Both the position numbers and the translations under genes were made by a program. The notes below the pieces were generated by a model, which did not search any database, was not told where the DNA came from, and saw only the letters and a list, made by a program, of their open reading frames with translations. Positions 1-64,000 of a stretch of 64,000 nucleotides of DNA are shown here, one piece after another. Source of the stretch: an uncultured Bacteroidota bacterium (GTDB taxonomy: Bacteria > Bacteroidota > Bacteroidia > B-17B0 > Aurantibacillaceae); contig CAILKE010000025.1 in NCBI GenBank assembly GCA_903834765.1, positions 1 through 64,000 of the forward strand, written 5' to 3'. Position 1 is the stretch's first letter. Each line of letters opens with the position of its first letter.

Positions 1-25
1 AAATTATTATTAAAATTACTATATT

Positions 26-1189
26 ATGTTTGAAGACAATTCTGTTAATTTAGAACTATTAAGAAAACGTGCTCATAATTTACGTTGGGCTACTTTTCCA
101 GAAGGCGTTATTCCTTTAACTGCCGCAGACCCTGATTTTCCTAGTGCTCCAGAAATAGCAGAATCAATTTGTGCTTACTCAAAGGATAAATATTTTTGTT
201 ATGGTTCACCAGAAGGTTTGCCTGAATTCAAAGAAAGTGTTGCCAATTACTATCAAAAAAAACGGAATGTGCCTGTTTCACCTGCATTTACTTTCCCTGT
301 TGACAGTGCTGCTTTTGGAATATATTTAACCTGCAAAGCCTTTCTTTTGCCGGGAGACGAAGCTATCATCTTTGATCCCGTTGATTTTTTATTTCGATAT
401 TCAATTGAATCTGTGGGTGGCGTGGCTGTTCCTTTTAAAATTCCACCAGGTACAGATAAGGTGAATTTTGAGATAATGGAAACTTTGGTCACAAAAAAAA
501 CCAAATTGATTTGTCTTTGTAATCCGCTTAATCCAACAGGTAAAGTATTTACTAAAGAAGAATTGTTTCAATTGGGAAAAATAGCCTGCAAATATAATTT
601 GATTATTTTGTCTGATGAGATTTGGAGTGATATTATTTTCTTTCCTAACGTTTTTACTAGTATCGCTTCTATTGATCAAGAGATAAGAGATAGAACAATT
701 ACAATTACAGGATTCAGTAAATCATATGGCTTAGCTGGTTTACGAATTGGAGCTGTCATGGCTCATAACCAAAATCATTTTTTAAAATTAATCGATGCTT
801 CATTGCATAATTCAACTATACATGGTGCTAATGTTTTATCTCAGGTGGCTGCAACAACCGCATTAACAAAATGTGAATATTGGTTGAATGATTTTTTAAA
901 ACATCTTACTTCAATGCGAGCATTGCTTGTTGATGAACTCAACACGATACCTGGTTTTAATTGTTTGGCGCCCGAAGGCTGTTATGTTGCTTTTACAAAT
1001 ATTACTGCAACAAATAAAACTAGTCAAGAAATACATGAATTTCTTTTAAAAGAAGCAAAAGTGGCTGTTGTTCCTGGGTTAAAAAAATGGTTTGGTGATC
1101 ATGCTGATGGATATATTAGAATGAGTTTCGCAACATCTGATCAAATTTTACGAGACGCTATTTATCGAATAAAAAGTGTCATGAAATGA
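26..1189 (+). CDS. PLP-dependent aminotransferase, MalY/PatB-like (class I/II fold)
   Basis: Fold-type I PLP enzyme of 387 residues, the usual length for class I/II aminotransferases and MalY/PatB C-S lyases. Visible landmarks are an N-terminal segment with AADPDFPSAP, the NPLNPTG motif, SDEIWSD (the Asp that contacts the PLP pyridine nitrogen) and SKSYGLAGLRIG, whose Lys232 should form the Schiff base. DEIWSD is typical of the MalY/PatB branch, so either C-S lyase or transaminase activity is possible; the substrate cannot be told from sequence. Its stop overlaps the start of the following monooxygenase-DsbA fusion gene (ATGA), so the two are probably co-translated and may work on one substrate. 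Upstream sequence is cut by the window, so earlier operon members may be missing. Confidence 0.85.
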   Translation: MFEDNSVNLELLRKRAHNLRWATFPEGVIPLTAADPDFPSAPEIAESICAYSKDKYFCYGSPEGLPEFKESVANYYQKKRNVPVSPAFTFPVDSAAFGIYLTCKAFLLPGDEAIIFDPVDFLFRYSIESVGGVAVPFKIPPGTDKVNFEIMETLVTKKTKLICLCNPLNPTGKVFTKEELFQLGKIACKYNLIILSDEIWSDIIFFPNVFTSIASIDQEIRDRTITITGFSKSYGLAGLRIGAVMAHNQNHFLKLIDASLHNSTIHGANVLSQVAATTALTKCEYWLNDFLKHLTSMRALLVDELNTIPGFNCLAPEGCYVAFTNITATNKTSQEIHEFLLKEAKVAVVPGLKKWFGDHADGYIRMSFATSDQILRDAIYRIKSVMK

Positions 1190-3120
1190 AAGTAGTAATA
1201 ATTGGAGGCGGAATAGCAGGCCTCACAATGGGCATTTTATTACGCAGAAAAAATTATGATGTAGTAATAAATGAAAAAGCGATTGGAATCGAAGGTCGTG
1301 GCCATGCCTTTTTAATGAGTGCTGATGGATATGCAATCTTGAAGGACTTATTTCCTTATGCTAAAGTTCCACTTATAAGTAAAAAAGTAGATAGATTTAG
1401 CTTAAAAAAAATAAATCAAGAAGAATTAATAAAAGTTAAATTGGATGGCTGGTATTGCATGAAGCGTTCAAGTTTAATTACATTTCTATATTCTCTTTTA
1501 GACGGAAATACTTTAAAAAAAGGAAGAATTTTTTCGCATTTTATTATCGAAAACGAAAAAGCAGTTGCTGCCGTCTTTGAAAATGGTGAAGTAGAATATG
1601 GTGATGTTTTTATTGGCGCTGATGGAAGCAATTCTAAAGTGCGTGATTCTATTTTTAGTAAAGTAGAATTTAGTAATGTTGATGTAAAGGAAGTTGTAGG
1701 AATATCGACAAGAAATTTAAGTGACAATCAACAGGCTACTGTATTTCAAAAAATTCAAAGCAAAGAAAAAGGTTTAGCGTTTGGATTTATTCCTGTTTCT
1801 TCTGAAGAAGTTGTGTGGTTTATGCAATATGATGCCACTTTCTCAAATGGACGCGATAACTCAACCCCTGAGGAATTGAGTTCATTTTGTAAAGAAATGA
1901 TGAAAGACTTTCCTAATGATGTTTTGGAAATTCTTGAGTCAAATGATTTTTCAAAGTCATATGTTTGGGAGACAAGAGACTTTGACATTCTGCCCACTTT
2001 TCATAAAAACAATATAGCGCTTATTGGCGATGCTGCTCATTTAGCTTTACCCTTTACAAGTGCCGGAACAACAAATGCCATTTTAGATGCAAGTGCATTA
2101 TCGTCATTATTTGAGCAATTTGAAGACACAGAAAATATTTTTAAAAATTATTACAATACAAGATCTCCAAAATTGGCAAGCCATGTTGAACAAGGTAGAG
2201 AATTAAAAAAACTATTTTTGAATCCAAAATTTTACAGTGAAAGAGGCTATCTTTTACCTTTGGTTGCAGACCAAGATAATAATACTGAAGATGGAACATT
2301 TAAGCCTCTGAAGGTTTTATATTTCACTGATCCAGTTTGCTCAACCTGTTGGGTGATTCAACCAATTTTGAGGAAATTAAAATTAGAATATGATGATTAT
2401 TTAGATATTGAATATCATATGGGAGGCTTACTTCCCTCTTGGATTGGTTTTGATAAAGGGATTATTAAAAACCCCATAGACGCAGCTATACACTGGGAGG
2501 ATGTTAGTGAAAAATATGGCGTACCATTAGATGGAGATATTTGGATTGAAGACCCATTAGAATCATCTTTCCCTCCATCCATAGCATTTAAGGCTGCCCA
2601 ATTGCAAAATAACAATAAGGCTATTTTGTTTTTGAGACGAATAAAAGAAATGGTTTTTCTTGAGAAAAAAAATATTACAAAATGGGAGTTAATTGAAAAT
2701 GCGGCGCTAAGCTGTGGATTGGATTCAGCTATTCTGTTAAAAGACATGGGAGGTAGAGCAATTGAATTGTTTCAAGAGGATTTAAGACTATCAGAAAAAA
2801 ACAAGATTACCACTTTTCCTACATTTCTTTTTTTGGATGGATCAGAAACAAAATTTACTTTGAATGGTATACAACCTTATTCGAAATTTGAGGAAGTAAT
2901 TCATCATTTAATTCCACATGCAAAAAAAAATAATGGCAACCTTGATGCTATTAAATTATTTGAAAAATTCAATAATATGACAACAAAAGAATTTGCTTTT
3001 TTAAACGAAGTTTCTTTGGAAACAGGAGAATTAATGTTAGAAAAACTTTTTGAAAATGGTGTGATTGAAAAATTTGAAAATAAGAATGGTATTATTTGGA
3101 TGCATAAACTAGAGGATTAA
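1186..3120 (+). CDS. Fusion protein: FAD-dependent monooxygenase + DsbA/FrnE-like thioredoxin domain
   Basis: Residues 1 to about 345 are a PHBH-type flavin monooxygenase: dinucleotide-binding GGGIAG at 7-12, the GADGSNSKVR motif near 145, and the second FAD motif GDAAH at 281-285. After a short linker, residues about 370-570 form a DsbA-family thioredoxin domain: strand, then DPVCSTCW with Cys385 and Cys388 as a CxxC pair, then a helical insert and FPTFLF (cis-Pro loop). The last 60 residues look like a small winged-helix tail of the kind I recall on Bacteroidota DsbA/SpxH-like proteins. Monooxygenases of this class normally end near 380-400 residues, so 644 is a true fusion. No frameshift is visible at the junction. 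It overlaps the PLP enzyme gene by 4 nt. No signal peptide, so the thiol domain should be cytoplasmic. Substrate unknown. Confidence 0.85.
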   Translation: MKVVIIGGGIAGLTMGILLRRKNYDVVINEKAIGIEGRGHAFLMSADGYAILKDLFPYAKVPLISKKVDRFSLKKINQEELIKVKLDGWYCMKRSSLITFLYSLLDGNTLKKGRIFSHFIIENEKAVAAVFENGEVEYGDVFIGADGSNSKVRDSIFSKVEFSNVDVKEVVGISTRNLSDNQQATVFQKIQSKEKGLAFGFIPVSSEEVVWFMQYDATFSNGRDNSTPEELSSFCKEMMKDFPNDVLEILESNDFSKSYVWETRDFDILPTFHKNNIALIGDAAHLALPFTSAGTTNAILDASALSSLFEQFEDTENIFKNYYNTRSPKLASHVEQGRELKKLFLNPKFYSERGYLLPLVADQDNNTEDGTFKPLKVLYFTDPVCSTCWVIQPILRKLKLEYDDYLDIEYHMGGLLPSWIGFDKGIIKNPIDAAIHWEDVSEKYGVPLDGDIWIEDPLESSFPPSIAFKAAQLQNNNKAILFLRRIKEMVFLEKKNITKWELIENAALSCGLDSAILLKDMGGRAIELFQEDLRLSEKNKITTFPTFLFLDGSETKFTLNGIQPYSKFEEVIHHLIPHAKKNNGNLDAIKLFEKFNNMTTKEFAFLNEVSLETGELMLEKLFENGVIEKFENKNGIIWMHKLED

Positions 3121-3439
3121 TTTCTGTTTTTCATACTTTTTTTATCAGAAGCTAAAATATAAAAGAGAATGAATTTTGAAATAGAATATAATACTCACAT
3201 TTTTTGAAAACCAACTGAAAACATTTTATAAGACCATTAATATACCTACTGGTAATATCACAAACAATAAAATTAATTGATTTAAAATTTGATTAGTAAG
3301 ATTTAACCTGTTTAGGTTTTCATTTATTTAACTTAATTTATTTTTGAACTTTTTGCGTTTCAATTATACTGTTTTTAATCCAAAAATCATTGCTCGTATT
3401 TAAACAATGAGTGTATATTTGTAAACCAAAAAAACAGCT
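3121..3439. other. Gene-free interval upstream of the saccharopine dehydrogenase-like gene
   Basis: About 320 bases of AT-rich DNA. No ORF of note in any frame (the longest ATG-started reading is about a dozen codons). No clear terminator follows the fusion gene. The only interpretable element is a Bacteroidota-type promoter at its right end. Confidence 0.6.
3390..3421 (+). promoter_or_regulatory. Bacteroidota sigma-type promoter (TTG / TATATTTG)
   Basis: TATATTTG at 3414-3421 matches the Bacteroidota -7 consensus TAnnTTTG. A TTG at 3390-3392 lies 21 nt upstream, within the usual range for the -33 element. The start codon of the next gene is 19 nt downstream of the -7 box. Confidence 0.55.
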
Positions 3440-4645
3440 ATGACTAAACTAAAAATAGGCGTTCTTCGCGAAGAAAAATCTCCACCAGATAAACGAGTTC
3501 CTTTAACCCCCTTAATATGTACTGAGCTTTTACGCGCCTATCCAAATTTAGAAATTGTGATACAGCCCAGCAAAATAAGATGCTATAGCGACGATGAATA
3601 TTTAGCATTTGGATTATCCTTGCAAGAAGACTTAACAGATTGCGATGTATTAATGGGCGTGAAAGAACAACCAAAAGAATTATTGATTCCTAATAAAAAA
3701 TACTTTTTCTTTTCACATACCATCAAAAAACAGGCACATAATATTAAATTAATGAAAGCCTTGATTGAGAAAAAAATTCAAATGATTGATTACGAAACCT
3801 TGACAGATAAAAACCATAATCGTATTATTGGTTTTGGTCGTTATGCAGGTATTGTAGGTGCATACAATGGTATTTTAGGCTATGGAAAAAAATATGATTT
3901 ATTTCAAATTAAACCAGCAAACCTTTGTCGTGATAGAGCAGAAATGGAAGATGAATTAAAACGTGTGAAACTACCAAACATTAAAATTGCTTTAACTGGC
4001 GGTGGTCGTGTAGCTAATGGTGCTATTGAAACACTTTCTGCATTGCGAATTAGAAAAGTTACTCCCGAAGAGTTTTTAATGGCAACTTTCCGTGAACCTG
4101 TATATTGTCAGTTAAATCCACGAGATTATGTTGAACGACCTAATGATCATAATTTTGACTTAAATGATTTTTTTAGTCATCCAGAGCATTTTGTTTCTAA
4201 ATTTTCACCTTATACTAAAGCAACTGATATTTTTATTTCTGCCCATTTTTGGGATCCTAGGTCTCCAAAAATGTTTACTACAGACGACTTAAAGACACCT
4301 GATTTTAAAATGAGTGTCATAGCAGATGTAACTTGTGATATAGATGGCAGCGTTCCAACTACTTTAAGGGCAAGTACTATTGCTGCACCTTTTTATGGTT
4401 ATAATCCAAAAACAGATAAAGAAGATGTACCTTTTAATAAGGAAACTATTTGTATTATGGCGGTTGATAATTTACCTTGCGAATTACCGCGTGATGCAAG
4501 TGATGATTTTGGAAAAGATTTAATGGAACGTGTAGTTCCTTATTTATTTAAAGAAGATATAGACAAAATTATTGAGAGAGCTAGTATTTGTATAGATGGA
4601 AAATTAACTACTAGCTTTGAATACCTGAGTGATTACGCATACTAG
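3440..4645 (+). CDS. Saccharopine dehydrogenase-like / alanine dehydrogenase-type NAD(P)-dependent oxidoreductase
   Basis: The 401-residue protein begins with the alanine dehydrogenase/PNT N-terminal pattern (IGVLREEKSPPDKRVPLTP) and carries a nucleotide-binding loop GGGRVANGA at about 187-195. Overall it resembles lysine-forming saccharopine dehydrogenase (LYS1/LKR-SDH type) more than bacterial alanine dehydrogenase: the HFWDPRSPKMFTTDDL region and the DVTCDIDGSVPTT segment are characteristic. The reaction would be NAD-linked cleavage or formation of saccharopine in lysine metabolism, in the cytoplasm. There is no lysine-ketoglutarate reductase gene next to it. It forms a single-gene unit with its own promoter and a strong terminator. 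Confidence 0.8.
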   Translation: MTKLKIGVLREEKSPPDKRVPLTPLICTELLRAYPNLEIVIQPSKIRCYSDDEYLAFGLSLQEDLTDCDVLMGVKEQPKELLIPNKKYFFFSHTIKKQAHNIKLMKALIEKKIQMIDYETLTDKNHNRIIGFGRYAGIVGAYNGILGYGKKYDLFQIKPANLCRDRAEMEDELKRVKLPNIKIALTGGGRVANGAIETLSALRIRKVTPEEFLMATFREPVYCQLNPRDYVERPNDHNFDLNDFFSHPEHFVSKFSPYTKATDIFISAHFWDPRSPKMFTTDDLKTPDFKMSVIADVTCDIDGSVPTTLRASTIAAPFYGYNPKTDKEDVPFNKETICIMAVDNLPCELPRDASDDFGKDLMERVVPYLFKEDIDKIIERASICIDGKLTTSFEYLSDYAY

Positions 4646-4670
4646 ATTTAACGAGAGATATTAAAAAAAA

Positions 4671-4700
4671 AGAGCTTATCAATTGATAAGCTCTTTTTTT
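4671..4700. terminator. Bidirectional intrinsic terminator
   Basis: AGAGCTTATC, loop AATT, GATAAGCTCT (10-bp perfect stem), followed by seven T on the plus strand and preceded by a run of A. It lies between the convergent saccharopine dehydrogenase-like gene and the T9SS-sorted protein gene, so it can serve both. Confidence 0.9.
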
Positions 4701-4717
4701 ATGAAATAAAATACTGA

Positions 4718-6742
4718 TTATTTTTGTACAACAAATTTCTTAGTAACAGATTTACTGTTAGCCATTTTAACTTGGTAGAAATATAAACCAGCACTTAAAT
4801 TAGATAAATTAATATCTACTTTATTGCTTCCTGAAGTTCCATCAAAAGATGTTGTGTAAACTGTTTGTCCAACACTATTCATTACAACGATATCCATTTT
4901 TGCGTTTTCAACTAAAGATACTTCAATAGTACCGTTAGAAGAAGCTGGATTTGGATAAAAATTAAGATTAGAAACTGTAGATGCTAATTCATTAATGCCT
5001 ACACCTGAAGAAGCTGAACAGCCTTGTCCGTTAGGAGTTACTGTAAATTCAGAAGTTGCAAATAAATTATCATCAATATAATATTGACTGATTGCCACAT
5101 CTCCATTATTAGTTCCGTCATCACTTCTTACAACAGTCATTGGAATTAATAAACTAGAAGATGTTGGTTTAGCTATAATAGGAGAAGTAAAGAAGAAATA
5201 TGCTTGACTAGCAATTGAAGCTTTTCCAGTTGTCATATTTTTCTTACAAGTCATTTTATTAGCAGCTACATCATAACCTCTCATAAATACATCTGGTAAA
5301 GTACTGATGTGAGTTGTAACAGAAGAAGAATCACTATCTGCCCAGCTGTAGATTAAATGGTTACCATCAGTTGTTCTAGATATTTGGCAACGAGCATCAT
5401 AAGCAATATTTGTTGCTCCTGTCCAGTTAGATTCAGCAGCTGCAGGTCCAGCATTGTTTAAAGAATCAACGATCATCGCATCCCAACCTGTAGAAGTAGT
5501 TTTAAAATCCATTAAATAATTCCATACTTGATTATAATTAGGAGAATAAGTAAAGCCTAAACTATCTAAATCATCAGAGAAAGCAGATGATAAAGATGTA
5601 AATAAGTGTAAATCACCATTTGCATCAACAGTTGCTGAAGCACCTTCACCTGGAGCAATAAATGGTTTAGCTAAAGTTGTATTATTAACACCAAAAAGTC
5701 TATCATTAATTACTGGAATTGTTGTAAAATCAAATAATGGAGCAAAACGTGACCATGAAGTTCCTGAATTTGTAGTTTTGTATACATAAGGCTGGAAAGA
5801 GTTTTGAGATGTACCTGCAACTGCATTAGCATCTACACCATAAAATATTACATAACCAATTGTTCCAGCTTGGTTCCAAGCCATATTAGCTGTGCCAGTA
5901 TACGCATTTTTATCTCCAGCATTATCTAATTTAAAGTCAGGCTTCAATGAGTCTGCAGTCCAAGTAAAAGAACCTGCGTTAAATACACCTTTATTAATGA
6001 TAGAACCTCTCCATTGTTGAGCAGCAGCTGTAGTTCCATTTGCATCACCATACATTTGACCTACAATATGAACAACACCATCTGCTGTTGTTTGAGGGTC
6101 TACACGCGAAAAATCTTGCTTAGCTTGACCAGCAGTTAATGCTAAATTATCAATATATAATGCAGGATTTACTGCTGTAGTACCTGGTGCTTGTAATTGT
6201 TTAGATCCAAAATAAACACCTTGCCAGTTTGCACCTGGATGCCATGGGCCTGAAGCTACAGCTAAAGCATTTGAAGGAGTTGTATTTCCTAATGGATTGT
6301 AAATTGTTCCACAAGGATAACGATGAAATTGAGTTGAACTAGCTAAAACAACTGTAGAATCCCAAGATGATCCGTTATTAGAAGACCATACATAAGATAT
6401 TGTTCCTGAATTTCCGTCAGGAATTCCCGTCCAAAGATTAATGTTTTGACGATACACTAAACCAACAGTGTTAAGAGCTTCGTTGTATTGCAAACAACGA
6501 GATTCTGATACAATAACTCCTAATGCATTAGTAGAGCCAGCAATACGCTTGTAAGGAGCTGCGGAAACTTTGTTGGCAACATTAGTTGAAGGTGTGACGT
6601 TGAAAATAGATGGCTCAGCTACAGTAAATTTCATAGTTTCCATTTTCTTAAACTTTGCGTTAGCAATAGTTCTGTGCGAATTTTGAGCTATTACTGCTAG
6701 AGAAGCAAAAGCAGTAACCCCGAATAATAATTGTTTTTTCAT
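4718..6742 (-). CDS. Secreted protein with BNR/sialidase-like repeats and T9SS type A C-terminal sorting domain
   Basis: The 674-residue protein has an N-terminal signal peptide (MKKQLLFGVTAFASLAVIAQ) and a C-terminal domain of about 75 residues with the hallmarks of a type IX secretion sorting signal: NLNFYPNPASS, VVMNSVGQTVY, LSAGLYFYQV and a final KKFVVQK. Between them are Asp-box-like motifs (SSNNGSSWDST, TTNSGTSWSRF), as in sialidase/BNR beta-propellers, plus many Ser/Thr/Asn. It is predicted to cross the outer membrane by T9SS and be attached or released. Catalytic sialidase residues are not evident, so it may be binding or structural. A TAAATTTG element lies about 40 nt upstream of its start. 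Confidence 0.88.
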   Translation of the reverse strand: MKKQLLFGVTAFASLAVIAQNSHRTIANAKFKKMETMKFTVAEPSIFNVTPSTNVANKVSAAPYKRIAGSTNALGVIVSESRCLQYNEALNTVGLVYRQNINLWTGIPDGNSGTISYVWSSNNGSSWDSTVVLASSTQFHRYPCGTIYNPLGNTTPSNALAVASGPWHPGANWQGVYFGSKQLQAPGTTAVNPALYIDNLALTAGQAKQDFSRVDPQTTADGVVHIVGQMYGDANGTTAAAQQWRGSIINKGVFNAGSFTWTADSLKPDFKLDNAGDKNAYTGTANMAWNQAGTIGYVIFYGVDANAVAGTSQNSFQPYVYKTTNSGTSWSRFAPLFDFTTIPVINDRLFGVNNTTLAKPFIAPGEGASATVDANGDLHLFTSLSSAFSDDLDSLGFTYSPNYNQVWNYLMDFKTTSTGWDAMIVDSLNNAGPAAAESNWTGATNIAYDARCQISRTTDGNHLIYSWADSDSSSVTTHISTLPDVFMRGYDVAANKMTCKKNMTTGKASIASQAYFFFTSPIIAKPTSSSLLIPMTVVRSDDGTNNGDVAISQYYIDDNLFATSEFTVTPNGQGCSASSGVGINELASTVSNLNFYPNPASSNGTIEVSLVENAKMDIVVMNSVGQTVYTTSFDGTSGSNKVDINLSNLSAGLYFYQVKMANSKSVTKKFVVQK

Positions 6743-6782
6743 AGATATTTTGGTTTTAGTTTTTAATTAAACAACATTAAGG

Positions 6783-6790
6783 CAAATTTA
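6783..6790 (-). promoter_or_regulatory. Candidate -7 element for the T9SS-sorted protein gene
   Basis: Reads TAAATTTG on the minus strand, matching TAnnTTTG, about 40 nt before the start codon. No TTG at the expected -33 distance was found, so support is partial. Confidence 0.35.
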
Positions 6791-6834
6791 ATGATTTAAT
6801 AATTAAAATTACGCATTTTTAACAAACATATTTT

Positions 6835-8151
6835 CTACAAATATTCTACCAATTTCTCCAACTTCCCTCCTCTGGATCCTTTAATAAGAATATTGTATTG
6901 CTTAAAGTTTTGTTTTTTAAGATAGACAGATGCATCTTCTCCGTTCATAAAAAATTGATATTGAGGAAACTTATTTTTATGCTCGTAAAACAAAACACCC
7001 ACAAAAATTGCGTTAATTGTATCATGAGTTGAAATTTGGTTTAATATTTTCTCATGTTCTAATTTACTATAATCACCTAATTCAAGCATATCAGATAATA
7101 AAACCAATTTAGACTTAAAGTTTTGTTTGATAAAATGATCAATAGCTAAATGCATACTAGTTGGATTGGCATTATATGCATCTAAAATAAGTGTATTGTT
7201 GTCTGTTTTTTTTACTTGAGAACGATTCATTTCAGGCATGTATTCAGTTAAAGCCTGATTAATATCTTTTGTTTCAACTTCAAAATAATGACCTATGCAT
7301 GCAGCACATAACACATTTATAAAGTTATAATGTCCAAATAGATTTGTCTTAATTATTTCAACGTTTTCAAGGGATATAAATTTTGTATTCCACTTAAAAT
7401 CAACAAATTCGGAACCGGTAATTAAAGTACCATAAACGTCATACTCATCTTTCAATCCGTATGTTATTTTTTCAATATCACCACTAAGATTTAATAGAGT
7501 TTCATCATCAGCATTGATAAACAACTTTCCATTTTTTAGTTTGATGTGTTTGTATAATTCGCTTTTCCCCTTCTTCACTCCTTCTTCGCCGCCAAACCCT
7601 TCAAGGTGTGCTTTTCCTATATTTGTAATAAGTCCGAAATCTGGATCTGAAATATTACTTAACAATTCAATTTCTCCTTGATGATTAGCGCCCATTTCTA
7701 CAATAGCCATTTCGTGTTTTGAGGTAATAGCTAATAAAGTAAGCGGAACCCCAATATGATTATTTAAATTACCTTTAGTGGCGTAAGTATTATATTTTTT
7801 AGATAATACAGCATGTATTAATTCTTTATTAGTTGTTTTACCATTACTTCCTGTAATCCCAATAACTGGAATCTTGAGTAAACTACGATGATATTTCGCC
7901 AGCAATTGAAGGCTTTCTAATACATCTTTTACATACAATAATGTATTACCATTAGCTATAGATTCATCATCAACAATAGCATAAGAACAACCTCCCTCAA
8001 TAGCATTTTGTGCAAATCCATTGGCATTGAAATTATCGCCTTTTAAAGCGAAAAAAATCGAGCCTAATTCTAATTTACGAGTATCAGTTGTGATTTTTTG
8101 CTGACAGGTTAAAAATAATTGATAGATATATTCAATAGTAGTTACTTCCAT
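6835..8151 (-). CDS. murF: UDP-N-acetylmuramoyl-tripeptide--D-alanyl-D-alanine ligase MurF
   Basis: Mur ligase of 438 residues. It adds D-Ala-D-Ala to the UDP-MurNAc-tripeptide in cytoplasmic peptidoglycan precursor synthesis, using ATP. The N-terminal TTDTRKLELGSIFFALKG segment is the MurF-type UDP-binding domain. The P-loop GSNGKTT sits at 101-107, followed by the NNHIGVPLTLL and EMGANHQGEIELL motifs, and the C-terminal Mur ligase domain has DAYNANPTSM. The SNGKTT variant and the DAYNANP motif favour MurF over MurC/D/E. It stands outside any dcw cluster, which is common for murF in Bacteroidota. Its start is separated from the T9SS gene's unit and followed by a 300-base gene-poor interval. 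Confidence 0.93.
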   Translation of the reverse strand: MEVTTIEYIYQLFLTCQQKITTDTRKLELGSIFFALKGDNFNANGFAQNAIEGGCSYAIVDDESIANGNTLLYVKDVLESLQLLAKYHRSLLKIPVIGITGSNGKTTNKELIHAVLSKKYNTYATKGNLNNHIGVPLTLLAITSKHEMAIVEMGANHQGEIELLSNISDPDFGLITNIGKAHLEGFGGEEGVKKGKSELYKHIKLKNGKLFINADDETLLNLSGDIEKITYGLKDEYDVYGTLITGSEFVDFKWNTKFISLENVEIIKTNLFGHYNFINVLCAACIGHYFEVETKDINQALTEYMPEMNRSQVKKTDNNTLILDAYNANPTSMHLAIDHFIKQNFKSKLVLLSDMLELGDYSKLEHEKILNQISTHDTINAIFVGVLFYEHKNKFPQYQFFMNGEDASVYLKKQNFKQYNILIKGSRGGKLEKLVEYL

Positions 8152-8339
8152 TTATATAGTTTTAAGATTGAATAAAAATAAACAAATAAAATAATAGGAA
8201 ACTATTTTCTGAAGTTTCTAATCCACAAGATTACTAACAGAGCACCTATATTAAATGCCTTTTTATGTATTTCTTTTTTGATTTTTATAAGGTATACATG
8301 TGTTCACTTCGTTCGGGTGTCGTTGAACTTCATTTTTAA

Positions 8340-8357
8340 TTCCGATAGCTATCGGAA
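8340..8357. repeat. 18-bp perfect palindrome, candidate dispersed repeat
   Basis: TTCCGATAGCTATCGGAA is a perfect palindrome with no loop. It is G+C-richer than its surroundings and lies in a noncoding interval. From memory, the GATAGCTATC core recurs in Bacteroidota intergenic DNA. Only one copy is in this window, so dispersion is inferred. Confidence 0.5.
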
Positions 8358-8402
8358 GCTCATTTACCAATGTAAACTGCGCTTTAAAAAATTTGTTCGC
8401 CT

Positions 8403-8423
8403 AAAAAACTCTATTTAATAGAG
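8403..8423 (-). terminator. Intrinsic terminator of the LytTR response regulator gene
   Basis: Read on the minus strand: CTCTATT, one-base loop region, AATAGAG, then TTTTTT. The stem is 7 bp and AT-rich, so efficiency may be modest. It lies about 30 nt past the stop of the regulator gene. Confidence 0.55.
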
Positions 8424-8450
8424 ATGCCAGATGCCGACAGTAAAATAAAA

Positions 8451-9194
8451 TTACTTAGGCGTAACGGCTCTAGTTTTGATAAACTCGCCAAACTCTTGAG
8501 AACGCGCTTTAGATACTTGAATACTTGTTCCATCGCTCATAATAATTGTTCCACCTTCTGCGTTTGAATATTCCTTAATAAAATCAATGTTAATTAAGGA
8601 AGAACGATGGATACGAAAAAACACATTGCTTGGTAAAATAGCCTCAAACTCTTTTAATGTTTTTGATGCGACTATTTTTTTACCCGTATTTAAAAATAAA
8701 TTGGTGTAATTATCAGATGCTTCTAACCATACAATATCCTTATAATCAATCAATGTAAAACCCTTGCTATGATTTATTAATACTAGGTTTTTATCTTGGC
8801 TCACATTTATAGCTGGTGCGCCTTTTTGTTCATAGTGATGTACAACTTTTTTAATTGCACCTTGCAATTCACCTAATAACAAGGGCTTTAATAAATAATC
8901 GATAGCGCCTGCTTTTAAAGCAGTTATACCATGTTCGCTATAAGCTGTTAAAAATATTAAACAAAAATCGCGATGTGCTAATCCATCAATCATCTCCAAA
9001 CCTGTCATGCCGGGCATATTGATATCACAAAACACCACTTGAGGTTTTAGCTCTTGTATTAATTTTTTACCTTCCATACCACTTATAGCTTCAGCAATTA
9101 CCTCTATTTCTGGGCAATAGTTGGCTAACATACTTTTTGTGTTACTACGACTATTTTCTTCGTCGTCGATGATAATGGTTTTATAGGTTTGCAT
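8451..9194 (-). CDS. LytTR-family response regulator
   Basis: The 247-residue two-domain regulator has a receiver domain at residues 1-125 with the acidic pair in IIIDDEEN, phospho-acceptor Asp57 (FCDINMPGMTG), Thr in FLTAYSE and Lys in DYLLKPL. A LytTR DNA-binding domain follows at about 137-240 (DIVWLEASDNYTNLFL, FFRIHRSSLINIDFI). Such proteins are usually paired with a membrane histidine kinase of the LytS/5TM-5TMR or His_kinase type. No kinase gene is adjacent, so this is an orphan regulator with unknown partner and targets. It is transcribed divergently from the DPP IV gene. Confidence 0.92.
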   Translation of the reverse strand: MQTYKTIIIDDEENSRSNTKSMLANYCPEIEVIAEAISGMEGKKLIQELKPQVVFCDINMPGMTGLEMIDGLAHRDFCLIFLTAYSEHGITALKAGAIDYLLKPLLLGELQGAIKKVVHHYEQKGAPAINVSQDKNLVLINHSKGFTLIDYKDIVWLEASDNYTNLFLNTGKKIVASKTLKEFEAILPSNVFFRIHRSSLINIDFIKEYSNAEGGTIIMSDGTSIQVSKARSQEFGEFIKTRAVTPK

Positions 9195-9340
9195 ACTAGG
9201 AGTTATTTTATGCTAATTTAATAAAAAATTACAATAACGAATAATCATTTATTTAACATAGTTACCGTTTGAGTAAAATAGCATTTAGCAATAGGGAGTA
9301 ATTTGTATATTCAAACTTTTAAATCTTAATATCAAAAACA

Positions 9341-11524
9341 ATGAAAATATCAATTATAAAAATACTGAGTTTACTTACATTATTGTCGATACAAGGCATT
9401 GCACAAAATACCTTAACAGTTGATGATATTTGTAGTAAAAAAGAATTAAGAGCTAAGGGCACAAGTGGCTTTAATGCGATGAAAGATAGGATACATTACA
9501 CAAACATTAAAGACACGAATGGTGTACAAACTATTGTGAAATACGATCTGAAGACAGGTCGCAAAGTAGCAGTATTAGTTTCTGGAGAAAATGTAAAAGT
9601 TGAAGGTAAAACGATTGATTTATCTGACTATACCTTTAGTTTAGATGAAACAAAATTATTACTAAAAACAGATGTTCAGTATATCTACCGCCGTTCTATG
9701 ACTGCGTCTAATTTCGTGTATGATTTTAAAACAGGTAAAACGACCGAGCTATCAAAAGCTGGAAAACAAATGTTCGCAACATTTTCTCCAAAAGGTAATA
9801 AGGTGGCTTTTGTTCGTGATAATAATTTATTTATAAAAGATTTAGATAGTAATATCGAAACACAAGTGACCTTTGATGGAAAAAATAATGAAATTAAAAA
9901 TGGCTGGGCTGATTGGGTTTATGAAGAAGAGTTTGGCAAGGCCGACTATTTTGAATGGAATGCCGATGGGTCTAAATTAGCTTTTGTGCGTTTTGATGAG
10001 AGTCGAGTAAAGGAATATAGTTTCGATACATACAATAATCATTTATATCCTGACAAAGTAACTTTTAAATATCCAAAAGCAGGAGAAGATAATTCTATAT
10101 TAACTGTTCATATTTATGATATTTTAAGCTCTAAAATAGTCACCGTAGATATTGGTAAAGAAACTGATATATACATACCTCGCATTAAATGGACTAGCGA
10201 TATATATACATTATCACTGCAACGCTTGAACAGATTACAAAATAAGGTTGAATTATTATATGCCAATGCTAGTGACGGTGTTTCTAAAGTAATCTTAACC
10301 GACGAATCAAAAACATACGTTGATATTACAGATGATCTAACCTTTTTACCCAACAATAAAGGATTTATATGGAGTAGTGAAAAAGATAACTATAACCATC
10401 TATATTATTATGATAATACTGGCAAATTAATTAATCAAATAACAAAAGGAAATTGGGATGTAATTTCATTTTATGGTTATGACGAATCTATTAAAACACT
10501 ATACTATGTTTCTACTGAACAAGGGCAAATAAACAGGGATGTATATAGTATTAAATTAGATGGCTCATCTAAAAAAAGATTATCTCTTCTTCAAGGTACC
10601 TCTGGCGCAACTTTCAGTGCAGGCTTTAAGTTTTATGTAAGTTCATATTCTAATGCTAATACACCGCCGGTTTATGAATTACACAGCGCTGATGGCAAAC
10701 TAATTAAAGTATTAGAAGATAATACTCTATTAAAAAATAAGCTTAAAGAATATCCAGTATCAACGAAAGAATTTTTTACGTTTAAAAATACGGATGGAGT
10801 TGAGTTAAATGGTTGGATGATGAAACCACAACGCTTTGATGCTTCTAAAAAATACCCGGTTTATATGTTTGCATATAATGGTCCGGGTTCTAATAAGTGT
10901 AATAACGAATGGGCTGGTTTTGAATTTTGGTGGCATTCTTTATTAAATCAAGAAGGGTATATTGTTGTGTGTGTTGACGGTAGAGGCACTTTTGGCAGAG
11001 GAACAGCTTTTAAAAACTCTACGTATTTGCAATTAGGTAAATTAGAAACCTTGGATCAAATTGATGCCGCTAAATATATTGGATCTTTGCCTTTTGTGGA
11101 TAAATCTCGCATAGGCTTTATGGGATGGAGCTACGGAGGTTATATGGCCTCGTTATTAATTACTAAAGGTGCTGAATATTTTAAAGCTGCGATTGCCGTA
11201 GCTCCTGTTTCTAATTGGAAATTTTATGATAATATTTATACTGAACGGTTCTTGCGTAAGCCCCAAGATAATAAAAGCGGATACGAAGATAATTCACCAG
11301 TTAATTTCACTAAAAACATCAAAGGAAAATTCTTATTAGTACATGGAAGTGGCGATGATAATGTACATTATCAAAACTCTATGGAATTAGCTAATGAGTT
11401 AATTAAAAATAACATTCCATTTGATTTTATGACTTATCCAAACAAAAATCATGGAATTAGCGGTGGCCTAACGCGTATCCATTTATATACTAAAATGCTA
11501 AAATTCATAAAAGAGAATTTATAG
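9341..11524 (+). CDS. Dipeptidyl peptidase IV family (S9B) serine peptidase
   Basis: Exported prolyl peptidase of 727 residues that removes Xaa-Pro dipeptides from peptide N-termini. It has a signal peptide (MKISIIKILSLLTLLSIQGIAQ). Next come an eight-bladed beta-propeller region at about 40-480, which includes the WADWVYEEEF motif carrying the Glu pair that binds the substrate amino terminus, and an alpha/beta-hydrolase domain. The catalytic triad is Ser597 in GWSYGGY, an Asp in GDDN (672-673) and His704 in NKNHG. Length and motifs match bacterial DPP IV closely. It is a monocistronic gene and is likely periplasmic or surface-bound. Confidence 0.93.
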   Translation: MKISIIKILSLLTLLSIQGIAQNTLTVDDICSKKELRAKGTSGFNAMKDRIHYTNIKDTNGVQTIVKYDLKTGRKVAVLVSGENVKVEGKTIDLSDYTFSLDETKLLLKTDVQYIYRRSMTASNFVYDFKTGKTTELSKAGKQMFATFSPKGNKVAFVRDNNLFIKDLDSNIETQVTFDGKNNEIKNGWADWVYEEEFGKADYFEWNADGSKLAFVRFDESRVKEYSFDTYNNHLYPDKVTFKYPKAGEDNSILTVHIYDILSSKIVTVDIGKETDIYIPRIKWTSDIYTLSLQRLNRLQNKVELLYANASDGVSKVILTDESKTYVDITDDLTFLPNNKGFIWSSEKDNYNHLYYYDNTGKLINQITKGNWDVISFYGYDESIKTLYYVSTEQGQINRDVYSIKLDGSSKKRLSLLQGTSGATFSAGFKFYVSSYSNANTPPVYELHSADGKLIKVLEDNTLLKNKLKEYPVSTKEFFTFKNTDGVELNGWMMKPQRFDASKKYPVYMFAYNGPGSNKCNNEWAGFEFWWHSLLNQEGYIVVCVDGRGTFGRGTAFKNSTYLQLGKLETLDQIDAAKYIGSLPFVDKSRIGFMGWSYGGYMASLLITKGAEYFKAAIAVAPVSNWKFYDNIYTERFLRKPQDNKSGYEDNSPVNFTKNIKGKFLLVHGSGDDNVHYQNSMELANELIKNNIPFDFMTYPNKNHGISGGLTRIHLYTKMLKFIKENL

Positions 11525-11577
11525 TAGGTTAAACGATTCGCTTAATCTAATGATATATAGCACTCGTCATATTTAAT

Positions 11578-11607
11578 TTTGATAATTAAGTTATTTAGCT
11601 ATATTTG
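11578..11607 (+). promoter_or_regulatory. Bacteroidota promoter (TTTG-N18-TATATTTG) for the patatin gene
   Basis: TTTG at 11578-11581 and TATATTTG at 11600-11607 are separated by 18 nt, a good fit to the -33/-7 consensus of Bacteroidota. The ATG lies 58 nt beyond the -7 box, leaving a leader of roughly 50 nt. Confidence 0.65.
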
Positions 11608-11665
11608 ATAATCTATAATAATGCTAAATTGGTTTAACATTTCATAAAGTAGTATTTCTTAATAT

Positions 11666-12697
11666 ATGAGTCATTCTGATATTAAAAAAGTTGGTATAGC
11701 CCTTCAAGGTGGCGGTGCACATGGGGCATTTACTTGGGGGGTACTTGATAAACTTTTAGAAGCTGATCATATTGTTGCTGATGCTATGTGCGGAACTAGT
11801 GCTGGCGCAGTTAATGCAGTTACCTGTGCTTATGGATTACATGTTGGTGGACCTAAAAAAGCTAAAGAATTATTAGAAACACTTTGGCGTAAAGTAGCGC
11901 AATCTGGCAGCTTTTTTAAGCCGAGCGAGTTTGACAAAATATATAGTAATGGAGATATACATAATTCCCCAGGGTACATGTTGTTTAATAACATGACTCA
12001 ATATATGTCTCCTTATAATTTTAACCCTTTTAATTATAACCCATTAAGAGATATTCTTACTGATTTAATTGATTTTAAAGAGTTACAAATTTACAATAAG
12101 AAAAAATTATTTATTTGCGCTACTAATGTTAAAACAAACAGAGCAAAAATATTTAGTAATAAGGAAATTACAGTAGATGCTGTTTTAGCATCAGCTTGTT
12201 TGCCCATGTTATTTCAAGCTGTGCAAATTGATGGAGAATATTATTGGGATGGCGGTTATATGGGAAATCCACCAATTTTTCCTTTGATTACTAATACCAA
12301 TTTACGTGATATCGTTTTAATCAAAATTAATTCCATCAATATTAGTTCTGTTCCCACAAGTGCTCGTGATATTGCTGATCGTGTAAATGAAATTTCATTT
12401 AATAGTAGCTTAATTAACGAAATGAAATTGATTCATTATCGTAATGAATTATTAAGAAACGGAATTTTAAAATCGGACGAAAAGCAAAATAGAGAAATTT
12501 TTGTTCATACAATTTCTGGTTATGATGCGCTAAGCCAATTAAGTTATAGCAGTAAAATGAATACCTCCTGGGCTTTTTTATTAGATTTAAAAGAGCGTGG
12601 CCGTCAAACCGCTGCAAAATGGTTAGAATCGGATTATAAGCAAGTAGGTATCAAATCAACCTTTGATGTAGAAGAACATTTCTTTGATAAATTTTAA
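11666..12697 (+). CDS. Patatin-like phospholipase, RssA/YchK-type
   Basis: Patatin-fold acyl hydrolase of 343 residues. It has the oxyanion loop GGGAHGAF at 15-22, nucleophile Ser45 in GTSAG, and the dyad Asp195 in DGGYMGNPP. Family members cleave acyl chains from phospholipids or related lipids. No signal peptide is seen, so it is probably cytoplasmic or membrane-associated. It is closely followed by the putative porin gene, with only 18 nt between, so the two may be co-transcribed and linked to envelope lipid turnover. The physiological substrate is unknown. Confidence 0.9.
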   Translation: MSHSDIKKVGIALQGGGAHGAFTWGVLDKLLEADHIVADAMCGTSAGAVNAVTCAYGLHVGGPKKAKELLETLWRKVAQSGSFFKPSEFDKIYSNGDIHNSPGYMLFNNMTQYMSPYNFNPFNYNPLRDILTDLIDFKELQIYNKKKLFICATNVKTNRAKIFSNKEITVDAVLASACLPMLFQAVQIDGEYYWDGGYMGNPPIFPLITNTNLRDIVLIKINSINISSVPTSARDIADRVNEISFNSSLINEMKLIHYRNELLRNGILKSDEKQNREIFVHTISGYDALSQLSYSSKMNTSWAFLLDLKERGRQTAAKWLESDYKQVGIKSTFDVEEHFFDKF

Positions 12698-12715
12698 GTT
12701 ACTTTTTTGCTTTTA

Positions 12716-14596
12716 ATGACTAAACTTCAATATACTTTTAGTTCGATATTACTATTTAGTTTAATGTGTTTATCTGTTGGACTTAAATCTCAGGTTAATT
12801 ACCCTAGCGATAGTAGCTTTATAAGTATCCTATCAAACGAACATAAAAATAATTACCAAACATTTACGTATTCAAAAATTGATACGTCAATTACAAATTT
12901 TCAAAATTATTTTCCTCGTAATACGAATGGTAATTTAGGCTTGCCCTCAAGTCCTTTATTAATGAATTATCAGACCAAAGCACTTGGATTTAATTTATAT
13001 AATGCGCCTTACAACAATGATGTTATTACGAATAATAACATTGCATATTATCAAACAAAAGGACCGTATGCTTCCTTAACAGGTATAGCTGGATCTAAAC
13101 AAGAACAAACATTTAAATTATTATTTTCTAATACGTTTAAAAATAAACTCAATTTAACATTGGGTTTTAATCGCTATAGCGGCTTAGGTTTTTTTAAACA
13201 ACAACAAAGTTTCACCAATAATTTTTACGCATCGAGTAATTACACTCACAAAAATAATAGAGTTGGTTATTATACTTACTTTTTATTTAATAAACTGAAA
13301 CATCAGGAAAATGGGGGAATTAAGAATGACTCCTTGTTTTTGACCGATGTAACTATTAACAAACAAATATTGCCAATGAATTTAAGTTCTGCTAAACGAG
13401 AAGTGAGAAACACCACTTATAATTTAGATGCTTGGTATAGATTAAATAAAGTGGAAGATAGTTCTACTGTTTTATCCCATTTTATTAATTACACATTTAA
13501 CTATTCAGGGAATTATAGTAAGTATGTAGATTTAAATGACACGATTGATAAATATTATCAGGTACATTACTTAGATACTGTTAAAACTAGGGATTCGACT
13601 CATTGGCGCAGCTTTTCAAATACGATTAATTACTCAATAAAAATAAATCCTATCCATACTCGTTTAGAATTAGGATTTAAGAACGAATACAATCAAGTGC
13701 ATCAATATCGCGATTCATTATTTATGAATAATATAATAAATATGGGTGCTTATTTGCAACGAAAAAACTATAAAGGTTTTATCAAAGCTAATTATATTGT
13801 CAATGGCTCTAATATTGGCGATTACAGCATTGATGCAAACAATCAATATCAAATAAAATTATTTGAATCAAATAAAAAAAGAGATATAGAACCATCATTA
13901 AAAAATGAATATTTGAAAATAAAATTCAATGTCAATTACGAAAGTCGTCATCCGGATTTTATCTATAATACTTGGTTAAGCAATCATTATGCTTGGTCAA
14001 ATACATTTGTTCCTACTCAAAAATTACAAGGATTATTTAGTATTTGTGTACCAAAAGCAAATGGCGAAGTTGGCGTGATTTATCAAAATACAAAAAATAT
14101 GCTTTACATGAATGAGCTTGCCGTTCCTCAGCAGGCGGGAGTTTCTATACAAAATGTGTCATTATATATACGTAAAGAGTTTTTGTTTTTTAAACACTTA
14201 GGTTTAAATGCTCAATACAATTATCAAACAAGTTCTTATCAAGCCATTGTGAGTATGCCAAATCATATTGTAAATTCTGCGATTTATTTCCAAGGCAATT
14301 TATTTAAACGTGCGTTGCAAGTACAAATAGGCTTTAATGTTCAATATTATAATGCGTTTAATGGTATGGCCTATATGCCTGCTACTAACTTGTATTATGT
14401 GCAAACTGATAAAATGGTTGGTAATTATCCTTTTGTAGATTTCTTTTTAAATGCTCGTATTAAGCCTGTTCGTTTCTTTATTAAAATAGATCATCTTAAT
14501 CAAGGTTTTTCAGGCAATAATTATTATTTAACACCTGGTTATTTACAAAATGATCGGGCAATAAAATTTGGGCTTAACTGGTTGTTTTTTGATTAA
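12716..14596 (+). CDS. Putative outer-membrane porin (Bacteroidota 'putative porin' family)
   Basis: A TTG lies three codons upstream, but the ATG at 12716 is preferred because it begins a normal signal peptide (MTKLQYTFSSILLFSLMCLSVGLKSQ). The mature protein is about 600 residues, rich in Asn, Tyr and Ser with alternating hydrophobic strands, and ends in a final aromatic strand (FGLNWLFFD), as expected for an outer-membrane beta-barrel. The GPYASLTGIAGSKQEQTF segment and overall layout match the Bacteroidota putative porin (Porin_10-like) group as I remember it. It follows the patatin gene and converges on the ArsC-like gene with only 5 nt between the stops. Confidence 0.8.
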   Translation: MTKLQYTFSSILLFSLMCLSVGLKSQVNYPSDSSFISILSNEHKNNYQTFTYSKIDTSITNFQNYFPRNTNGNLGLPSSPLLMNYQTKALGFNLYNAPYNNDVITNNNIAYYQTKGPYASLTGIAGSKQEQTFKLLFSNTFKNKLNLTLGFNRYSGLGFFKQQQSFTNNFYASSNYTHKNNRVGYYTYFLFNKLKHQENGGIKNDSLFLTDVTINKQILPMNLSSAKREVRNTTYNLDAWYRLNKVEDSSTVLSHFINYTFNYSGNYSKYVDLNDTIDKYYQVHYLDTVKTRDSTHWRSFSNTINYSIKINPIHTRLELGFKNEYNQVHQYRDSLFMNNIINMGAYLQRKNYKGFIKANYIVNGSNIGDYSIDANNQYQIKLFESNKKRDIEPSLKNEYLKIKFNVNYESRHPDFIYNTWLSNHYAWSNTFVPTQKLQGLFSICVPKANGEVGVIYQNTKNMLYMNELAVPQQAGVSIQNVSLYIRKEFLFFKHLGLNAQYNYQTSSYQAIVSMPNHIVNSAIYFQGNLFKRALQVQIGFNVQYYNAFNGMAYMPATNLYYVQTDKMVGNYPFVDFFLNARIKPVRFFIKIDHLNQGFSGNNYYLTPGYLQNDRAIKFGLNWLFFD

Positions 14597-14601
14597 ACTG
14601 C

Positions 14602-14958
14602 TTATTTCCGTTCCAATAAATCAATCACTAACTCGGGAGGCCTACCAATAATGGCTTTGTAACCATCAATCACAATTGGACGTTCTATTAAAATCGGATT
14701 TTCTATGAGGAGTTGAATCCACTCTTCGTTAGTAAAGTTTTTATTTTTAAATTTCTCTACATAAATTGCTTCTTTTTTACGAACGATTTCAACCGCTTTT
14801 AAACCTAGTTTTGATAAAATAGTTTTTAATTCTTTTTTAGTTGGTACCTTTTTTAAATATTCTATAATTTCTATTTCACAATTTTCTTTTTGAAGCAGAC
14901 TCAAAGCCTCTCTAGACTTGCCACAACGTGGATTATGTAAGATAGTTACTTTTTTCAT
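14602..14958 (-). CDS. ArsC/Spx-family thioredoxin-fold protein (arsenate reductase-like)
   Basis: The 118-residue protein has the ArsC signature near the N-terminus, HNPRCGKSREAL with Cys12, followed by the TKKELKTILSKLG helix region and the RPIVIDGYKAIIGRPPE segment that holds the basic residues of the glutaredoxin-linked arsenate reductase family. Single-Cys proteins of this type include true arsenate reductases, the YffB group and Spx regulators. The Arg-Pro-Ile context favours ArsC/YffB. No arsenic-resistance genes are nearby, so a role in arsenate detoxification is uncertain. Confidence 0.85.
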   Translation of the reverse strand: MKKVTILHNPRCGKSREALSLLQKENCEIEIIEYLKKVPTKKELKTILSKLGLKAVEIVRKKEAIYVEKFKNKNFTNEEWIQLLIENPILIERPIVIDGYKAIIGRPPELVIDLLERK

Positions 14959-15194
14959 TTTTTAGTTTAAGTTTAAAATATTTTCACCGCAGAGGCGTAG
15001 AGAACACAGAGTTTTTTTATCATCAAATCAACTAATTTTTACTTACAAGCAAGCCTGGTGTCGGATAAGAAAAATTCAAGTTCGAGGCTTGCGATACCGC
15101 TACAGCTGTATAAATAATAGGAGTTTGCTTTTCGCAAATGACCATTTTTAAGTCGAGCGTAACGAAGAAATTGGAGTTTTATTACTGCCACTAA
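14959..15194. other. Gene-free interval with dispersed-repeat remnants
   Basis: Between the ArsC-like gene and prfB. It holds a CACCGCAGAGGCG-type repeat (14985-15011), an inverted pair GCAAGCC/GGCTTGC (15049-15055 and 15086-15092), a small hairpin TTTGC-N5-GCAAA (15124-15138), and AAGTCGAGCGTAACGAAG (15152-15169), which resembles repeat debris. Nothing coding was found. Confidence 0.5.
14985..15011. repeat. Dispersed intergenic repeat of the CACCGCAGAGGCG...AGAACACAGAG type
   Basis: A purine-biased, internally repetitive 27-mer (AGAGGCGTAGAG, AGAACACAGAG), markedly different in composition from the flanking AT-rich DNA. I recall the same motif from intergenic regions of many unrelated bacterial genomes. 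It is a single copy here, so the classification rests on that recollection. Confidence 0.45.
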
Positions 15195-16287
15195 TTATTT
15201 CTTTTTTCCTTGACTCATCAAATACGTTTTAATTAACTCGTCGATGTTTCCATTTAATACACCTTCTGCATCCGTTAATTTAAATTCAGTGCGATGATCG
15301 TTTACCATTTTGTAGGGATGCAATACATAACTTCGAACTTGAGAGCCCCACTCTATTTTCATTTTCCCTTCTTCGATGGCATCGCGTGCTTCATTTTGTT
15401 TTCGCATTTCTATTTCATACAACTGAGAACGTAACATCTGCATCGCAATCGTTCTATTACCAAGCTGAGAACGATCTACCTGACAAACAACCACAATACC
15501 TGTTGGTTTATGTGTAATTTGAACCTTAGATTCAACTTTATTTACATTTTGTCCGCCTGCTCCACCACTTCGCGATGTGTGTATTTCAATATCATTAGGA
15601 TGTATATTAATTTCAATTGTGTCATCCACAACGGGATATACATAAACAGAGGCAAAAGAAGTATGACGTTTCGCGTTTGAATCAAATGGGCTTATGCGAA
15701 CTAAACGATGAACGCCATTTTCTCCCTTTAATTTTCCGTAAGCATATTCTCCATCTATTTGAATAGAAACGGATTTAATACCTGCCACGTCTCCGTCTGT
15801 TCTATCGAGTTCTTTTAATTTAAAATGATGTTTTTCTGCCCACATCATATACATGCGTTCTAGCATACTAGCCCAATCACAACTTTCAGTGCCGCCTGCT
15901 CCAGCATTAATTTGAAGCACACAACTCAAAGCATCATCTGGCGAATTAAGCATGTTTTTAAATTCAACTTCTTCAAGTATACTTAAAGCATTATCGTATT
16001 GCTCAACAGCATCTTTTTCTTCGGCATCACCACTTTTGTAAAATTCATACATCGTATTTAGATCATCAATAGCAGACGTTAACACATCATAACTCGTTAC
16101 CCACGATTTACGCTTTTTCACTTCTGCTAATAAGGCTTCTGCTTTTTTGGAATCGTTCCAGAAATTTGGATCTAAGGTTTTTTCTTCGAGTTCCTGTAAC
16201 TCGTGCTTTTTCTTATCGTAGTCAAAGAAACCCCTTCAGAGCGGTATATCGTTCGTGAAGGTCCTTAAGTTGGTCGGTTGTAAACAT
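15195..16287 (-). CDS. prfB: Peptide chain release factor 2 (with programmed +1 frameshift)
   Basis: RF2 terminates translation at UGA and UAA. The frame from 16121 down covers most of the protein, but the true start is the ATG at 16287. Twenty-one codons ([21 protein letters not shown]) lead to an in-frame TGA at 16224-16222, and a +1 shift at CTT-TGA-C resumes reading through [22 protein letters not shown]. The assembled protein is 363 residues, close to E. coli RF2 (365). The RF2 recognition tripeptide SPF ([12 protein letters not shown]) and the catalytic GGQ ([11 protein letters not shown]) are present. An AAGGGG internal Shine-Dalgarno-like stretch precedes the shift site. This is autoregulation: low RF2 slows termination at TGA and favours the shift. 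Confidence 0.97.
16221..16236 (-). promoter_or_regulatory. prfB: prfB programmed +1 ribosomal frameshift site
   Basis: On the minus strand: AAGGGG, spacer TTT, slippery CTT, then TGAC. The Shine-Dalgarno-like hexamer sits 3 nt upstream of the CTT TGA C slip site, the classic RF2 arrangement. The upstream (21 codons) and downstream (343 codons including stop) frames join exactly by a +1 shift. Confidence 0.95.
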
Positions 16288-16359
16288 AAGGCGAATTTAT
16301 ACTATTTTTATAATTATCACATCAAAAAATAAAAATATCTTTACAGAACATATTAAACC

Positions 16360-17400
16360 TTGAAAAAACTAGCATCACATAAAAATACGATTATCGAATG
16401 GCTTAAGGCTATTGGGATTTCATTATGCTGTGTGCTTGTTATTCGTACGTTTGTTTTTGAAATTTCATCGGTTAATTCACCATCCATGGAAAAATCTCTA
16501 TTGACGGGTGATTTCATGTTTATTAATAAATTATCATACGGACCACGTTTACCAAAAACCATCCTGAGTATTCCATTCATAAATCAAAAATTATATTCCA
16601 CATTATTGTCATTGCCTTATATTCGTTTATTTGGAAGACCTGATATAGAAAATAATGACGTAGTTGTTTTTAATTTTCCTCAAGAAGATGAGTTTCCTGT
16701 TGATCACCGCACCTACTTTGTAAAACGCTGTGTTGCTATAGGGGGTGATAGTTTTAAAATAGTAGATGGTTTGGTTTATGTAAACAATAAATTAATAGAC
16801 AGAGAACAAACATTACAGTTTAATTACCATCTTAAATCAAAAATACCTTTAGATTCAGCTTTCATAGCAAATTATCAATTGCATGAGGGCGGTAAAATAT
16901 CCGACAACGATGATTACTCCTTTACATTAACTCAAGCTTTAGTAGATACACTGAAAAGTAAAAATTTTATTTCGGAAGTAGTTAAAAATAATGAGAAAAA
17001 AGAAATGTGGGATGAGTTTGTATTTCCATATAATGCAAACTATAAGTGGAATGTAGACAATTATGGTTCTTTAAAAATTCCGCAAATGGGAGATAGTATA
17101 CAATTAGATTCTACAAATTTATGCTTATTTGAACGCATCATTTCAATTTACGAAGGCAATTTATTAGAAATTAAAAATGATTCTATTTTCATTAATCATC
17201 AGTTTGCCCAATCCTATACGTTCAAACAAAATTATTATTTTATGATGGGAGATAATCGTCATAACTCTCAAGATAGTCGTCATTGGGGCTTTGTACCCGA
17301 AGACCATATTATTGGAAAAGCAACACGTATTATTTTCTCAAAAGATAAGTTATATAGTGCGGGTATTCGTTGGGATCGTTTATTGATGGGTATAAAGTAA
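16360..17400 (+). CDS. lepB: Signal peptidase I
   Basis: Membrane-anchored serine protease that removes signal peptides. TTG at 16360 is taken as start because an in-frame TAA lies two codons upstream and the next ATG would delete the transmembrane anchor (IIEWLKAIGISLCCVLVIRTFVF). Catalytic Ser42 is in NSPSMEKSL, the general-base Lys is in YFVKRCVAIGGD, and the box MGDNRHNSQDSRHWGFVP is complete. The 346-residue length reflects an insertion of about 100 residues between the Lys box and the MGDN box, common in Bacteroidota LepB. WbqC-like gene starts 4 nt after its stop, suggesting co-translation. Confidence 0.93.
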   Translation: MKKLASHKNTIIEWLKAIGISLCCVLVIRTFVFEISSVNSPSMEKSLLTGDFMFINKLSYGPRLPKTILSIPFINQKLYSTLLSLPYIRLFGRPDIENNDVVVFNFPQEDEFPVDHRTYFVKRCVAIGGDSFKIVDGLVYVNNKLIDREQTLQFNYHLKSKIPLDSAFIANYQLHEGGKISDNDDYSFTLTQALVDTLKSKNFISEVVKNNEKKEMWDEFVFPYNANYKWNVDNYGSLKIPQMGDSIQLDSTNLCLFERIISIYEGNLLEIKNDSIFINHQFAQSYTFKQNYYFMMGDNRHNSQDSRHWGFVPEDHIIGKATRIIFSKDKLYSAGIRWDRLLMGIK

Positions 17401-17404
17401 CGAA

Positions 17405-18025
17405 ATGAGTTTAACAACAAAATCAATTTTACTCTCATCAGCGTATTTGCCTGATTTAACATACCTTTCCGAGGTATTGAATGCTGATACTATTCACATA
17501 GAACAACAGGAGCATTTCGTTAAACAAACTCACCGTAACCGTTGTGATATATTAACATCAAATGGGAAATTAACACTATCTATTCCTTTATTAAAAAGCG
17601 GCGAAAAAGAATTAATAAGTAACAAACGTATTTCTTATGCCGAAAACTGGCAACAACAGCATTGGCGGTCTATTACAAGCGCTTACAAAAGCTCGCCTTA
17701 TTTTGAATTTTTTGAAGATGAGTTCAAACCATTTTACCATACTAAGTTTGATTTATTAATTGATTTTAATACGCAGCTTTTGCAAACAGTTTTACATATT
17801 TTAAGAATCAAAAAAGAGATTTTATTTACGAATGAATTTGTTTTAACTCCTAATGATTGCTTAGATTTAAGAGAATATTTGCACAACTCGTTAAATAATA
17901 AAATCAATCAAATGCCCTATTACCAAGTATTTGCTGATAAAATAGGCTTTATACCTCAGGTAAGTTGTATGGATGCTTTATTTAATGTAGGATTAGAAAC
18001 AATAGATCTTTGTATCATAAAATAA
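17405..18025 (+). CDS. WbqC-like family protein
   Basis: The 206-residue protein matches the WbqC-like family, from memory: ILLSSAYLPDLTYL at the start, then THRNRCDILTSNGKLTLSIPL, W-rich AENWQQQHWRSITSAYKSSPYFEFF, and a C-terminal segment of helices. Relatives occur in O-antigen clusters and, in Bacteroidota, beside lepB as here. Their enzymatic role is unproven. No signal peptide, so cytoplasmic. It shares the lepB transcription unit and is followed by a strong hairpin terminator. Confidence 0.8.
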   Translation: MSLTTKSILLSSAYLPDLTYLSEVLNADTIHIEQQEHFVKQTHRNRCDILTSNGKLTLSIPLLKSGEKELISNKRISYAENWQQQHWRSITSAYKSSPYFEFFEDEFKPFYHTKFDLLIDFNTQLLQTVLHILRIKKEILFTNEFVLTPNDCLDLREYLHNSLNNKINQMPYYQVFADKIGFIPQVSCMDALFNVGLETIDLCIIK

Positions 18026-18093
18026 TTATGAACAGGTCTATTTTATATCGTTATGACTCAATATCATCCGTTTCTTTAATTAATTTTAAAAAC

Positions 18094-18127
18094 AAAACCC
18101 GTTAAACAGTATAGTATAACGGGTTTT
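18094..18127. terminator. Bidirectional terminator between WbqC-like gene and fsa
   Basis: AAAACCCGTTA and TAACGGGTTTT form an 11-bp stem around a 12-nt loop, giving a U-run at either 3' end depending on strand. It lies between convergent genes. Confidence 0.85.
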
Positions 18128-18150
18128 AAAATTCAATATTTTACTGAAAT

Positions 18151-18798
18151 TTATTTTGCTGCATCAGCTAGAAACTGAGCCAATCCTTTGTCAGTTAATG
18201 GATGATTTAAAAGAGCTGTAATCGCAGATAATGGAGCAGTAATTACATCAGAGCCTAATTTAGCACATTGAATGATATGTAACGGATGACGAACAGATGC
18301 CGATAATATTTGAGTTTCGTAATTGTAGTTATCGTAAATCATACGGATATCTGCTATTAACTCCATTCCATCTTGGCTAATGTCATCTAAACGACCAACA
18401 AATGGAGATACATAAGTAGCACCTGCTTTAGCTGCCAATAAAGCTTGTCCAGCAGAAAATACTAACGTGCAATTGGTTTTAATTCCTTTATCCGAAAAAT
18501 ATTTAATTGCTTTAATACCATCTTTAATCATTGGAATCTTCACAACAATACGTTCGTGTAAGTCAGCTAATGCTTCACCTTCACGCACCATACCAGCATA
18601 ATCAGTTGCAATAACTTCAGCACTTACATCACCAGTAGTAATGTTACAAATATCTACATAGTGTTTCAAGATGTTTCCTTGCCCTTTAATTCCTTCTTTA
18701 GCCATTAATGAGGGATTAGTCGTTACGCCATCTAAAACACCTAAGTCTTGGGCTTCTTTAATTTGTGCTAGGTTTGCGGTATCAATAAAAAATTTCAT
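18151..18798 (-). CDS. fsa: Fructose-6-phosphate aldolase / transaldolase-like protein (TalC/MipB type)
   Basis: The 215-residue protein belongs to the short transaldolase subfamily: [23 protein letters not shown], Schiff-base Lys87 in [30 protein letters not shown] and a C-terminal [12 protein letters not shown]. This length and motif set covers both FSA (F6P to dihydroxyacetone plus G3P) and true short transaldolases. I cannot separate them with certainty from sequence alone. It would act in the cytoplasm in pentose phosphate metabolism. It is a single gene transcribed away from the sirtuin gene. Confidence 0.9.
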
Positions 18799-18887
18799 AA
18801 GTAGTTTTTTTTCTGTAAATTTAAAATAAGCTAAACGAATATTTGCTATTGTTAGTTGTTTGTTTAAAGTTTATTTTTGAGCCGAGC

Positions 18888-19589
18888 ATGAAGAAAAAAA
18901 AGATAGTTGTTTTTACAGGAGCTGGTATGAGTGCAGAAAGTGGCATTAAAACCTTTAGAGATACTAACGGTTTGTGGGAAGAATATAAAATAGAAGATGT
19001 AGCAACCTTTGATGCTTGGCAAAGAAATATGCCATTAGTATTAGATTTTTACAATCAGCGCCGCAAACAAGTGCTAGAGGCCAAGCCAAACGAGGGTCAT
19101 CTGTTGGTTGCTCAATTACAAAAAAAATACGACGTTCAGGTTATTACTCAAAATATTGATGATTTACATGAGCGGGCTGGTTCCAAAAAGGTATTGCATT
19201 TACACGGGGAAATAATAAAAAGCAGAAGTACTGATCATTCTAATTTAATTTACCCAATTAAGGGTTCAGAAATAAAAGTAGGAGATGTCTGCGAAAATGG
19301 GTCTCAGCTTCGACCACACATCGTATGGTTTGGAGAAGCTGTTCCTGAAATGGACACAGCTATTGCCTTGGCTGAAGATGCCGATATTTTTATTACGATT
19401 GGTACCTCATTAAATGTATATCCAGCAGCTAATTTAATTCATGTAACCTCTTCTCATACTAAACGTTATTTGATAGATCCCAGCGATTTTAATTTAGATT
19501 ATATAAAAAATTTGATTCATATTAAAGCAACAGCAGTTGCCGGTATGCGTATATTAGCAAAGAAATTAGAAGAGTTAGAGCATTATTAA
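18888..19589 (+). CDS. NAD-dependent protein deacylase, sirtuin (CobB/SIRT5-like)
   Basis: A TTG start at 18843 is possible but adds 15 residues unlike the family; the ATG at 18888 puts GAGMSAESGIKTFRD at residues 11-25 as in other sirtuins. Also present are TQNIDDLHERAG (87-98), catalytic His106 in HLHG, and GTSLNVYPAA (172-181). Tyr55 and Arg58 (DFYNQRRK) occupy the positions that give SIRT5/CobB affinity for succinyl or malonyl lysine. The zinc-ribbon CxxC pairs are missing: only Cys135 is found in that region. The SpoU methylase gene begins one nucleotide after its stop. Confidence 0.9.
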   Translation: MKKKKIVVFTGAGMSAESGIKTFRDTNGLWEEYKIEDVATFDAWQRNMPLVLDFYNQRRKQVLEAKPNEGHLLVAQLQKKYDVQVITQNIDDLHERAGSKKVLHLHGEIIKSRSTDHSNLIYPIKGSEIKVGDVCENGSQLRPHIVWFGEAVPEMDTAIALAEDADIFITIGTSLNVYPAANLIHVTSSHTKRYLIDPSDFNLDYIKNLIHIKATAVAGMRILAKKLEELEHY

Positions 19590-19590
19590 G

Positions 19591-20109
19591 ATGAACCAAA
19601 AATTAAGCATGAATGATCTAGGTAGAATGAGTTCGGAAGAATTTAAAGCTTCTACAAAAAACAAAATCATATTAGTATTAGATAATATCCGTAGTTTAAA
19701 TAATGTAGGTTCGGCCTTTAGAACAGCAGATGCTTTTTTGTTAGAAGCCATTTATTTATGCGGAGTTACTGGAACACCTCCCAATAAAGACATTGCCAAA
19801 ACAGCTTTAGGTGCTACAGAAACAGTTACTTGGAAGTATTTTAAAACGACACAAGAAGCGGTTGATCTTTTAAAAGCAGAAGGTTATTTTATTGCTTCGG
19901 TAGAACAAGCAAAAAATTCAGTAATGCTTAACCAATTTCAAAAACCGGATAAGCAAATAGCATTTATTTTTGGTAATGAAGTATATGGAGTAGAACAGCC
20001 GATAATTAATCAAAGCGACGTATGCATTGAAATTCCTCAATTTGGGTCGAAGCATTCGTTTAATGTATCTGTTAGTATGGGTATAGTACTTTGGGAAGTT
20101 TTAAGGTAA
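19591..20109 (+). CDS. SpoU/TrmH-family RNA 2'-O-ribose methyltransferase
   Basis: The 172-residue SPOUT methyltransferase has motif 1 in LDNIRSLNNVGSAFRTADAF, motif 2 in FIFGNEVYGVEQPII, and motif 3 in IEIPQFGSKHSFNVSVSMGIVLWEVLR, which together form the trefoil-knot SAM site. It is small, with only a short N-terminal extension, so substrate (tRNA or rRNA position) cannot be assigned. The tight spacing to the sirtuin gene suggests translational coupling. A terminator follows. Confidence 0.9.
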   Translation: MNQKLSMNDLGRMSSEEFKASTKNKIILVLDNIRSLNNVGSAFRTADAFLLEAIYLCGVTGTPPNKDIAKTALGATETVTWKYFKTTQEAVDLLKAEGYFIASVEQAKNSVMLNQFQKPDKQIAFIFGNEVYGVEQPIINQSDVCIEIPQFGSKHSFNVSVSMGIVLWEVLR

Positions 20110-20160
20110 GTTATAAATTGATTTTGATTGGCTATATTCTTGATCTTTATAAATTCAAAA

Positions 20161-20193
20161 AGCGTTTCGAATAATCAAAACGCTCTTTTTTTT
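20161..20193 (+). terminator. Intrinsic terminator after the SpoU methylase gene
   Basis: AGCGTTT and AAACGCT form a 7-bp stem with a 10-nt loop, followed by C and eight T. It lies about 50 nt after the stop codon. Confidence 0.8.
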
Positions 20194-20222
20194 AAACAAT
20201 TAAAATATGAAAAAATAATAGA

Positions 20223-21122
20223 TTAGGTTCCTGCTAACATATCACCCCAACCAGCAGTTTCATCTAAATTAGCTGGTTTAAGGCTAATTACAGGTACCTT
20301 TGAATGATGGATAACTTGTAATGCATAATTCCCTAGAAAGAATCCGCTAATTTCAGCGTCTTGATCGGTCATAATTGTAATTGCATCACCTTCAACTTTT
20401 TGACAATATTGAATAGTTGCCACTGCCCTATTTTTTACATTTTCCATTAATTCAGTTTCACACATCACTCCTTTATCTTTTGCAGCTGATAGAACTTGGT
20501 TAAGCATTACTTCCATAGCGGGTTTTTTACTACTTTCATCATCTGATAATAATCCAACTGCACAAATACGAGCAGAGAATTCTTTAGCTAATTCTATAGC
20601 AAACACAACTTTATGACGACTATGTGCTGAAGTATCAATAGGTAATACTATTTTAGAATATCCTATTTTTTCAGCAAACTGACTCATCGTCATTACTGGA
20701 CATGGGCTTTTAGTTATTACTTTCAATGCGTTACTTCCAATTGTTAAATCTTCCCAGGCACTGTAGCCGTGTGTTCCCATTACAATTAGTCCTGCATTAA
20801 TCTCTTTAGCAAAATTTACAATTTCAGTAGTTGGATTACCAGTATTTACAACGGTTGTTACTTGAACACCATAATTTTTTCTGATAACCGCTGCCATTTC
20901 TTCTAATTTTTCTTCAACTGCAGAAGAAGCTTTTTCAATATTATCAATAGAAATACTTGGAGTAAACACATTAAATTTTTCCCAATGTTTTGTAATAATA
21001 TGAACCAAATAAATTTCTCCCTTAGTATATTGTGCTAAGAAACCACCATGTTTAATAGCTAATAAAGATGTTTCCGAAAAATCAGTAGTAATAATGATTT
21101 TGTTTGTGTTTAAGTGTATCAT
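20223..21122 (-). CDS. Universal stress protein, tandem UspA domains
   Basis: The 299-residue protein contains two Usp domains, about 7-145 and 155-290. The first begins KIIITTDFSETSLLAIKHG and has the G-rich nucleotide loop GTHGYSAWEDLTIGSNALKVI. The second begins KIVLPIDTSAHSRHKV and has a weaker loop around SGFFLGNYALQVIHHS, lacking the GxxG(S/T) signature, so ATP binding may be limited to the first half. These are cytoplasmic stress-linked proteins of loosely known function. A TAAATTTG (-7-like) sequence lies about 38 nt upstream on the minus strand. Confidence 0.9.
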   Translation of the reverse strand: MIHLNTNKIIITTDFSETSLLAIKHGGFLAQYTKGEIYLVHIITKHWEKFNVFTPSISIDNIEKASSAVEEKLEEMAAVIRKNYGVQVTTVVNTGNPTTEIVNFAKEINAGLIVMGTHGYSAWEDLTIGSNALKVITKSPCPVMTMSQFAEKIGYSKIVLPIDTSAHSRHKVVFAIELAKEFSARICAVGLLSDDESSKKPAMEVMLNQVLSAAKDKGVMCETELMENVKNRAVATIQYCQKVEGDAITIMTDQDAEISGFFLGNYALQVIHHSKVPVISLKPANLDETAGWGDMLAGT

Positions 21123-21238
21123 AGAAGTTTTAAATTTCTTGTTTATATTAATTAATTATCAAATTTATTAATTTGCAAGGGTTAATAAATGATTTATTTC
21201 ATATTATTAAGATAATTTTAAAGACTTTTATCATATTC

Positions 21239-22489
21239 TTAAATTAGCATACCAGCTATGGTAGCAGATAAATAAGATGCTAATGTTCCGCTAATAAGAG
21301 CTTTAATTCCCAATTTTGCTAAGTCTGCTCTTCGCTCAGGCACAAGAGATCCAATTCCTCCTATTTGCATACCAACTGAACTGAAATTGGCAAAGCCACA
21401 TATTGCAAAGCTGGTTATTATTAAGCCTTTTTCACTTAAAGGTGTTGCTAATTTATGTGTTAACGTATCAAAAGCAACAAATTCGTTAATTGTTAACTTT
21501 TGTCCCATAATAGTTGCTACTTGCTGCACATCAGCCTCTGGAACACCCATACACCAGGCTAAAGGATAAAATAATTTACCAAAAATAAAATCAAGTGAGA
21601 GGTTTGGACAAAAATTACCTATTCCTCCAATAAGTCCTAAACAGTAGTTAACAAAAGCTATTAACGCAATAAACCCAATTAACATAGCAATTACATTAAT
21701 CGCTATTTTCATTCCATCTCCAGCTCCATGTGAAATAGCATCAATTAAATTAGTATGTTCTTTTTTTATTTCTAGTTTTACTTCTCCTCTTGTTTGCGAT
21801 TCTTCTGTTTCTGGATAAATAATTTTTGAAATTACAATTGCAGCAGGCGCAGCCATTAAACTCGCGGTTAATAGGTATTCTGCTTTTGCTCCCATGTTAA
21901 CGTAAACAATTAAAATACCACCTGCTATACACGCCATGCTTCCAGCCATAGATGACAGTAATTCTGATTTTGTCATAGTAGGTAAATATGGTCTAATCAT
22001 TACCTGAGCTTCTACCTGACCAACAAATGCACTTGCTACATTACTTAAAGCTTCTGCACCACTTGCGCGCATCACAAAGTTCATCACTTTAGCAATCACT
22101 GCAACCACACGTTGCATAATACCAACATGATATAAAATGGCAACTAATACGCACACAAGAATAATAGTGGCTGTTATACTAAATGCGAACACAAAGGTAT
22201 GTGGTGCGCCGTAACCGATTGATGAACCTTCATGATTGTCAATCATTATGCCGCCGTATACAAAGCCTGCACCTTGCTGAGCAAACTGTTCGATTTTACC
22301 CATACCACGACCAAGCCATGCAAAAAAACGAGTAACAGGTTCTACTTTTAAAACTAAAACTGCAATTAATAATTGCAATGCTAGGCCACTTATGACTAAT
22401 CGGTAATTAATTCTTTTTTTATTATTTGACAATAAAAAAGCTATTCCAAAAATAATGACGATGCCTATTAATCCTGTAAAACGTTCCAT
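21239..22489 (-). CDS. Concentrative nucleoside transporter (NupC/CNT family)
   Basis: Inner-membrane protein of 416 residues with about ten hydrophobic segments. CNT landmarks are GIAFLLSNNKKRINYRLVISGLALQ at the start, the gate region with FVFAFSITATIILVCVLVAILYHVG, SNVASAFVGQVEAQVMIRPYLP, and the C-terminal AICGFANFSSVGMQIGGIGSLVPERR, which contributes to nucleoside and cation binding. The protein should import nucleosides with Na+ or H+. It is a single-gene unit divergent from the Cys-rich secreted protein gene. Confidence 0.93.
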   Translation of the reverse strand: MERFTGLIGIVIIFGIAFLLSNNKKRINYRLVISGLALQLLIAVLVLKVEPVTRFFAWLGRGMGKIEQFAQQGAGFVYGGIMIDNHEGSSIGYGAPHTFVFAFSITATIILVCVLVAILYHVGIMQRVVAVIAKVMNFVMRASGAEALSNVASAFVGQVEAQVMIRPYLPTMTKSELLSSMAGSMACIAGGILIVYVNMGAKAEYLLTASLMAAPAAIVISKIIYPETEESQTRGEVKLEIKKEHTNLIDAISHGAGDGMKIAINVIAMLIGFIALIAFVNYCLGLIGGIGNFCPNLSLDFIFGKLFYPLAWCMGVPEADVQQVATIMGQKLTINEFVAFDTLTHKLATPLSEKGLIITSFAICGFANFSSVGMQIGGIGSLVPERRADLAKLGIKALISGTLASYLSATIAGMLI

Positions 22490-22585
22490 AGGGTTTTAAA
22501 TTTAAGAGCAAGATATAAAAAATGATTTATAAATACATGTATCTTATAAATATTTTTAGCATTATATCATTAAAAACCAAGTATC

Positions 22586-23440
22586 ATGAAAACTCGAAAC
22601 ATCACCACTACTGTTTTAATTGGATTTGTTTTTCTACAAGGAATTCAAAGCAAAACAAAAGTTTCTTTGCAACAAGCATTTCAAAAAAAGATGATTACAG
22701 CCAAATCCATTTGTAATGGAGGATTAGAAATTAATTATTCTGTGTCAAGTTTAATTAAAGATTCATTGTATATTGTTATTCCTGCTGGCTGGAGATTCAA
22801 CTCAGATGCCGGTAAAAACGACTATCAAGATATTTTAGTCACTCGAGAAGAAATACTAACGCTTAAACCAAAGGAAACAAAGAAATTCAATATAAGAGGC
22901 TATTGCTGTGAAGCTACTAAGGGAGGACCTATTAAAGGAGCACCCTATACTTTAGGTAAATTAGCAGATAGTAGCTTAGTATCATTAGCTCGATATTTAA
23001 ACTTACATCCATACGATAATAACAGTGAACAATATAGTGTTTGGGCAATAAGCGATAAGAAAGAAACTGCTAATATTACTGCTAATAACGATTCTGCATC
23101 CACTCATCTTCGTAATTTTGTTTCTACAATTAAAGGAGAGCCATTACCTTGGTATACACTCTTAAAACGCGCATCCATAACCTCAAACGGGAGTGTTAAT
23201 GATAACCCTATTCGCTTTAACGCAACATTTAATTATTCTATTCCAAAAACCTGTTATTCATACTGTTACCTAATGGATGAAAAAGGTAATAAAGTTTCAG
23301 CGATTGTAGGCTTATGGCTATATCCTGAAAATAGCAAATATAATGCAAACTTTAATGTAGCTTCTTTGAAAAAAGGCGATTATAAATTAATATTAGAGAA
23401 TGATGAAGATACTTTGTTTGAAAGAGAATTTAAGATATAA
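22586..23440 (+). CDS. Secreted Cys-rich protein of unknown function, possible thioester-domain-like
   Basis: Not recognised with confidence. The 284 residues start with a signal peptide (MKTRNITTTVLIGFVFLQGIQS). The middle has GYCCEATKGGP (Cys107, Cys108) and, 41 residues later, Gln149 in EQYSVWAISD. This pair recalls the YC and QxAIW motifs of thioester domains, but the match is by eye. The C-terminal 80 residues (FNYSIPKTCYSYCYL ... GDYKLILENDEDTLFEREFKI) look like an Ig-like beta-sandwich. There is no T9SS tail or lipobox. An overlapping frame at 22522-22716 was discarded in favour of this one because of the signal peptide and length. Confidence 0.75.
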   Translation: MKTRNITTTVLIGFVFLQGIQSKTKVSLQQAFQKKMITAKSICNGGLEINYSVSSLIKDSLYIVIPAGWRFNSDAGKNDYQDILVTREEILTLKPKETKKFNIRGYCCEATKGGPIKGAPYTLGKLADSSLVSLARYLNLHPYDNNSEQYSVWAISDKKETANITANNDSASTHLRNFVSTIKGEPLPWYTLLKRASITSNGSVNDNPIRFNATFNYSIPKTCYSYCYLMDEKGNKVSAIVGLWLYPENSKYNANFNVASLKKGDYKLILENDEDTLFEREFKI

Positions 23441-23490
23441 GAATCTTTGTTTATTTACTTAAAATCATTAGGATAATTCAATTTATTTTT

Positions 23491-23498
23491 TACTTTTG
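23491..23498 (+). promoter_or_regulatory. Candidate -7 element for the DUF2795 gene
   Basis: TACTTTTG matches TAnnTTTG and lies 22 nt before the ATG. No clear TTG at the -33 distance. Confidence 0.4.
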
Positions 23499-23520
23499 CA
23501 CAAAATTAAAGGTTAAAATT

Positions 23521-23742
23521 ATGTATTGGACATTAGAATTAGCATCGTGGCTAGAAGACGCTCCTTGGCCAGCGACTAAGGATGAATTAATTGATTTTGC
23601 TATTCGCTCGGGTGCACCAATGGAGGTTATTGAAAACCTGCAAGAAGTAGAAGATGAAGGCGAATCATATGAAGCCATTGAAGAAATTTGGCCTGATTAC
23701 CCAACTAAAGATGATTTCTTTTTTAATGAAGATGAATATTAA
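23521..23742 (+). CDS. DUF2795 family protein
   Basis: A 73-residue, strongly acidic protein that begins MYWTLELASWLEDAPWPATKDELIDFAIRSGAP, matching the DUF2795 pattern of a small helical domain as found across Bacteroidota. The acidic C-terminal half (EEIWPDYPTKDDFFFNEDEY) is also typical. Function is unknown. It has its own -7 element and a perfect bidirectional terminator, so it is a stand-alone gene. Confidence 0.88.
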   Translation: MYWTLELASWLEDAPWPATKDELIDFAIRSGAPMEVIENLQEVEDEGESYEAIEEIWPDYPTKDDFFFNEDEY

Positions 23743-23743
23743 T

Positions 23744-23780
23744 AAAAAATCCCGTTTAATTAAATTAAACGGGATTTTTT
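23744..23780. terminator. Bidirectional terminator after the DUF2795 gene
   Basis: A nearly perfect long palindrome: AAAAAATCCCGTTTAAT on the left and its complement ending ACGGGATTTTTT on the right. It provides T-runs on both strands between convergent genes. Confidence 0.92.
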
Positions 23781-23799
23781 ATTAGAAAACTGGTTTCTG

Positions 23800-24201
23800 T
23801 TATTTATCTAGTATATCTTTAATATTTGGCCGAAAATATAAATTACTTTTAAGGATTTTTCCATCTTCTCTAAAAATAGGGTTTCCTTGCTCATCTAATT
23901 TACTCATATTACTTCGTTGAATTTCATCAAACACTTCTTCGATTTTGTGATGTAAACCATGTTTTAACATTGTACCAAATAGTATATATAATTGATCTCC
24001 TAATGCATCAGCTATTTCAACCAAATCCTTCTTTTCGCAGGCTTCAAGGTATTCATCATTTTCTTCTTTTAGAAGATTGTATCGTAACAAATAATCTTTT
24101 TCATTAATTAATGTTGGCTCATCGGCATTACCGATTTTAAAAGTCTCATGGAAATGATGCACTAACATGATTTTGCTTAATAATGCTTTATTATTCTCCA
24201 T
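23800..24201 (-). CDS. MazG-like / all-alpha NTP pyrophosphohydrolase family protein
   Basis: The 133-residue protein has the metal-binding pattern of the all-alpha NTP-PPase group: KEENDEYLEA, then EIADALGDQLYI, in helices separated by about 15 residues. A C-terminal YFRPNIKDIL resembles the phosphoribosyl-ATP pyrophosphohydrolase-like subfamily. It would hydrolyse a nucleoside triphosphate to the monophosphate, but the substrate is not known. Its start codon overlaps the stop of the Skp-like gene by one base, so the two are translationally coupled. Confidence 0.85.
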   Translation of the reverse strand: MENNKALLSKIMLVHHFHETFKIGNADEPTLINEKDYLLRYNLLKEENDEYLEACEKKDLVEIADALGDQLYILFGTMLKHGLHHKIEEVFDEIQRSNMSKLDEQGNPIFREDGKILKSNLYFRPNIKDILDK

Positions 24202-24827
24202 TATTTTTTAGCTTTTTTAGCATTATACTCTGTGTTTAAGCCTTGAAGTACTTGGGGTGTAATATCTAATTTAGGATTGGTTAATAATATGGTTGGCATC
24301 AAATCCGAATATGACATCACATAATCAAATCTTCCATTATTAAACACTTTTAAAAAATCTTTTACGTTTCTATTTAATTCTGCATTTTTTTCTTCTAGCT
24401 CAACTCCTAAATTTTGCATTTGTAGTTCTTTATTAGCTAAGTCTTGCTGTTGACGTTTTAAGTTTTCCTCGGTTTTCATTAACTCAGCTTGAGGAGCAAT
24501 ACCAGCTTGAGCTGATTGTTGAAATGCTTCGTAATCTTGCTGGAATTTAGCAGTCATGCCTTGTAATTGTGCTTCTAAATTAGATTTTTTAGCACGAATT
24601 ACTTTAGTAAAATCTGCGATATAGGCATAATGTTCATTAATGCTATCAGTGTTAATATATGCAATTTTAGATTCAGCTAAAGTAGTGTTGCTTGTAATAA
24701 TTGGTTTTACAGACAAATCGGAAGTAGTTTCTTGAATTCCTGAAGACTTTAAAGAATGAACTTGATAAAATAAAATTGCAACTGCAATTGCCAAAATTCC
24801 ATTTAAAATAAGAGAAAGGTTTTTCAT
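24201..24827 (-). CDS. OmpH/Skp-family periplasmic chaperone-like protein
   Basis: The 208-residue protein begins with an N-terminal hydrophobic helix (LSLILNGILAIAVAILFYQV) that is either an uncleaved signal anchor or a signal peptide. It continues with KIAYINTDSINEHYAYI, the strand that starts OmpH/Skp domains, and a long charged coiled coil at about 75-160 (KSNLEAQLQGM, KTEENLKRQQQDLANKELQM). The C-terminus DYVMSYSD..ILLTNPKLDITPQVLQGLN is the family's closing sheet. It probably holds unfolded outer-membrane proteins in the periplasm. It lies immediately downstream of the polysaccharide cluster on the same strand, after a gap of about 75 nt. Confidence 0.87.
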   Translation of the reverse strand: MKNLSLILNGILAIAVAILFYQVHSLKSSGIQETTSDLSVKPIITSNTTLAESKIAYINTDSINEHYAYIADFTKVIRAKKSNLEAQLQGMTAKFQQDYEAFQQSAQAGIAPQAELMKTEENLKRQQQDLANKELQMQNLGVELEEKNAELNRNVKDFLKVFNNGRFDYVMSYSDLMPTILLTNPKLDITPQVLQGLNTEYNAKKAKK

Positions 24828-24904
24828 TTTTTGTTAAAATTAATAAGCAGTAAATATACTACTAATTGAGTATTACCAACACTCTGTTGTGATAAGTTGG
24901 GAAT

Positions 24905-25495
24905 TTATTTTACAATTTTTAAGAGCGTATTAAAAATAATTTTAATATCAGTTGCAAAGCTTTGTTGAGCTATATATTTAAGATTTAACATTAGTTTTTC
25001 GGGCATAATCTTATTAATATATGTTTCTTCTGGATTAGAAGATTGAGCCAATAGCTCATTTTCATTGATAAATTCAAGGGAGGCCAAATCAGTAATACCA
25101 GGTTTAACATTTAAAACTTGTAGTTGTTTTGTATTATATAAATCAACATATTTGTTTACTTCGGGTCGAGGGCCAACTAAACTCATTGTTCCTAACAATA
25201 CATTAAAAAGTTGAGGTAATTCGTCTAACTTATATTTACGTAGGTAATATCCTATGCTTGTCACACGAGGATCTCTTCCTCCTACTGTCAATAACCCTTT
25301 TTCATCGGCGGCGGTATGCATGGTTCTAAATTTAAATAACTTAAAATTGCGACTGCATTTACCTACGCGGGTTTGAATATAAAAAACAGGAAATCCACTG
25401 TTTACAATTATTAAAAGAGAAACGATAATAAAAAACGGCAATAATAAAATAATACCAATTAGAGAACAAACGATATCAAAAATACGTTTTAACAA
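24905..25495 (-). CDS. Initiating sugar-1-phosphate transferase (PglC/bacterial sugar transferase family)
   Basis: The 196-residue minimal member of the polyprenol phosphate phosphoglycosyltransferase family. It has an N-terminal re-entrant hydrophobic helix (DIVCSLIGIILLLPFFIIVSLLII), then FKFRTMHTAADEKG, the catalytic Asp-Glu dyad at 91-92 (YKLDELPQLFNVLLG) and SLVGPRPE. It transfers a phospho-sugar from a nucleotide sugar to undecaprenyl phosphate at the inner face of the membrane, starting repeat-unit assembly. It is the last gene of the cluster and overlaps the DegT aminotransferase gene by 7 nt, an arrangement also seen in pgl-type loci. Confidence 0.92.
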   Translation of the reverse strand: MLKRIFDIVCSLIGIILLLPFFIIVSLLIIVNSGFPVFYIQTRVGKCSRNFKLFKFRTMHTAADEKGLLTVGGRDPRVTSIGYYLRKYKLDELPQLFNVLLGTMSLVGPRPEVNKYVDLYNTKQLQVLNVKPGITDLASLEFINENELLAQSSNPEETYINKIMPEKLMLNLKYIAQQSFATDIKIIFNTLLKIVK

Positions 25496-26697
25496 AGCAC
25501 TTTATTTAAAGATTTAATAACTGCAGAGATTACAATTTGTACTTCTTCCATCGTTAAATCATAATATATTGGTAAAGAAATTTCTCTACTGAAATTATCA
25601 TAGGTTACTGGATAATTGTCCATATTATAACCTAATTTTTTGTAAAACGTAGTGTTTGGAACGGGAATAAAATGAACATTAACTGATACATCGTATTCAA
25701 AAATTTCTTTCATGATGGCATCACGTTGTTGTTCTGTGATTCCTTTAATTCTTAAAGGATATAAATGATAGCAGCCATTTTTATAAGGCGTAACATGCGT
25801 TGGAACTTGTAAACGATTATCTGCCGATAAAGCCAAATCATAGGCTTCATAAATTTGTTTGCGTTTTAATTGAGTGTCATTATCATAACGTTCAATTTCA
25901 ACCAAACCTATGGCAGCAGATAAGTCTGTCATATTGCACTTATAACCAGCCTCAATGATATCATATTTCCAATTACCTTTCTGTGTTTTTGCTAAAGCAT
26001 CTTTATTTTGCCCATGCAATGTGAGCATACATAAATAATTATATATTTCAAAATTATCAAATGGTTCTGGCAAATTAAGGGCGATAGCGCCACCTTCTGC
26101 TGTTGTAAGGTTTTTAACGGCATGAAATGAAAAAACAGAAACGTCAGTTAAGGAACCACATTTTTTACCTTTGTATGTCGCGCCAAAAGAATGGGCCGAA
26201 TCAGATAAGATGAGTATTCTATTTAAAATTTCTTGGTTTTTAGAATTAGGGTTAAATAATGATTGATGCTTAACCGCTAAGGCATTAATTTCATCATAAT
26301 CACAGGGAAAACCACCAAAATCAACGGGCATAATTACTTTTGTTTTAGTAGTAATCGCTTTTTCAATGTTTGAAATTGAGATATTAAAGTCATCTGCATT
26401 TACATCGACAAAAACAGGCTTTGCACCACAATGAATAATGACATTTGCCGTGGCTGAATAAGTGTAGGCTGGTAAAATTACTTCATCTCCTTGCCCTATT
26501 CCAAACCAACGCAACATTATTTCTAAACCAGCTGTAGCGGAATTTAAACATATGGTGTTTTTATTTCCGCAATAAGCAGTAATACGTTTTTCAAAATCTT
26601 TTGTTCTAGGGCCCGTAGTAATCCATCCAGATTTGAGTGCAGCTGTTACTTCGGCAATAATTTTATCATCAATATGTGGGGGCGAAAATGGTATCAT
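25489..26697 (-). CDS. DegT/DnrJ/EryC1/StrS sugar aminotransferase (PglE-like position)
   Basis: PLP enzyme of 402 residues. It has SGWITTGPRTKDFE, LNSATAGLEIML, ILPAYTYSATANVI, and Schiff-base Lys195 in FSFHAVKNLTTAEGG. It should transfer an amino group to a nucleotide-linked 4-keto (or 3-keto) sugar. Placement next to the PglC-type transferase suggests it makes the amino sugar used for chain initiation. A sugar 4,6-dehydratase and an N-acetyltransferase of the PglF/PglD kind are not next to it. It overlaps both neighbours (7 nt and 4 nt). Confidence 0.92.
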   Translation of the reverse strand: MIPFSPPHIDDKIIAEVTAALKSGWITTGPRTKDFEKRITAYCGNKNTICLNSATAGLEIMLRWFGIGQGDEVILPAYTYSATANVIIHCGAKPVFVDVNADDFNISISNIEKAITTKTKVIMPVDFGGFPCDYDEINALAVKHQSLFNPNSKNQEILNRILILSDSAHSFGATYKGKKCGSLTDVSVFSFHAVKNLTTAEGGAIALNLPEPFDNFEIYNYLCMLTLHGQNKDALAKTQKGNWKYDIIEAGYKCNMTDLSAAIGLVEIERYDNDTQLKRKQIYEAYDLALSADNRLQVPTHVTPYKNGCYHLYPLRIKGITEQQRDAIMKEIFEYDVSVNVHFIPVPNTTFYKKLGYNMDNYPVTYDNFSREISLPIYYDLTMEEVQIVISAVIKSLNKVLC

Positions 26698-27941
26698 TTT
26701 AATTGAATCTTATTTTGGTTTGTAAATTTACCTAAATCATATTGTAATAAAAAACAAAGAAAAAACACAAAAAAAATAAATCCTGCTTGAGCCTGAAGCA
26801 TAGATTCGACTAGAAAATTAATGGTAATTAAAAAACTAAATACGACCAACGCATAATTTCTTTTATATAAACCGACAATAATTGCGCCAACTGTCATTAG
26901 GAATAACAATATAAATCCAACTATACCAGTACCTATAAAGGTTTGTAAAAATTGATTGTGTGCGTTCAATTTCTTTTTGATAGCACCTGTTAATCCATTT
27001 TTTTGATAAGCTTGATAAAGCGCATCATTTGCATCACCAGGTGATTTACCTAAAACAAAATTTTGTTTGATGATATCAACCGCTTGTTTCCATATTAATA
27101 TTCGAACTGCTGTGCTTTCTGTGGCAGATAAATCAATTGATTCGGTAGATGTCGTAACTGTAATAGCAGTTTGTAACCGCTGAAAGGGAGATGGAACTAA
27201 TTTATAAACCAAACCCGTTATTGCAATTAAACCTATTAAAATAATAATCATCAATTTTTTATAACCCCTATTTATTAATAATACAAAAAGTGTTACAGGT
27301 AATATCGTAAAGGCAGCTATTACTCCCATTTTAGAAGAAGCTAGGAAAATACATACTAAAAAAACAAGAGATATAAAACCAATTTTTAAATTAAGATACT
27401 TAAGATGGGATAGCCAAGTTTTATAATATAGCATTACTATTAATTGTGCAAAAATAAAATACATAGCAAAATAACTTGGATGTAAAAAATAGGTGAACTC
27501 AGAGTAAAAAAAGGCATTCGTATTAGTTATAAAATATAAATAAGTTGCCCTGAAAAGGCATGCAAATGCAAGTATTAAGCATCCTGACACAAATGATATA
27601 GTAATTTTTTTAAGTTGTAATTCATTAAAATTAGAGGTGAATATTAAAAAAGGTAAAAATAGAAACGGCAATTTAATTTCGATGCAAGATAAAGCTTCGG
27701 CTTTATTAATTGAAAAGAAATAGCCAACTGCATGTATTACAAAAAATGAAATGAATACATAACTCCAATTATTTGTAAGCATTTTCCGAAATCCTAATTT
27801 TAGATCCTCAAAAACAAAAAAACAAATTAGCCAAAGTGATATGATTATTCCGTAATTAATTCCAAATGGCAATAAAAATGAAATCAATAAAGGAAAGATA
27901 AAGGAAGAACTAATATATAATTGCTTAAGCTTTGCTAACAT
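26694..27941 (-). CDS. O-antigen ligase/polymerase-family membrane protein (WaaL/Wzy-like)
   Basis: The 415-residue polytopic protein has about eleven hydrophobic segments and one large extracytoplasmic loop near residues 260-335, containing RILIWKQAVDIIKQNFVLGKSPGDAND and KLNAHNQFLQTFIGTGIVGF. The Arg and His in those two stretches match the Wzy_C/O-antigen ligase signature. It may act as the polymerase that links repeat units or as the ligase that attaches the glycan to a carrier; the sequence does not decide. Translationally coupled to both neighbours. Confidence 0.88.
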   Translation of the reverse strand: MLAKLKQLYISSSFIFPLLISFLLPFGINYGIIISLWLICFFVFEDLKLGFRKMLTNNWSYVFISFFVIHAVGYFFSINKAEALSCIEIKLPFLFLPFLIFTSNFNELQLKKITISFVSGCLILAFACLFRATYLYFITNTNAFFYSEFTYFLHPSYFAMYFIFAQLIVMLYYKTWLSHLKYLNLKIGFISLVFLVCIFLASSKMGVIAAFTILPVTLFVLLINRGYKKLMIIILIGLIAITGLVYKLVPSPFQRLQTAITVTTSTESIDLSATESTAVRILIWKQAVDIIKQNFVLGKSPGDANDALYQAYQKNGLTGAIKKKLNAHNQFLQTFIGTGIVGFILLFLMTVGAIIVGLYKRNYALVVFSFLITINFLVESMLQAQAGFIFFVFFLCFLLQYDLGKFTNQNKIQLK

Positions 27942-29157
27942 TATTCACTAAAGTAGTATAAAATTTTTGAGCTATGGTATCTCTATTAAAGTTTATTTCA
28001 ACATACTTTCTACCATTCATACCCAACTGACGACGCAGTTCTGTATCATTTGCTAATAGAAGTATATTCTTAGTTAGATCTTCAACACTTTCCGGCTCAC
28101 AATAAAGGGCACATTTCCCTTGGTTGACAAATAAATCACGAGCTTCACCATCAACAGCTAAAATTACCGGTTTTTCCATCGCTAAATTTTCAAATATTTT
28201 AGAAGGAATAGCTCCTAAAAACAATGGTAATTTTCTCAATGGGATAATAGAAACATCACATGCTGACAAAATAGCTGGCATATTCACCTTAGATACAGCA
28301 TCAAAAAAATAAACATTATGTAAATGTTTTTTAGAAACAAGAACTTGTAATTTTTCTTTTTCAGGTCCACTGCCTACAAATAAAAATTTAAGTCGTGGAT
28401 TTGATTTTAATTTATCAGCTGCTTCTATTATAAGCTCTAATCCTTGAGCTAATCCTAAAATTCCACCATATAAGTATAACACATCAGATGTAGAAAACCC
28501 ATTTTCTTTTCGCCAATCAGTTGTCATTAATTGTGGATCATAATACATTGTATCAACACCATTTGGCAACCAATAGGTAGGTATTGTGGGGAAACGTTCA
28601 TTGATATTTTTGCAAATCCCTTGTGTTTGTCCACTAACCAGTACTGATTGACGATATAATTTAGCCTCCAAACGATACGCTAATTTCAACATCCATTTAT
28701 TTGTGACAACACCTAATTTTTCAGCACTTTCAGGCCATAAGTCAGAGACATTAAATATCAATTTTGCCTTTTTTTTACGTTTTAAATACAAGGCAGAATA
28801 ACCTAAAAACAAGGGTGGAGATTCGCACAAAATGACATCAATATTTCCTATTTTTTTATTACCAATAATGGCCGAACTATAAACAAATGAAAAATAATTA
28901 AGCAATCTCTGTATAATAGATTTACTTTTTGGTAAGTAAATAGATGAACGGTGAACGGGAACTCCCTCTATTTCCTCATAAACATAATCTTTTCCTTCAT
29001 ACCCATCATAAATTTTCATTTGTGGATAATTAGGCATTGCAGTAAGAACTGACACATCTATACCGATTTTTTTTAATCGAACAGCTAATTCAAATAATCT
29101 ATTTTGAGGAGCGCCCACTTCTGGTGGAAAATATTGTGTAAGTATTAATAATTTCAA
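27925..29157 (-). CDS. Glycosyltransferase family 4 (WbuB-like)
   Basis: GT-B glycosyltransferase of 410 residues. The N-terminal LILTQYFPPEVGAPQNRLFELA is characteristic of the WbuB branch, and the C-terminal domain has LYGGILGLAQGLELIIEAA, FVGSGPEKEKL, and the EX7E-like donor site around PSKIFENLAMEKPVILAVDGEA. Expected to add a sugar to the lipid-linked repeat unit at the cytoplasmic face. It overlaps the following ligase/polymerase gene by 17 nt. Confidence 0.92.
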   Translation of the reverse strand: MKLLILTQYFPPEVGAPQNRLFELAVRLKKIGIDVSVLTAMPNYPQMKIYDGYEGKDYVYEEIEGVPVHRSSIYLPKSKSIIQRLLNYFSFVYSSAIIGNKKIGNIDVILCESPPLFLGYSALYLKRKKKAKLIFNVSDLWPESAEKLGVVTNKWMLKLAYRLEAKLYRQSVLVSGQTQGICKNINERFPTIPTYWLPNGVDTMYYDPQLMTTDWRKENGFSTSDVLYLYGGILGLAQGLELIIEAADKLKSNPRLKFLFVGSGPEKEKLQVLVSKKHLHNVYFFDAVSKVNMPAILSACDVSIIPLRKLPLFLGAIPSKIFENLAMEKPVILAVDGEARDLFVNQGKCALYCEPESVEDLTKNILLLANDTELRRQLGMNGRKYVEINFNRDTIAQKFYTTLVNNVSKA

Positions 29158-29204
29158 TGTATAATATTTGGAATGGAACCTGCTTTAAAATTAACAAATT
29201 CCTT

Positions 29205-30104
29205 TTATTTTTTAAGTAATTTAATTAACCATGGTAACTTATTAATTTTTAAAGTGCTATATGCTAATGCCAAAGCCCCAAACCCTTTATAAAAATTTGC
29301 AAGGCTTTCCTTAGAGCCACCGCCAAAATCAAACACATCACATTTATCCTCAAAGAACTTAATTGCAGAACTATTAAGCAAATGCATACTTCCTAAACTA
29401 ATTTCTTTATCAAAATTAATTCCTTTTAAATAAACTGTGTGTTTTCCATTTGATATAAAATGTGCGATGGCTTGCAAATTATTTTTTTCATCAATGACTT
29501 TAAAAGAGTATAAACTCTTATGAGTTATAGCAGCATTTAACAACTCATTAAATAAATGAATAGAATGTTTTGACAGATGTAAATCCTTATAGAGAAAAGG
29601 ATTTAAATGCTTTTCTGAAAGCGGTAATACTTCATTATAGGGTATTTGTATAAACGCTAATTGATGTTCTAAAGCTTTTGAAATATTACGTTTGGTATTT
29701 TGATTGAACTTATAACCTGTTTTATAATCTATTGTAAAGGTTGTTTTCGGATTATGAAATTTAGATTGTAAGCAATTTGATGCATTTAATTCTATCTCTA
29801 TTAATTTGTAATGCTCATTGACATAATCAAAAAACAATTGCTCTATTTCAAGTGTAACCTTACCATAAACGCCCAATTGTGGGGTAAATGAAGGTTGATA
29901 CAAATAGGTAATTCCTAATTTTGTATTGTACGTTAAAGGAAAAATAGACTCATAATCGCCTATGATTAAAGCATCCCATTGCGGACAAGTAGCATTTAAA
30001 TAAAAAGATTGTGCAAATACTAAAGGATAAACGGATGATAAAATAGTGTTATCCCATTTTTCAAAATTAATTTCGTGGTGTTTAATATGTTTGATACGAT
30101 TCAT
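29205..30104 (-). CDS. FemAB/GNAT-like acyltransferase family protein
   Basis: The 299-residue protein resembles the Acetyltransf_6/FemAB-like group found in polysaccharide loci: LVFAQSFYLNATCPQWDALI at the start, GYKFNQNTKRNISKALE in the middle (a basic helix typical of this fold), and a C-terminal HFISNGKHTVYLKGINFDKEISLGSMHLL followed by FDFGGGSKESLANFYKGFGA. It may transfer an acyl or aminoacyl group onto the glycan. The donor is not predictable. It overlaps the polysaccharide deacetylase-like gene by 1 nt, which suggests a shared decorating step. Confidence 0.72.
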   Translation of the reverse strand: MNRIKHIKHHEINFEKWDNTILSSVYPLVFAQSFYLNATCPQWDALIIGDYESIFPLTYNTKLGITYLYQPSFTPQLGVYGKVTLEIEQLFFDYVNEHYKLIEIELNASNCLQSKFHNPKTTFTIDYKTGYKFNQNTKRNISKALEHQLAFIQIPYNEVLPLSEKHLNPFLYKDLHLSKHSIHLFNELLNAAITHKSLYSFKVIDEKNNLQAIAHFISNGKHTVYLKGINFDKEISLGSMHLLNSSAIKFFEDKCDVFDFGGGSKESLANFYKGFGALALAYSTLKINKLPWLIKLLKK

Positions 30105-31081
30105 TAACTGGTTATGGTAGAAAATGTATGTCCTTTTGTTTTAGCCTTATTAATAAAGGCATCTAAAGCATCAAACGAATATGGCGCTAAGGATTTTGGG
30201 TGACTCAACACCATCATTCTTTTACGTTGTTGATTTTCACAACGAGTTAAAATGGAAGATAAACGAGATGCAAAAAAACCATCGGCGCAAGCAAAATGAT
30301 TCGTTCCTGAATAAAAATGCTTATAGATGCGTTTCTTGTCTACCAGCCAATTACCATCACCTAAAGGTTTATAAATAGCTGGATTGGATTTCATTTTAAA
30401 ATATAAATTCCAATAAAATAATGGCGGAATACGGTCTGCTGTAATAGGGATTTCAGTATATAATCCATTTGAACTTTCTGTACAAGGATCGTTATCAAAG
30501 CACCATTCATCTTTATTTGGTGAGGAAGTAAAATTATAACTATGTGCACTAGAACTATGAAAGCCATTATGAAAAATGGTGCTATCAACTAAAATATTAT
30601 TTTTAATCAATGCCTTTTTAATTGGCTCAAATGGTTGTATGCACCAACCGCCTGCACGATATGATTTACAAGGTATTTGAGTAATATCAATAATAGCTTG
30701 ATGATATTTTGTAACGATATGATCTATTTCAGTATCTGTAAAATCAGCTAATTTATAACGCGTTGTATTAATTTTCCAACTATTGTTTTTAAAAAAAGAG
30801 TCCTCCCAGTGAGGATGAATATGTAGCGCAATTTCATGTCCTGCTGCTTTTAATTCTAATAATTGAAGCGCTATTTTATCATAATCAGATTTACATTGAA
30901 CGATGTGATTATGATTTTTCAACTGCAATAAATATCCTGCGTCTACAAAAAAAACAAAAGGCACTTGGTGTTTTTTAGATAAATCCATTAAACGTTGAGT
31001 CGGCTTTAATATACAATTATCAATACTTCCAGAAGAAGTACCAAAAAATAATTCGTAATCAAAGCTTAAATGAATTTGCAT
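30104..31081 (-). CDS. Polysaccharide deacetylase-like (NodB-fold) protein
   Basis: The 325-residue protein starts with HLSFDYELFFG (the first catalytic Asp of the NodB-fold) and has PFVFFVDAGYLL, GHEIALHIHPHWED (metal-binding His pair) and SYRAGGWCIQPFEP (Arg of the third motif). It matches the WalW/polysaccharide deacetylase-like branch. It would remove an acetyl group from a sugar or a related amide. There is no signal peptide, so it should act on cytoplasmic lipid-linked or nucleotide sugars. It sits between an AAC(3)-like and a FemAB-like acyltransferase gene. Confidence 0.85.
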   Translation of the reverse strand: MQIHLSFDYELFFGTSSGSIDNCILKPTQRLMDLSKKHQVPFVFFVDAGYLLQLKNHNHIVQCKSDYDKIALQLLELKAAGHEIALHIHPHWEDSFFKNNSWKINTTRYKLADFTDTEIDHIVTKYHQAIIDITQIPCKSYRAGGWCIQPFEPIKKALIKNNILVDSTIFHNGFHSSSAHSYNFTSSPNKDEWCFDNDPCTESSNGLYTEIPITADRIPPLFYWNLYFKMKSNPAIYKPLGDGNWLVDKKRIYKHFYSGTNHFACADGFFASRLSSILTRCENQQRKRMMVLSHPKSLAPYSFDALDAFINKAKTKGHTFSTITS

Positions 31082-31084
31082 GTT

Positions 31085-31996
31085 TTAATTTTTTCCTTGA
31101 GGTGTATAAAGCGTAATTCCTTTTAATTTATAATTTTCAATCATCCAATTATTTAATTTATCGGCCTCTATGCAATAACAATTTGCCAAACCAATTTTAA
31201 ACGACATCATAAAACCAGCATCTGTAAACGGTTTGATAAATTCGTTGCATTTTCTTTTTTTTGAAAAAACTGGGTTATGAACTTTTGTTTTCATGATTAA
31301 CGACTTACTACCTTCATCTATTAATTGAGTATCAAATATTGTTTGATGATAAACTGGATATACAAAATCAGGAACGGCATCCTCTAACGTGTGAAAGTTA
31401 GTCAAACTATTTAGATCAACTCCTATTAATATAATTTTTGCTTTTAGCTGGTACAGCCTGTAAAACGGACTGTTTTGATTATAAGGTATTAATTGATTAA
31501 AGTGATCTTTAGTCAAATAATCGGCTTGTTTACCCAATGCACAAACAGAATCAGTTGGATGTAAACTTCGTTTCACCATTTTCATGTTACGAAAAACTTC
31601 TGTGATAACGCCCATTTTAGAAGGTGTATTCATTAAATCAAATATGGGATTCGTCTTTAAATAATCGTAATTAAAACCAATTGCTGGAAAAGCTGGCATT
31701 ACCAATGTTCCTTCGTTACCTATAACTTTTAATATAGAATCAATTACTGTTTGCGCTCCGCCTTCTACATAACCCATTTTACTGAGGCTAGAATGTAGCA
31801 TCACAACTTCTCCACTTTTTAAACCAATCTCGTTTAATTTCTCTATAATCTGATTTTGAGTAACAACCTTATTAGTGCTGGCAAGTGTTTCTCGTTGTTT
31901 TTGCTTACGTCTTTTTTTTTGATTTTTATAAAAATCAATGAATTGTTGCGGTAATATGTTGCGAATAAATTGGCGCACTAGTATTTTTTTAAACAA
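31085..31996 (-). CDS. AAC(3)-family N-acetyltransferase, probably sugar-modifying
   Basis: The 303-residue protein matches the aminoglycoside N3-acetyltransferase fold: GEVVMLHSSLSKMGYVEGGAQTVIDSI, GTLVMPAF, NTPSKMGVITEVFR, RSLHPTDSVCALG, and NSPFYRLYQL followed by IILIGVDLNSLTNFHTLED. Proteins of this family inside glycan loci are generally thought to acetylate amino sugars rather than confer drug resistance. With two aminotransferases in the cluster and no hexapeptide acetyltransferase, it is the natural candidate for N-acetylating the 3-amino or 4-amino sugar. About 30 extra basic residues at its N-terminus are unusual. Confidence 0.85.
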   Translation of the reverse strand: MFKKILVRQFIRNILPQQFIDFYKNQKKRRKQKQRETLASTNKVVTQNQIIEKLNEIGLKSGEVVMLHSSLSKMGYVEGGAQTVIDSILKVIGNEGTLVMPAFPAIGFNYDYLKTNPIFDLMNTPSKMGVITEVFRNMKMVKRSLHPTDSVCALGKQADYLTKDHFNQLIPYNQNSPFYRLYQLKAKIILIGVDLNSLTNFHTLEDAVPDFVYPVYHQTIFDTQLIDEGSKSLIMKTKVHNPVFSKKRKCNEFIKPFTDAGFMMSFKIGLANCYCIEADKLNNWMIENYKLKGITLYTPQGKN

Positions 31997-32006
31997 TTTA
32001 GAACTA

Positions 32007-33080
32007 TCAATTCTTGTTTAGTGATTCGTAAATTTTATTCATTTTAGCCATATTAATTTGCCAGGTTCCTTTATCTGTAATTAATCGGTCACTCTCAAGT
32101 ACTGCTTTATCAATGATAGAGCTATAATTTTTGTAAATATCAAGCAAGCAGTCGGCTAATCCATTAACGTCATCTATTGCTACAAATCGTCCATTTACGT
32201 TATCGGTAATCCATTGTCTGTTTGCTAAAATATCAGTAGCAACTGGATAAGCTCCACAAGCCATTGCTTCAATTAACGACAAACTATTCCCATCAGATAA
32301 TGAAACAGTAACGAATACATTAGAATGACTTAAAATCGAAACTACTTCGCTTTGTGGCACCTTGCCATAAAAACATACCACATCATCAATTTGTAACTCT
32401 CTGGTTAGTTGAATCAAACTTTCTTTTAAAGATCCATCACCAATAATATTTACTTTTAAATGAGGTATTTTCCCTTTGATAAGTGCAATCGAGCGAAGGA
32501 AGTGTGGAATATTATAAACTGGTTCAAAATTCCTAGTACTACAAATTACAAAATCAGTAGTAGATAGAGAGCGATTATTTTTATTGAAAATATCGGTATT
32601 AATACCAAACATGATATCTTTAATTTTTTCCTTGTTACTACCTAATTCAAGCATGCTCTCTTTCATGTGAGGAGCCATAGAGGTAATGATATCAGCCGAT
32701 TTAAAAACAAATTTTAAAATGAATCTATAAATAGATGATTTTTTAGGGCTAATTAAAACATCTGATCCCAAGGGCGTAACAATGTATGGATGAAACTCTG
32801 ACAACGCGCCTAATAAACCATAACTGGTAGCATAGAGAGCGTGAAGAACTTGAGGGTTTATAGTCTTTATAATTTGCTTAACTTTTAAATATTTTAAAAC
32901 AACTTTCCAATTTCCTCCTGACACATCTATATCAACACCATCAATGTAATGAACGATTATATTTGGAATTATAACATTTTTAAACGTAATCAAATGAACT
33001 TCATGTCCGAACTCATGGAACTGCTGACACCATCTAACTGTGTGAATACTTTCTCCGTCTGCCAATAAACAAATCCTCAT
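32007..33080 (-). CDS. Glycosyltransferase family 4
   Basis: GT-B enzyme of 357 residues: N-terminal RICLLADGESIHTVRWCQQFHEFGHEV acceptor domain start, then VTPLGSDVLISPKKS, and a donor domain with NIIGDGSLKESLIQL, VVCFYGKVPQSEVVSIL and SLSDGNSLSLIEAMACGAYPVA (EX7E-type glutamates). Adds one sugar to the growing oligosaccharide; donor and linkage are not predictable. Gap to neighbours is about 10 nt on each side, consistent with one operon. Confidence 0.92.
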   Translation of the reverse strand: MRICLLADGESIHTVRWCQQFHEFGHEVHLITFKNVIIPNIIVHYIDGVDIDVSGGNWKVVLKYLKVKQIIKTINPQVLHALYATSYGLLGALSEFHPYIVTPLGSDVLISPKKSSIYRFILKFVFKSADIITSMAPHMKESMLELGSNKEKIKDIMFGINTDIFNKNNRSLSTTDFVICSTRNFEPVYNIPHFLRSIALIKGKIPHLKVNIIGDGSLKESLIQLTRELQIDDVVCFYGKVPQSEVVSILSHSNVFVTVSLSDGNSLSLIEAMACGAYPVATDILANRQWITDNVNGRFVAIDDVNGLADCLLDIYKNYSSIIDKAVLESDRLITDKGTWQINMAKMNKIYESLNKN

Positions 33081-33087
33081 ATAAAGT

Positions 33088-34119
33088 TTATTTTCGTTTC
33101 CAAGATTTATATAAAATCAAATATAAATGAAGTCTTATCTGTAAATCTATTTTTAATGATTTCCTTAATTGAGACTTATAAAAATAGCTAATTCCTTTCA
33201 CTGAGCCAAGATAATTTACACATACTCTCAGCCATCTTTCATAAACAATGGCATTAAAGTGACTTGCATTCGGATTCTTTTTAGAATAAGCATTTGAAAG
33301 TTTTTGCAGCCATGGCTCTACTTGTTTAAATTCTAATTCATTAGCTGGGCTTAATCCATCGGCTATTAAATTATGGATATACATTTCATTCGCTGAATAT
33401 AGAACGGATAATTCTTCTAATGAAACGCTCCTGATTTTAGTAACGGTGTTCAATCTTTCCTTTGCTTTAGCAGGATTACCGGTAATTTGATTAGGATGCA
33501 TTCGATAATAAATCAAACTTTCTTTTAAATTTCTTAGTTGAGAAACTTTAGAAAGCTGTAACCAAAAGTGATAGTCTTCAGAATATAAATAACCAGTTTC
33601 ATATTTTATATGATACCTATCTAAAACTTGTTTTCGTAAAATGGTTGTTGGATGAGCCAAAGGGCAATTAAAAATCAAGAATGCTTTTATTTCCTCAGAA
33701 GTCATTGGTAAATCAATTTCGAAATGCTTATCTTCTTTTAACTGAAAATAGTGACTTCCACTAGCTCCAACTTCGGAATGCGCATCCATAAAATTGACCT
33801 GTACTTCAATTCTATTCGGCAAACATATATCATCACTATCCATGCGAATAATGTAATCTGAATGAATAAGACTAATACCTTTATTCAACGAATTAATTAA
33901 TCCCAAATTTTGATCATTATTAATTAATTTAATTCTAGGGTCATTATACGATTGAACAATAGTATGGGAATTATCAGTAGATCCATCATTTATTATTAGT
34001 AAATCAAAATCGGTATACGTTTGTTTTAATACAGAATCAATTGCTTCTTTAAGGTAGAGTTCGCCATTAAAAACAGACATCAATACCGTAACTCGTTTAT
34101 GGTTTATAGTTGAATCCAT
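33088..34119 (-). CDS. Glycosyltransferase family 2
   Basis: GT-A enzyme of 343 residues: VTVLMSVFNGELYLKEAIDSVLKQTYTDFDLLIINDGSTDNS, then the DxD-type RMDSDDICLPNRIE. The GT2 core ends near residue 230 and a C-terminal extension of about 110 mostly helical residues follows. Cytoplasmic, inverting mechanism by family. Its start overlaps the fucosyltransferase gene by 16 nt. Confidence 0.92.
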   Translation of the reverse strand: MDSTINHKRVTVLMSVFNGELYLKEAIDSVLKQTYTDFDLLIINDGSTDNSHTIVQSYNDPRIKLINNDQNLGLINSLNKGISLIHSDYIIRMDSDDICLPNRIEVQVNFMDAHSEVGASGSHYFQLKEDKHFEIDLPMTSEEIKAFLIFNCPLAHPTTILRKQVLDRYHIKYETGYLYSEDYHFWLQLSKVSQLRNLKESLIYYRMHPNQITGNPAKAKERLNTVTKIRSVSLEELSVLYSANEMYIHNLIADGLSPANELEFKQVEPWLQKLSNAYSKKNPNASHFNAIVYERWLRVCVNYLGSVKGISYFYKSQLRKSLKIDLQIRLHLYLILYKSWKRK

Positions 34120-34991
34120 TCTTTAGGTAATAAGTCTTTACTGTTTTTAGATTTAATTTTAAACCATTTTTTTGGTGCTATTACAATTTTATTAGCATTA
34201 GCATTTAACCAAGCGCCCCACCAACTAAACGAACTATTGGCAATGATATTGCATTTACACAAACTCATTAAATACATATCTTCAAAACTCTGATTACCAA
34301 TATTATGCGTTACATAAACTGTTTTATAGTTTGTTTTAACATTTTGTTTAAACCAAGCCGGTTCATCAGAAAACACATAAAGGACTGGTTTTTCAAGCTT
34401 TTCGCAAACATAAGTTATAGCAGATGTATAATACTCAGACGTGCATGTTTCATAAAAATCGTTATTACTTTTTATTGAAATATAATCGCCTCGTCTGACG
34501 TGTATGCTAACCGATTGCGTTGCTTTTATGTCAACTTCAAGTTCAGCTGTTTTTTCAGATACTTTATTTTTTGGTTTTAATTCTTTTAATAATTGCTCTC
34601 TAATTGAAAAAAAATATTTTTCAGATTGCCAATATCCGTCTATGTAGGAATTTTTAGGTGCATTTAAAGCCTTATCAAAAAAATGAAAGTAAGGTTCTTT
34701 GATGTATAAATTATTAAACTGAATAGGTAAATACAATAATAGCAAATCCTTTATTTTTTGGATTTTACTTTTTTTAAATTTTTCTATCTCATTATCCGAT
34801 GCAATCGTTGCATGAATCGAAAATAAATCCAGTTGAAATGTTCTTATAGTAAACTCTCCTTTAATTGATTTATCTTCTAAAGCAGTCGTATCTAATTTTA
34901 ACTCTGTATTATTTTTAATAGATAAATATCTTCCAAAAGCATACTGAAATAGCTGATTACCTAGTCCTCCGTATATTTTTGAAATAATCAT
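34104..34991 (-). CDS. Alpha-1,2-fucosyltransferase-like glycosyltransferase (GT11)
   Basis: The 295-residue protein has the GT11 start IYGGLGNQLFQYAFGRYLS, the conserved HVRRGDY at 164-170 (GDP-fucose-binding motif I), FSDEPAWF, and NSSFSWWGAWLN near the end. Family members transfer L-fucose (occasionally another 6-deoxy sugar) in alpha-1,2 linkage. This implies that the surface glycan carries fucose, although GDP-fucose synthesis genes are not in the window. It overlaps both neighbouring glycosyltransferase genes. Confidence 0.9.
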   Translation of the reverse strand: MIISKIYGGLGNQLFQYAFGRYLSIKNNTELKLDTTALEDKSIKGEFTIRTFQLDLFSIHATIASDNEIEKFKKSKIQKIKDLLLLYLPIQFNNLYIKEPYFHFFDKALNAPKNSYIDGYWQSEKYFFSIREQLLKELKPKNKVSEKTAELEVDIKATQSVSIHVRRGDYISIKSNNDFYETCTSEYYTSAITYVCEKLEKPVLYVFSDEPAWFKQNVKTNYKTVYVTHNIGNQSFEDMYLMSLCKCNIIANSSFSWWGAWLNANANKIVIAPKKWFKIKSKNSKDLLPKEWIQL

Positions 34992-35935
34992 TTTAGCTTT
35001 GTTTGCAAGGTAAATATAATATCTTTAAACGAAGATTTTTTGGCCCAGTATAACACTTTTTTTGAAAATTGGAACTGATCTTTTTTATCAAACACAGTTT
35101 CAAAAAAAGAAACTAGTTCTTTATTAATAGTAACGATTGTATCTAATTCTTGAAATGAATTAACTTTGAACTTATTAAACAGAATTTGAAAAAACAAGGA
35201 GTACTTATTTAACTTGTGATGTTGAGTGAAATTTTTCGAAAATACAACAACATGTTCGCGAATCTGCAAATCCCTTTCTGTTATTACTTCCTGAGTAGTT
35301 TGTCCTTCTGCCCCATGAATAGTACAAATTAAGGGATTTGATGAATAAACGAGGTTATTATTTTGTTTAATAATTCGCATATACCAATCTACATCTACTA
35401 ACCATTTTAATTGCTCATCAAATAAGATGTTTAAGTTATTTCTAATAATGGTTGCACTTGGTGCTCCTATTACATTAGAGAAAAACAAATCCTCTGGATT
35501 ATTTTTAATGTGATTATATTGCTTAAAAGAGCAATAATGATACCTAATGATATTCAATTGCAACAAGTCAATTTTTGTAGCCGAAAAACCAAATGATGCC
35601 TGAGGATTAGAGTCTAACAAAGTAACAAATTGATCTAAACTATCCGGATTCGTAAAATAATCATCATGGTGCATGATTTTAATATACTCTCCTTTAGCCT
35701 GTTTTAAGGCGTAATTCCAATTAGCCGGCGAACCAAGCGAAGGCGTGTGCCGTATATAGTTTAATTGAGTTCCGAAATTGAATTCATTTAAAACAGCTTC
35801 AATAGAGTTATAAGGCGTATCATCAGAAATAATAAGTTCATAATCCGTAAAAGTTTGTTCCGCAATCGATCCCAGTACTTTTTTTAATAAAGTAGCTTGT
35901 TTATAGGTAGGAATACAGATGGAAACTTTAGGCAT
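34988..35935 (-). CDS. Glycosyltransferase family 2
   Basis: GT-A enzyme of 315 residues: VSICIPTYKQATLLKKVLGSIAEQTFTDYELIISDDTP, then IKIMHHDDYFTNPD as the DxD-equivalent acidic motif. This HHDD form is common in GT2 enzymes of O-antigen loci. The C-terminal 80 residues are helical. It is coupled to the GT11 gene by a 4-nt ATGA overlap. Confidence 0.92.
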   Translation of the reverse strand: MPKVSICIPTYKQATLLKKVLGSIAEQTFTDYELIISDDTPYNSIEAVLNEFNFGTQLNYIRHTPSLGSPANWNYALKQAKGEYIKIMHHDDYFTNPDSLDQFVTLLDSNPQASFGFSATKIDLLQLNIIRYHYCSFKQYNHIKNNPEDLFFSNVIGAPSATIIRNNLNILFDEQLKWLVDVDWYMRIIKQNNNLVYSSNPLICTIHGAEGQTTQEVITERDLQIREHVVVFSKNFTQHHKLNKYSLFFQILFNKFKVNSFQELDTIVTINKELVSFFETVFDKKDQFQFSKKVLYWAKKSSFKDIIFTLQTKLK

Positions 35936-35975
35936 TTAGTTGTTTGATTTGGCTATAAAATATGCGTGATAAAGA

Positions 35976-36920
35976 TTAAAAAAATTTATTGTTTTTTTTG
36001 AAAAATTTTCTTAAAATTTTTCTAATAAAAAAATAAGGAAAAACACTGTATGTATATACATTCAATCCTAAATTTGATTTCGTATTTAAGATTACACCCA
36101 AATCAATTTTATTGAAACGAACGCGTTCTATTGTAAAATCGGTCAGGAAATAAGCATATCTATTTATCAATAAAAATTTCTGGGAAAAATTTGTTCGATG
36201 TGAGTGTATGTATTTTGCTAATACGTTTAATGTATCTCGCTTGTTATTCGTTAAATTGGTTCGTGAGGAACTCTGTTGATGAATTCTATAGTAAGCACCA
36301 GAATAATCGTGGTATAAATATTTAAAGCCACTTAAACTCACATTAAGATTAAGATCCCAATCTTCGTGTGTTCTAAAATTACGATCAAATGATCCGTATT
36401 TCAAAAAACATTCTTTTTTATATAAAAAAGAGTGTAAAGGAATCATTAATCCAGCTTCCCAATGTTTTACAAAATCGCAAAAAGTATTATTAGATAGAGT
36501 TTGCCATGTTTTAGCATCCTTCCAAAAAGTAGATAGTTCAGGATCTGTTAATAAATAACTACTATAGACTACGTCTAACTCTGGATTTTGACTAAACAAC
36601 TCCATTTCAATTTTAAATTTATCAAAACCTATGTAATCATCTGCATCTATAAATTGAATATAATCCCCTGATGAGCTATCAACTCCCAATTTCCTAGCTG
36701 TTGCTGGTCCCGCATTTTTCTGAAAGATATATTTAATTCTTGGTTCTTTCTCAGTATAGCCTAACACCAATTCTTTTGTCTGATCTTTCGATTCATCATC
36801 AACAACAATGCATTCCCAGTTAGCATAAGTTTGTTTAGAAAGAGTATCAAATAAGTGCGGTAAATAGTTTGCGTAATTATAACTTGGAACAACGACGGAT
36901 ATTAATGGATTAGCTTGCAT
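35976..36920 (-). CDS. Glycosyltransferase family 2
   Basis: The ATG at 36920 is preferred over the in-frame TTG at 36935 because the latter would overlap the preceding gene; the ATG leaves a 5-nt gap. The 314-residue protein has ISVVVPSYNYANYLPHLFDTLSKQTYANWECIVVDDES and QFIDADDYIGFDKFKIE (DxD), then FRTHEDWDLNLNVS (catalytic-base region). The C-terminus is basic (FFIRKILRKFFKKNNKFF), suggesting membrane contact. Confidence 0.9.
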   Translation of the reverse strand: MQANPLISVVVPSYNYANYLPHLFDTLSKQTYANWECIVVDDESKDQTKELVLGYTEKEPRIKYIFQKNAGPATARKLGVDSSSGDYIQFIDADDYIGFDKFKIEMELFSQNPELDVVYSSYLLTDPELSTFWKDAKTWQTLSNNTFCDFVKHWEAGLMIPLHSFLYKKECFLKYGSFDRNFRTHEDWDLNLNVSLSGFKYLYHDYSGAYYRIHQQSSSRTNLTNNKRDTLNVLAKYIHSHRTNFSQKFLLINRYAYFLTDFTIERVRFNKIDLGVILNTKSNLGLNVYTYSVFPYFFIRKILRKFFKKNNKFF

Positions 36921-36925
36921 ATCGT

Positions 36926-37750
36926 TTACTTCCAAAATATTCTTTTTATACCTAACAGCATTTTAAAATTCAAATTCAAAAATTGATAAAGTATATTGTG
37001 TCTCTTAATAAATGCTATTAGTTTAAAAGGGTAGGATTTGATAAGCAGAGTGTGCTCTTGCGTAGCTTCTATTATAGGATCAGAAAAATAACTTTGCTGA
37101 ATCAACATGCGTTCATCTTTATGTACTTGGTGATATTGAGCATTTGAGCTGATTCCTTCTGTGTTATATACCGATAACGTAACTGGAATATGGCAATACG
37201 TAACCTGCTTAACCATCGTTACTTTCAAGAAAAAATCATAATCAGACGCTATCTTATAATTAACGTTATACAATCCAAAATCATTAAATAATTTTCTTTT
37301 TATAAAAGTTGCCGGATGCCAAAGAGATGTTCGCATCATATAAAAAAATGATAGCTGATCAGGTTGTTGTTGCAAAACCTTTTTATTATTTGGCTTTTCA
37401 AAGATCATATCGCAAGCAATGAGCTCTGTATTAGGTTGTTTTGAGAAAACATCTTGAATGCAATGTTCGCAATATAAATAATCTCCACTATTTAAAAACA
37501 ATAAATAGTCGCCTTTGGCTTTAGAAATTCCTTTATTCATAGCATCATAAATACCCAAATCTTTTTCGGAAACCCAATACTTTATGTTTGAATTAAATTT
37601 CTCTATTATATTTACACTATCATCAGTAGATGCTCCATCAATAACAATATACTCCAAATTTATATAAGATTGGCTAACCACAGATTGTATAGTTTGATTC
37701 AAGCCATCTGCATTGTTCCGATTGATTGTTATAATAGAAATTAGTTCCAT
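36926..37750 (-). CDS. Glycosyltransferase family 2 (tandem paralogue A)
   Basis: GT-A enzyme of 274 residues: ISIITINRNNADGLNQTIQSVV, YIVIDGASTDDSVNIIE, SEKDLGIYDAMNKGISKA and LLFLNSGDYLY. The GIYDAMNKG plus NSGD pair marks the WcaA/WcaE-like GT2 subgroup. It is clearly paralogous to the next gene upstream (37754-38542), with the same motifs at the same spacing, so the pair probably arose by tandem duplication. Confidence 0.92.
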   Translation of the reverse strand: MELISIITINRNNADGLNQTIQSVVSQSYINLEYIVIDGASTDDSVNIIEKFNSNIKYWVSEKDLGIYDAMNKGISKAKGDYLLFLNSGDYLYCEHCIQDVFSKQPNTELIACDMIFEKPNNKKVLQQQPDQLSFFYMMRTSLWHPATFIKRKLFNDFGLYNVNYKIASDYDFFLKVTMVKQVTYCHIPVTLSVYNTEGISSNAQYHQVHKDERMLIQQSYFSDPIIEATQEHTLLIKSYPFKLIAFIKRHNILYQFLNLNFKMLLGIKRIFWK

Positions 37751-37753
37751 ACT

Positions 37754-38542
37754 TTAGTTAAATATTTTATCTAATAAATTAGCGAACGGAAAAAATTTAA
37801 AAAAACGATTACCCCATTTTAATTCTTTTGAATTACTCATTTGATTGCTTTTTTCAAAATGCTTATATACCAATTTAGAAAAATGCTTACTCCAGGCTAA
37901 TTCTCTTTCTTTATAGTTTAATTCATTAAACCCTTTATCATTACTGATTCCGTCAGTTAAGAAATTACTGATTAAAAAAGGAATATGCTTATAGGTAGCA
38001 TCTTGTTTCAAAAGTGTTCTTATAAAAAATTCATAATCACCTGCTAATTTAAAGTTATCATCATATAACCCGCTCTTGGAAAATAACTCTTTTTTTACAA
38101 AAGTAGCTTGGTGATACAAGCTGATTCTTAAAAAATAATCTATTGTGATTGTATCTTGTGATCGATGTAAATTCCAATTATTTTCCTGAAATATATTCAT
38201 ATCCCCACTAATAACATCTGTGTCATTTAAATGATTCTTTATAGAGGCAATGACTTGATTGTTATTTAACCAATCTCCACTATTTAAAAACAATAAATAC
38301 TCTCCATTCGATTTAGCAATTCCTTTATTCATGGCATTGTAAATACCAGTATCAGGTTCAGAAATAGCATACGTAAAATTGGATTGGTATTGAGCTATAA
38401 TATCTTTACTTCCATCATTTGAGTTCCCATCAATAATAATAAACTCAAATTCTTTAGAAGTTTGAGCAATAACAGACTCGATTGTTTTTTGCAATCCTAC
38501 TTTGTTATTATAATTAATGGTTATGATTGAAAGTTTGATCAT
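37754..38542 (-). CDS. Glycosyltransferase family 2 (tandem paralogue B)
   Basis: GT-A enzyme of 262 residues: LSIITINYNNKVGLQKTIESVI, FIIIDGNSNDGSKDIIAQ, SEPDTGIYNAMNKGIAKS and LLFLNSGDWLN, followed by SLYHQATFVKKELFSKSGLYDDNFKLAGDYEFFIRT. It shares its whole architecture with the adjacent downstream GT2. The two genes are 3 nt apart. Confidence 0.92.
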   Translation of the reverse strand: MIKLSIITINYNNKVGLQKTIESVIAQTSKEFEFIIIDGNSNDGSKDIIAQYQSNFTYAISEPDTGIYNAMNKGIAKSNGEYLLFLNSGDWLNNNQVIASIKNHLNDTDVISGDMNIFQENNWNLHRSQDTITIDYFLRISLYHQATFVKKELFSKSGLYDDNFKLAGDYEFFIRTLLKQDATYKHIPFLISNFLTDGISNDKGFNELNYKERELAWSKHFSKLVYKHFEKSNQMSNSKELKWGNRFFKFFPFANLLDKIFN

Positions 38543-39640
38543 CTAATTTTGTAATCCTTTATAAACGTTATATGTTCCTTCTGCACATTTTTGCCACGAA
38601 AAACTTTCGGCTCTGTTTTTTCCAGCATCAATCATATCCTTAAAATTATCTTTACTAAATAAAATTTTATTCAGTGCATTTAGTATTTCTTGTTTATCTT
38701 CTACATTAATCAATTGGGCGCAATTACCAGCTACTTCAGGCAGCGAACTTCCATTAGAACATATAACAGGACAGTTAAGCCACATCGCTTCTAATACAGG
38801 TAGTCCAAACCCTTCATAATTTGATAGGTAAGCCAATACACTTGCACCTTTATATAATGAATTTAATAAATCATCATTTCCTTTTAAATGTTTAACCTGA
38901 TATTGAAGGTTATATTTATTAATGCTTTCAATTTCATTGTTGTAAAAAGAATCTCCTCCAAAACAAATCAAATCAAAATTTTTATTTATTTCTGAATTTG
39001 CTATATAGACTTCTAACAGAGCTTCGAAATTTTTATATCCTTCTCTATTGCCAACAAATAATATATACGGTTTATCGTTATTAAAAGGCATAATCTGCTT
39101 ATGTTGTATTTTTGTTATGCCATGATGAACAACAGTCACTTTATTTTTCGCTTCAGGATAAAACTGTAATAAATCCTGTTTAGTATTTTCTGAAACCGCA
39201 ATAATATGATCAGCTTGCTCAATGGCCTCTTTTTTAGTATTGAGAACAAGCTCTTTCTCTGATAAATTCTGTCCTTTCAATTCATAAATCATATCATGAA
39301 TAGTAATGACTCTTTTTAATTTCGAAGGTAATCTATGCGTATAATATGTTTCATGAAGTATTGATTGTTTGTTTGTTTTTAGATTCAACAATAATTCAGC
39401 ATACTCATCTCTATAATCCCAAAACCTATTGTAGGTTGCTTTTTTCAGGAGATAACTTTCCTCATGATATATTTTTTCATTATGTAATTCATGCAAATAT
39501 TCATTAATACTATTTGTAGCAATAATAAAAGGATTACAGCCATTAATGTGTTGTAAATGTTTAGCCAATTCTATAAAGTATCGTGATATGCCACCATACT
39601 TTTGAAGCCTAAAAATTTGATAATCAAAAATGACATCCAT
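38543..39640 (-). CDS. Glycosyltransferase family 4 (mannosyltransferase-like)
   Basis: GT-B enzyme of 365 residues: DYQIFRLQKYGGISRYFIELAKHL start, HETYYTHRLP, TIHDMIYEL, HIIAVSENTKQDLLQFYP, VVHHGI, ILFVGNREGYKNFEALL and the donor motif LSNYEGFGLPVLEAMWLNCPVICSNGSSLPEVAG. This set is typical of mannosyl-/rhamnosyl-adding GT4 enzymes of polysaccharide loci. It abuts the downstream GT2 gene directly. Confidence 0.93.
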   Translation of the reverse strand: MDVIFDYQIFRLQKYGGISRYFIELAKHLQHINGCNPFIIATNSINEYLHELHNEKIYHEESYLLKKATYNRFWDYRDEYAELLLNLKTNKQSILHETYYTHRLPSKLKRVITIHDMIYELKGQNLSEKELVLNTKKEAIEQADHIIAVSENTKQDLLQFYPEAKNKVTVVHHGITKIQHKQIMPFNNDKPYILFVGNREGYKNFEALLEVYIANSEINKNFDLICFGGDSFYNNEIESINKYNLQYQVKHLKGNDDLLNSLYKGASVLAYLSNYEGFGLPVLEAMWLNCPVICSNGSSLPEVAGNCAQLINVEDKQEILNALNKILFSKDNFKDMIDAGKNRAESFSWQKCAEGTYNVYKGLQN

Positions 39641-39707
39641 ACTGTTCTTTCAAATTTTTGAATATGAATTTATGTTATGAAAATAACTAAAATTGAGTAA
39701 TAATATA

Positions 39708-40793
39708 TTAAAAAGCATTCATTATTTCTACTACTTTATATATATCATCTTTAGTGTGACAAAATGATATAGGTAAACTCAACGTTGTTTGATGAATTTC
39801 GTTTGCAATTGGAGTTGATTGATTATCTAATATACCAACCATAGCCTGCTGTTTATTAGGAGCTACCGGATAATGAATTTCAGTCTTTATTTGATTTTGA
39901 ATTAAATACTCTTTTAAAGAATCTCTTTTTGAATGCCTAATATTAAAAATATGATACACGTCGAAATAATCTTCGTGCACTTGAGGTTTAATAAAATCAT
40001 CTTTTAATTCGCTTAAATAAATGCTCGCCAACGAGCGTTTATGTTCATTAATTTGATCAACTTTTTTTAACTTAATTCTTAAAAAAGCAGCCTGTAATTC
40101 ATCTAATCGGGAGTTTACCCCTACTTCTTTATTATAATACCTTACTTCTGAACCATAATTTCTTAGTGTTCTTATCAAGGCTTCATGCTCTTTATTATTC
40201 GTAGTAACCGCACCCGCATCACCTAATGCTCCTAGGTTTTTGGTAGGATAAAAACTATGTGCTGCAAAATCACCAAAACTGCCGGATATTTGATTTTTAT
40301 ATTTTGCACCATGAGACTGAGCACAATCTTCAATCACTTTTAAATTATGTTTTTTAGCTATTGCTGTTATAGCATCCATCTCACATACTTTACCATATAA
40401 ATGAACAACCATAATAGCCTTAGTTTTTGAAGTAATATGTCGTTCAATTAAATTAGGATCAATATTATAGGTTTGTATATCTGGCTCAACTAATATAGGC
40501 TTTAAATTATTTTGAACAATTGATAAAATAGTTGCGATGTATGTATTTGAAGGGACTAACACTTCATCGCCTTTTTCTAATTTTAAAGCTTTTAACGATA
40601 AAAATAAAGCATCTAAGCCATTAGCAACTCCTACACAATAATTTGACTGACAATAATTAGCATACTCGTTTTCAAATTTTTTCACTTCATTACCAAGTAT
40701 ATACCATCCACTATTTAGTACACTTTTAAATGCCGAAGTATATTCCTCAAAAAAAGGTTTATTTAATTCTAATAAATTTTCGTATTCAATCAT
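39708..40793 (-). CDS. DegT-family aminotransferase, FdtB/QdtB-like (dTDP-3-amino-3,6-dideoxyhexose synthesis)
   Basis: PLP enzyme of 361 residues: [66 protein letters not shown] and Schiff-base Lys185 in [17 protein letters not shown]. This arrangement is typical of sugar 3-aminotransferases. Its 4-nt overlap with an FdtA-like 3,4-ketoisomerase gene strongly supports formation of dTDP-3-amino-3,6-dideoxy-galactose (Fuc3N) or -glucose (Qui3N) from dTDP-4-keto-6-deoxyglucose. The isomer cannot be told from sequence. Confidence 0.9.
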
Positions 40794-41158
40794 TTAGTAT
40801 AAGGTTGGTAAATATAATCTTGCTTATCAAAATATTCTGAAGCAAATACCATTAGGATGGCATCTTCAGAAAAATCATACATTTCATGCCAATCTTCAGG
40901 ATCTAAAATTAAACATTTACTAGGGCTGTCTAATTCAAATACATCTGTGGTCTTATTATCATCATTAAAAATTTTGCATTTCCCTTTTATACAAACCGCA
41001 GCTTGTATCGTTTTGTGGTGCCTATGACCGCCTCTTTTAGAATCATCAACGCCATAAATATAAAACACACGTTTAATATCAAAAGGTAATACTTTTTCTA
41101 CAACCGTTAAATTACCTCGCTTATCGATGTGGGTGTTTAAACTTATTAAATGGGCCAT
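40790..41158 (-). CDS. FdtA/QdtA-like dTDP-4-keto-6-deoxyglucose 3,4-ketoisomerase (WxcM-like cupin)
   Basis: ATG at 41158 preferred over an upstream TTG (41185), because the protein then begins [21 protein letters not shown] as in the family and the extra nine codons overlap a promoter. The 122-residue cupin has [20 protein letters not shown] with His45, His47 and His48, then [25 protein letters not shown]. It isomerises the 4-keto sugar nucleotide to the 3-keto form for the FdtB-like enzyme. No dTDP-glucose synthase or dehydratase gene is nearby, so these must be encoded elsewhere. Confidence 0.9.
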
Positions 41159-41182
41159 TATAATGTTGAATATATCATTATT

Positions 41183-41210
41183 CAAATATAAAAATAAAGT
41201 TCAATTCAAA
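41183..41210 (-). promoter_or_regulatory. Candidate promoter of the polysaccharide operon, upstream of the FdtA-like gene
   Basis: On the minus strand TTTG (41210-41207), 16 nt, then TATATTTG (41190-41183), a perfect TAnnTTTG element. The spacing is slightly short. The start codon at 41158 is about 25 nt downstream. This could drive up to 17 genes toward the PglC-type transferase, because the gaps between them are very short or negative. Confidence 0.55.
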
Positions 41211-41261
41211 CTTGATATAAATTGATATAAAACAAAGGAAAGGTAAATATTATTATTACAA

Positions 41262-42305
41262 TCAGAACTTAGTGTAATTATAATAATAATGACGTTTAAT
41301 ATTTTGAATCACATTAAATCCAAACACATTAAATTTAGTTTTTTTTAATCCCTCTTTATAATATTTAATCAATGTGTTTAAACCTAATGCATTGTATGTG
41401 GGCTCAGAGTTAATGCCATGAGCATTTATGTTATACTTCTGCCCTTCAATCAATTTAAGTGCTTTATTAAGAGATGATAGATAAGGGAAATAAAATATCA
41501 ATTTAACTTGTTTACTCATTCTGTAATAGGAACCTGTTAAGGATACAATATTCTCTTTAAAAAATTTCAAGCCATGAAAATGAAAAAATACAGCCTCAAA
41601 TTTTTTTCCAGTATTAATTTCGGTACCTATTATTTTATGGTTTTTATTTGAAAATGTATATTGTTGCAAATTCCAAGGGGCTATGCCAGCTCCCAAATGT
41701 CTTATGATATGCACTTTTTTGAAGCGAGTGAGCCAATCATCTAAATATTTTTGATCTCCAAATTTTCCATTTTCTGGTCGAGCATAACACCAATCTAAAC
41801 AAGCATTTCGCCAATATTTTAAAGCATTTAAACCTTCTTCATCTTTTTTAAAACCAACAAACTGTACGCAGTATTTCCCATTAAGTATGGTTTGATCATA
41901 TTCCGGTGTATAACGATGCTCTGTTAACGCTATTGAATCTGTTCCCCACTCATCAAACAATACTTGAGGATTAGAATAAAACCTCATATCTGCATCAATA
42001 TAAACACAGTGAGTTAAATGAAATGTATTAATGCAATATAAAACCGTAGAAGGTGTGCAAGTCCAACAATATTCAGCGGCACTTCGAGTAGGTTTTACAG
42101 ATAATAAATCTTCATCCTCAAAATTTACTAATGAAATTGGTGTTATATGTTTATACTTATTTTCTTTAAAATAATTTAAGGTAACATCATCAAAACAGAT
42201 AATATATAAATGAAAATCATCGCAATGCTCAATCAAAGACTGGTATAAAACCAAGCCGCGGCTCAAATAAGAAGCATTAAATAATGTCACAAAATTTTTA
42301 AGCAT
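41262..42305 (-). CDS. GT8-like nucleotide-sugar transferase (GT-A fold)
   Basis: The 347-residue protein has a GT-A layout: FVTLFNASYLSRGLVLYQSLIEHCDDFHLYIICFDD, then THCVYIDADMRFYSNP with the metal-binding DAD at 104-106, FGDQKYLDDWLTRF and HFHGLKFFK. This resembles GT8-type or related proteins that act on nucleotide sugars. The donor is not predictable. It is the first gene of the cluster and is separated by about 100 nt from the FdtA-like gene, which has its own promoter motif, so it may be a separate transcription unit. Confidence 0.75.
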   Translation of the reverse strand: MLKNFVTLFNASYLSRGLVLYQSLIEHCDDFHLYIICFDDVTLNYFKENKYKHITPISLVNFEDEDLLSVKPTRSAAEYCWTCTPSTVLYCINTFHLTHCVYIDADMRFYSNPQVLFDEWGTDSIALTEHRYTPEYDQTILNGKYCVQFVGFKKDEEGLNALKYWRNACLDWCYARPENGKFGDQKYLDDWLTRFKKVHIIRHLGAGIAPWNLQQYTFSNKNHKIIGTEINTGKKFEAVFFHFHGLKFFKENIVSLTGSYYRMSKQVKLIFYFPYLSSLNKALKLIEGQKYNINAHGINSEPTYNALGLNTLIKYYKEGLKKTKFNVFGFNVIQNIKRHYYYNYTKF

Positions 42306-42388
42306 ATCTTATTCTAATCCTTTTAATTTTTGAAGAAATGTATTATATAAAAAATACCGTTTACTTTTTAAGTGTGTAAGAACTCTTT

Positions 42389-43513
42389 CTATTTAAACAT
42401 TCCTTTTATTTTATCAATTGTATAATCGATTTCTTCTTTAGTTGTGTATTTACAAAACGAAAAACGAACAGATGCTCTAGAAGTATCAACCCCAATGCCT
42501 CTTAACACATGCGACCCCTGATTACTTCCACTGCTACAGGCACTTCCTCCACTTGCTGCAATCCCTGCAATATCTAAATTAAATAACATCATTTCAGCAT
42601 CAGCATGAGCCGGAAATCTACAGTTGAGTACAGTATACAAACTATTATCTCCTGTTTCACCATTAAATTCAATGCCTGGAATTGCCTGCTCTAATTGAGC
42701 TTTCATATAGTTTTTTAACCTCTTGATATGAGCAATATGTTCATCCATTTCATTATAGCAAATTTCTAATGCCTTTGCTAAACCAATGATTCCCTGCGTA
42801 TTTTCGGTACCACCACGCATATTACGCTCTTGCGCACCACCATAGATCATTGGCGAAATTTTAATAGCATGGTTCACAAATAAAAAGCCAACACCTTTTG
42901 GTCCGTGAAATTTATGAGCCGCACAAGTCACAAAATGCACTTTTATTTTTTGTAGATCCATTTGGTAATGCCCCATCGTTTGAACGGTATCGCTATGAAA
43001 AACCGCATCGTATTTAGCACAAATCTCACCAACTATTTCTAAAGGTAATAAAGTGCCTATTTCGTTATTAGCATGCATTAACGACACAAATGAGCGTTCG
43101 TTTGTTTTTAAAAGTTCTTCCAGATGGTTCAAATCTACATTGCCTTTTCCATCTACATTAACCCAACTTAATTTTATTTTACCTTCTTTTTCTAAAACTT
43201 GCAAAGTCGTTTCTACAGCGTGATGCTCTATTTTACTAGTAATAGCATGTTTAATTCCTAAGCAATGGATACTTTGATTAATCGCCATATTATCAGCTTC
43301 GGTTCCGCCTGATGTAAAAAATATTTCAGCCGGACTCACATTTAATAATTTAGAAACTGTTTTACGAGCTACTTCAATTGCCGAGCGAGTTTTACGTCCA
43401 AAAGCATGAATAGAAGAAGGATTACCATAATCTTCTCGCATAAAAGGCAACATAGCTTCAAGTACATGGTCATCTAGGCGTGTTGTAGCTGCATTATCTA
43501 AGTAAACTTTCAT
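42389..43513 (-). CDS. Cysteine desulfurase (NifS/IscS family)
   Basis: PLP enzyme of 374 residues: YLDNAATTRLDDHVLEAM, TSGGTEADNMAI, HANNEIGTLLP, Schiff-base Lys201 in CAAHKFHGPKG and the active Cys326 in SGGSACSSGS. It supplies persulfide sulfur from cysteine for Fe-S clusters and tRNA thiolation. The long SSGS-type loop points to the class I (NifS/IscS) group. No iscU or other isc/suf genes flank it. It lies upstream of the polysaccharide cluster on the same strand, with about 80 nt between, and is likely independent. Confidence 0.93.
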   Translation of the reverse strand: MKVYLDNAATTRLDDHVLEAMLPFMREDYGNPSSIHAFGRKTRSAIEVARKTVSKLLNVSPAEIFFTSGGTEADNMAINQSIHCLGIKHAITSKIEHHAVETTLQVLEKEGKIKLSWVNVDGKGNVDLNHLEELLKTNERSFVSLMHANNEIGTLLPLEIVGEICAKYDAVFHSDTVQTMGHYQMDLQKIKVHFVTCAAHKFHGPKGVGFLFVNHAIKISPMIYGGAQERNMRGGTENTQGIIGLAKALEICYNEMDEHIAHIKRLKNYMKAQLEQAIPGIEFNGETGDNSLYTVLNCRFPAHADAEMMLFNLDIAGIAASGGSACSSGSNQGSHVLRGIGVDTSRASVRFSFCKYTTKEEIDYTIDKIKGMFK

Positions 43514-43618
43514 AGTTAAATTTGAATTAAAAATTATAAAGTTGAAAAAAGTCGAAAGTTAGTGGTTTGTTATTTAATTTTAGTTACCAAATTGATTCAT
43601 TATCAAATTGCCAATTTT

Positions 43619-44713
43619 TTAATTAGCCTTAATTATTTCAAATTCAACTCGCCTATTTTTTGCCATTCCTTCATCCGTTTCATTAGATGCGATTGGTATT
43701 GAACTTCCAAATCCTTTGAAATATAATTTATTTTGAACTCCTTTTTTAATCAGGTATTCAAATACCTCACGCGCTCGTTGTTCTGACAAACGTTGGTTTT
43801 TGCTTTTAGATCCAGAATTATCGGAATGTCCATTAATTTGAACCTCCATAGTTGGATTTCTAATCAGATATTGAGCTAATTTATTTAATTCAGAAAAAGA
43901 TTCAGGAAGGATATAATAGCGACTATTTTCGAAAAATATGTTTTTCAGGGTCACCTTCTCCCCTACTTTAATATTATTTTTGACCACTAAAACTGAATCG
44001 TTATCATCAGTAATATTAAATGAGCCTACAATTTCTACTTTCACCTTCTCTACCACTTCTTTTGCTTTTATAAGAGATATGTCATCGATAAAATAATAAG
44101 CTTCTTTAAACCCAAACTTAAATTTATTCATACGAACAAAGTCTGATTTTACTTTTGGCGAAAAATTACCGATGGTTAAATATTTTTCTCCGCCATCAGC
44201 TATATATTTTCCTGAAACTGTAAACCAATGGTAACCATTAATAAAACCACCTTTTTTACTAACCGAATCTATAACGGAACTTATTACAACGTCGCTTTGG
44301 CTTTTATAGCCAGCCTTAGTAAATAAACCACCAATTGATTTTAAGCTAGCATTACTCCAAAAAGCTAATCTAACATGCATTTCAAATTGATAAGTTGTCC
44401 CTCGATGCAATGCGTCGGCCAATTTTACCTGAACAAATTCTTTATATTTTTTTTGAAATCTCAATCCAGCATAACAAGTTCCTGTTCTTGCACCTTTTTC
44501 TGCAGTCGTATCGTTACTTAATGGTTGTTGATAATAATCAACACTGGCAATTTGTTGCCATGGAATGGCTTGTTTAATACTTCCAGATTTTTTTCTATAA
44601 TTTTCGAAGCTACCATTTGGAACAAGATTTTTAAGCACTTCTGAAGTTTGCTGAGCAAATTGGGATGGTGATAAAAACACTAAAATAATGGTATAATTCA
44701 AAAATAACTTCAT
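43619..44713 (-). CDS. OmpA-family outer-membrane protein with N-terminal carbohydrate-binding-like domain
   Basis: The 364-residue protein has a signal peptide (MKLFLNYTIILVFLSPSQFAQ), then a region of about 190 residues starting LVPNGSFENYRKK, the typical opening of galactose-binding-like beta-sandwich domains. A C-terminal OmpA domain follows (residues about 250-364): YILPESFSELNKLAQYL, VQINGHSDNSGSKSKNQRLSEQRAREV and GFGSSIPIASNETDEGMAKNRRVEF, with the peptidoglycan-binding Asp and Arg. It would tether the outer membrane to the wall. It is divergent from rpsT. Confidence 0.9.
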   Translation of the reverse strand: MKLFLNYTIILVFLSPSQFAQQTSEVLKNLVPNGSFENYRKKSGSIKQAIPWQQIASVDYYQQPLSNDTTAEKGARTGTCYAGLRFQKKYKEFVQVKLADALHRGTTYQFEMHVRLAFWSNASLKSIGGLFTKAGYKSQSDVVISSVIDSVSKKGGFINGYHWFTVSGKYIADGGEKYLTIGNFSPKVKSDFVRMNKFKFGFKEAYYFIDDISLIKAKEVVEKVKVEIVGSFNITDDNDSVLVVKNNIKVGEKVTLKNIFFENSRYYILPESFSELNKLAQYLIRNPTMEVQINGHSDNSGSKSKNQRLSEQRAREVFEYLIKKGVQNKLYFKGFGSSIPIASNETDEGMAKNRRVEFEIIKAN

Positions 44714-44723
44714 AAAAGTTTTA

Positions 44724-44731
44724 CAAAAATA
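44724..44731 (-). promoter_or_regulatory. Candidate -7 element for the OmpA-family gene
   Basis: Reads TATTTTTG on the minus strand, matching TAnnTTTG, 11 nt before the start codon. No -33 match was found, so confidence is low. Confidence 0.3.
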
Positions 44732-44771
44732 CCTTTTTACGCTTTATTTATTAAATATTTGTTATGAACAT

Positions 44772-44800
44772 TTGTAAATCAAATAAAAGGTGTATATTTG
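44772..44800 (+). promoter_or_regulatory. rpsT promoter (TTG-N18-TATATTTG)
   Basis: TTG at 44772-44774 and TATATTTG at 44793-44800 are separated by 18 nt, the best-formed Bacteroidota promoter in the window. The ATG is 36 nt downstream of the -7 box. Confidence 0.75.
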
Positions 44801-44836
44801 CAACCCAAATTAAAAACAGATTAATACTTAAATAGA

Positions 44837-45094
44837 ATGGCAAATCATAAGTCGGCAATAAAAAGAATCAGATCAAATAACGCTAAACGCTTACAAAATC
44901 GTTATTATGCTAAAACTACTCGTAACGCAGTAAGAAAATTACGCGATACTGAATCAAAGAAAGAAGCAACAGTTTTATTACCTAAGGTAGTAGCTATGTT
45001 AGATAAATTAGCAAAGAAAAACGTTATTCATAAAAATAAAGCGTCTAACTTGAAGTCAAAATTGACTAAAAGAGTTAATGCAATTACAAAATAA
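44837..45094 (+). CDS. rpsT: 30S ribosomal protein S20
   Basis: Basic protein of 85 residues that begins [22 protein letters not shown] and continues with two long basic helices, ending [21 protein letters not shown], as in S20 generally. It binds 16S rRNA in the body of the small subunit. It is a single-gene unit with its own strong promoter and a terminator. Confidence 0.97.
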
Positions 45095-45114
45095 TTACAG
45101 AATTAACTTCAATT

Positions 45115-45160
45115 ATAATCCCATTTACATAATATTGTAGATGGGATTATTTATTTTTTA
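45115..45160 (+). terminator. rpsT terminator
   Basis: ATAATCCCAT (45115-45124) pairs with ATGGGATTAT (45141-45150), and a further TACAA-like pairing is possible in the loop. A T-rich tail follows. Confidence 0.8.
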
Positions 45161-45195
45161 TACATAAAATAATTAGGCTATAACTAATTATTTTA

Positions 45196-45203
45196 TACTT
45201 TTG
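45196..45203 (+). promoter_or_regulatory. Candidate -7 element for the TPR lipoprotein gene
   Basis: TACTTTTG matches TAnnTTTG and lies 40 nt before the ATG; no clear -33 TTG. Confidence 0.4.
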
Positions 45204-45243
45204 TCAAAAAAAAATAAAACCCACATAATTTATACAAAAAACA

Positions 45244-46983
45244 ATGACTACTAAAACTTTACGAAACTTAAGTCTTGCTGTTGGAACTACAGCGTTATTG
45301 GCTGGTTGCAATGGCTTAGGCAAAATGGTAAAAAAACAAAACCAAATTACTTACGATGTAAAACCAAATCCATTGGAAATGCATGGTGATAGCGTTGTAT
45401 TTAGTGTTTCTGGAAAATATCCAGCTAAGTTATTTGCTAAAAAAGCAACTGTAACAGTTACTCCATTAGTTAAGTATAATGGAAGTGAAAAAGCAATGAA
45501 ACCAGTTGTTTTAGTTGGAGATAAAGCTACAGGAAGTGGTCAAAAAATTAGTTATGATAAAGGGGGTGCTTTTAGTTATACTTCTGAAAAATTTGCTTAC
45601 GAGCCAGCAATGAAAGTAGCTACTGTTGAAATTAAGGCTCAAGGTGCTGTAAAGAAAAAAACAAAAGATTTTACTCCTGTAAAATTAGCTGATGGTACAA
45701 TCATTACTCCTTTATTAGTTCGTAACGACGAAAAAGGAATTTATGCTAAAGATGCATTTGTAAAAACTCAGCCTGCTAATCAAGTTGCTAATATTTACTA
45801 TTCAATTAATAAATCAGATGTTCGTTCTTCAGAATTAAAAAGTGATGAAATGAAAAATGTTCAATCATTTATTACTACTAATATTAACAGCCAATGGTAT
45901 GAATTTAAAGACATTAGCGTTTCTTCTTACGCTTCGCCAGATGGAGAATTATCTTTGAATGAAAACTTAGCTAAAGACCGTGCAAAATCAGGTTCTAAAG
46001 CTTTAATGGGCGAATTCAACAAGAATAAAAATAAAGACCAAGTATTTGGTAAAAATGAAAGTAATTACAAAGTTATTACTACTGCTGAAGATTGGGATGG
46101 TTTCCAAACATTAATGCAATCGTCTGCTATTGCCGATAAAGATTTAATCTTACGTGTTTTAACTATGTATAAAGATGGTGATCAACGTGAAAAAGAAATC
46201 AAAAATTTATCTAAAACATATACTGAAGTTGCAGAGAAAATTTTACCAAAATTACGTCGTTCTGTATTAACTGTAAACGTTGATAAAAAATCTCGTACTG
46301 ACGAAATGATTTCTAAATTAGCTACAACAGCTCCTGATAGTTTATCTATCGAAGAAATGTTATATAGTGCTACTTTAACTAACGATATCAATACAAAAGC
46401 TCAAATTTATCAAGCAGCTGAAAAGAAATTCCCTAACGATTGGAGAGCATCTAATAATTATGGTGTAGCTTTATTAGCTCAAAATAAAGTAACTGAAGCT
46501 TCTGATGCTTTTGCTCGTGCAGAAAAAAACGCTAATGGAAATCCTATCTTAATGAATCAATTAGGTATTGCTGCTGCGAAATCTGGTAACCGTGTTAAAG
46601 CAATGGAATACTATGATAAAGCAAATGGCGCTGGTACAGAAGTTAACTACAATAAAGGTATCTTAAATGTACGTGATGGTAAATATTCTGATGCAGTTTC
46701 TAACTTTGGTTCATACAAAGGATTTAACAAAGCTTTATCTGAATTATTAAACGGAAACGGTGGTGCTGTTGAATCTACTTTAAATGACAGTAATGATAAA
46801 GATATCGCTATGACTTCTTATTTAAAAGCAGTTTCTGCTGCTCGTAGCGCTATCACAGCAAATGTTATCAGTAATTTAAAAGCAGCTATCGAAAAAGATG
46901 GTACTTTAAAAGCAGCGGCTAAAGATGATGCTGAATTCATTAAATTACGCGAAAATGCTGATTTCAAAGCATTAGTAAACTAA
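45244..46983 (+). CDS. Lipoprotein with OmpA-like segment and TPR repeats
   Basis: The 579-residue protein carries a signal peptide with lipobox LLAGC (Cys22). The N-terminal region (about 35-170) is a beta-rich domain (VKPNPLEMHGDSVVFSVSGKYPAKLF). Residues about 180-260 hold VANIYYSINKSDVRSSELKSDEM and SVSSYASPDGELSLNENLAKDRAKSGSKAL, which has the spacing and the Asp/Asn/Arg pattern of an OmpA peptidoglycan-binding domain, though it is divergent. TPR-like units follow near 390-500 (NYGVALLAQNKVTEASDAFARAE, LGIAAAKSGNRVKAMEYYDKANG). Such proteins occur widely in Bacteroidota and are probably outer-membrane scaffolds. The codon pattern suggests high expression. It is single-gene with a strong terminator. 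Confidence 0.85.
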   Translation: MTTKTLRNLSLAVGTTALLAGCNGLGKMVKKQNQITYDVKPNPLEMHGDSVVFSVSGKYPAKLFAKKATVTVTPLVKYNGSEKAMKPVVLVGDKATGSGQKISYDKGGAFSYTSEKFAYEPAMKVATVEIKAQGAVKKKTKDFTPVKLADGTIITPLLVRNDEKGIYAKDAFVKTQPANQVANIYYSINKSDVRSSELKSDEMKNVQSFITTNINSQWYEFKDISVSSYASPDGELSLNENLAKDRAKSGSKALMGEFNKNKNKDQVFGKNESNYKVITTAEDWDGFQTLMQSSAIADKDLILRVLTMYKDGDQREKEIKNLSKTYTEVAEKILPKLRRSVLTVNVDKKSRTDEMISKLATTAPDSLSIEEMLYSATLTNDINTKAQIYQAAEKKFPNDWRASNNYGVALLAQNKVTEASDAFARAEKNANGNPILMNQLGIAAAKSGNRVKAMEYYDKANGAGTEVNYNKGILNVRDGKYSDAVSNFGSYKGFNKALSELLNGNGGAVESTLNDSNDKDIAMTSYLKAVSAARSAITANVISNLKAAIEKDGTLKAAAKDDAEFIKLRENADFKALVN

Positions 46984-47003
46984 TTACACATAATAATCAA
47001 ATT

Positions 47004-47037
47004 AAAAAATCCCAACCAGAAATGGTTGGGATTTTTT
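47004..47037. terminator. Bidirectional terminator
   Basis: AAAAAATCCCAACCA, loop GAAA, TGGTTGGGATTTTTT: a 15-bp perfect stem with a tetraloop and T-runs on both strands, between the convergent lipoprotein and S24 repressor genes. Confidence 0.95.
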
Positions 47038-47076
47038 GTTTTAAGAATTTATGTTTTGTTGCTATTGTATCAAATT

Positions 47077-47862
47077 TTATTTCCTTGATAAAGTCCCTTG
47101 CTTTTTAATTACTTCCATTTCAACCTGAAGGTTTTTAAGCATATTCATAATGCTTCCCACATTCAGCTCTTCTTCCTTGTAATCGGTCATATTAATGCAA
47201 CAGGTATATTCCCAAAGCTCAACAATATCTTTCAAATTAACTTTATAAGGCTGGTACATTTTATTATCCGAATGGCATTCTAAATAGCCTTTTTTCATAT
47301 TCAAATTAAAAATACGCTTATATGATAGCCCATCATCTTTAGTTACTACGATATAAGTGTAACCATTCTTAACATCTTCCAATCGCTCAACATATTTAGC
47401 TACAACAAATGACCCTTCTTTAATTGGAGGCATACTATCGCCTCTAATAGGGAATGCACGGTGTTTACCAGTTGGTAAAAACGGCAATTTCATACGTGGT
47501 AAGCGCTCCATATACTCAGGATCCGCATACCCTTTTAAATAACCTGCACTAGCCTTTAATGGCACTAATTCTACCATATCACGACCGTCATCATCAATTA
47601 AAACGGGGAATAACATCCTGTTTTTACCAATTTTCATTAAGCCGTCTAAGTTTGTTTTGCTTAAATCGCCACGCACCAAAGCATCCACTGCCACATGAAA
47701 AAAATCGGAAATGGCAATTAATAAATCAATGGAGGGTTCATTACGATTTTCCTCGTATGCGCCCAAACGTGAACGCGTTATTCCTAAATTATCGGCTAAT
47801 TGCTCTTGCGACAGGCTTTTTTGAAGGCGCAAGTATTTGAGATTACTAAATACTTTACTCAT
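47077..47862 (-). CDS. XRE HTH + S24 peptidase repressor (LexA/CI-type)
   Basis: The 261-residue protein has an N-terminal HTH_3 domain at 5-62 (LRLQKSLSQEQLADNLGITRSRLGAYEENRNEP) and a C-terminal S24 domain with catalytic Ser143 (RGDSMPP) and Lys182 (SYKRIF). An Ala106-Gly107 pair in KASAGYLKG lies 36 residues before the Ser, where LexA/CI proteins cut themselves. A C-terminal tail of about 40 residues follows (LNVGSIMNMLKNLQVEMEVIKKQG, coiled-coil-like). It probably represses its own promoter, given two matching operator-like sites upstream. No phage genes accompany it, so it is likely a chromosomal stress regulator. Expected targets are unknown. Confidence 0.9.
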   Translation of the reverse strand: MSKVFSNLKYLRLQKSLSQEQLADNLGITRSRLGAYEENRNEPSIDLLIAISDFFHVAVDALVRGDLSKTNLDGLMKIGKNRMLFPVLIDDDGRDMVELVPLKASAGYLKGYADPEYMERLPRMKLPFLPTGKHRAFPIRGDSMPPIKEGSFVVAKYVERLEDVKNGYTYIVVTKDDGLSYKRIFNLNMKKGYLECHSDNKMYQPYKVNLKDIVELWEYTCCINMTDYKEEELNVGSIMNMLKNLQVEMEVIKKQGTLSRK

Positions 47863-47872
47863 AATTTTAAAT

Positions 47873-47924
47873 TACTACGTTTTATAGCACGAATATACTA
47901 CATTAAATAGTATTTTTTCAAAGA
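47873..47924 (-). promoter_or_regulatory. Promoter and tandem operator-like sites of the S24 repressor gene
   Basis: Two copies of TACTAC-N5-ATAG occur at 47873-47887 and 47896-47910, 23 bp apart; each contains CTA-N7-TAG dyad symmetry, and the second extends to ATACTA-N7-TAGTAT (47895-47913). On the minus strand a TTG near 47919-47921 and a degenerate -7 (TATATTCG, 47897-47890) are 21 nt apart. The second site overlaps the core promoter and the first the likely start of transcription. Confidence 0.55.
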
Positions 47925-48062
47925 GTTTTTGTTAAATTTATTTTTTGTTGTTGACAGGGTTTTGTAAATAAGTTTGAGATTATTTACAAAACCCTTTCTT
48001 TACAAAAAAAACATTTATTTGGTCTTTTAATTCATAATAAATATGTTTTTTAGCCTAAGCTA

Positions 48063-48092
48063 TTGTTTGTTTCACAAAATACCTTATATTTG
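48063..48092 (+). promoter_or_regulatory. rpsO promoter (TTG-N19-TATATTTG)
   Basis: TTG at 48063-48065, 19 nt, TATATTTG at 48085-48092; ATG of rpsO at 48131. Close match to the Bacteroidota consensus and similar to the rpsT promoter. Confidence 0.75.
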
Positions 48093-48130
48093 TAGCCCTT
48101 TAAAGATAATTATAAAAAAACAAGAATAAC

Positions 48131-48400
48131 ATGTATTTAACATCAGAAGTAAAAAAAGACATTTTTAAAAAACACGGTGGTAGCGATAAAAACACTGGAA
48201 GCGCAGAATCTCAAGTTGCTTTATTTACGCACCGTATAGACCATTTAACTGGTCATTTAAAATCAAACAAAAAAGATTTTGGAACACAACGCGCACTGTT
48301 AAACTTAGTAGGTAAGCGTCGTGCGTTATTAGATTACTTAAAAAACACGGACATTATGCGTTACCGTGCTGTAATTAAAGTATTAGACATCCGTAAATAA
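48131..48400 (+). CDS. rpsO: 30S ribosomal protein S15
   Basis: Protein of 89 residues with the S15 signature: KKHGGSDKNTGSAESQVALFTHRIDHLTGHLKSNKKDFGTQRALLNLVGKRRALLDYLK. It binds the central domain of 16S rRNA. The rpsO-pnp order is the same as in many bacteria, but here a terminator and a second promoter element separate the two genes. Confidence 0.97.
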   Translation: MYLTSEVKKDIFKKHGGSDKNTGSAESQVALFTHRIDHLTGHLKSNKKDFGTQRALLNLVGKRRALLDYLKNTDIMRYRAVIKVLDIRK

Positions 48401-48424
48401 TAATGGATTCTTTGTAAGATTATT

Positions 48425-48455
48425 AGGCATTCTGAGCAATCGGAATGCCTTTCTT
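48425..48455 (+). terminator. rpsO terminator
   Basis: AGGCATTC (48425-48432), 10-nt loop, GAATGCCT (48443-48450), then TTCTT. An 8-bp perfect stem with a short T-rich tail; readthrough into pnp is possible. Confidence 0.75.
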
Positions 48456-48457
48456 AT

Positions 48458-48522
48458 TATATTTGCCCCCAAGAAAAAAAATCAAAGTAAATAAATATAA
48501 CCCGTACCAAAAACGTTGGTAC
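48458..48522 (+). promoter_or_regulatory. pnp leader: -7 element and 7-bp stem-loop
   Basis: TATATTTG at 48458-48465 matches the -7 consensus although no -33 TTG is evident. In the leader, GTACCAA (48504-48510), loop AAACG, TTGGTAC (48516-48522) make a perfect stem 20 nt before the ATG. In E. coli, PNPase controls its own mRNA through a leader hairpin; a similar role here is only a guess. Confidence 0.4.
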
Positions 48523-48542
48523 ACAAAACAAAAAACAAACAC

Positions 48543-50684
48543 ATGTCACAAATTGGAATTCAACATTCGTTCGATCTAGGAGATGGACGAATTGTAACCC
48601 TAGAAACAGGTAAATTAGCAAAACAAGCAGACGGAGCAGTCGTTGTTAAATTAGGTAGCACAATGATTTTAGCAACTGTAGTAAGCAACAAAGAAGCAAA
48701 AGAAGGTGTTGATTTTTTACCTTTAACAGTAGATTATCAAGAAAAATATGCGGCTACGGGTCGTTTCCCTGGCGGATTTTTTCGTAGAGAAGCAAAATTA
48801 TCTGATTATGAAGTATTGATTTCTCGTATCGTTGATAGAGCAATGCGTCCACAGTTCCCTGATGATTACCATGCTGATACTCAAATCATGTTATCATTAA
48901 TTTCTTCTGATAAAAAAACAATGCCTGATGCCTTAGTTGGTTTAGCAGCTTGTGCAGCAGTTGCTGTATCTGATATTCCATTTAACGGAATTATATCAGA
49001 AGTACGTGTTGCTAAAATTGACGGTAAATTATGCATTAATCCTAATATTGATGAATTACATACTGCAACCTTAGAAATGATTGTTGCTGCTACCGAAACC
49101 GATATCTCAATGGTAGAAGGTGAAATGAGTGAAGTGTCTGAAGCAGAAATGTTAGAGGCTATTAAATTTGCTCATGAAGCAATTAAAGTTCAAATTACAG
49201 CTATTAAAGAATTTGCTATTAAAGCAGGTTTAAAACCAAAACGTGAGTATTGCCACGAATTAAATGATGCTGATTTAAAAGCTGCAGTTTCTAAAGCCAC
49301 TTACGATAAAGTTTATGCTGTAGCTGAACAAGGTAATCCTGATAAAAACGGACGTAAAGCAGCTTTCAAAGCTGTTTTAACTGATTACAAAGCAACATTT
49401 ACTCCTGAAGAATTAAAAGAAAGAGAAGCGTTAATCAACAAATATTATCATGATGTAGAGTATGATGCAGTTCGTCAAGCTACCTTAGATACACAAATTC
49501 GTTTAGATGGTCGTAAAACTGACCAAATACGCCCTATTTGGAGTGAAGTAGGTTATTTACCTGCAGCGCATGGTTCTGCTATTTTCCAACGTGGAGAAAC
49601 TCAATCACTTACAACAGTTACTTTAGGTACTGGTAAAGATGCGCAAATGATTGATGGTGCGTTTTACCGTGGAGAAACTAAATTTATTTTACACTATAAC
49701 TTTCCTGGTTTTTCAACTGGTGAAGCTAAACCTAACCGTGGTGTTGGTCGTCGTGAAGTTGGACATGGTAACTTAGCAATGCGTGCCTTGTCTAAGGTTG
49801 TACCTACCGATACTCCTTACACAGTGCGTGTAGTTTCTGATATTTTAGAATCTAACGGATCGTCATCAATGGCTACAGTTTGTGCTGGTACATTAGCTTT
49901 AATGGATGCAGGTGTTAAAATTGCTAAGCCAGTTACTGGTATTGCTATGGGTTTAATTACTAACGATAAAGGACAATACGCTGTATTATCTGATATCTTA
50001 GGCGATGAAGATCATTTAGGTGATATGGATTTTAAAATTTGTGGTACTAAGGATGGTATTACAGCTGTACAAATGGATTTGAAAGTTAATGGTTTACCAT
50101 ACGAAGTAATGGAAAAAGCCTTGGCTCAAGCTCGCGAAGGTCGCTTACACATCATGGGTGAGATCATGAAAACAATTGATGCTCCTCGTGCTGATTATAG
50201 CGAAAACGTGCCTCGTTTTGAAGTAATTATTATTCCTCAAGAATTTATTGGTGCAATCATTGGACCTGGTGGAAAAGTGATACAAGATATCCAAAAGAAA
50301 ACAAATGCGACTATTTCTATTACCGAAGTAGACAATAGCGGACGAGTTGAAATATTTGCTGAAAAATTAGAAGACTTAAAAGCGGCAGTTGCTCGAATTA
50401 AAGGCATTGTAGCTATACCTGAGGTTGGCGAAACTTACGAAGCTAAAGTAAAATCAATTATGCCTTATGGTGCATTTGTTGAGTTTATGCCAGGTAAAGA
50501 AGGTTTGTTACATATTAGCGAATACGATTGGAAACGCATTGATTCACTAGATGGATTGGTGAAAGAAGGCGACATAGTAAATGTAAAATACATTGGAACA
50601 GATCCTAAAAACGGAAAAGCAAAATTATCTCGCAAAGCATTAATTGCTAAGCCTGAAGCAAATACAACAACTGCAGCTGAATAA
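48543..50684 (+). CDS. pnp: Polyribonucleotide nucleotidyltransferase (PNPase)
   Basis: Phosphorolytic 3'-5' exoribonuclease of 713 residues. ATG at 48543 is chosen over a TTG at 48516 because [16 protein letters not shown] is the usual family start and the TTG lies inside a leader hairpin. It has two RNase PH domains (the first with [18 protein letters not shown], the second with [15 protein letters not shown] and [15 protein letters not shown]), a KH domain ([16 protein letters not shown]) and an S1 domain ([27 protein letters not shown]). Trimeric degradosome-type enzyme of the cytoplasm. Confidence 0.97.
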
Positions 50685-50709
50685 AACAAAGCATAAATGT
50701 CATTCGAGC

Positions 50710-50745
50710 TGTCACACTGAGCGTGTCACTTCGAGAAGCGAAGTG
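50710..50745. repeat. Dispersed REP-like repeat with hairpin
   Basis: GTCACACTGAGCGTGTCACT followed by a hairpin CACTTCG-AGAAG-CGAAGTG (50727-50745). Composition differs sharply from the surroundings. From memory, sequences of the form TGTCACACTGAGC..GTCGAAGTG are a very common intergenic repeat in Bacteroidota genomes. Only this copy is clear in the window, with a fragment-like match near 8303. Confidence 0.6.
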
Positions 50746-50774
50746 TTGTCGGTATAATGTCAAATTAAAAATAT

Positions 50775-50808
50775 AAATCCATTCTCTTAATTGAGAATGG
50801 ATTTTTTT
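50775..50808 (+). terminator. pnp-side terminator sharing its core with the one at 55472
   Basis: AAATCCATTCTC, loop TTAATT, GAGAATGGATTT, then TTTT. The 22-nt centre (50779-50800) is identical to that of the hairpin at 55479-55500. Confidence 0.9.
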
Positions 50809-51079
50809 GTATAGTAAGATTTTTGGGGTTAAAATAACAATACAGTTTGTTACAATAAATGATTCAACATTTAGAAATAAAAATCAATTATTTTTAATTC
50901 TAAAAATTCGAATTTAAATCATAGAGTGATTTAAGCAGCTAATTATTAATTCAATAAATCTATTTTTTTTACTGTATATGTAGTAAAATTCCATAGTTTG
51001 GAAAATATATAGAAACATACTATATTATTAATATAAAAAATTAAATTGCGTGAATATTTAAAAAACAAAATATAAAATT

Positions 51080-52489
51080 ATGAAATTAACAAAAACTCCA
51101 TTTTTAAGTCTTCTCTTATTAGGCTCTATTACTTTAGGTGCACAGGAAGAAGCAACAAAGTCTGTAAAATATCGAAGAAGTTCACTTCATTTAATGATGA
51201 TTGAGGATGCTGTAATGCCAAATGCTAATGTTATAAAAAATACATTTATTAAATCAAAACTTCCCGATAAATACAATGATCATTCATTACCAACTCGTTC
51301 ATTTATTGCTGATAAATATAAATTAACTGCTGAAGAAAAAGCTGCAACCGGAGCTAAAGCAGACAGTAAAGGAAAGTCAATGATGAAAGGTATGGCAAAA
51401 GGCGTTGCATCAAGTGCAACTGGCGGCTTAATTGATACAACAAATACGAAAGATTTACCATTAGTAATTGAGAAGTATCTAAATACTAATAACGTTGCAA
51501 AAGATATGGTTGCAAAATGGTATAATAGAGATTCGAAAGGTGCATTTGACTCAAAGTTAATTATAGAGAGAGGCGAATATGATGCTTCTGCTATAGATAA
51601 AAATGTTGCTAATGCAAGTTCTAGAGGTTCTTCAGCATTGTCTGATGCAGCCGATGAATTAATTGGTAATACATTTGTAGTTGTTACAAGGTTTAATTAT
51701 ATTAGTAAAAAAGAAGTATATGAAGCTGCACAAGCTGCTTTAAATGCTGCTAAATCAACAGGGCTAGTTAAAGCGCCTACAATTCCTCTAACTCCAGAGA
51801 TGCAAGCAATAAAGGATGCAGCAATAAAGAAAGCTACAGAAGGATATATAGTTCAGTCTACTTCATATTTATTTCAATTAAATTGGACTCCAGAAGTAGA
51901 GGCTACATTCAATCAATTTATGTATACTGAAAAGGACCAAATAAAAGATAATCAAGAAATAAAATTTGATCCAAAGAAAAAGTTTGCCTTTGACACTACT
52001 AAAATATTTACGTTTAAATATATTGGAGATGGTAAAGCTTTAGCCCAAGTTCCAATGTCATTAAAAAAGAAAAGAAGTGAAGAAGAATTAATAGCCATTG
52101 CAACAAGAAATGCTTCTGAGGCATCAATTGCAAAATTACAAAGAGATTATGAGGTTTTTAAAACAAAAACTCCTTTATATTCTGGAAACCCGATAACAGC
52201 AAAAATTGGAATGAAAGAAGGCATTGAAGCTGGTGATAAATTTGAAGTTTTAGAACAAAATCAAGACCCAAAAACTGGAAAATTAATATACAAAAAAGTT
52301 GGAAAAATAAAGGTTATGGAAGGAATGGTTTGGGATAATACAGAAAAATTAGATGATGAAGTTGTTGAAAATACTCCTGCATTAGATAAAGATGGTAAAC
52401 CCTTACCTCCAAAACCAATATTAGATCGTACAACTTTTAAAGGTGGATCTAAATTCTACAGTGGTTTATTAATTAGACAAGTAAAATAA
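51080..52489 (+). CDS. Exported protein of unknown function, operon gene 1 (possible FlgT-C-like domain)
   Basis: Not recognised. The 469-residue protein has a signal peptide (MKLTKTPFLSLLLLGSITLGAQ). Residues 30-70 (YRRSSLHLMMIEDAVMPNANVIKNTFIKSKLPDKYNDHSLPTR in part) and LIGNTFVVVTRFNYISKKE recall uncharacterised Bacteroidota families. A low-complexity Gly/Ser/Lys/Ala segment lies near 95-120. The last third has KIGMKEGIEAGDKFEVLEQ ... KVGKIKVMEGMVWDN, which resembles the closing beta-barrel-like domain of FlgT-type proteins (a 'GxxxGxxxGDxFxV' turn). It is the first of four genes with gaps of about 20-30 nt, all encoding exported proteins. Confidence 0.8.
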   Translation: MKLTKTPFLSLLLLGSITLGAQEEATKSVKYRRSSLHLMMIEDAVMPNANVIKNTFIKSKLPDKYNDHSLPTRSFIADKYKLTAEEKAATGAKADSKGKSMMKGMAKGVASSATGGLIDTTNTKDLPLVIEKYLNTNNVAKDMVAKWYNRDSKGAFDSKLIIERGEYDASAIDKNVANASSRGSSALSDAADELIGNTFVVVTRFNYISKKEVYEAAQAALNAAKSTGLVKAPTIPLTPEMQAIKDAAIKKATEGYIVQSTSYLFQLNWTPEVEATFNQFMYTEKDQIKDNQEIKFDPKKKFAFDTTKIFTFKYIGDGKALAQVPMSLKKKRSEEELIAIATRNASEASIAKLQRDYEVFKTKTPLYSGNPITAKIGMKEGIEAGDKFEVLEQNQDPKTGKLIYKKVGKIKVMEGMVWDNTEKLDDEVVENTPALDKDGKPLPPKPILDRTTFKGGSKFYSGLLIRQVK

Positions 52490-52509
52490 TAATATAAAAA
52501 TCAATAATT

Positions 52510-53931
52510 ATGAAATTAAAAATTAATTCAATTAAAACTATAGCTATACTATTACTAGCTGTGTTATTTTCTAATTCAATTTATGCTCAAGCTGGAAAAA
52601 AAGCTGATAAAGATACTGAATTATGGCGTTATGAAATTCAGTGTGGTGGCGTGGGAGTTCAAGGAACAAAATTAGTAAAAGTGTTTTCCTATTCTAAAAA
52701 TCCTGATGTAGCAATTGAACAGGCAAAAAAAAATGCTGTACATGGTATGATTTTTCAAGGTTTTATTGGTAGCTCATTACAAGGCTGCGAAACTCAAAAA
52801 CCTTTAACAGATAATCCTGCTTTGGAACAAGAAAAATCAGATTTTTTCAAAGCATTTTTTGCTGATGGTGGAAAATATATGAAATTTGTTTCAGTATCTG
52901 GAGATGGTTCAGTTGCAGCTGAAGATAGAATGAAAGTTGGAAAAGAATATAAAGTAGGGGTTTTAGTTTCAGTATTGTATGAAAATTTGAGAAAGGATTT
53001 AGAAGCGGCAGGAATTATCCAAGCTTTACAAGCTCCAGGTGGAGCTGCTCCAACAGTTATGTTTTTTCCGTCTGATGTATGGATGAAAGGAAAAAATTAC
53101 ATTACTGTTACTGATAATCAAGGAAAAAAAACAGAACAAAACGATTATGATGCCGCAGTTAAAGATCCTGAATTTAGTGCAATCTTAAGCACATTAAATA
53201 CAATGATGAATGAAAGAGGCTTAAGAGCAACAAATTTAGCAGATGTATTAGCGGAAATTAAAAACTCAAACGCATCTGAAAATATGGCTCAAAATGAAGA
53301 AGGAGGAGGTGTAGCTGAATCTGCTTCTGATAAATTACTAAAAGTTGCTAGACCAGATATTAGAATTAATGTCACCTGGACATTAACTACAAGTGGGCCT
53401 AAAAAATCTGTTCACTTTCAATTAGATGGTGTAGATGCAGGAACTAGTAAATCTGCAGGATCTGCAAGTGGAGATAGTAAAGAGTCATTAAATGGAACAG
53501 TATATGTTTTATTAAAAGAAGCTGTTTTAAATCATATTGATAATTTCAACTCTCAATTAATGTCATACTTTCAGAACATCACAAAAGAAGGGAAAGAAAT
53601 TAATTTAGAAGTTCGAGTTTGGGATACATCTCCTAAAAAATTGAATTCAGAAATTAATGAAGATGGTGATGAATTAAAAGATGATTTAAAAAAATGGGTG
53701 TCTAAAAACTCAGTTGGAAATAAATTTAATTTAGGTACATCTAGTCCAAATATGATGAATTTTACTGGAATTAGAATACCTGTTAAAAATGAAGATGGTT
53801 CAGCTAATGATGCTGATGCTTTCGCAGCTAAATTAAGAAAATATTTAAAAAAGACTTACCAACTGCCAAGTGCATCTTCTGCTATTGGTTTAGGAAAAGG
53901 TGTTGTGATAATTGGTGGTAAATCTCAATAA
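52510..53931 (+). CDS. Exported protein of unknown function, operon gene 2 (LPP20/FlgT-N-like domain + central domain)
   Basis: The 473-residue protein has a signal peptide (INSIKTIAILLLAVLFSNSIYAQ). Residues about 37-160 (LWRYEIQCGGVGVQGTKLVKVFSY, DVAIEQAKKNAVHGMIFQGFIG, DFFKAFFADGGKYMKFVSV, VGVLVSVLYENLRKDLEAAGII) are paralogous to the whole of operon gene 4. The Ala-rich AIEQAKKNAVHGM helix followed by strands recalls LPP20/FlgT N-terminal domains. The next part, PTVMFFPSDVWMKGKNYITV, then LNTMMNERGLRATNLADVLAEI, resembles DUF6175-type or CsgG/TolB-N-like domains, by memory only. Function unknown. Gap to gene 1 is 20 nt. Confidence 0.8.
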   Translation: MKLKINSIKTIAILLLAVLFSNSIYAQAGKKADKDTELWRYEIQCGGVGVQGTKLVKVFSYSKNPDVAIEQAKKNAVHGMIFQGFIGSSLQGCETQKPLTDNPALEQEKSDFFKAFFADGGKYMKFVSVSGDGSVAAEDRMKVGKEYKVGVLVSVLYENLRKDLEAAGIIQALQAPGGAAPTVMFFPSDVWMKGKNYITVTDNQGKKTEQNDYDAAVKDPEFSAILSTLNTMMNERGLRATNLADVLAEIKNSNASENMAQNEEGGGVAESASDKLLKVARPDIRINVTWTLTTSGPKKSVHFQLDGVDAGTSKSAGSASGDSKESLNGTVYVLLKEAVLNHIDNFNSQLMSYFQNITKEGKEINLEVRVWDTSPKKLNSEINEDGDELKDDLKKWVSKNSVGNKFNLGTSSPNMMNFTGIRIPVKNEDGSANDADAFAAKLRKYLKKTYQLPSASSAIGLGKGVVIIGGKSQ

Positions 53932-53953
53932 TGTTAAAATAAATACAATTAAA

Positions 53954-54925
53954 ATGAAAATATTAATAATTATAAGTATAGCATTAATGTCTTATATAGA
54001 TATTAATGCTCAAAATACAGCAGGTAAAGCAGATGACATGGGAAGAATTGCTTTAGCTGCTTATGTTCCTCAGCAAATTGAGAATATGCCAGTTTCAGCT
54101 CGAAGCATGCTTTCTAATAAATTAAGTCAAATTGCAACTCAAAGTGGAATGGGTGGAAGTTCATTAAATCAAAGATTTATTATCACTGCAAATATTACAG
54201 TTTTAACAAAAGACATTACTGAAACGGCTCCTCCAATGACAGCTCTTACTTTAGATGTAACATTGTATATTGGTGATGGCATCGAAGGTACTAAGTTTGC
54301 AAGTTCTTCAACAACAATTAAAGGTGTTGGCGAAAATGAAACAAAAGCTTATATCAGTGCTATTAAAAATATTAATGCATCAAATCCAAATTATAAAACT
54401 TTTGTAGAAGAAGGAAAAACAAAAATTATTTCTTATTATAATAGTAAATGTGATTTTATAATTAAAGAAGCGCAAACTTTAACATCACAAGATAAGTATG
54501 AAGAAGCAATTTTTAAATTAACTGAAGTACCAGACGTTTGCAAAGAATGTTATGACAAATGCATGACTGCAGTTGAACCAATTTACAAAAAATTTATGGA
54601 AAAGCAGTGTAAAATAAAGCTAGCTGAGGCAAAAACATCTTGGGCTGCATCACAAAATGCAGAAGGTGCTTCTGCAGCTGCTGCAATTTTAGGTACCATT
54701 GATCCTGATGCTGTATGTTACAAAGATGCTATGGCTTTATCAACTGAGATTGGCAAAAAAATAAAAGAACTTGATAAAAGAGATTGGGATTTTAAGATGA
54801 AAGAACATAATGATCAAGTAGATATTACTAAACAACAAATTAATGCCTATAGAGAAGTTGGTGTTGCTTACGGAAAAGGACAACCAAAATCAATTTCATA
54901 CAATGTAAATGGGTGGTTTAGATAA
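53954..54925 (+). CDS. Exported protein of unknown function, operon gene 3
   Basis: ATG at 53954 is chosen because it starts a signal peptide (MKILIIISIALMSYIDINAQ) and leaves 22 nt after gene 2; an earlier in-frame start would overlap gene 2. In the 323-residue product, residues about 25-160 (GRIALAAYVPQQIENMPVSARSMLSNKLSQIATQSGMGG ... RFIITANITVL ... LTLDVTLYIGDG) look like the alpha/beta domain found in CsgG- and FlgT-M-like proteins, which use a small-subunit 'NKL..IA...G' helix. A Cys-rich TPR-like segment follows (KYEEAIFKLTEVPDVCKECYDKC), then WDFKMKEHNDQVDITKQQINAYREVGVAYGKGQ near the end. Function unknown. Confidence 0.8.
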   Translation: MKILIIISIALMSYIDINAQNTAGKADDMGRIALAAYVPQQIENMPVSARSMLSNKLSQIATQSGMGGSSLNQRFIITANITVLTKDITETAPPMTALTLDVTLYIGDGIEGTKFASSSTTIKGVGENETKAYISAIKNINASNPNYKTFVEEGKTKIISYYNSKCDFIIKEAQTLTSQDKYEEAIFKLTEVPDVCKECYDKCMTAVEPIYKKFMEKQCKIKLAEAKTSWAASQNAEGASAAAAILGTIDPDAVCYKDAMALSTEIGKKIKELDKRDWDFKMKEHNDQVDITKQQINAYREVGVAYGKGQPKSISYNVNGWFR

Positions 54926-54953
54926 TTTTAAATTTTAACTTAAAATAAACAAT

Positions 54954-55448
54954 ATGAAAAATAAAAAAATTGGTACATTAATTTTTGTATTCATAGCGAT
55001 GATAGGTTTTGCTCAAAGGCAGCAAAAAAAGATTGCTGGATATTATACCTATGAAACTGAATGTATGGGTGTTGAATTGGATGGTTCTCAAACTTTAAAA
55101 TCATGGGGTTCAGGCAAAAATAGATTTGATGCTGTTGAACAAGCAAAGAAAAATGGAGTTAGAGATGTTCTTTTTAAGGGTATAGTAAAAGGGAAAAATG
55201 AGTGTAATCAAAAACCAGTTATTTTTGAAGTAAACGCTCAGGAAAATCATGAAGATTATTTTAACAAATTTTTCTCAGATGAAGGGCCTTATACGCAATT
55301 TGTTTCTATGAAAGACGAATCGCTTATGCCGAAATTATTAAAGGATAAAAAAAAGGCAGGAAGTGAAGTAACTGAAGGTGTTATTGTTAGAGTTTTAAGA
55401 GCTGAATTAAAAAAGAAAATGATTGAAGATAAAATTATTAATCCATAA
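54954..55448 (+). CDS. Exported protein of unknown function, operon gene 4 (single-domain paralogue of gene 2 N-terminus)
   Basis: The 164-residue protein has a signal peptide (KKIGTLIFVFIAMIGFAQ). The rest aligns by eye with residues 37-160 of operon gene 2: YETECMGVELDGSQTLKSWGSG, AVEQAKKNGVRDVLFKGIVKG, an equivalent Cys, DYFNKFFSDEGPYTQFVSM, and a final RVLRAELKKKMIEDKII. This is an intra-operon duplication of one domain. It suggests a partner or subunit arrangement in which the domain is needed twice. A strong terminator follows 23 nt after the stop. Confidence 0.82.
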   Translation: MKNKKIGTLIFVFIAMIGFAQRQQKKIAGYYTYETECMGVELDGSQTLKSWGSGKNRFDAVEQAKKNGVRDVLFKGIVKGKNECNQKPVIFEVNAQENHEDYFNKFFSDEGPYTQFVSMKDESLMPKLLKDKKKAGSEVTEGVIVRVLRAELKKKMIEDKIINP

Positions 55449-55471
55449 CTAATTTCTTATAACTTTAAACC

Positions 55472-55507
55472 AACAAAGCCATTCTCTTAATTGAGAATGG
55501 CTTTGTT
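55472..55507 (+). terminator. Terminator of the four-gene operon
   Basis: AACAAAGCCATTCTC, loop TTAATT, GAGAATGGCTTTGTT: a 15-bp perfect stem. Its 22-nt centre (55479-55500) equals that of the hairpin at 50779-50800. The T-run is short (ends GTTCTTTAG), so it may be a structural repeat as well as a terminator. Confidence 0.8.
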
Positions 55508-55609
55508 CTTTAGAACTGGTATTAAAAAGAAATTGATTCATTGGTCATTTAACTTTTTTCAAACAAATCAAAATATAGAGTTTTTTAAATTTGAAATTCT
55601 CACTTTTTG

Positions 55610-56023
55610 TTAGTGTGGTATTTTATTCAAATCCATATATAAGATATTCCAATTATGACCGTCTAAATCACTGAATACAAAGCCATACATCCAGCCTTGA
55701 ACTGCTTTAGGTTTATGACTGCATATACCACCTGCCTCTACAACCTTTAACGCCATTTCATCTACCTCTTCTTTACTTTGTGCATCAATAGAAAACAAAA
55801 CTTCATTTGATAGTTTAGTATTAGTGATCTCTTTACCAGTGAAGCTTTTGAAAGTTGGTTCATCAAAAAGCATGACCACAAATTCTTTTTCACCAACAAG
55901 CAAACAGGCTGAATTAGTTCCACCACCAAACTTCTCGTTAAATTTGAAACCTAGCTTCGTAAAAAAATCTTTTGATTTTTTTACGTCCTTTACAGGAAGA
56001 TTAATCCAAAGTTGTTTGACCAT
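55610..56023 (-). CDS. VOC-superfamily (glyoxalase/bleomycin-resistance-like) protein, copy 1
   Basis: The 137-residue protein begins KQLWINLPVKDVKKSKDFFTKLGFKFNEKFGG, a VOC beta-alpha-beta start, and ends MYGFVFSDLDGHNWNILYMD, where D-L-D-G-H-x-W is a common VOC closure. Family members bind metals and act as lyases, dioxygenases or antibiotic-binding proteins. The substrate here is unknown. It is paralogous to the neighbouring gene and 3 nt from it. Confidence 0.88.
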   Translation of the reverse strand: MVKQLWINLPVKDVKKSKDFFTKLGFKFNEKFGGGTNSACLLVGEKEFVVMLFDEPTFKSFTGKEITNTKLSNEVLFSIDAQSKEEVDEMALKVVEAGGICSHKPKAVQGWMYGFVFSDLDGHNWNILYMDLNKIPH

Positions 56024-56026
56024 AAT

Positions 56027-56434
56027 TTATTGTTTAGGAAATTGGCTCATATCCATGTAACCCAATTCCCATTGGTGTCCATCTAAATCAGCAAAACTAT
56101 GTTGATACATCCAACCATGGTCTGCTGCCTCCATATAGATATCACCTCCAGCTGCTTTTGCAGTGGCAACTAGTTCAATCACTTTTTCCTTACTTTCAAC
56201 ATCAATCGCAATTAAAACTTGTGTTGTTTTTTTAGCATCAGCAATTTCTTTTTTAGTGAAATGTTGAAAATGTTCATAGGTTAGTAACATCACAAACATG
56301 GATTCATTTATAACCATACAAGCCGCAAATTCATTGGTAAACTGAGGATTAACTGTAAACCCAACTTTAGCATAAAAGTCCATCGACTTTTGTAAATCTT
56401 TAACTGGCAGATTGATAAAAATTTTTGTGGTCAT
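56027..56434 (-). CDS. VOC-superfamily protein, copy 2
   Basis: The 135-residue protein aligns over its entire length with the adjacent downstream gene: KIFINLPVKDLQKSMDFYAKVGFTVNPQFTNEF, VMLLTYEHFQHFTKKEIADAKKTTQVLIAIDVESKEKV and HGWMYQHSFADLDGHQWELGYMD. A tandem duplication within one transcription unit. The two may form a heterodimer, since VOC proteins usually dimerise. Confidence 0.88.
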   Translation of the reverse strand: MTTKIFINLPVKDLQKSMDFYAKVGFTVNPQFTNEFAACMVINESMFVMLLTYEHFQHFTKKEIADAKKTTQVLIAIDVESKEKVIELVATAKAAGGDIYMEAADHGWMYQHSFADLDGHQWELGYMDMSQFPKQ

Positions 56435-56545
56435 AATTATATATTTACTTTAAAATTATAAAAAATGTTTCTGATTAAACCAAATAAACTGAGCTTAAAA
56501 AAAACGTTCAACTAAAAAAATTATTTAAAATAGATTCTCAACATT

Positions 56546-58153
56546 CTATTTCTGTTCTACCAACTTCTTTGCTTCGTTTATATCGATTCGAATATTATTT
56601 TTAAACGCCACTACAAAGCAATCTTTATAGCCAATTTCTCTTAATTTACCTTGCTGCTTAGTTGCATCTTCAAGTGCTTTATAATTACCTGATGTGTATT
56701 TAAATACTATTCCTGATTTATAAAATGAAACTTCTGAAACATTAGCATATTTAGCTTTTACGTCTACTTCCTTGTCATTACTAGCAAATTGGACTCTAAA
56801 TACAATTGCTGAGGTTATTTTTTCTGACTTGATCGAGTCACTTTTGGGTTTGTTTTCAATAGTTGAAATAATCGATTCAATCTCTTTTATTTTGGTTGAT
56901 GGGTACTTATCATGATTCAAATTATTTTTTTCTGCATCTTTATAAAAAATGAGTGCATCATTATAATTTTTCTTTCTAAAATTCAAATCAGCTAACATAA
57001 TTAATCGATTGTAATTTTTAGTTTTTGCTTCATTATCTTTAAGATCCTTGTTTAATTGCATTGTTATAGCATTTGCAATAGAATCTGCTGTGGATTTAGC
57101 CTTGTGTTCAGCTAATAATTTTGTATTATCCTTAACATTTATATCTTTATGTTCCTCTGGTTTATCTGTTATAATGGCTTCCTCTATAGTATCTATAGGC
57201 TGAACATAAATTTCTTTTTCTAATGCTTTTTGATTTTCAAATTCATCATTGTAAATCTTTTTATTTCCTTCTTGTTCGTCTTTATATTTACGAAAAGCCC
57301 TGAATAAACAAGATGCCATATAATCTTGGCCTTTTTCAGATCCTAAAAATTTCTCTTCCTGAGGATTGGTTAAATAGCCTATTTCTGTCAAAATGCTTGG
57401 CATAGCGGTTCGCCATAATACCCATATACTTTGGCGATGCACTCCTTTATCTACTCTACCTGCTTTTTTAAAATACTCTTCCTGAATTTTGATAGCGAAT
57501 GACGCACTATTAATCACATAGCCAGACGTATAATTACTCATGATAATATAACTTTCTTCACTATCTGGGTCAAAACCTTGGTATTTAGCTTGATAATCGT
57601 CTTCTAATAAAATAACTGAGTTTTCGCGTTGAGCTACTTTCATTTGCCCCATTTCATTTTTCAATCCCATCACGTATGTTTCCGAGCCATAGGGAACAGG
57701 ATTAGTCGTTTCTACAACCACGTATTTACCTTTTTTATTCTTATAAGTTTTAGCTCGTAGCTTACCCGTTTTTTTGTCTTTGATCATTACTGGTTTACCT
57801 GCAGCATTGCAATGAATTGAAATAAATAAATCAGCTTTATTATCATTGGCAATTTTAGCACGATCTTCCAAATCAACAAATACGTCTGTTTTACGTGTAA
57901 AAATTACTTTTACATCTTTAATATTATCTTCTATTAATTTACCTAATTTAAGTGCTACCGCAAGGGCTACTGCTTTTTCATTATGATTTACGCCATTGCA
58001 ACCTGGATCTTTGCCTCCATGTCCGGCATCGATAACAATGGTTTTTACTTTTCGTTTAGGATCATCTTTAAATTTATAAAACGAACTCCCAATAATAAAT
58101 GAAAGCATCAGCAATGCGAACAAAAATGGCTTTATTTTATATTTTTTTAGCAC
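56546..58153 (-). CDS. N-acetylmuramoyl-L-alanine amidase (Amidase_3) with C-terminal SPOR domain
   Basis: GTG start at 58153 is the likeliest because it gives a signal anchor (KYKIKPFLFALLMLSFIIGSSF). The amidase domain at about 37-290 has TIVIDAGHGGKDPG (His45), NEKAVALAVALKLG, ISIHCNAAG and SILTEIGYLTNPQEEKFL (Glu), the zinc-site pattern of AmiA/B/C. A low-complexity linker follows, then a TPR-like segment near 380-425 and a SPOR domain at about 450-535 (VFRVQFASNDKEVDV ... LREIGYKDCFVVAF) that binds denuded septal peptidoglycan. It is a daughter-cell separation hydrolase. Transcribed divergently from the LptD-like gene. Confidence 0.93.
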   Translation of the reverse strand: MLKKYKIKPFLFALLMLSFIIGSSFYKFKDDPKRKVKTIVIDAGHGGKDPGCNGVNHNEKAVALAVALKLGKLIEDNIKDVKVIFTRKTDVFVDLEDRAKIANDNKADLFISIHCNAAGKPVMIKDKKTGKLRAKTYKNKKGKYVVVETTNPVPYGSETYVMGLKNEMGQMKVAQRENSVILLEDDYQAKYQGFDPDSEESYIIMSNYTSGYVINSASFAIKIQEEYFKKAGRVDKGVHRQSIWVLWRTAMPSILTEIGYLTNPQEEKFLGSEKGQDYMASCLFRAFRKYKDEQEGNKKIYNDEFENQKALEKEIYVQPIDTIEEAIITDKPEEHKDINVKDNTKLLAEHKAKSTADSIANAITMQLNKDLKDNEAKTKNYNRLIMLADLNFRKKNYNDALIFYKDAEKNNLNHDKYPSTKIKEIESIISTIENKPKSDSIKSEKITSAIVFRVQFASNDKEVDVKAKYANVSEVSFYKSGIVFKYTSGNYKALEDATKQQGKLREIGYKDCFVVAFKNNIRIDINEAKKLVEQK

Positions 58154-58240
58154 TGTTAAATCAATTTTTAATACCTAAATTACAAGTAATTGTTAGCTTT
58201 GTGAGTCAAGTAAAGTTAAGGCTACATAATTATTAATACC

Positions 58241-60850
58241 ATTAAGCACATATATTTTTTACTCTACTTATTGTTAATAAGTGGTTTAACTATTTCTGCT
58301 CAATCTGATTTAAAATCTGATTCAAAGTTCAGAGTTAAAGCAATTGATCAAAACAATACACTTACCGATTCACTTTCTACTGCAAATTCAAGCCAAACGC
58401 TCCCAAAAGACACTATCAAAAAAGTAACCATTGATACGCTTAATCCTGCTGATGTTGGCGAACCTTTGGAATATCCTATAGTATATAACGCACGAGATTC
58501 GATAAGATACGAAACCAAAGGACAAAAAATATATTTGTTTGGAGATGCCTATGTGAACTACCAAACGATGAATCTGAAATCGGAATTTATAGAAATTGAT
58601 AATGCAAAAAACACCATTACTGCCTATGGCAAAAAGGATAGTATGGGTGTAGAATCAGGAACGCCAATATTTAAGGACGGTTCACAAGAAATTGCTTGTC
58701 GCAAAATGGTATATAATTTAAAAACTAAAAAAGGTAAAATTTATGATATAGAAACCAAAGAAGGCGATCTATTATTATTGGGTAGTGAAGTAAAAAAAGA
58801 CAGTAATAATGTGGTTTATATGAAGAACTTACGATGCATCCCTTGTGAATTCAAAGATGCAAGAACCGTATTCAGAGCAAAATTAGCCAAAATAATTCCA
58901 AACGATAAAATCATTACCGGCCCCATGTACCTTGAAATTGGAGGTGTCCCTACTCCTTTAGGTTTACCTTTTGGATATTTTCCCAATACAAAAAAACGCC
59001 ATTCGGGCATATTAATTCCAACTTATGGTAATAGCGAAGCTTTAGGCTTTTACTTAAAAGACGGTGGATTTTATTGGGGCATCAGCGACCAAACAGATAT
59101 GACTATCCGTGGTGATATATATAGTAATGGAAGTTTTGGATTAAGAACCATTAATAATTACAAAGTAAATTATAAATATTCTGGGGCTTTATCGTTAGGT
59201 TACTCTCAATTTAAAACAGGTGAAAAAGAAATTCCTAATTCTATAGCTAAACAGCAGGATATTTCTATTACATGGCGCCATACTCAGGATCAAAAAAGCA
59301 ATCCCACTATTCGCTTTAGTAGTGATGTTAACATCAAAACGTCAAATTTTAATAAATACAATTCAATCAATACTGGGCAATATTTAACCAATACCTTTCA
59401 GTCTAATATCAATTTTACAAAAAGCTTCAAATCAGCCTCTTTAAGCATCAATGCAAGACATGATCAAAATACGGCCACACATATCATGAATATTTCATTT
59501 CCAGAATTGACCTTTAACATTAATCGTTTTTATCCATTCAAAAGAGAAGGGCGAATTAAACAAAATGCACTTGATAAAATAGGTATTAGTTATTTATTTG
59601 AGGCAAAAAATACTTTGTCGGGCAGAGATACTTCTATTTTTAAAGGAAACATTGGAGATAGCATAAAATACGGTGCTAGGCATAGCTTACCAATCTCAAC
59701 TAATCTAACGGTATTCAAATATTTTACCTTAACACCGGCTTTAAATTTGAGTGCTGTGATGTATACAAAAACTCAAAACAAAGAACTGGATTTTACAACT
59801 AATAAAATTGTTTCTACAACTGATAAAAACTTTAAAACTGGTTATGATGCTAATTTTAGTACCGCATTAACTACAAAGTTTTTTATGGATTATATTTTTA
59901 AAAGTAAGCATATCAAACAAATCAGGCATTTATTAATCCCAACATTAAACTACACCTACCGCCCTAATTTTGGAGAAACTCAATATGGTTTTTGGAAAGA
60001 TGTGATATCAGATACTACCAATAAAAGAAAAACAAAATACAGTGTATTTGAAAACACCTTGTTTGGAGGGCCAGCCATTGGAACTCAAAATAGCTTAGGA
60101 GTTAATTTGAATAATAATTTAGAAGCAAAAATTCGTAAAAAAACAGATACAGGTTACGTAGATAAAAAAATAGTATTATTGCAAAACCTCAGCTTTAGTG
60201 GTTCTTACAACTTTGCAGCAGATAGTTTTAAAATGACAAACATTAGCATGAGTGGTCGTACAAAAATTTGGAAGTTTTTTGATGTTGTATTTGGTTCAAC
60301 CTTTGATCCATATAATTTCGATCCAAATACAGCCCATCGAACTAAAGAATATAGTATCAATACAAGTGGAAAGTTAGCCCGTTTTACATTAGGAAACATA
60401 GCTTTGACAGCATCTTTTAGCTCAAACACGTTGCAATCCATGCGTGTTAAAAAGCCTGATTTAACAAATGGTTCCGAGCAAGGTGCAGTTGCTACTAATA
60501 CCGCTCAAAGTCAGCAAAACAATTTGCCTTGGAATTTGAATGTGTATTATAATATCACTTTTGATAAAACAACCAGCGTGTTAAAAAAAGTACAAACACT
60601 TAATTTTAGTGGGGATATTGCCGTTACTAAATATTGGAAACTGGGCTTAACAAGCGGCTATGATTTTACAACACACAATTTAAGCTACACCAGCTTTAAT
60701 GTTGGTAGAGATTTGAAATGCTGGCAAGCCCGTATAGATTGGGTTCCGTTTGGTTTCAGAAAAAGTTACAGCCTAACCATTAGTTTAAAATCGAGCATGT
60801 TAAGTGATATTAAAATACCTCGTCAAAGATCATGGTACGATAATTTATAA
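58241..60850 (+). CDS. lptD: LptD-like LPS-assembly outer-membrane protein, with non-canonical start
   Basis: Bacteroidota LptD homologue of about 869 residues. An N-terminal OstA/LptA-like jellyroll (DAYVNYQTMNLKSEFIEIDNAKNTITAYG, KMVYNLKTKKGKIYDIETKEGDLLLLG) is followed by a large beta-barrel ending LSDIKIPRQRSWYDNL. It receives LPS in the outer membrane. No ATG/GTG exists between the in-frame TAA at 58217 and the coding body. The first TTG (58271) would leave only LISGLTISAQ as signal peptide. Reading from ATT at 58241 gives a complete signal peptide, KHIYFLLYLLLISGLTISAQ, with a basic n-region. I therefore propose ATT, but TTG or a sequencing error cannot be excluded. Confidence 0.8.
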   Translation: MKHIYFLLYLLLISGLTISAQSDLKSDSKFRVKAIDQNNTLTDSLSTANSSQTLPKDTIKKVTIDTLNPADVGEPLEYPIVYNARDSIRYETKGQKIYLFGDAYVNYQTMNLKSEFIEIDNAKNTITAYGKKDSMGVESGTPIFKDGSQEIACRKMVYNLKTKKGKIYDIETKEGDLLLLGSEVKKDSNNVVYMKNLRCIPCEFKDARTVFRAKLAKIIPNDKIITGPMYLEIGGVPTPLGLPFGYFPNTKKRHSGILIPTYGNSEALGFYLKDGGFYWGISDQTDMTIRGDIYSNGSFGLRTINNYKVNYKYSGALSLGYSQFKTGEKEIPNSIAKQQDISITWRHTQDQKSNPTIRFSSDVNIKTSNFNKYNSINTGQYLTNTFQSNINFTKSFKSASLSINARHDQNTATHIMNISFPELTFNINRFYPFKREGRIKQNALDKIGISYLFEAKNTLSGRDTSIFKGNIGDSIKYGARHSLPISTNLTVFKYFTLTPALNLSAVMYTKTQNKELDFTTNKIVSTTDKNFKTGYDANFSTALTTKFFMDYIFKSKHIKQIRHLLIPTLNYTYRPNFGETQYGFWKDVISDTTNKRKTKYSVFENTLFGGPAIGTQNSLGVNLNNNLEAKIRKKTDTGYVDKKIVLLQNLSFSGSYNFAADSFKMTNISMSGRTKIWKFFDVVFGSTFDPYNFDPNTAHRTKEYSINTSGKLARFTLGNIALTASFSSNTLQSMRVKKPDLTNGSEQGAVATNTAQSQQNNLPWNLNVYYNITFDKTTSVLKKVQTLNFSGDIAVTKYWKLGLTSGYDFTTHNLSYTSFNVGRDLKCWQARIDWVPFGFRKSYSLTISLKSSMLSDIKIPRQRSWYDNL

Positions 60851-60873
60851 ATGAATTGGTTGTTGGTATAATA

Positions 60874-61464
60874 CTAATTTTTCTTCAACCACTTATCTGC
60901 TTGCCAAACAAGCAAAGAGGATCCTATACCTACCACTATACCTCCTAAAACATCACTTGGAAAATGAACACCCAAACGCATGCGAGAATATCCTACAAAA
61001 CACGCATATAAATAAGCTGGAACTGCTACATACCATTTTTTTGTAGACAAGGTAAGAGCAGTTGCAGTAGCAAAAGAAACAGAAGTATGCCCCGATGGAA
61101 AGGAAAAACCACCTACATCATCTCGTTTAATAATATCATTAGGATATTGCTGAAATGGACGTTCGCGCTTAAAACTATATTTTAAACTCGTTGTTAATAA
61201 AACCGATAATCCTATAGCAGCAATTGTTTTTACACCATTACGCATCATAATCTTGTCATCATTAATATAACCAGATAAGAGAAGTGTGGTTGGAGCTGCA
61301 ACCATTACAGGATAAATTGAGGTAGAAGTAATGCGCATCGTTTTATCCCAATTAGGTTGGTCATTTTTATTTATGGCTCTAAGCATAGTGAAATCAAGTG
61401 ATTGAGAAAAACTACTTGAACCAAAAGCTAATAGCAAAATAAAGGTGAATATTTTTTTCATCAT
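60874..61464 (-). CDS. PAP2-family membrane phosphatase
   Basis: The 196-residue protein has a signal peptide or first membrane helix (KKIFTFILLLAFGSSSFSQ), further hydrophobic segments, and the complete PAP2 motifs: KYSFKRERPF (KX6RP), FSFPSGHTSVSFA (PSGH) and SRMRLGVHFPSDVLGG (SRX5HX3D). It dephosphorylates a lipid phosphate such as phosphatidic acid, undecaprenyl pyrophosphate or lipid A at the periplasmic face. The substrate is not determined. It converges on the LptD-like gene and is 9 nt from the M50 protease gene upstream. Confidence 0.92.
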   Translation of the reverse strand: MMKKIFTFILLLAFGSSSFSQSLDFTMLRAINKNDQPNWDKTMRITSTSIYPVMVAAPTTLLLSGYINDDKIMMRNGVKTIAAIGLSVLLTTSLKYSFKRERPFQQYPNDIIKRDDVGGFSFPSGHTSVSFATATALTLSTKKWYVAVPAYLYACFVGYSRMRLGVHFPSDVLGGIVVGIGSSLLVWQADKWLKKN

Positions 61465-61473
61465 TTTAATAAA

Positions 61474-62457
61474 TTACTTAGTTAACAAAGCAACTGATCG
61501 CATAGCTTCAATTGCCTTTGGCACATAATAGATAAGAGGTAAACCTAAAAATGAAAAAAAAATTATTAGCAGCAAAGCCTTACCAATAATTTTTAAATCT
61601 TTAGTTACTGGTGTTTTAATTATAGAACTAACGTGTTGCATAATATTCGCTTCAATTAATGTGTACTGATAAATACCTGCTTCAACCATAGCATAGCGTC
61701 TATGAAAAGACAATAAGATACAATCTCTTATAATCCAATAATCTTTATCTGGTAAATTCTTATATTCAGTCATATAATTAATGTGTTCCTGTGTTAAATA
61801 ATCGCGAATCTTTTGATTTTTAATTTCCGAGATTAGCTCAAAAACCATAGAAATAGGTATGATTAAAAAGAAAGCATTTTGAAACATTATAGTGAAAAAT
61901 AATAAAAATAAAATAGATATTATTGTAAATACAACTCTTATTCTATGATTTTGTTTAATAAAGATAATTTCCAAAAGTCTTCCACCATCTAAGGGCATAA
62001 AAGGAAGAAGATTGAAAAAGTTTAACCCCATAAAAATCTCACCCAACATTTCTACTTTTTCATTCATATAATAATAGTTAAATATCAATAAACCTATACC
62101 TATTAAAATACCCGGAACGGGTCCCGATAATATAACCACACTCATTTGACGTTGCGTAATTACACTTTTTTGTCCTGAATCAAATGAACCTAACATGGGT
62201 AAAACAAATAATTTAGGATTAGAATAATTAAACGCTTTCATCGCAAAAAAATGTCCCAACTCATGAATTAATAAAACAATAAGCAATGCAGCACCATAGA
62301 TTGGTTCCACTTTTAAAATTACCATAAAGATGAAGGCATAAATGGCAATACTAATAACCGATTTGCGCATCCAATTTTTTTTATCTTGCACAAAAACTGG
62401 CTTAGGTAAAATACCCGATTGATTTGAATTTTTATATTCTTCTTCTAAGTTTTCCAC
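61474..62457 (-). CDS. M50-family (site-2-protease-like) membrane metalloprotease
   Basis: The 327-residue polytopic protein has HELGH at 65-69 within a hydrophobic segment (LLIVLLIHELGHFFAMKAF) and the second metal motif LPFMPLDGGRLLEIIF. This fits the M50B group of intramembrane zinc proteases. A PDZ domain like that of RseP is absent, so it is a short, SpoIVFB-like form. Substrate unknown. It forms a small unit with the PAP2 gene on the minus strand and is divergent from the permease gene. Confidence 0.88.
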   Translation of the reverse strand: MENLEEEYKNSNQSGILPKPVFVQDKKNWMRKSVISIAIYAFIFMVILKVEPIYGAALLIVLLIHELGHFFAMKAFNYSNPKLFVLPMLGSFDSGQKSVITQRQMSVVILSGPVPGILIGIGLLIFNYYYMNEKVEMLGEIFMGLNFFNLLPFMPLDGGRLLEIIFIKQNHRIRVVFTIISILFLLFFTIMFQNAFFLIIPISMVFELISEIKNQKIRDYLTQEHINYMTEYKNLPDKDYWIIRDCILLSFHRRYAMVEAGIYQYTLIEANIMQHVSSIIKTPVTKDLKIIGKALLLIIFFSFLGLPLIYYVPKAIEAMRSVALLTK

Positions 62458-62526
62458 GATGCTAAAGTAATAAATGTAATTTACAATGTATAGTATTTCA
62501 ATTTTCGTTTATTCAATAAAATAATA

Positions 62527-62534
62527 TATATTTG
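62527..62534 (+). promoter_or_regulatory. Candidate -7 element for the amino-acid permease gene
   Basis: TATATTTG matches TAnnTTTG exactly and lies 43 nt before the ATG. No -33 TTG at a suitable distance. Confidence 0.4.
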
Positions 62535-62577
62535 AATGATACTATCAATTTAAAATATTATTTAAAAAGGAAAATTT

Positions 62578-64000
62578 ATGTCAATTTGGAGAATAAAACC
62601 TGTATCAGCCTTTGAGGCAGATATGAAAAAAAGTGAGCTTAAAAGAGTTCTTGGTAAATGGAGTTTAACAGCCATTGGGATTGGAGCAATCATTGGTGGT
62701 GGAATATTTGTATTAACGGGAACTGGAGCTTATTTTCATGCTGGTCCAGCCTTAGCGTTATCTTTCATAATTGCTGGAATTGCATGTGTATTTGCAGCAC
62801 TTTGTTATAGTGAATTTGCGAGTATGATACCTGTTGAAGGTTCTGCTTACGCATATGCTTATGGTACCATCGGCGAAATGTTTGCATGGATTATTGGTTG
62901 GGGCTTAGTGCTTGAATACGCAATGGGTTCAATGACGGTAGCCGTTAGTTGGAGTGGCTATTTTAATAAATTTTTAGGATTAATTCATTTGCATATTCCT
63001 GATTGGTTAACTCAGGATCCTGGTAGTTATGCAGGTTCTGGATTTTCTATGAATTTACCTGCAACAATAATTGTTTTATTAGTTACAGCATTATTAGTTA
63101 AAGGCACTAAAGAAGCAGCAAAAGCAAATAATGTGATTGTTATTATAAAAATTGCAGCTGTATTATTTGTAATTATAGTAGGTGCATTTTGTATTAATAC
63201 AGCTAACTGGGTTCCATTTATCCCTGATGAAACTACAATTTTAGATCATGGAGAAAGCCGCTTCGTTTATGGTTGGAATGGTATCATATCAGGAGCAGCT
63301 GCAATCTTTTTTGCATATGTTGGATTCGACGCCGTATCTACTCAAGCTGGAGAAGCTATTAACCCTAAGAAAGATGTTCCATTTGCTATCATTACATCAC
63401 TAATGGTTTGCACAGCATTATACATTTTAGTGTCATTGGTGCTAACAGGAATGATGAATTATAAGGATTTTGATCCAATGGGAAAATATCCTAATGCGAT
63501 TAAAGCACCGGTAGCTATGGCTTTTGAAATAGCGGGAATGCCTTGGGCAGTATTTCTTATTACTATTGCCGCAACTGTAGGTTTAATTTCAGTACTTATG
63601 GTAATGATGTTGGGGCAATCGCGCATATTTATGGGAATGTCAAAAGATGGTTTAATACCTAAATTCTTTTCTGAATTACATCCAGTAAATAAAACGCCAT
63701 ATAAAAATACAATATTTTTAGGCGTAATAATTGCAATGGTTGCTGGATTTACACCTATAAGTACATTAGCCGACATGACCAGTTTTGGTACATTATTCGC
63801 TTTTACAATGGTTTGTATCGCAGTATGGTTATTAAGAGTTAGACAGCCTAATTTGAAGCGAAACTTCAAAGTTCCTGCTCTTCCTGTAATTGCCGTTTGT
63901 GGTATTTTTATTAATACTTATTTAATGTATAAATTAGATAAAGATGCTCAATTATTTTCAATAGGTTGGTTAGGACTTGGATTAATCATTTACTTCCTTT
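62578..64000 (+). CDS. APC-family cationic amino-acid permease (truncated by window edge)
   Basis: Open reading frame from ATG at 62578 to the end of the window (474 codons, no stop reached), preceded by AAGGAAAATTT as a plausible ribosome binding site. It begins MSIWRIKPVSAFEADMKKSELKRVLGKWSLTAIGIGAIIGGGIFVLTGTGAYFHAGPALALSF, the amino-acid/polyamine/organocation start with the GxGxIIGxGIF loop of the first helix, and has about 11-12 membrane helices, including AIFFAYVGFDAVSTQAGEAINPKKDVP. It resembles bacterial YfnA/CAT-type permeases. Import of a basic or neutral amino acid by proton symport is likely. The C-terminus lies outside the window. Confidence 0.92.
   Translation, partial: MSIWRIKPVSAFEADMKKSELKRVLGKWSLTAIGIGAIIGGGIFVLTGTGAYFHAGPALALSFIIAGIACVFAALCYSEFASMIPVEGSAYAYAYGTIGEMFAWIIGWGLVLEYAMGSMTVAVSWSGYFNKFLGLIHLHIPDWLTQDPGSYAGSGFSMNLPATIIVLLVTALLVKGTKEAAKANNVIVIIKIAAVLFVIIVGAFCINTANWVPFIPDETTILDHGESRFVYGWNGIISGAAAIFFAYVGFDAVSTQAGEAINPKKDVPFAIITSLMVCTALYILVSLVLTGMMNYKDFDPMGKYPNAIKAPVAMAFEIAGMPWAVFLITIAATVGLISVLMVMMLGQSRIFMGMSKDGLIPKFFSELHPVNKTPYKNTIFLGVIIAMVAGFTPISTLADMTSFGTLFAFTMVCIAVWLLRVRQPNLKRNFKVPALPVIAVCGIFINTYLMYKLDKDAQLFSIGWLGLGLIIYFL

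Follow-up and report, generated by a model that had tools for sequence, protein, structure and literature searches.

FlgT-like domains spread over the exported proteins of a conserved gene unit in Bacteroidota

The operon and its flanks

The window analyzed here is a stretch of 64,000 nucleotides from the genome of an uncultured Bacteroidota bacterium. Four plus-strand open reading frames lie within positions 51080–55448, separated by gaps of 20, 22, and 28 nt. Gene 1 (G1, 51080–52489) encodes 469 amino acids that form FlgT-M-like and FlgT-C-like domains. Gene 2 (52510–53931, 473 amino acids) consists of a putative SHS2/FlgT-N-like domain, called Na, fused to a DUF6175 protein. Gene 3 (G3, 53954–54925) encodes 323 amino acids from its ATG, an alpha/beta N-terminal part and a TPR-like helical part; the list of open reading frames offers an alternative upstream start, a TTG at 53912. 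Gene 4 (Nb, 54954–55448, 164 amino acids) is an N domain standing alone. All four proteins begin with a signal peptide, hydrophobic and ending in A-Q, as judged by eye without a signal-peptide program. The longest stop-free run is 477 codons, compared to at most 199 in 200 shuffles, which excludes a chance origin of such long frames.

The set is bounded by two strong hairpins, neither of which is assigned to a strand. The first (50775–50804) lies 3′ of pnp and 5′ of the operon and has a 12-bp stem and a T run. The second (55472–55507) lies 3′ of gene 4 and has a 15-bp stem; its 22-nt core is identical to that of the first. Hence, the layout of the original prediction, four plus-strand genes with gaps of 20–30 nt and signal peptides between strong hairpins, was borne out. 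The shared core is a palindrome, CCATTCTCTTAATTGAGAATGG, found at 50779–50800 and 55479–55500, that is, on both flanks of the operon and nowhere else in the 3.63-Mb genome. Each copy is extended by a self-complementary stem of its own, and the palindrome was not found in the loci of relatives. Searches of Rfam and for plasmid carriage of the unit gave no match. Further 3′, outside the operon, two neighboring minus-strand open reading frames (55610–56434) look like small glyoxalase-type proteins.

It had also been noted that none of the four proteins could be matched to a named family with confidence. This is true for genes 1, 3, and 4, for which there is no curated family match in Pfam or NCBIfam. 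It is not true for gene 2, whose residues 180–469 match DUF6175 (PF19672) with an E value of 3.9e-85 and 285.9 bits against a cut-off of 23 bits. The literature we searched does not mention DUF6175 or PF19672.

Structural likeness to FlgT and related proteins

We searched AlphaFold (AF2) models of the gene 1 and gene 2 proteins against about 350,000 PDB chains with Foldseek. For gene 1 (mean pLDDT 80.2), the first two ranks are FlgT (3w1e, E 4.1e-5, probability 1.00) and 8z5n (E 1.8e-4), followed by TraT at an E value of 0.5. The title of entry 8z5n names only the LPHT ring; its chain 0 is presumably FlgT too, given a rank and length nearly identical to those of 3w1e. In the VIA comparison residues 27–469 of the gene 1 model align with residues 91–354 of FlgT, its middle and C-terminal domains (Z 8.8 for 226 residues; the rmsd across the two domains is 11.7 Å). 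The alignment runs through residue 469, as expected from the FlgT-C-like end originally proposed for gene 1, and covers a beta-barrel domain at residues 361–469 (52160–52486, plus strand). Residues 362–469 also match many other small beta-barrels in VIA, such as the N-terminal barrel of the F1-ATPase, with Z of 6–8. The sequence match to Pfam FlgT_C is weak (E 0.099, 13.5 bits, below the 27-bit cut-off), and among 42 G1 members only one has any match to it. A match of G1 to the ribosomal protein eL14 (E 6e-5) was set aside as probably compositional, because the matching stretch is short and the structural matches of G1 include no fold related to it.

Gene 2 (mean pLDDT 88.4) gives a similar result. 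FlgT 3w1e ranks first (E 8.3e-4) and 8z5n second; GNA1162 and CsgG come next and are almost level with FlgT. The Foldseek alignment has 438 columns for the 473-residue query and matches the N-terminal and middle domains of FlgT. Genes 1 and 2 thus have FlgT in common as best match, and these two proteins of one operon cover complementary parts of it: middle and C-terminal in gene 1, N-terminal and middle in gene 2.

The N domain of gene 2 (residues 36–173; 52615–53028, plus strand) appears to resemble SHS2, LPP20, and FlgT-N. Its DSSP order (strand-strand-helix-insert-strands-helix) fits an SHS2 fold; Foldseek spans the domain only within the whole chain, and the VIA rows mostly cover residues 106–360. 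Between the helix at residues 65–83 and the strand starting at residue 124 lies an insertion of about 40 residues (84–123; 52759–52878, plus strand). Among FlgP/FlgT family members, the ability to form rings goes along with an insertion behind the SHS2 helix (PMC12222027), and it is at this position that DSSP places the extra residues of gene 2.

The first part of DUF6175 (residues 178–360; 53041–53589, plus strand) is a CsgG/PelC/TolB-N-like domain. Residues 172–356 match CsgG 4q79 with a Z of 10.1 over 138 residues at 3.7 Å in VIA, and the corresponding values are Z 9.1 for PelC, 8.2 for FlgT-M, and 7 for TolB. The second part (residues 361–469; 53590–53916, plus strand) is an alpha/beta domain, with DSSP helices at 389–400 and 435–450 and strands at 407–412, 415–423, 454–459, and 463–468.

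Genes 3 and 4 were characterized mainly through their alignments. G3 (alignment A2, 48 sequences, mean column identity 45%) has three nearly invariant cysteines, C166, C199, and C219. Some members have TPR-type Pfam matches, and their second half is TPR-like. For the alpha/beta part, profile comparison gives the C-terminal domain of LPP20-TPR proteins with a probability of 53–74% (hhalign 73.6%). The original prediction placed a CsgG/FlgT-M-like domain in gene 3; such a domain is clear in the DUF6175 part of gene 2, less clear in gene 1, and in gene 3 may be indicated by these profile matches. That gene 4 repeats the N-terminal domain of gene 2 holds: the two are 31% identical, the Nb and Na profiles match with an E value of 2.5e-34, and Na and Nb are paralogous N-domain proteins. 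Nb also matches the LPP20 profile weakly (71% probability); Pfam finds no LPP20 (PF02169) in the host genome and lists none for the members of alignment A4.

How far does the likeness to FlgT go? Like the H-ring protein FlgT of Vibrio and Aeromonas, the proteins of the operon are periplasmic and modular, built from TolB-N-like, small barrel, and probably SHS2-like domains. In FlgT a single chain carries N, M, and C, whereas here N and M are in gene 2, M and C in gene 1, and N alone in gene 4. The alpha/beta domain of DUF6175 and the TPR-like protein are extra. The first DUF6175 domain shares its fold with the CsgG/PelC/GNA1162/TolB N-domain group (Z 7–10), although it has no curated sequence match to that group. 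The N domains appear to resemble LPP20 and FlgP as small exported domains, often lipoproteins, in which the ring-forming position behind a helix carries an insertion; they differ in having two paralogues per operon, a host without PF02169, and other partner genes. The C-terminal half of gene 2 is a clear member of the DUF6175 family, with the window copy fused to Na.

Whole-chain TM-scores are low (0.15–0.21), because the matches are at the level of domains and the orientations of the domains differ. None of the window proteins reaches the curated cut-off for FlgT, CsgG, or LPP20 in Pfam or NCBIfam, and PDB profiles give no significant match either. Pfam searches with every sequence of the four alignments likewise had no significant match to the three families, and the CsgG Pfam family has no match in the window proteins or the host genome. 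Hence, the relation to FlgT, CsgG, and LPP20 is structural and could be convergent. We nevertheless regard common descent as likely even though the sequence similarity is not significant, and we are rather confident that the modules themselves are of the FlgT/LPP20/CsgG type.

A five-gene unit in related genomes

A scan of species genomes yielded 65 related loci across the Bacteroidota, which we read by their open reading frames and by profile searches. The non-pathogenic species Flavobacterium hibernum, Mucilaginibacter rigui, and Pedobacter polaris are among the carriers. All five profiles are present in 61 of them. The commonest order, found at 47 loci, is G1-Na-Nb-DUF6175-G3, and in most relatives Na and DUF6175 are two separate genes, with L048 as an example of the unfused arrangement. 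Judging from this gene content, the window set is a rearranged five-gene unit, in which Na and DUF6175 are fused (gene 2) and Nb is shifted to the end (gene 4). The original prediction spoke of a four-gene operon; the unit conserved across relatives has, ancestrally, five genes. Of the two outcomes that would have counted against the prediction, a lack of structural similarity and a lack of conserved gene order, neither was observed.

Among 296 genomes sampled over the phylum, DUF6175 is present in 13. G1 profile matches occur in four of these 13 and in one other genome, G3 matches in four of the 13 plus one weak match elsewhere; G1 and G3 therefore appear mostly confined to DUF6175-bearing genomes. 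At the 65 loci no neighbor outside the unit is conserved beyond close relatives, and none names a partner for it, which argues that the five genes are self-contained.

In some relatives curated families occur beside parts of the unit. At one locus (L006) the position of G1, directly upstream of N-DUF6175-G3, is taken by a CsgG-family protein (PF03783; 21.0 bits, with the cut-off at 20.8). In a lineage that is only distantly related (L009–L016) an N domain and DUF6175 share one chain (profile probabilities of about 96%), and the gene directly after it has a curated LPP20 domain.

Several other arrangements were observed. Nb is fused to a caspase domain at three loci (L036, 3200–4603; L051, 2324–3691; L039, 6507–7895), with Peptidase_C14 E values of 7.7e-23 and 1.8e-20 at the first two and assignment by sequence at the third; the fusions carry the motifs SGHGD and DACFSGD. 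At L078 (5340–6371) Nb and a second Na-like domain form one chain, followed by another N-domain gene, and at L031 a stop codon separates G3 and G1. An apparent G1-Na fusion at L081 was rejected: the signal peptide of Na sits inside it, which makes a frameshift likely. A complete operon also occurs in an unverified record of a phage collection, "Bacteriophage sp." (L153; MT836698.1, 1–9077), which looks like a misassigned Bacteroidales contig.

The odd gene order of the window may have a mosaic origin. G1, Na, and Nb are 66–84% identical to their counterparts at three loci (L029, L030, and L034), whereas the DUF6175 half of gene 2 is only 36–37% identical to these and 56% identical to that of L018. 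Gene 2 (52510–53931) is itself a mosaic, with an N half nearest to L029 (84%) and a DUF6175 half nearest to L018 (56%, compared to 36% for L029). In the DUF6175 tree the window copy sits on a long branch in a different clade, and the tree requires three or more switches between the fused and the separate state. Most simply, Na would have received a DUF6175-G3 pair of another lineage on its 3′ side and become fused to it, while the pair that originally followed Nb disappeared. Such a history would account for the order seen in the window.

A ring or collar in the cell envelope

FlgT partners a flagellar basal body with a P ring, whereas carriers of the window unit almost all lack FlgI, the P-ring gene. 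It is absent from the host and from 47 of the 49 other carriers, and present in two of all 50. The unit is therefore not a flagellar part, and the structures support the proposal that FlgT-type domains are split over exported proteins in a flagellum-free organism. The unit can also be placed at the outer membrane. A lipobox-like motif occurs in 22 of 56 Nb proteins, as found with a simple pattern rather than a dedicated predictor. Long G1 relatives (526–623 amino acids) have C-termini of the outer-membrane-barrel type, for example GLRFRF, LSYRF, and GLRIQF. The G1 equivalent of L016 matches OMP_b-brl_2 with an E value of 1.8e-4, under the curated cut-off of that family, and L153 has a separate barrel-like gene inside the operon (4050–4628). 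Together, the barrel-type ends and the lipobox-like motifs point to an outer-membrane location.

The FlgT of Vibrio and Aeromonas makes up the H ring, which surrounds the LP ring, and serves as an anchor for the T ring and the stator (PMC7693769, PMC6504787, PMC4960245). Given this H ring and the ring-linked insertion position in gene 2, the best-supported explanation of the unit is a non-flagellar, outer-membrane-anchored periplasmic ring or collar of FlgT/LPP20/CsgG-type modules. We give this reading, in which ring formation and anchoring are inferred, a probability of roughly 0.55.

One could also argue that the unit works as a CsgG/PelC-type channel for export across the outer membrane, a CsgG-like pore or funnel for protein or polysaccharide, with N-domain proteins that gate it or select cargo. 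CsgG and PelC are indeed the best single-domain matches of DUF6175, and the barrel-like C-termini of some G1 proteins would fit as well. However, no conserved cargo or synthase gene adjoins the unit across the 65 loci, and the strands of the DUF6175 domain in our model are only 8–12 residues each, without the long membrane hairpins of CsgG. We therefore consider such a channel unlikely. It is more doubtful still that the proteins are cell-wall or envelope-stress helpers of the LpoB/TolB/GNA1162 type, that is, TolB-N-like lipoproteins that regulate enzymes and do not form rings. TolB-N and GNA1162 do turn up in the structural comparison, and the protein that L006 has in the G1 position shows a match to LpoB as well, at an E value of 1.9e-4, just below the LpoB cut-off. 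Yet neither a penicillin-binding protein nor a Tol gene is found among the conserved neighbors, and five co-conserved subunits exceed what such regulators usually need. An accessory role in type IX secretion or gliding would fit a periplasmic and outer-membrane-linked unit whose carriers have SprA in 43 of 44 cases, but is improbable: SprA is present in 91 of 118 genomes and 64 of 67 genera of the phylum sample anyway, DUF6175 in only 13 of 296, so that the suggested check for co-occurrence, positive as it came out, does not discriminate and the unit is no core part of the secretion system.

If the unit does build a ring, the SHS2-type N domains of Na and Nb would oligomerize side by side beneath the outer membrane. 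The ring may be tethered by the lipid anchors of Nb and, in several lineages, by the outer-membrane barrels joined to G1. A second tier would consist of the CsgG/TolB-like domains of G1 and DUF6175, with the TPR-like part of G3 as a possible bridge to another component of the envelope. By analogy with the H ring of the Vibrio flagellum, such a ring might anchor or stabilize a machine that spans the envelope, or it might line a site of export.

FlgT-type parts thus probably build another cell-envelope structure in flagellum-free Bacteroidota. More tentatively, Bacteroidota may possess a previously undescribed, flagellum-independent ring machine anchored in the outer membrane, in which the domains of FlgT exist as separate, recombining subunits; the FlgT-type ring would then be one case of a wider class of rings in the envelope, recruited by flagella. 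Our results provide a testable identity for DUF6175 and for the four unnamed families that travel with it across the Bacteroidota. They suggest that FlgT-type ring modules exist outside flagella, so that the question of where the extra flagellar rings came from can be tested directly, and they point to an outer-membrane structure, so far unstudied, in common environmental bacteria.
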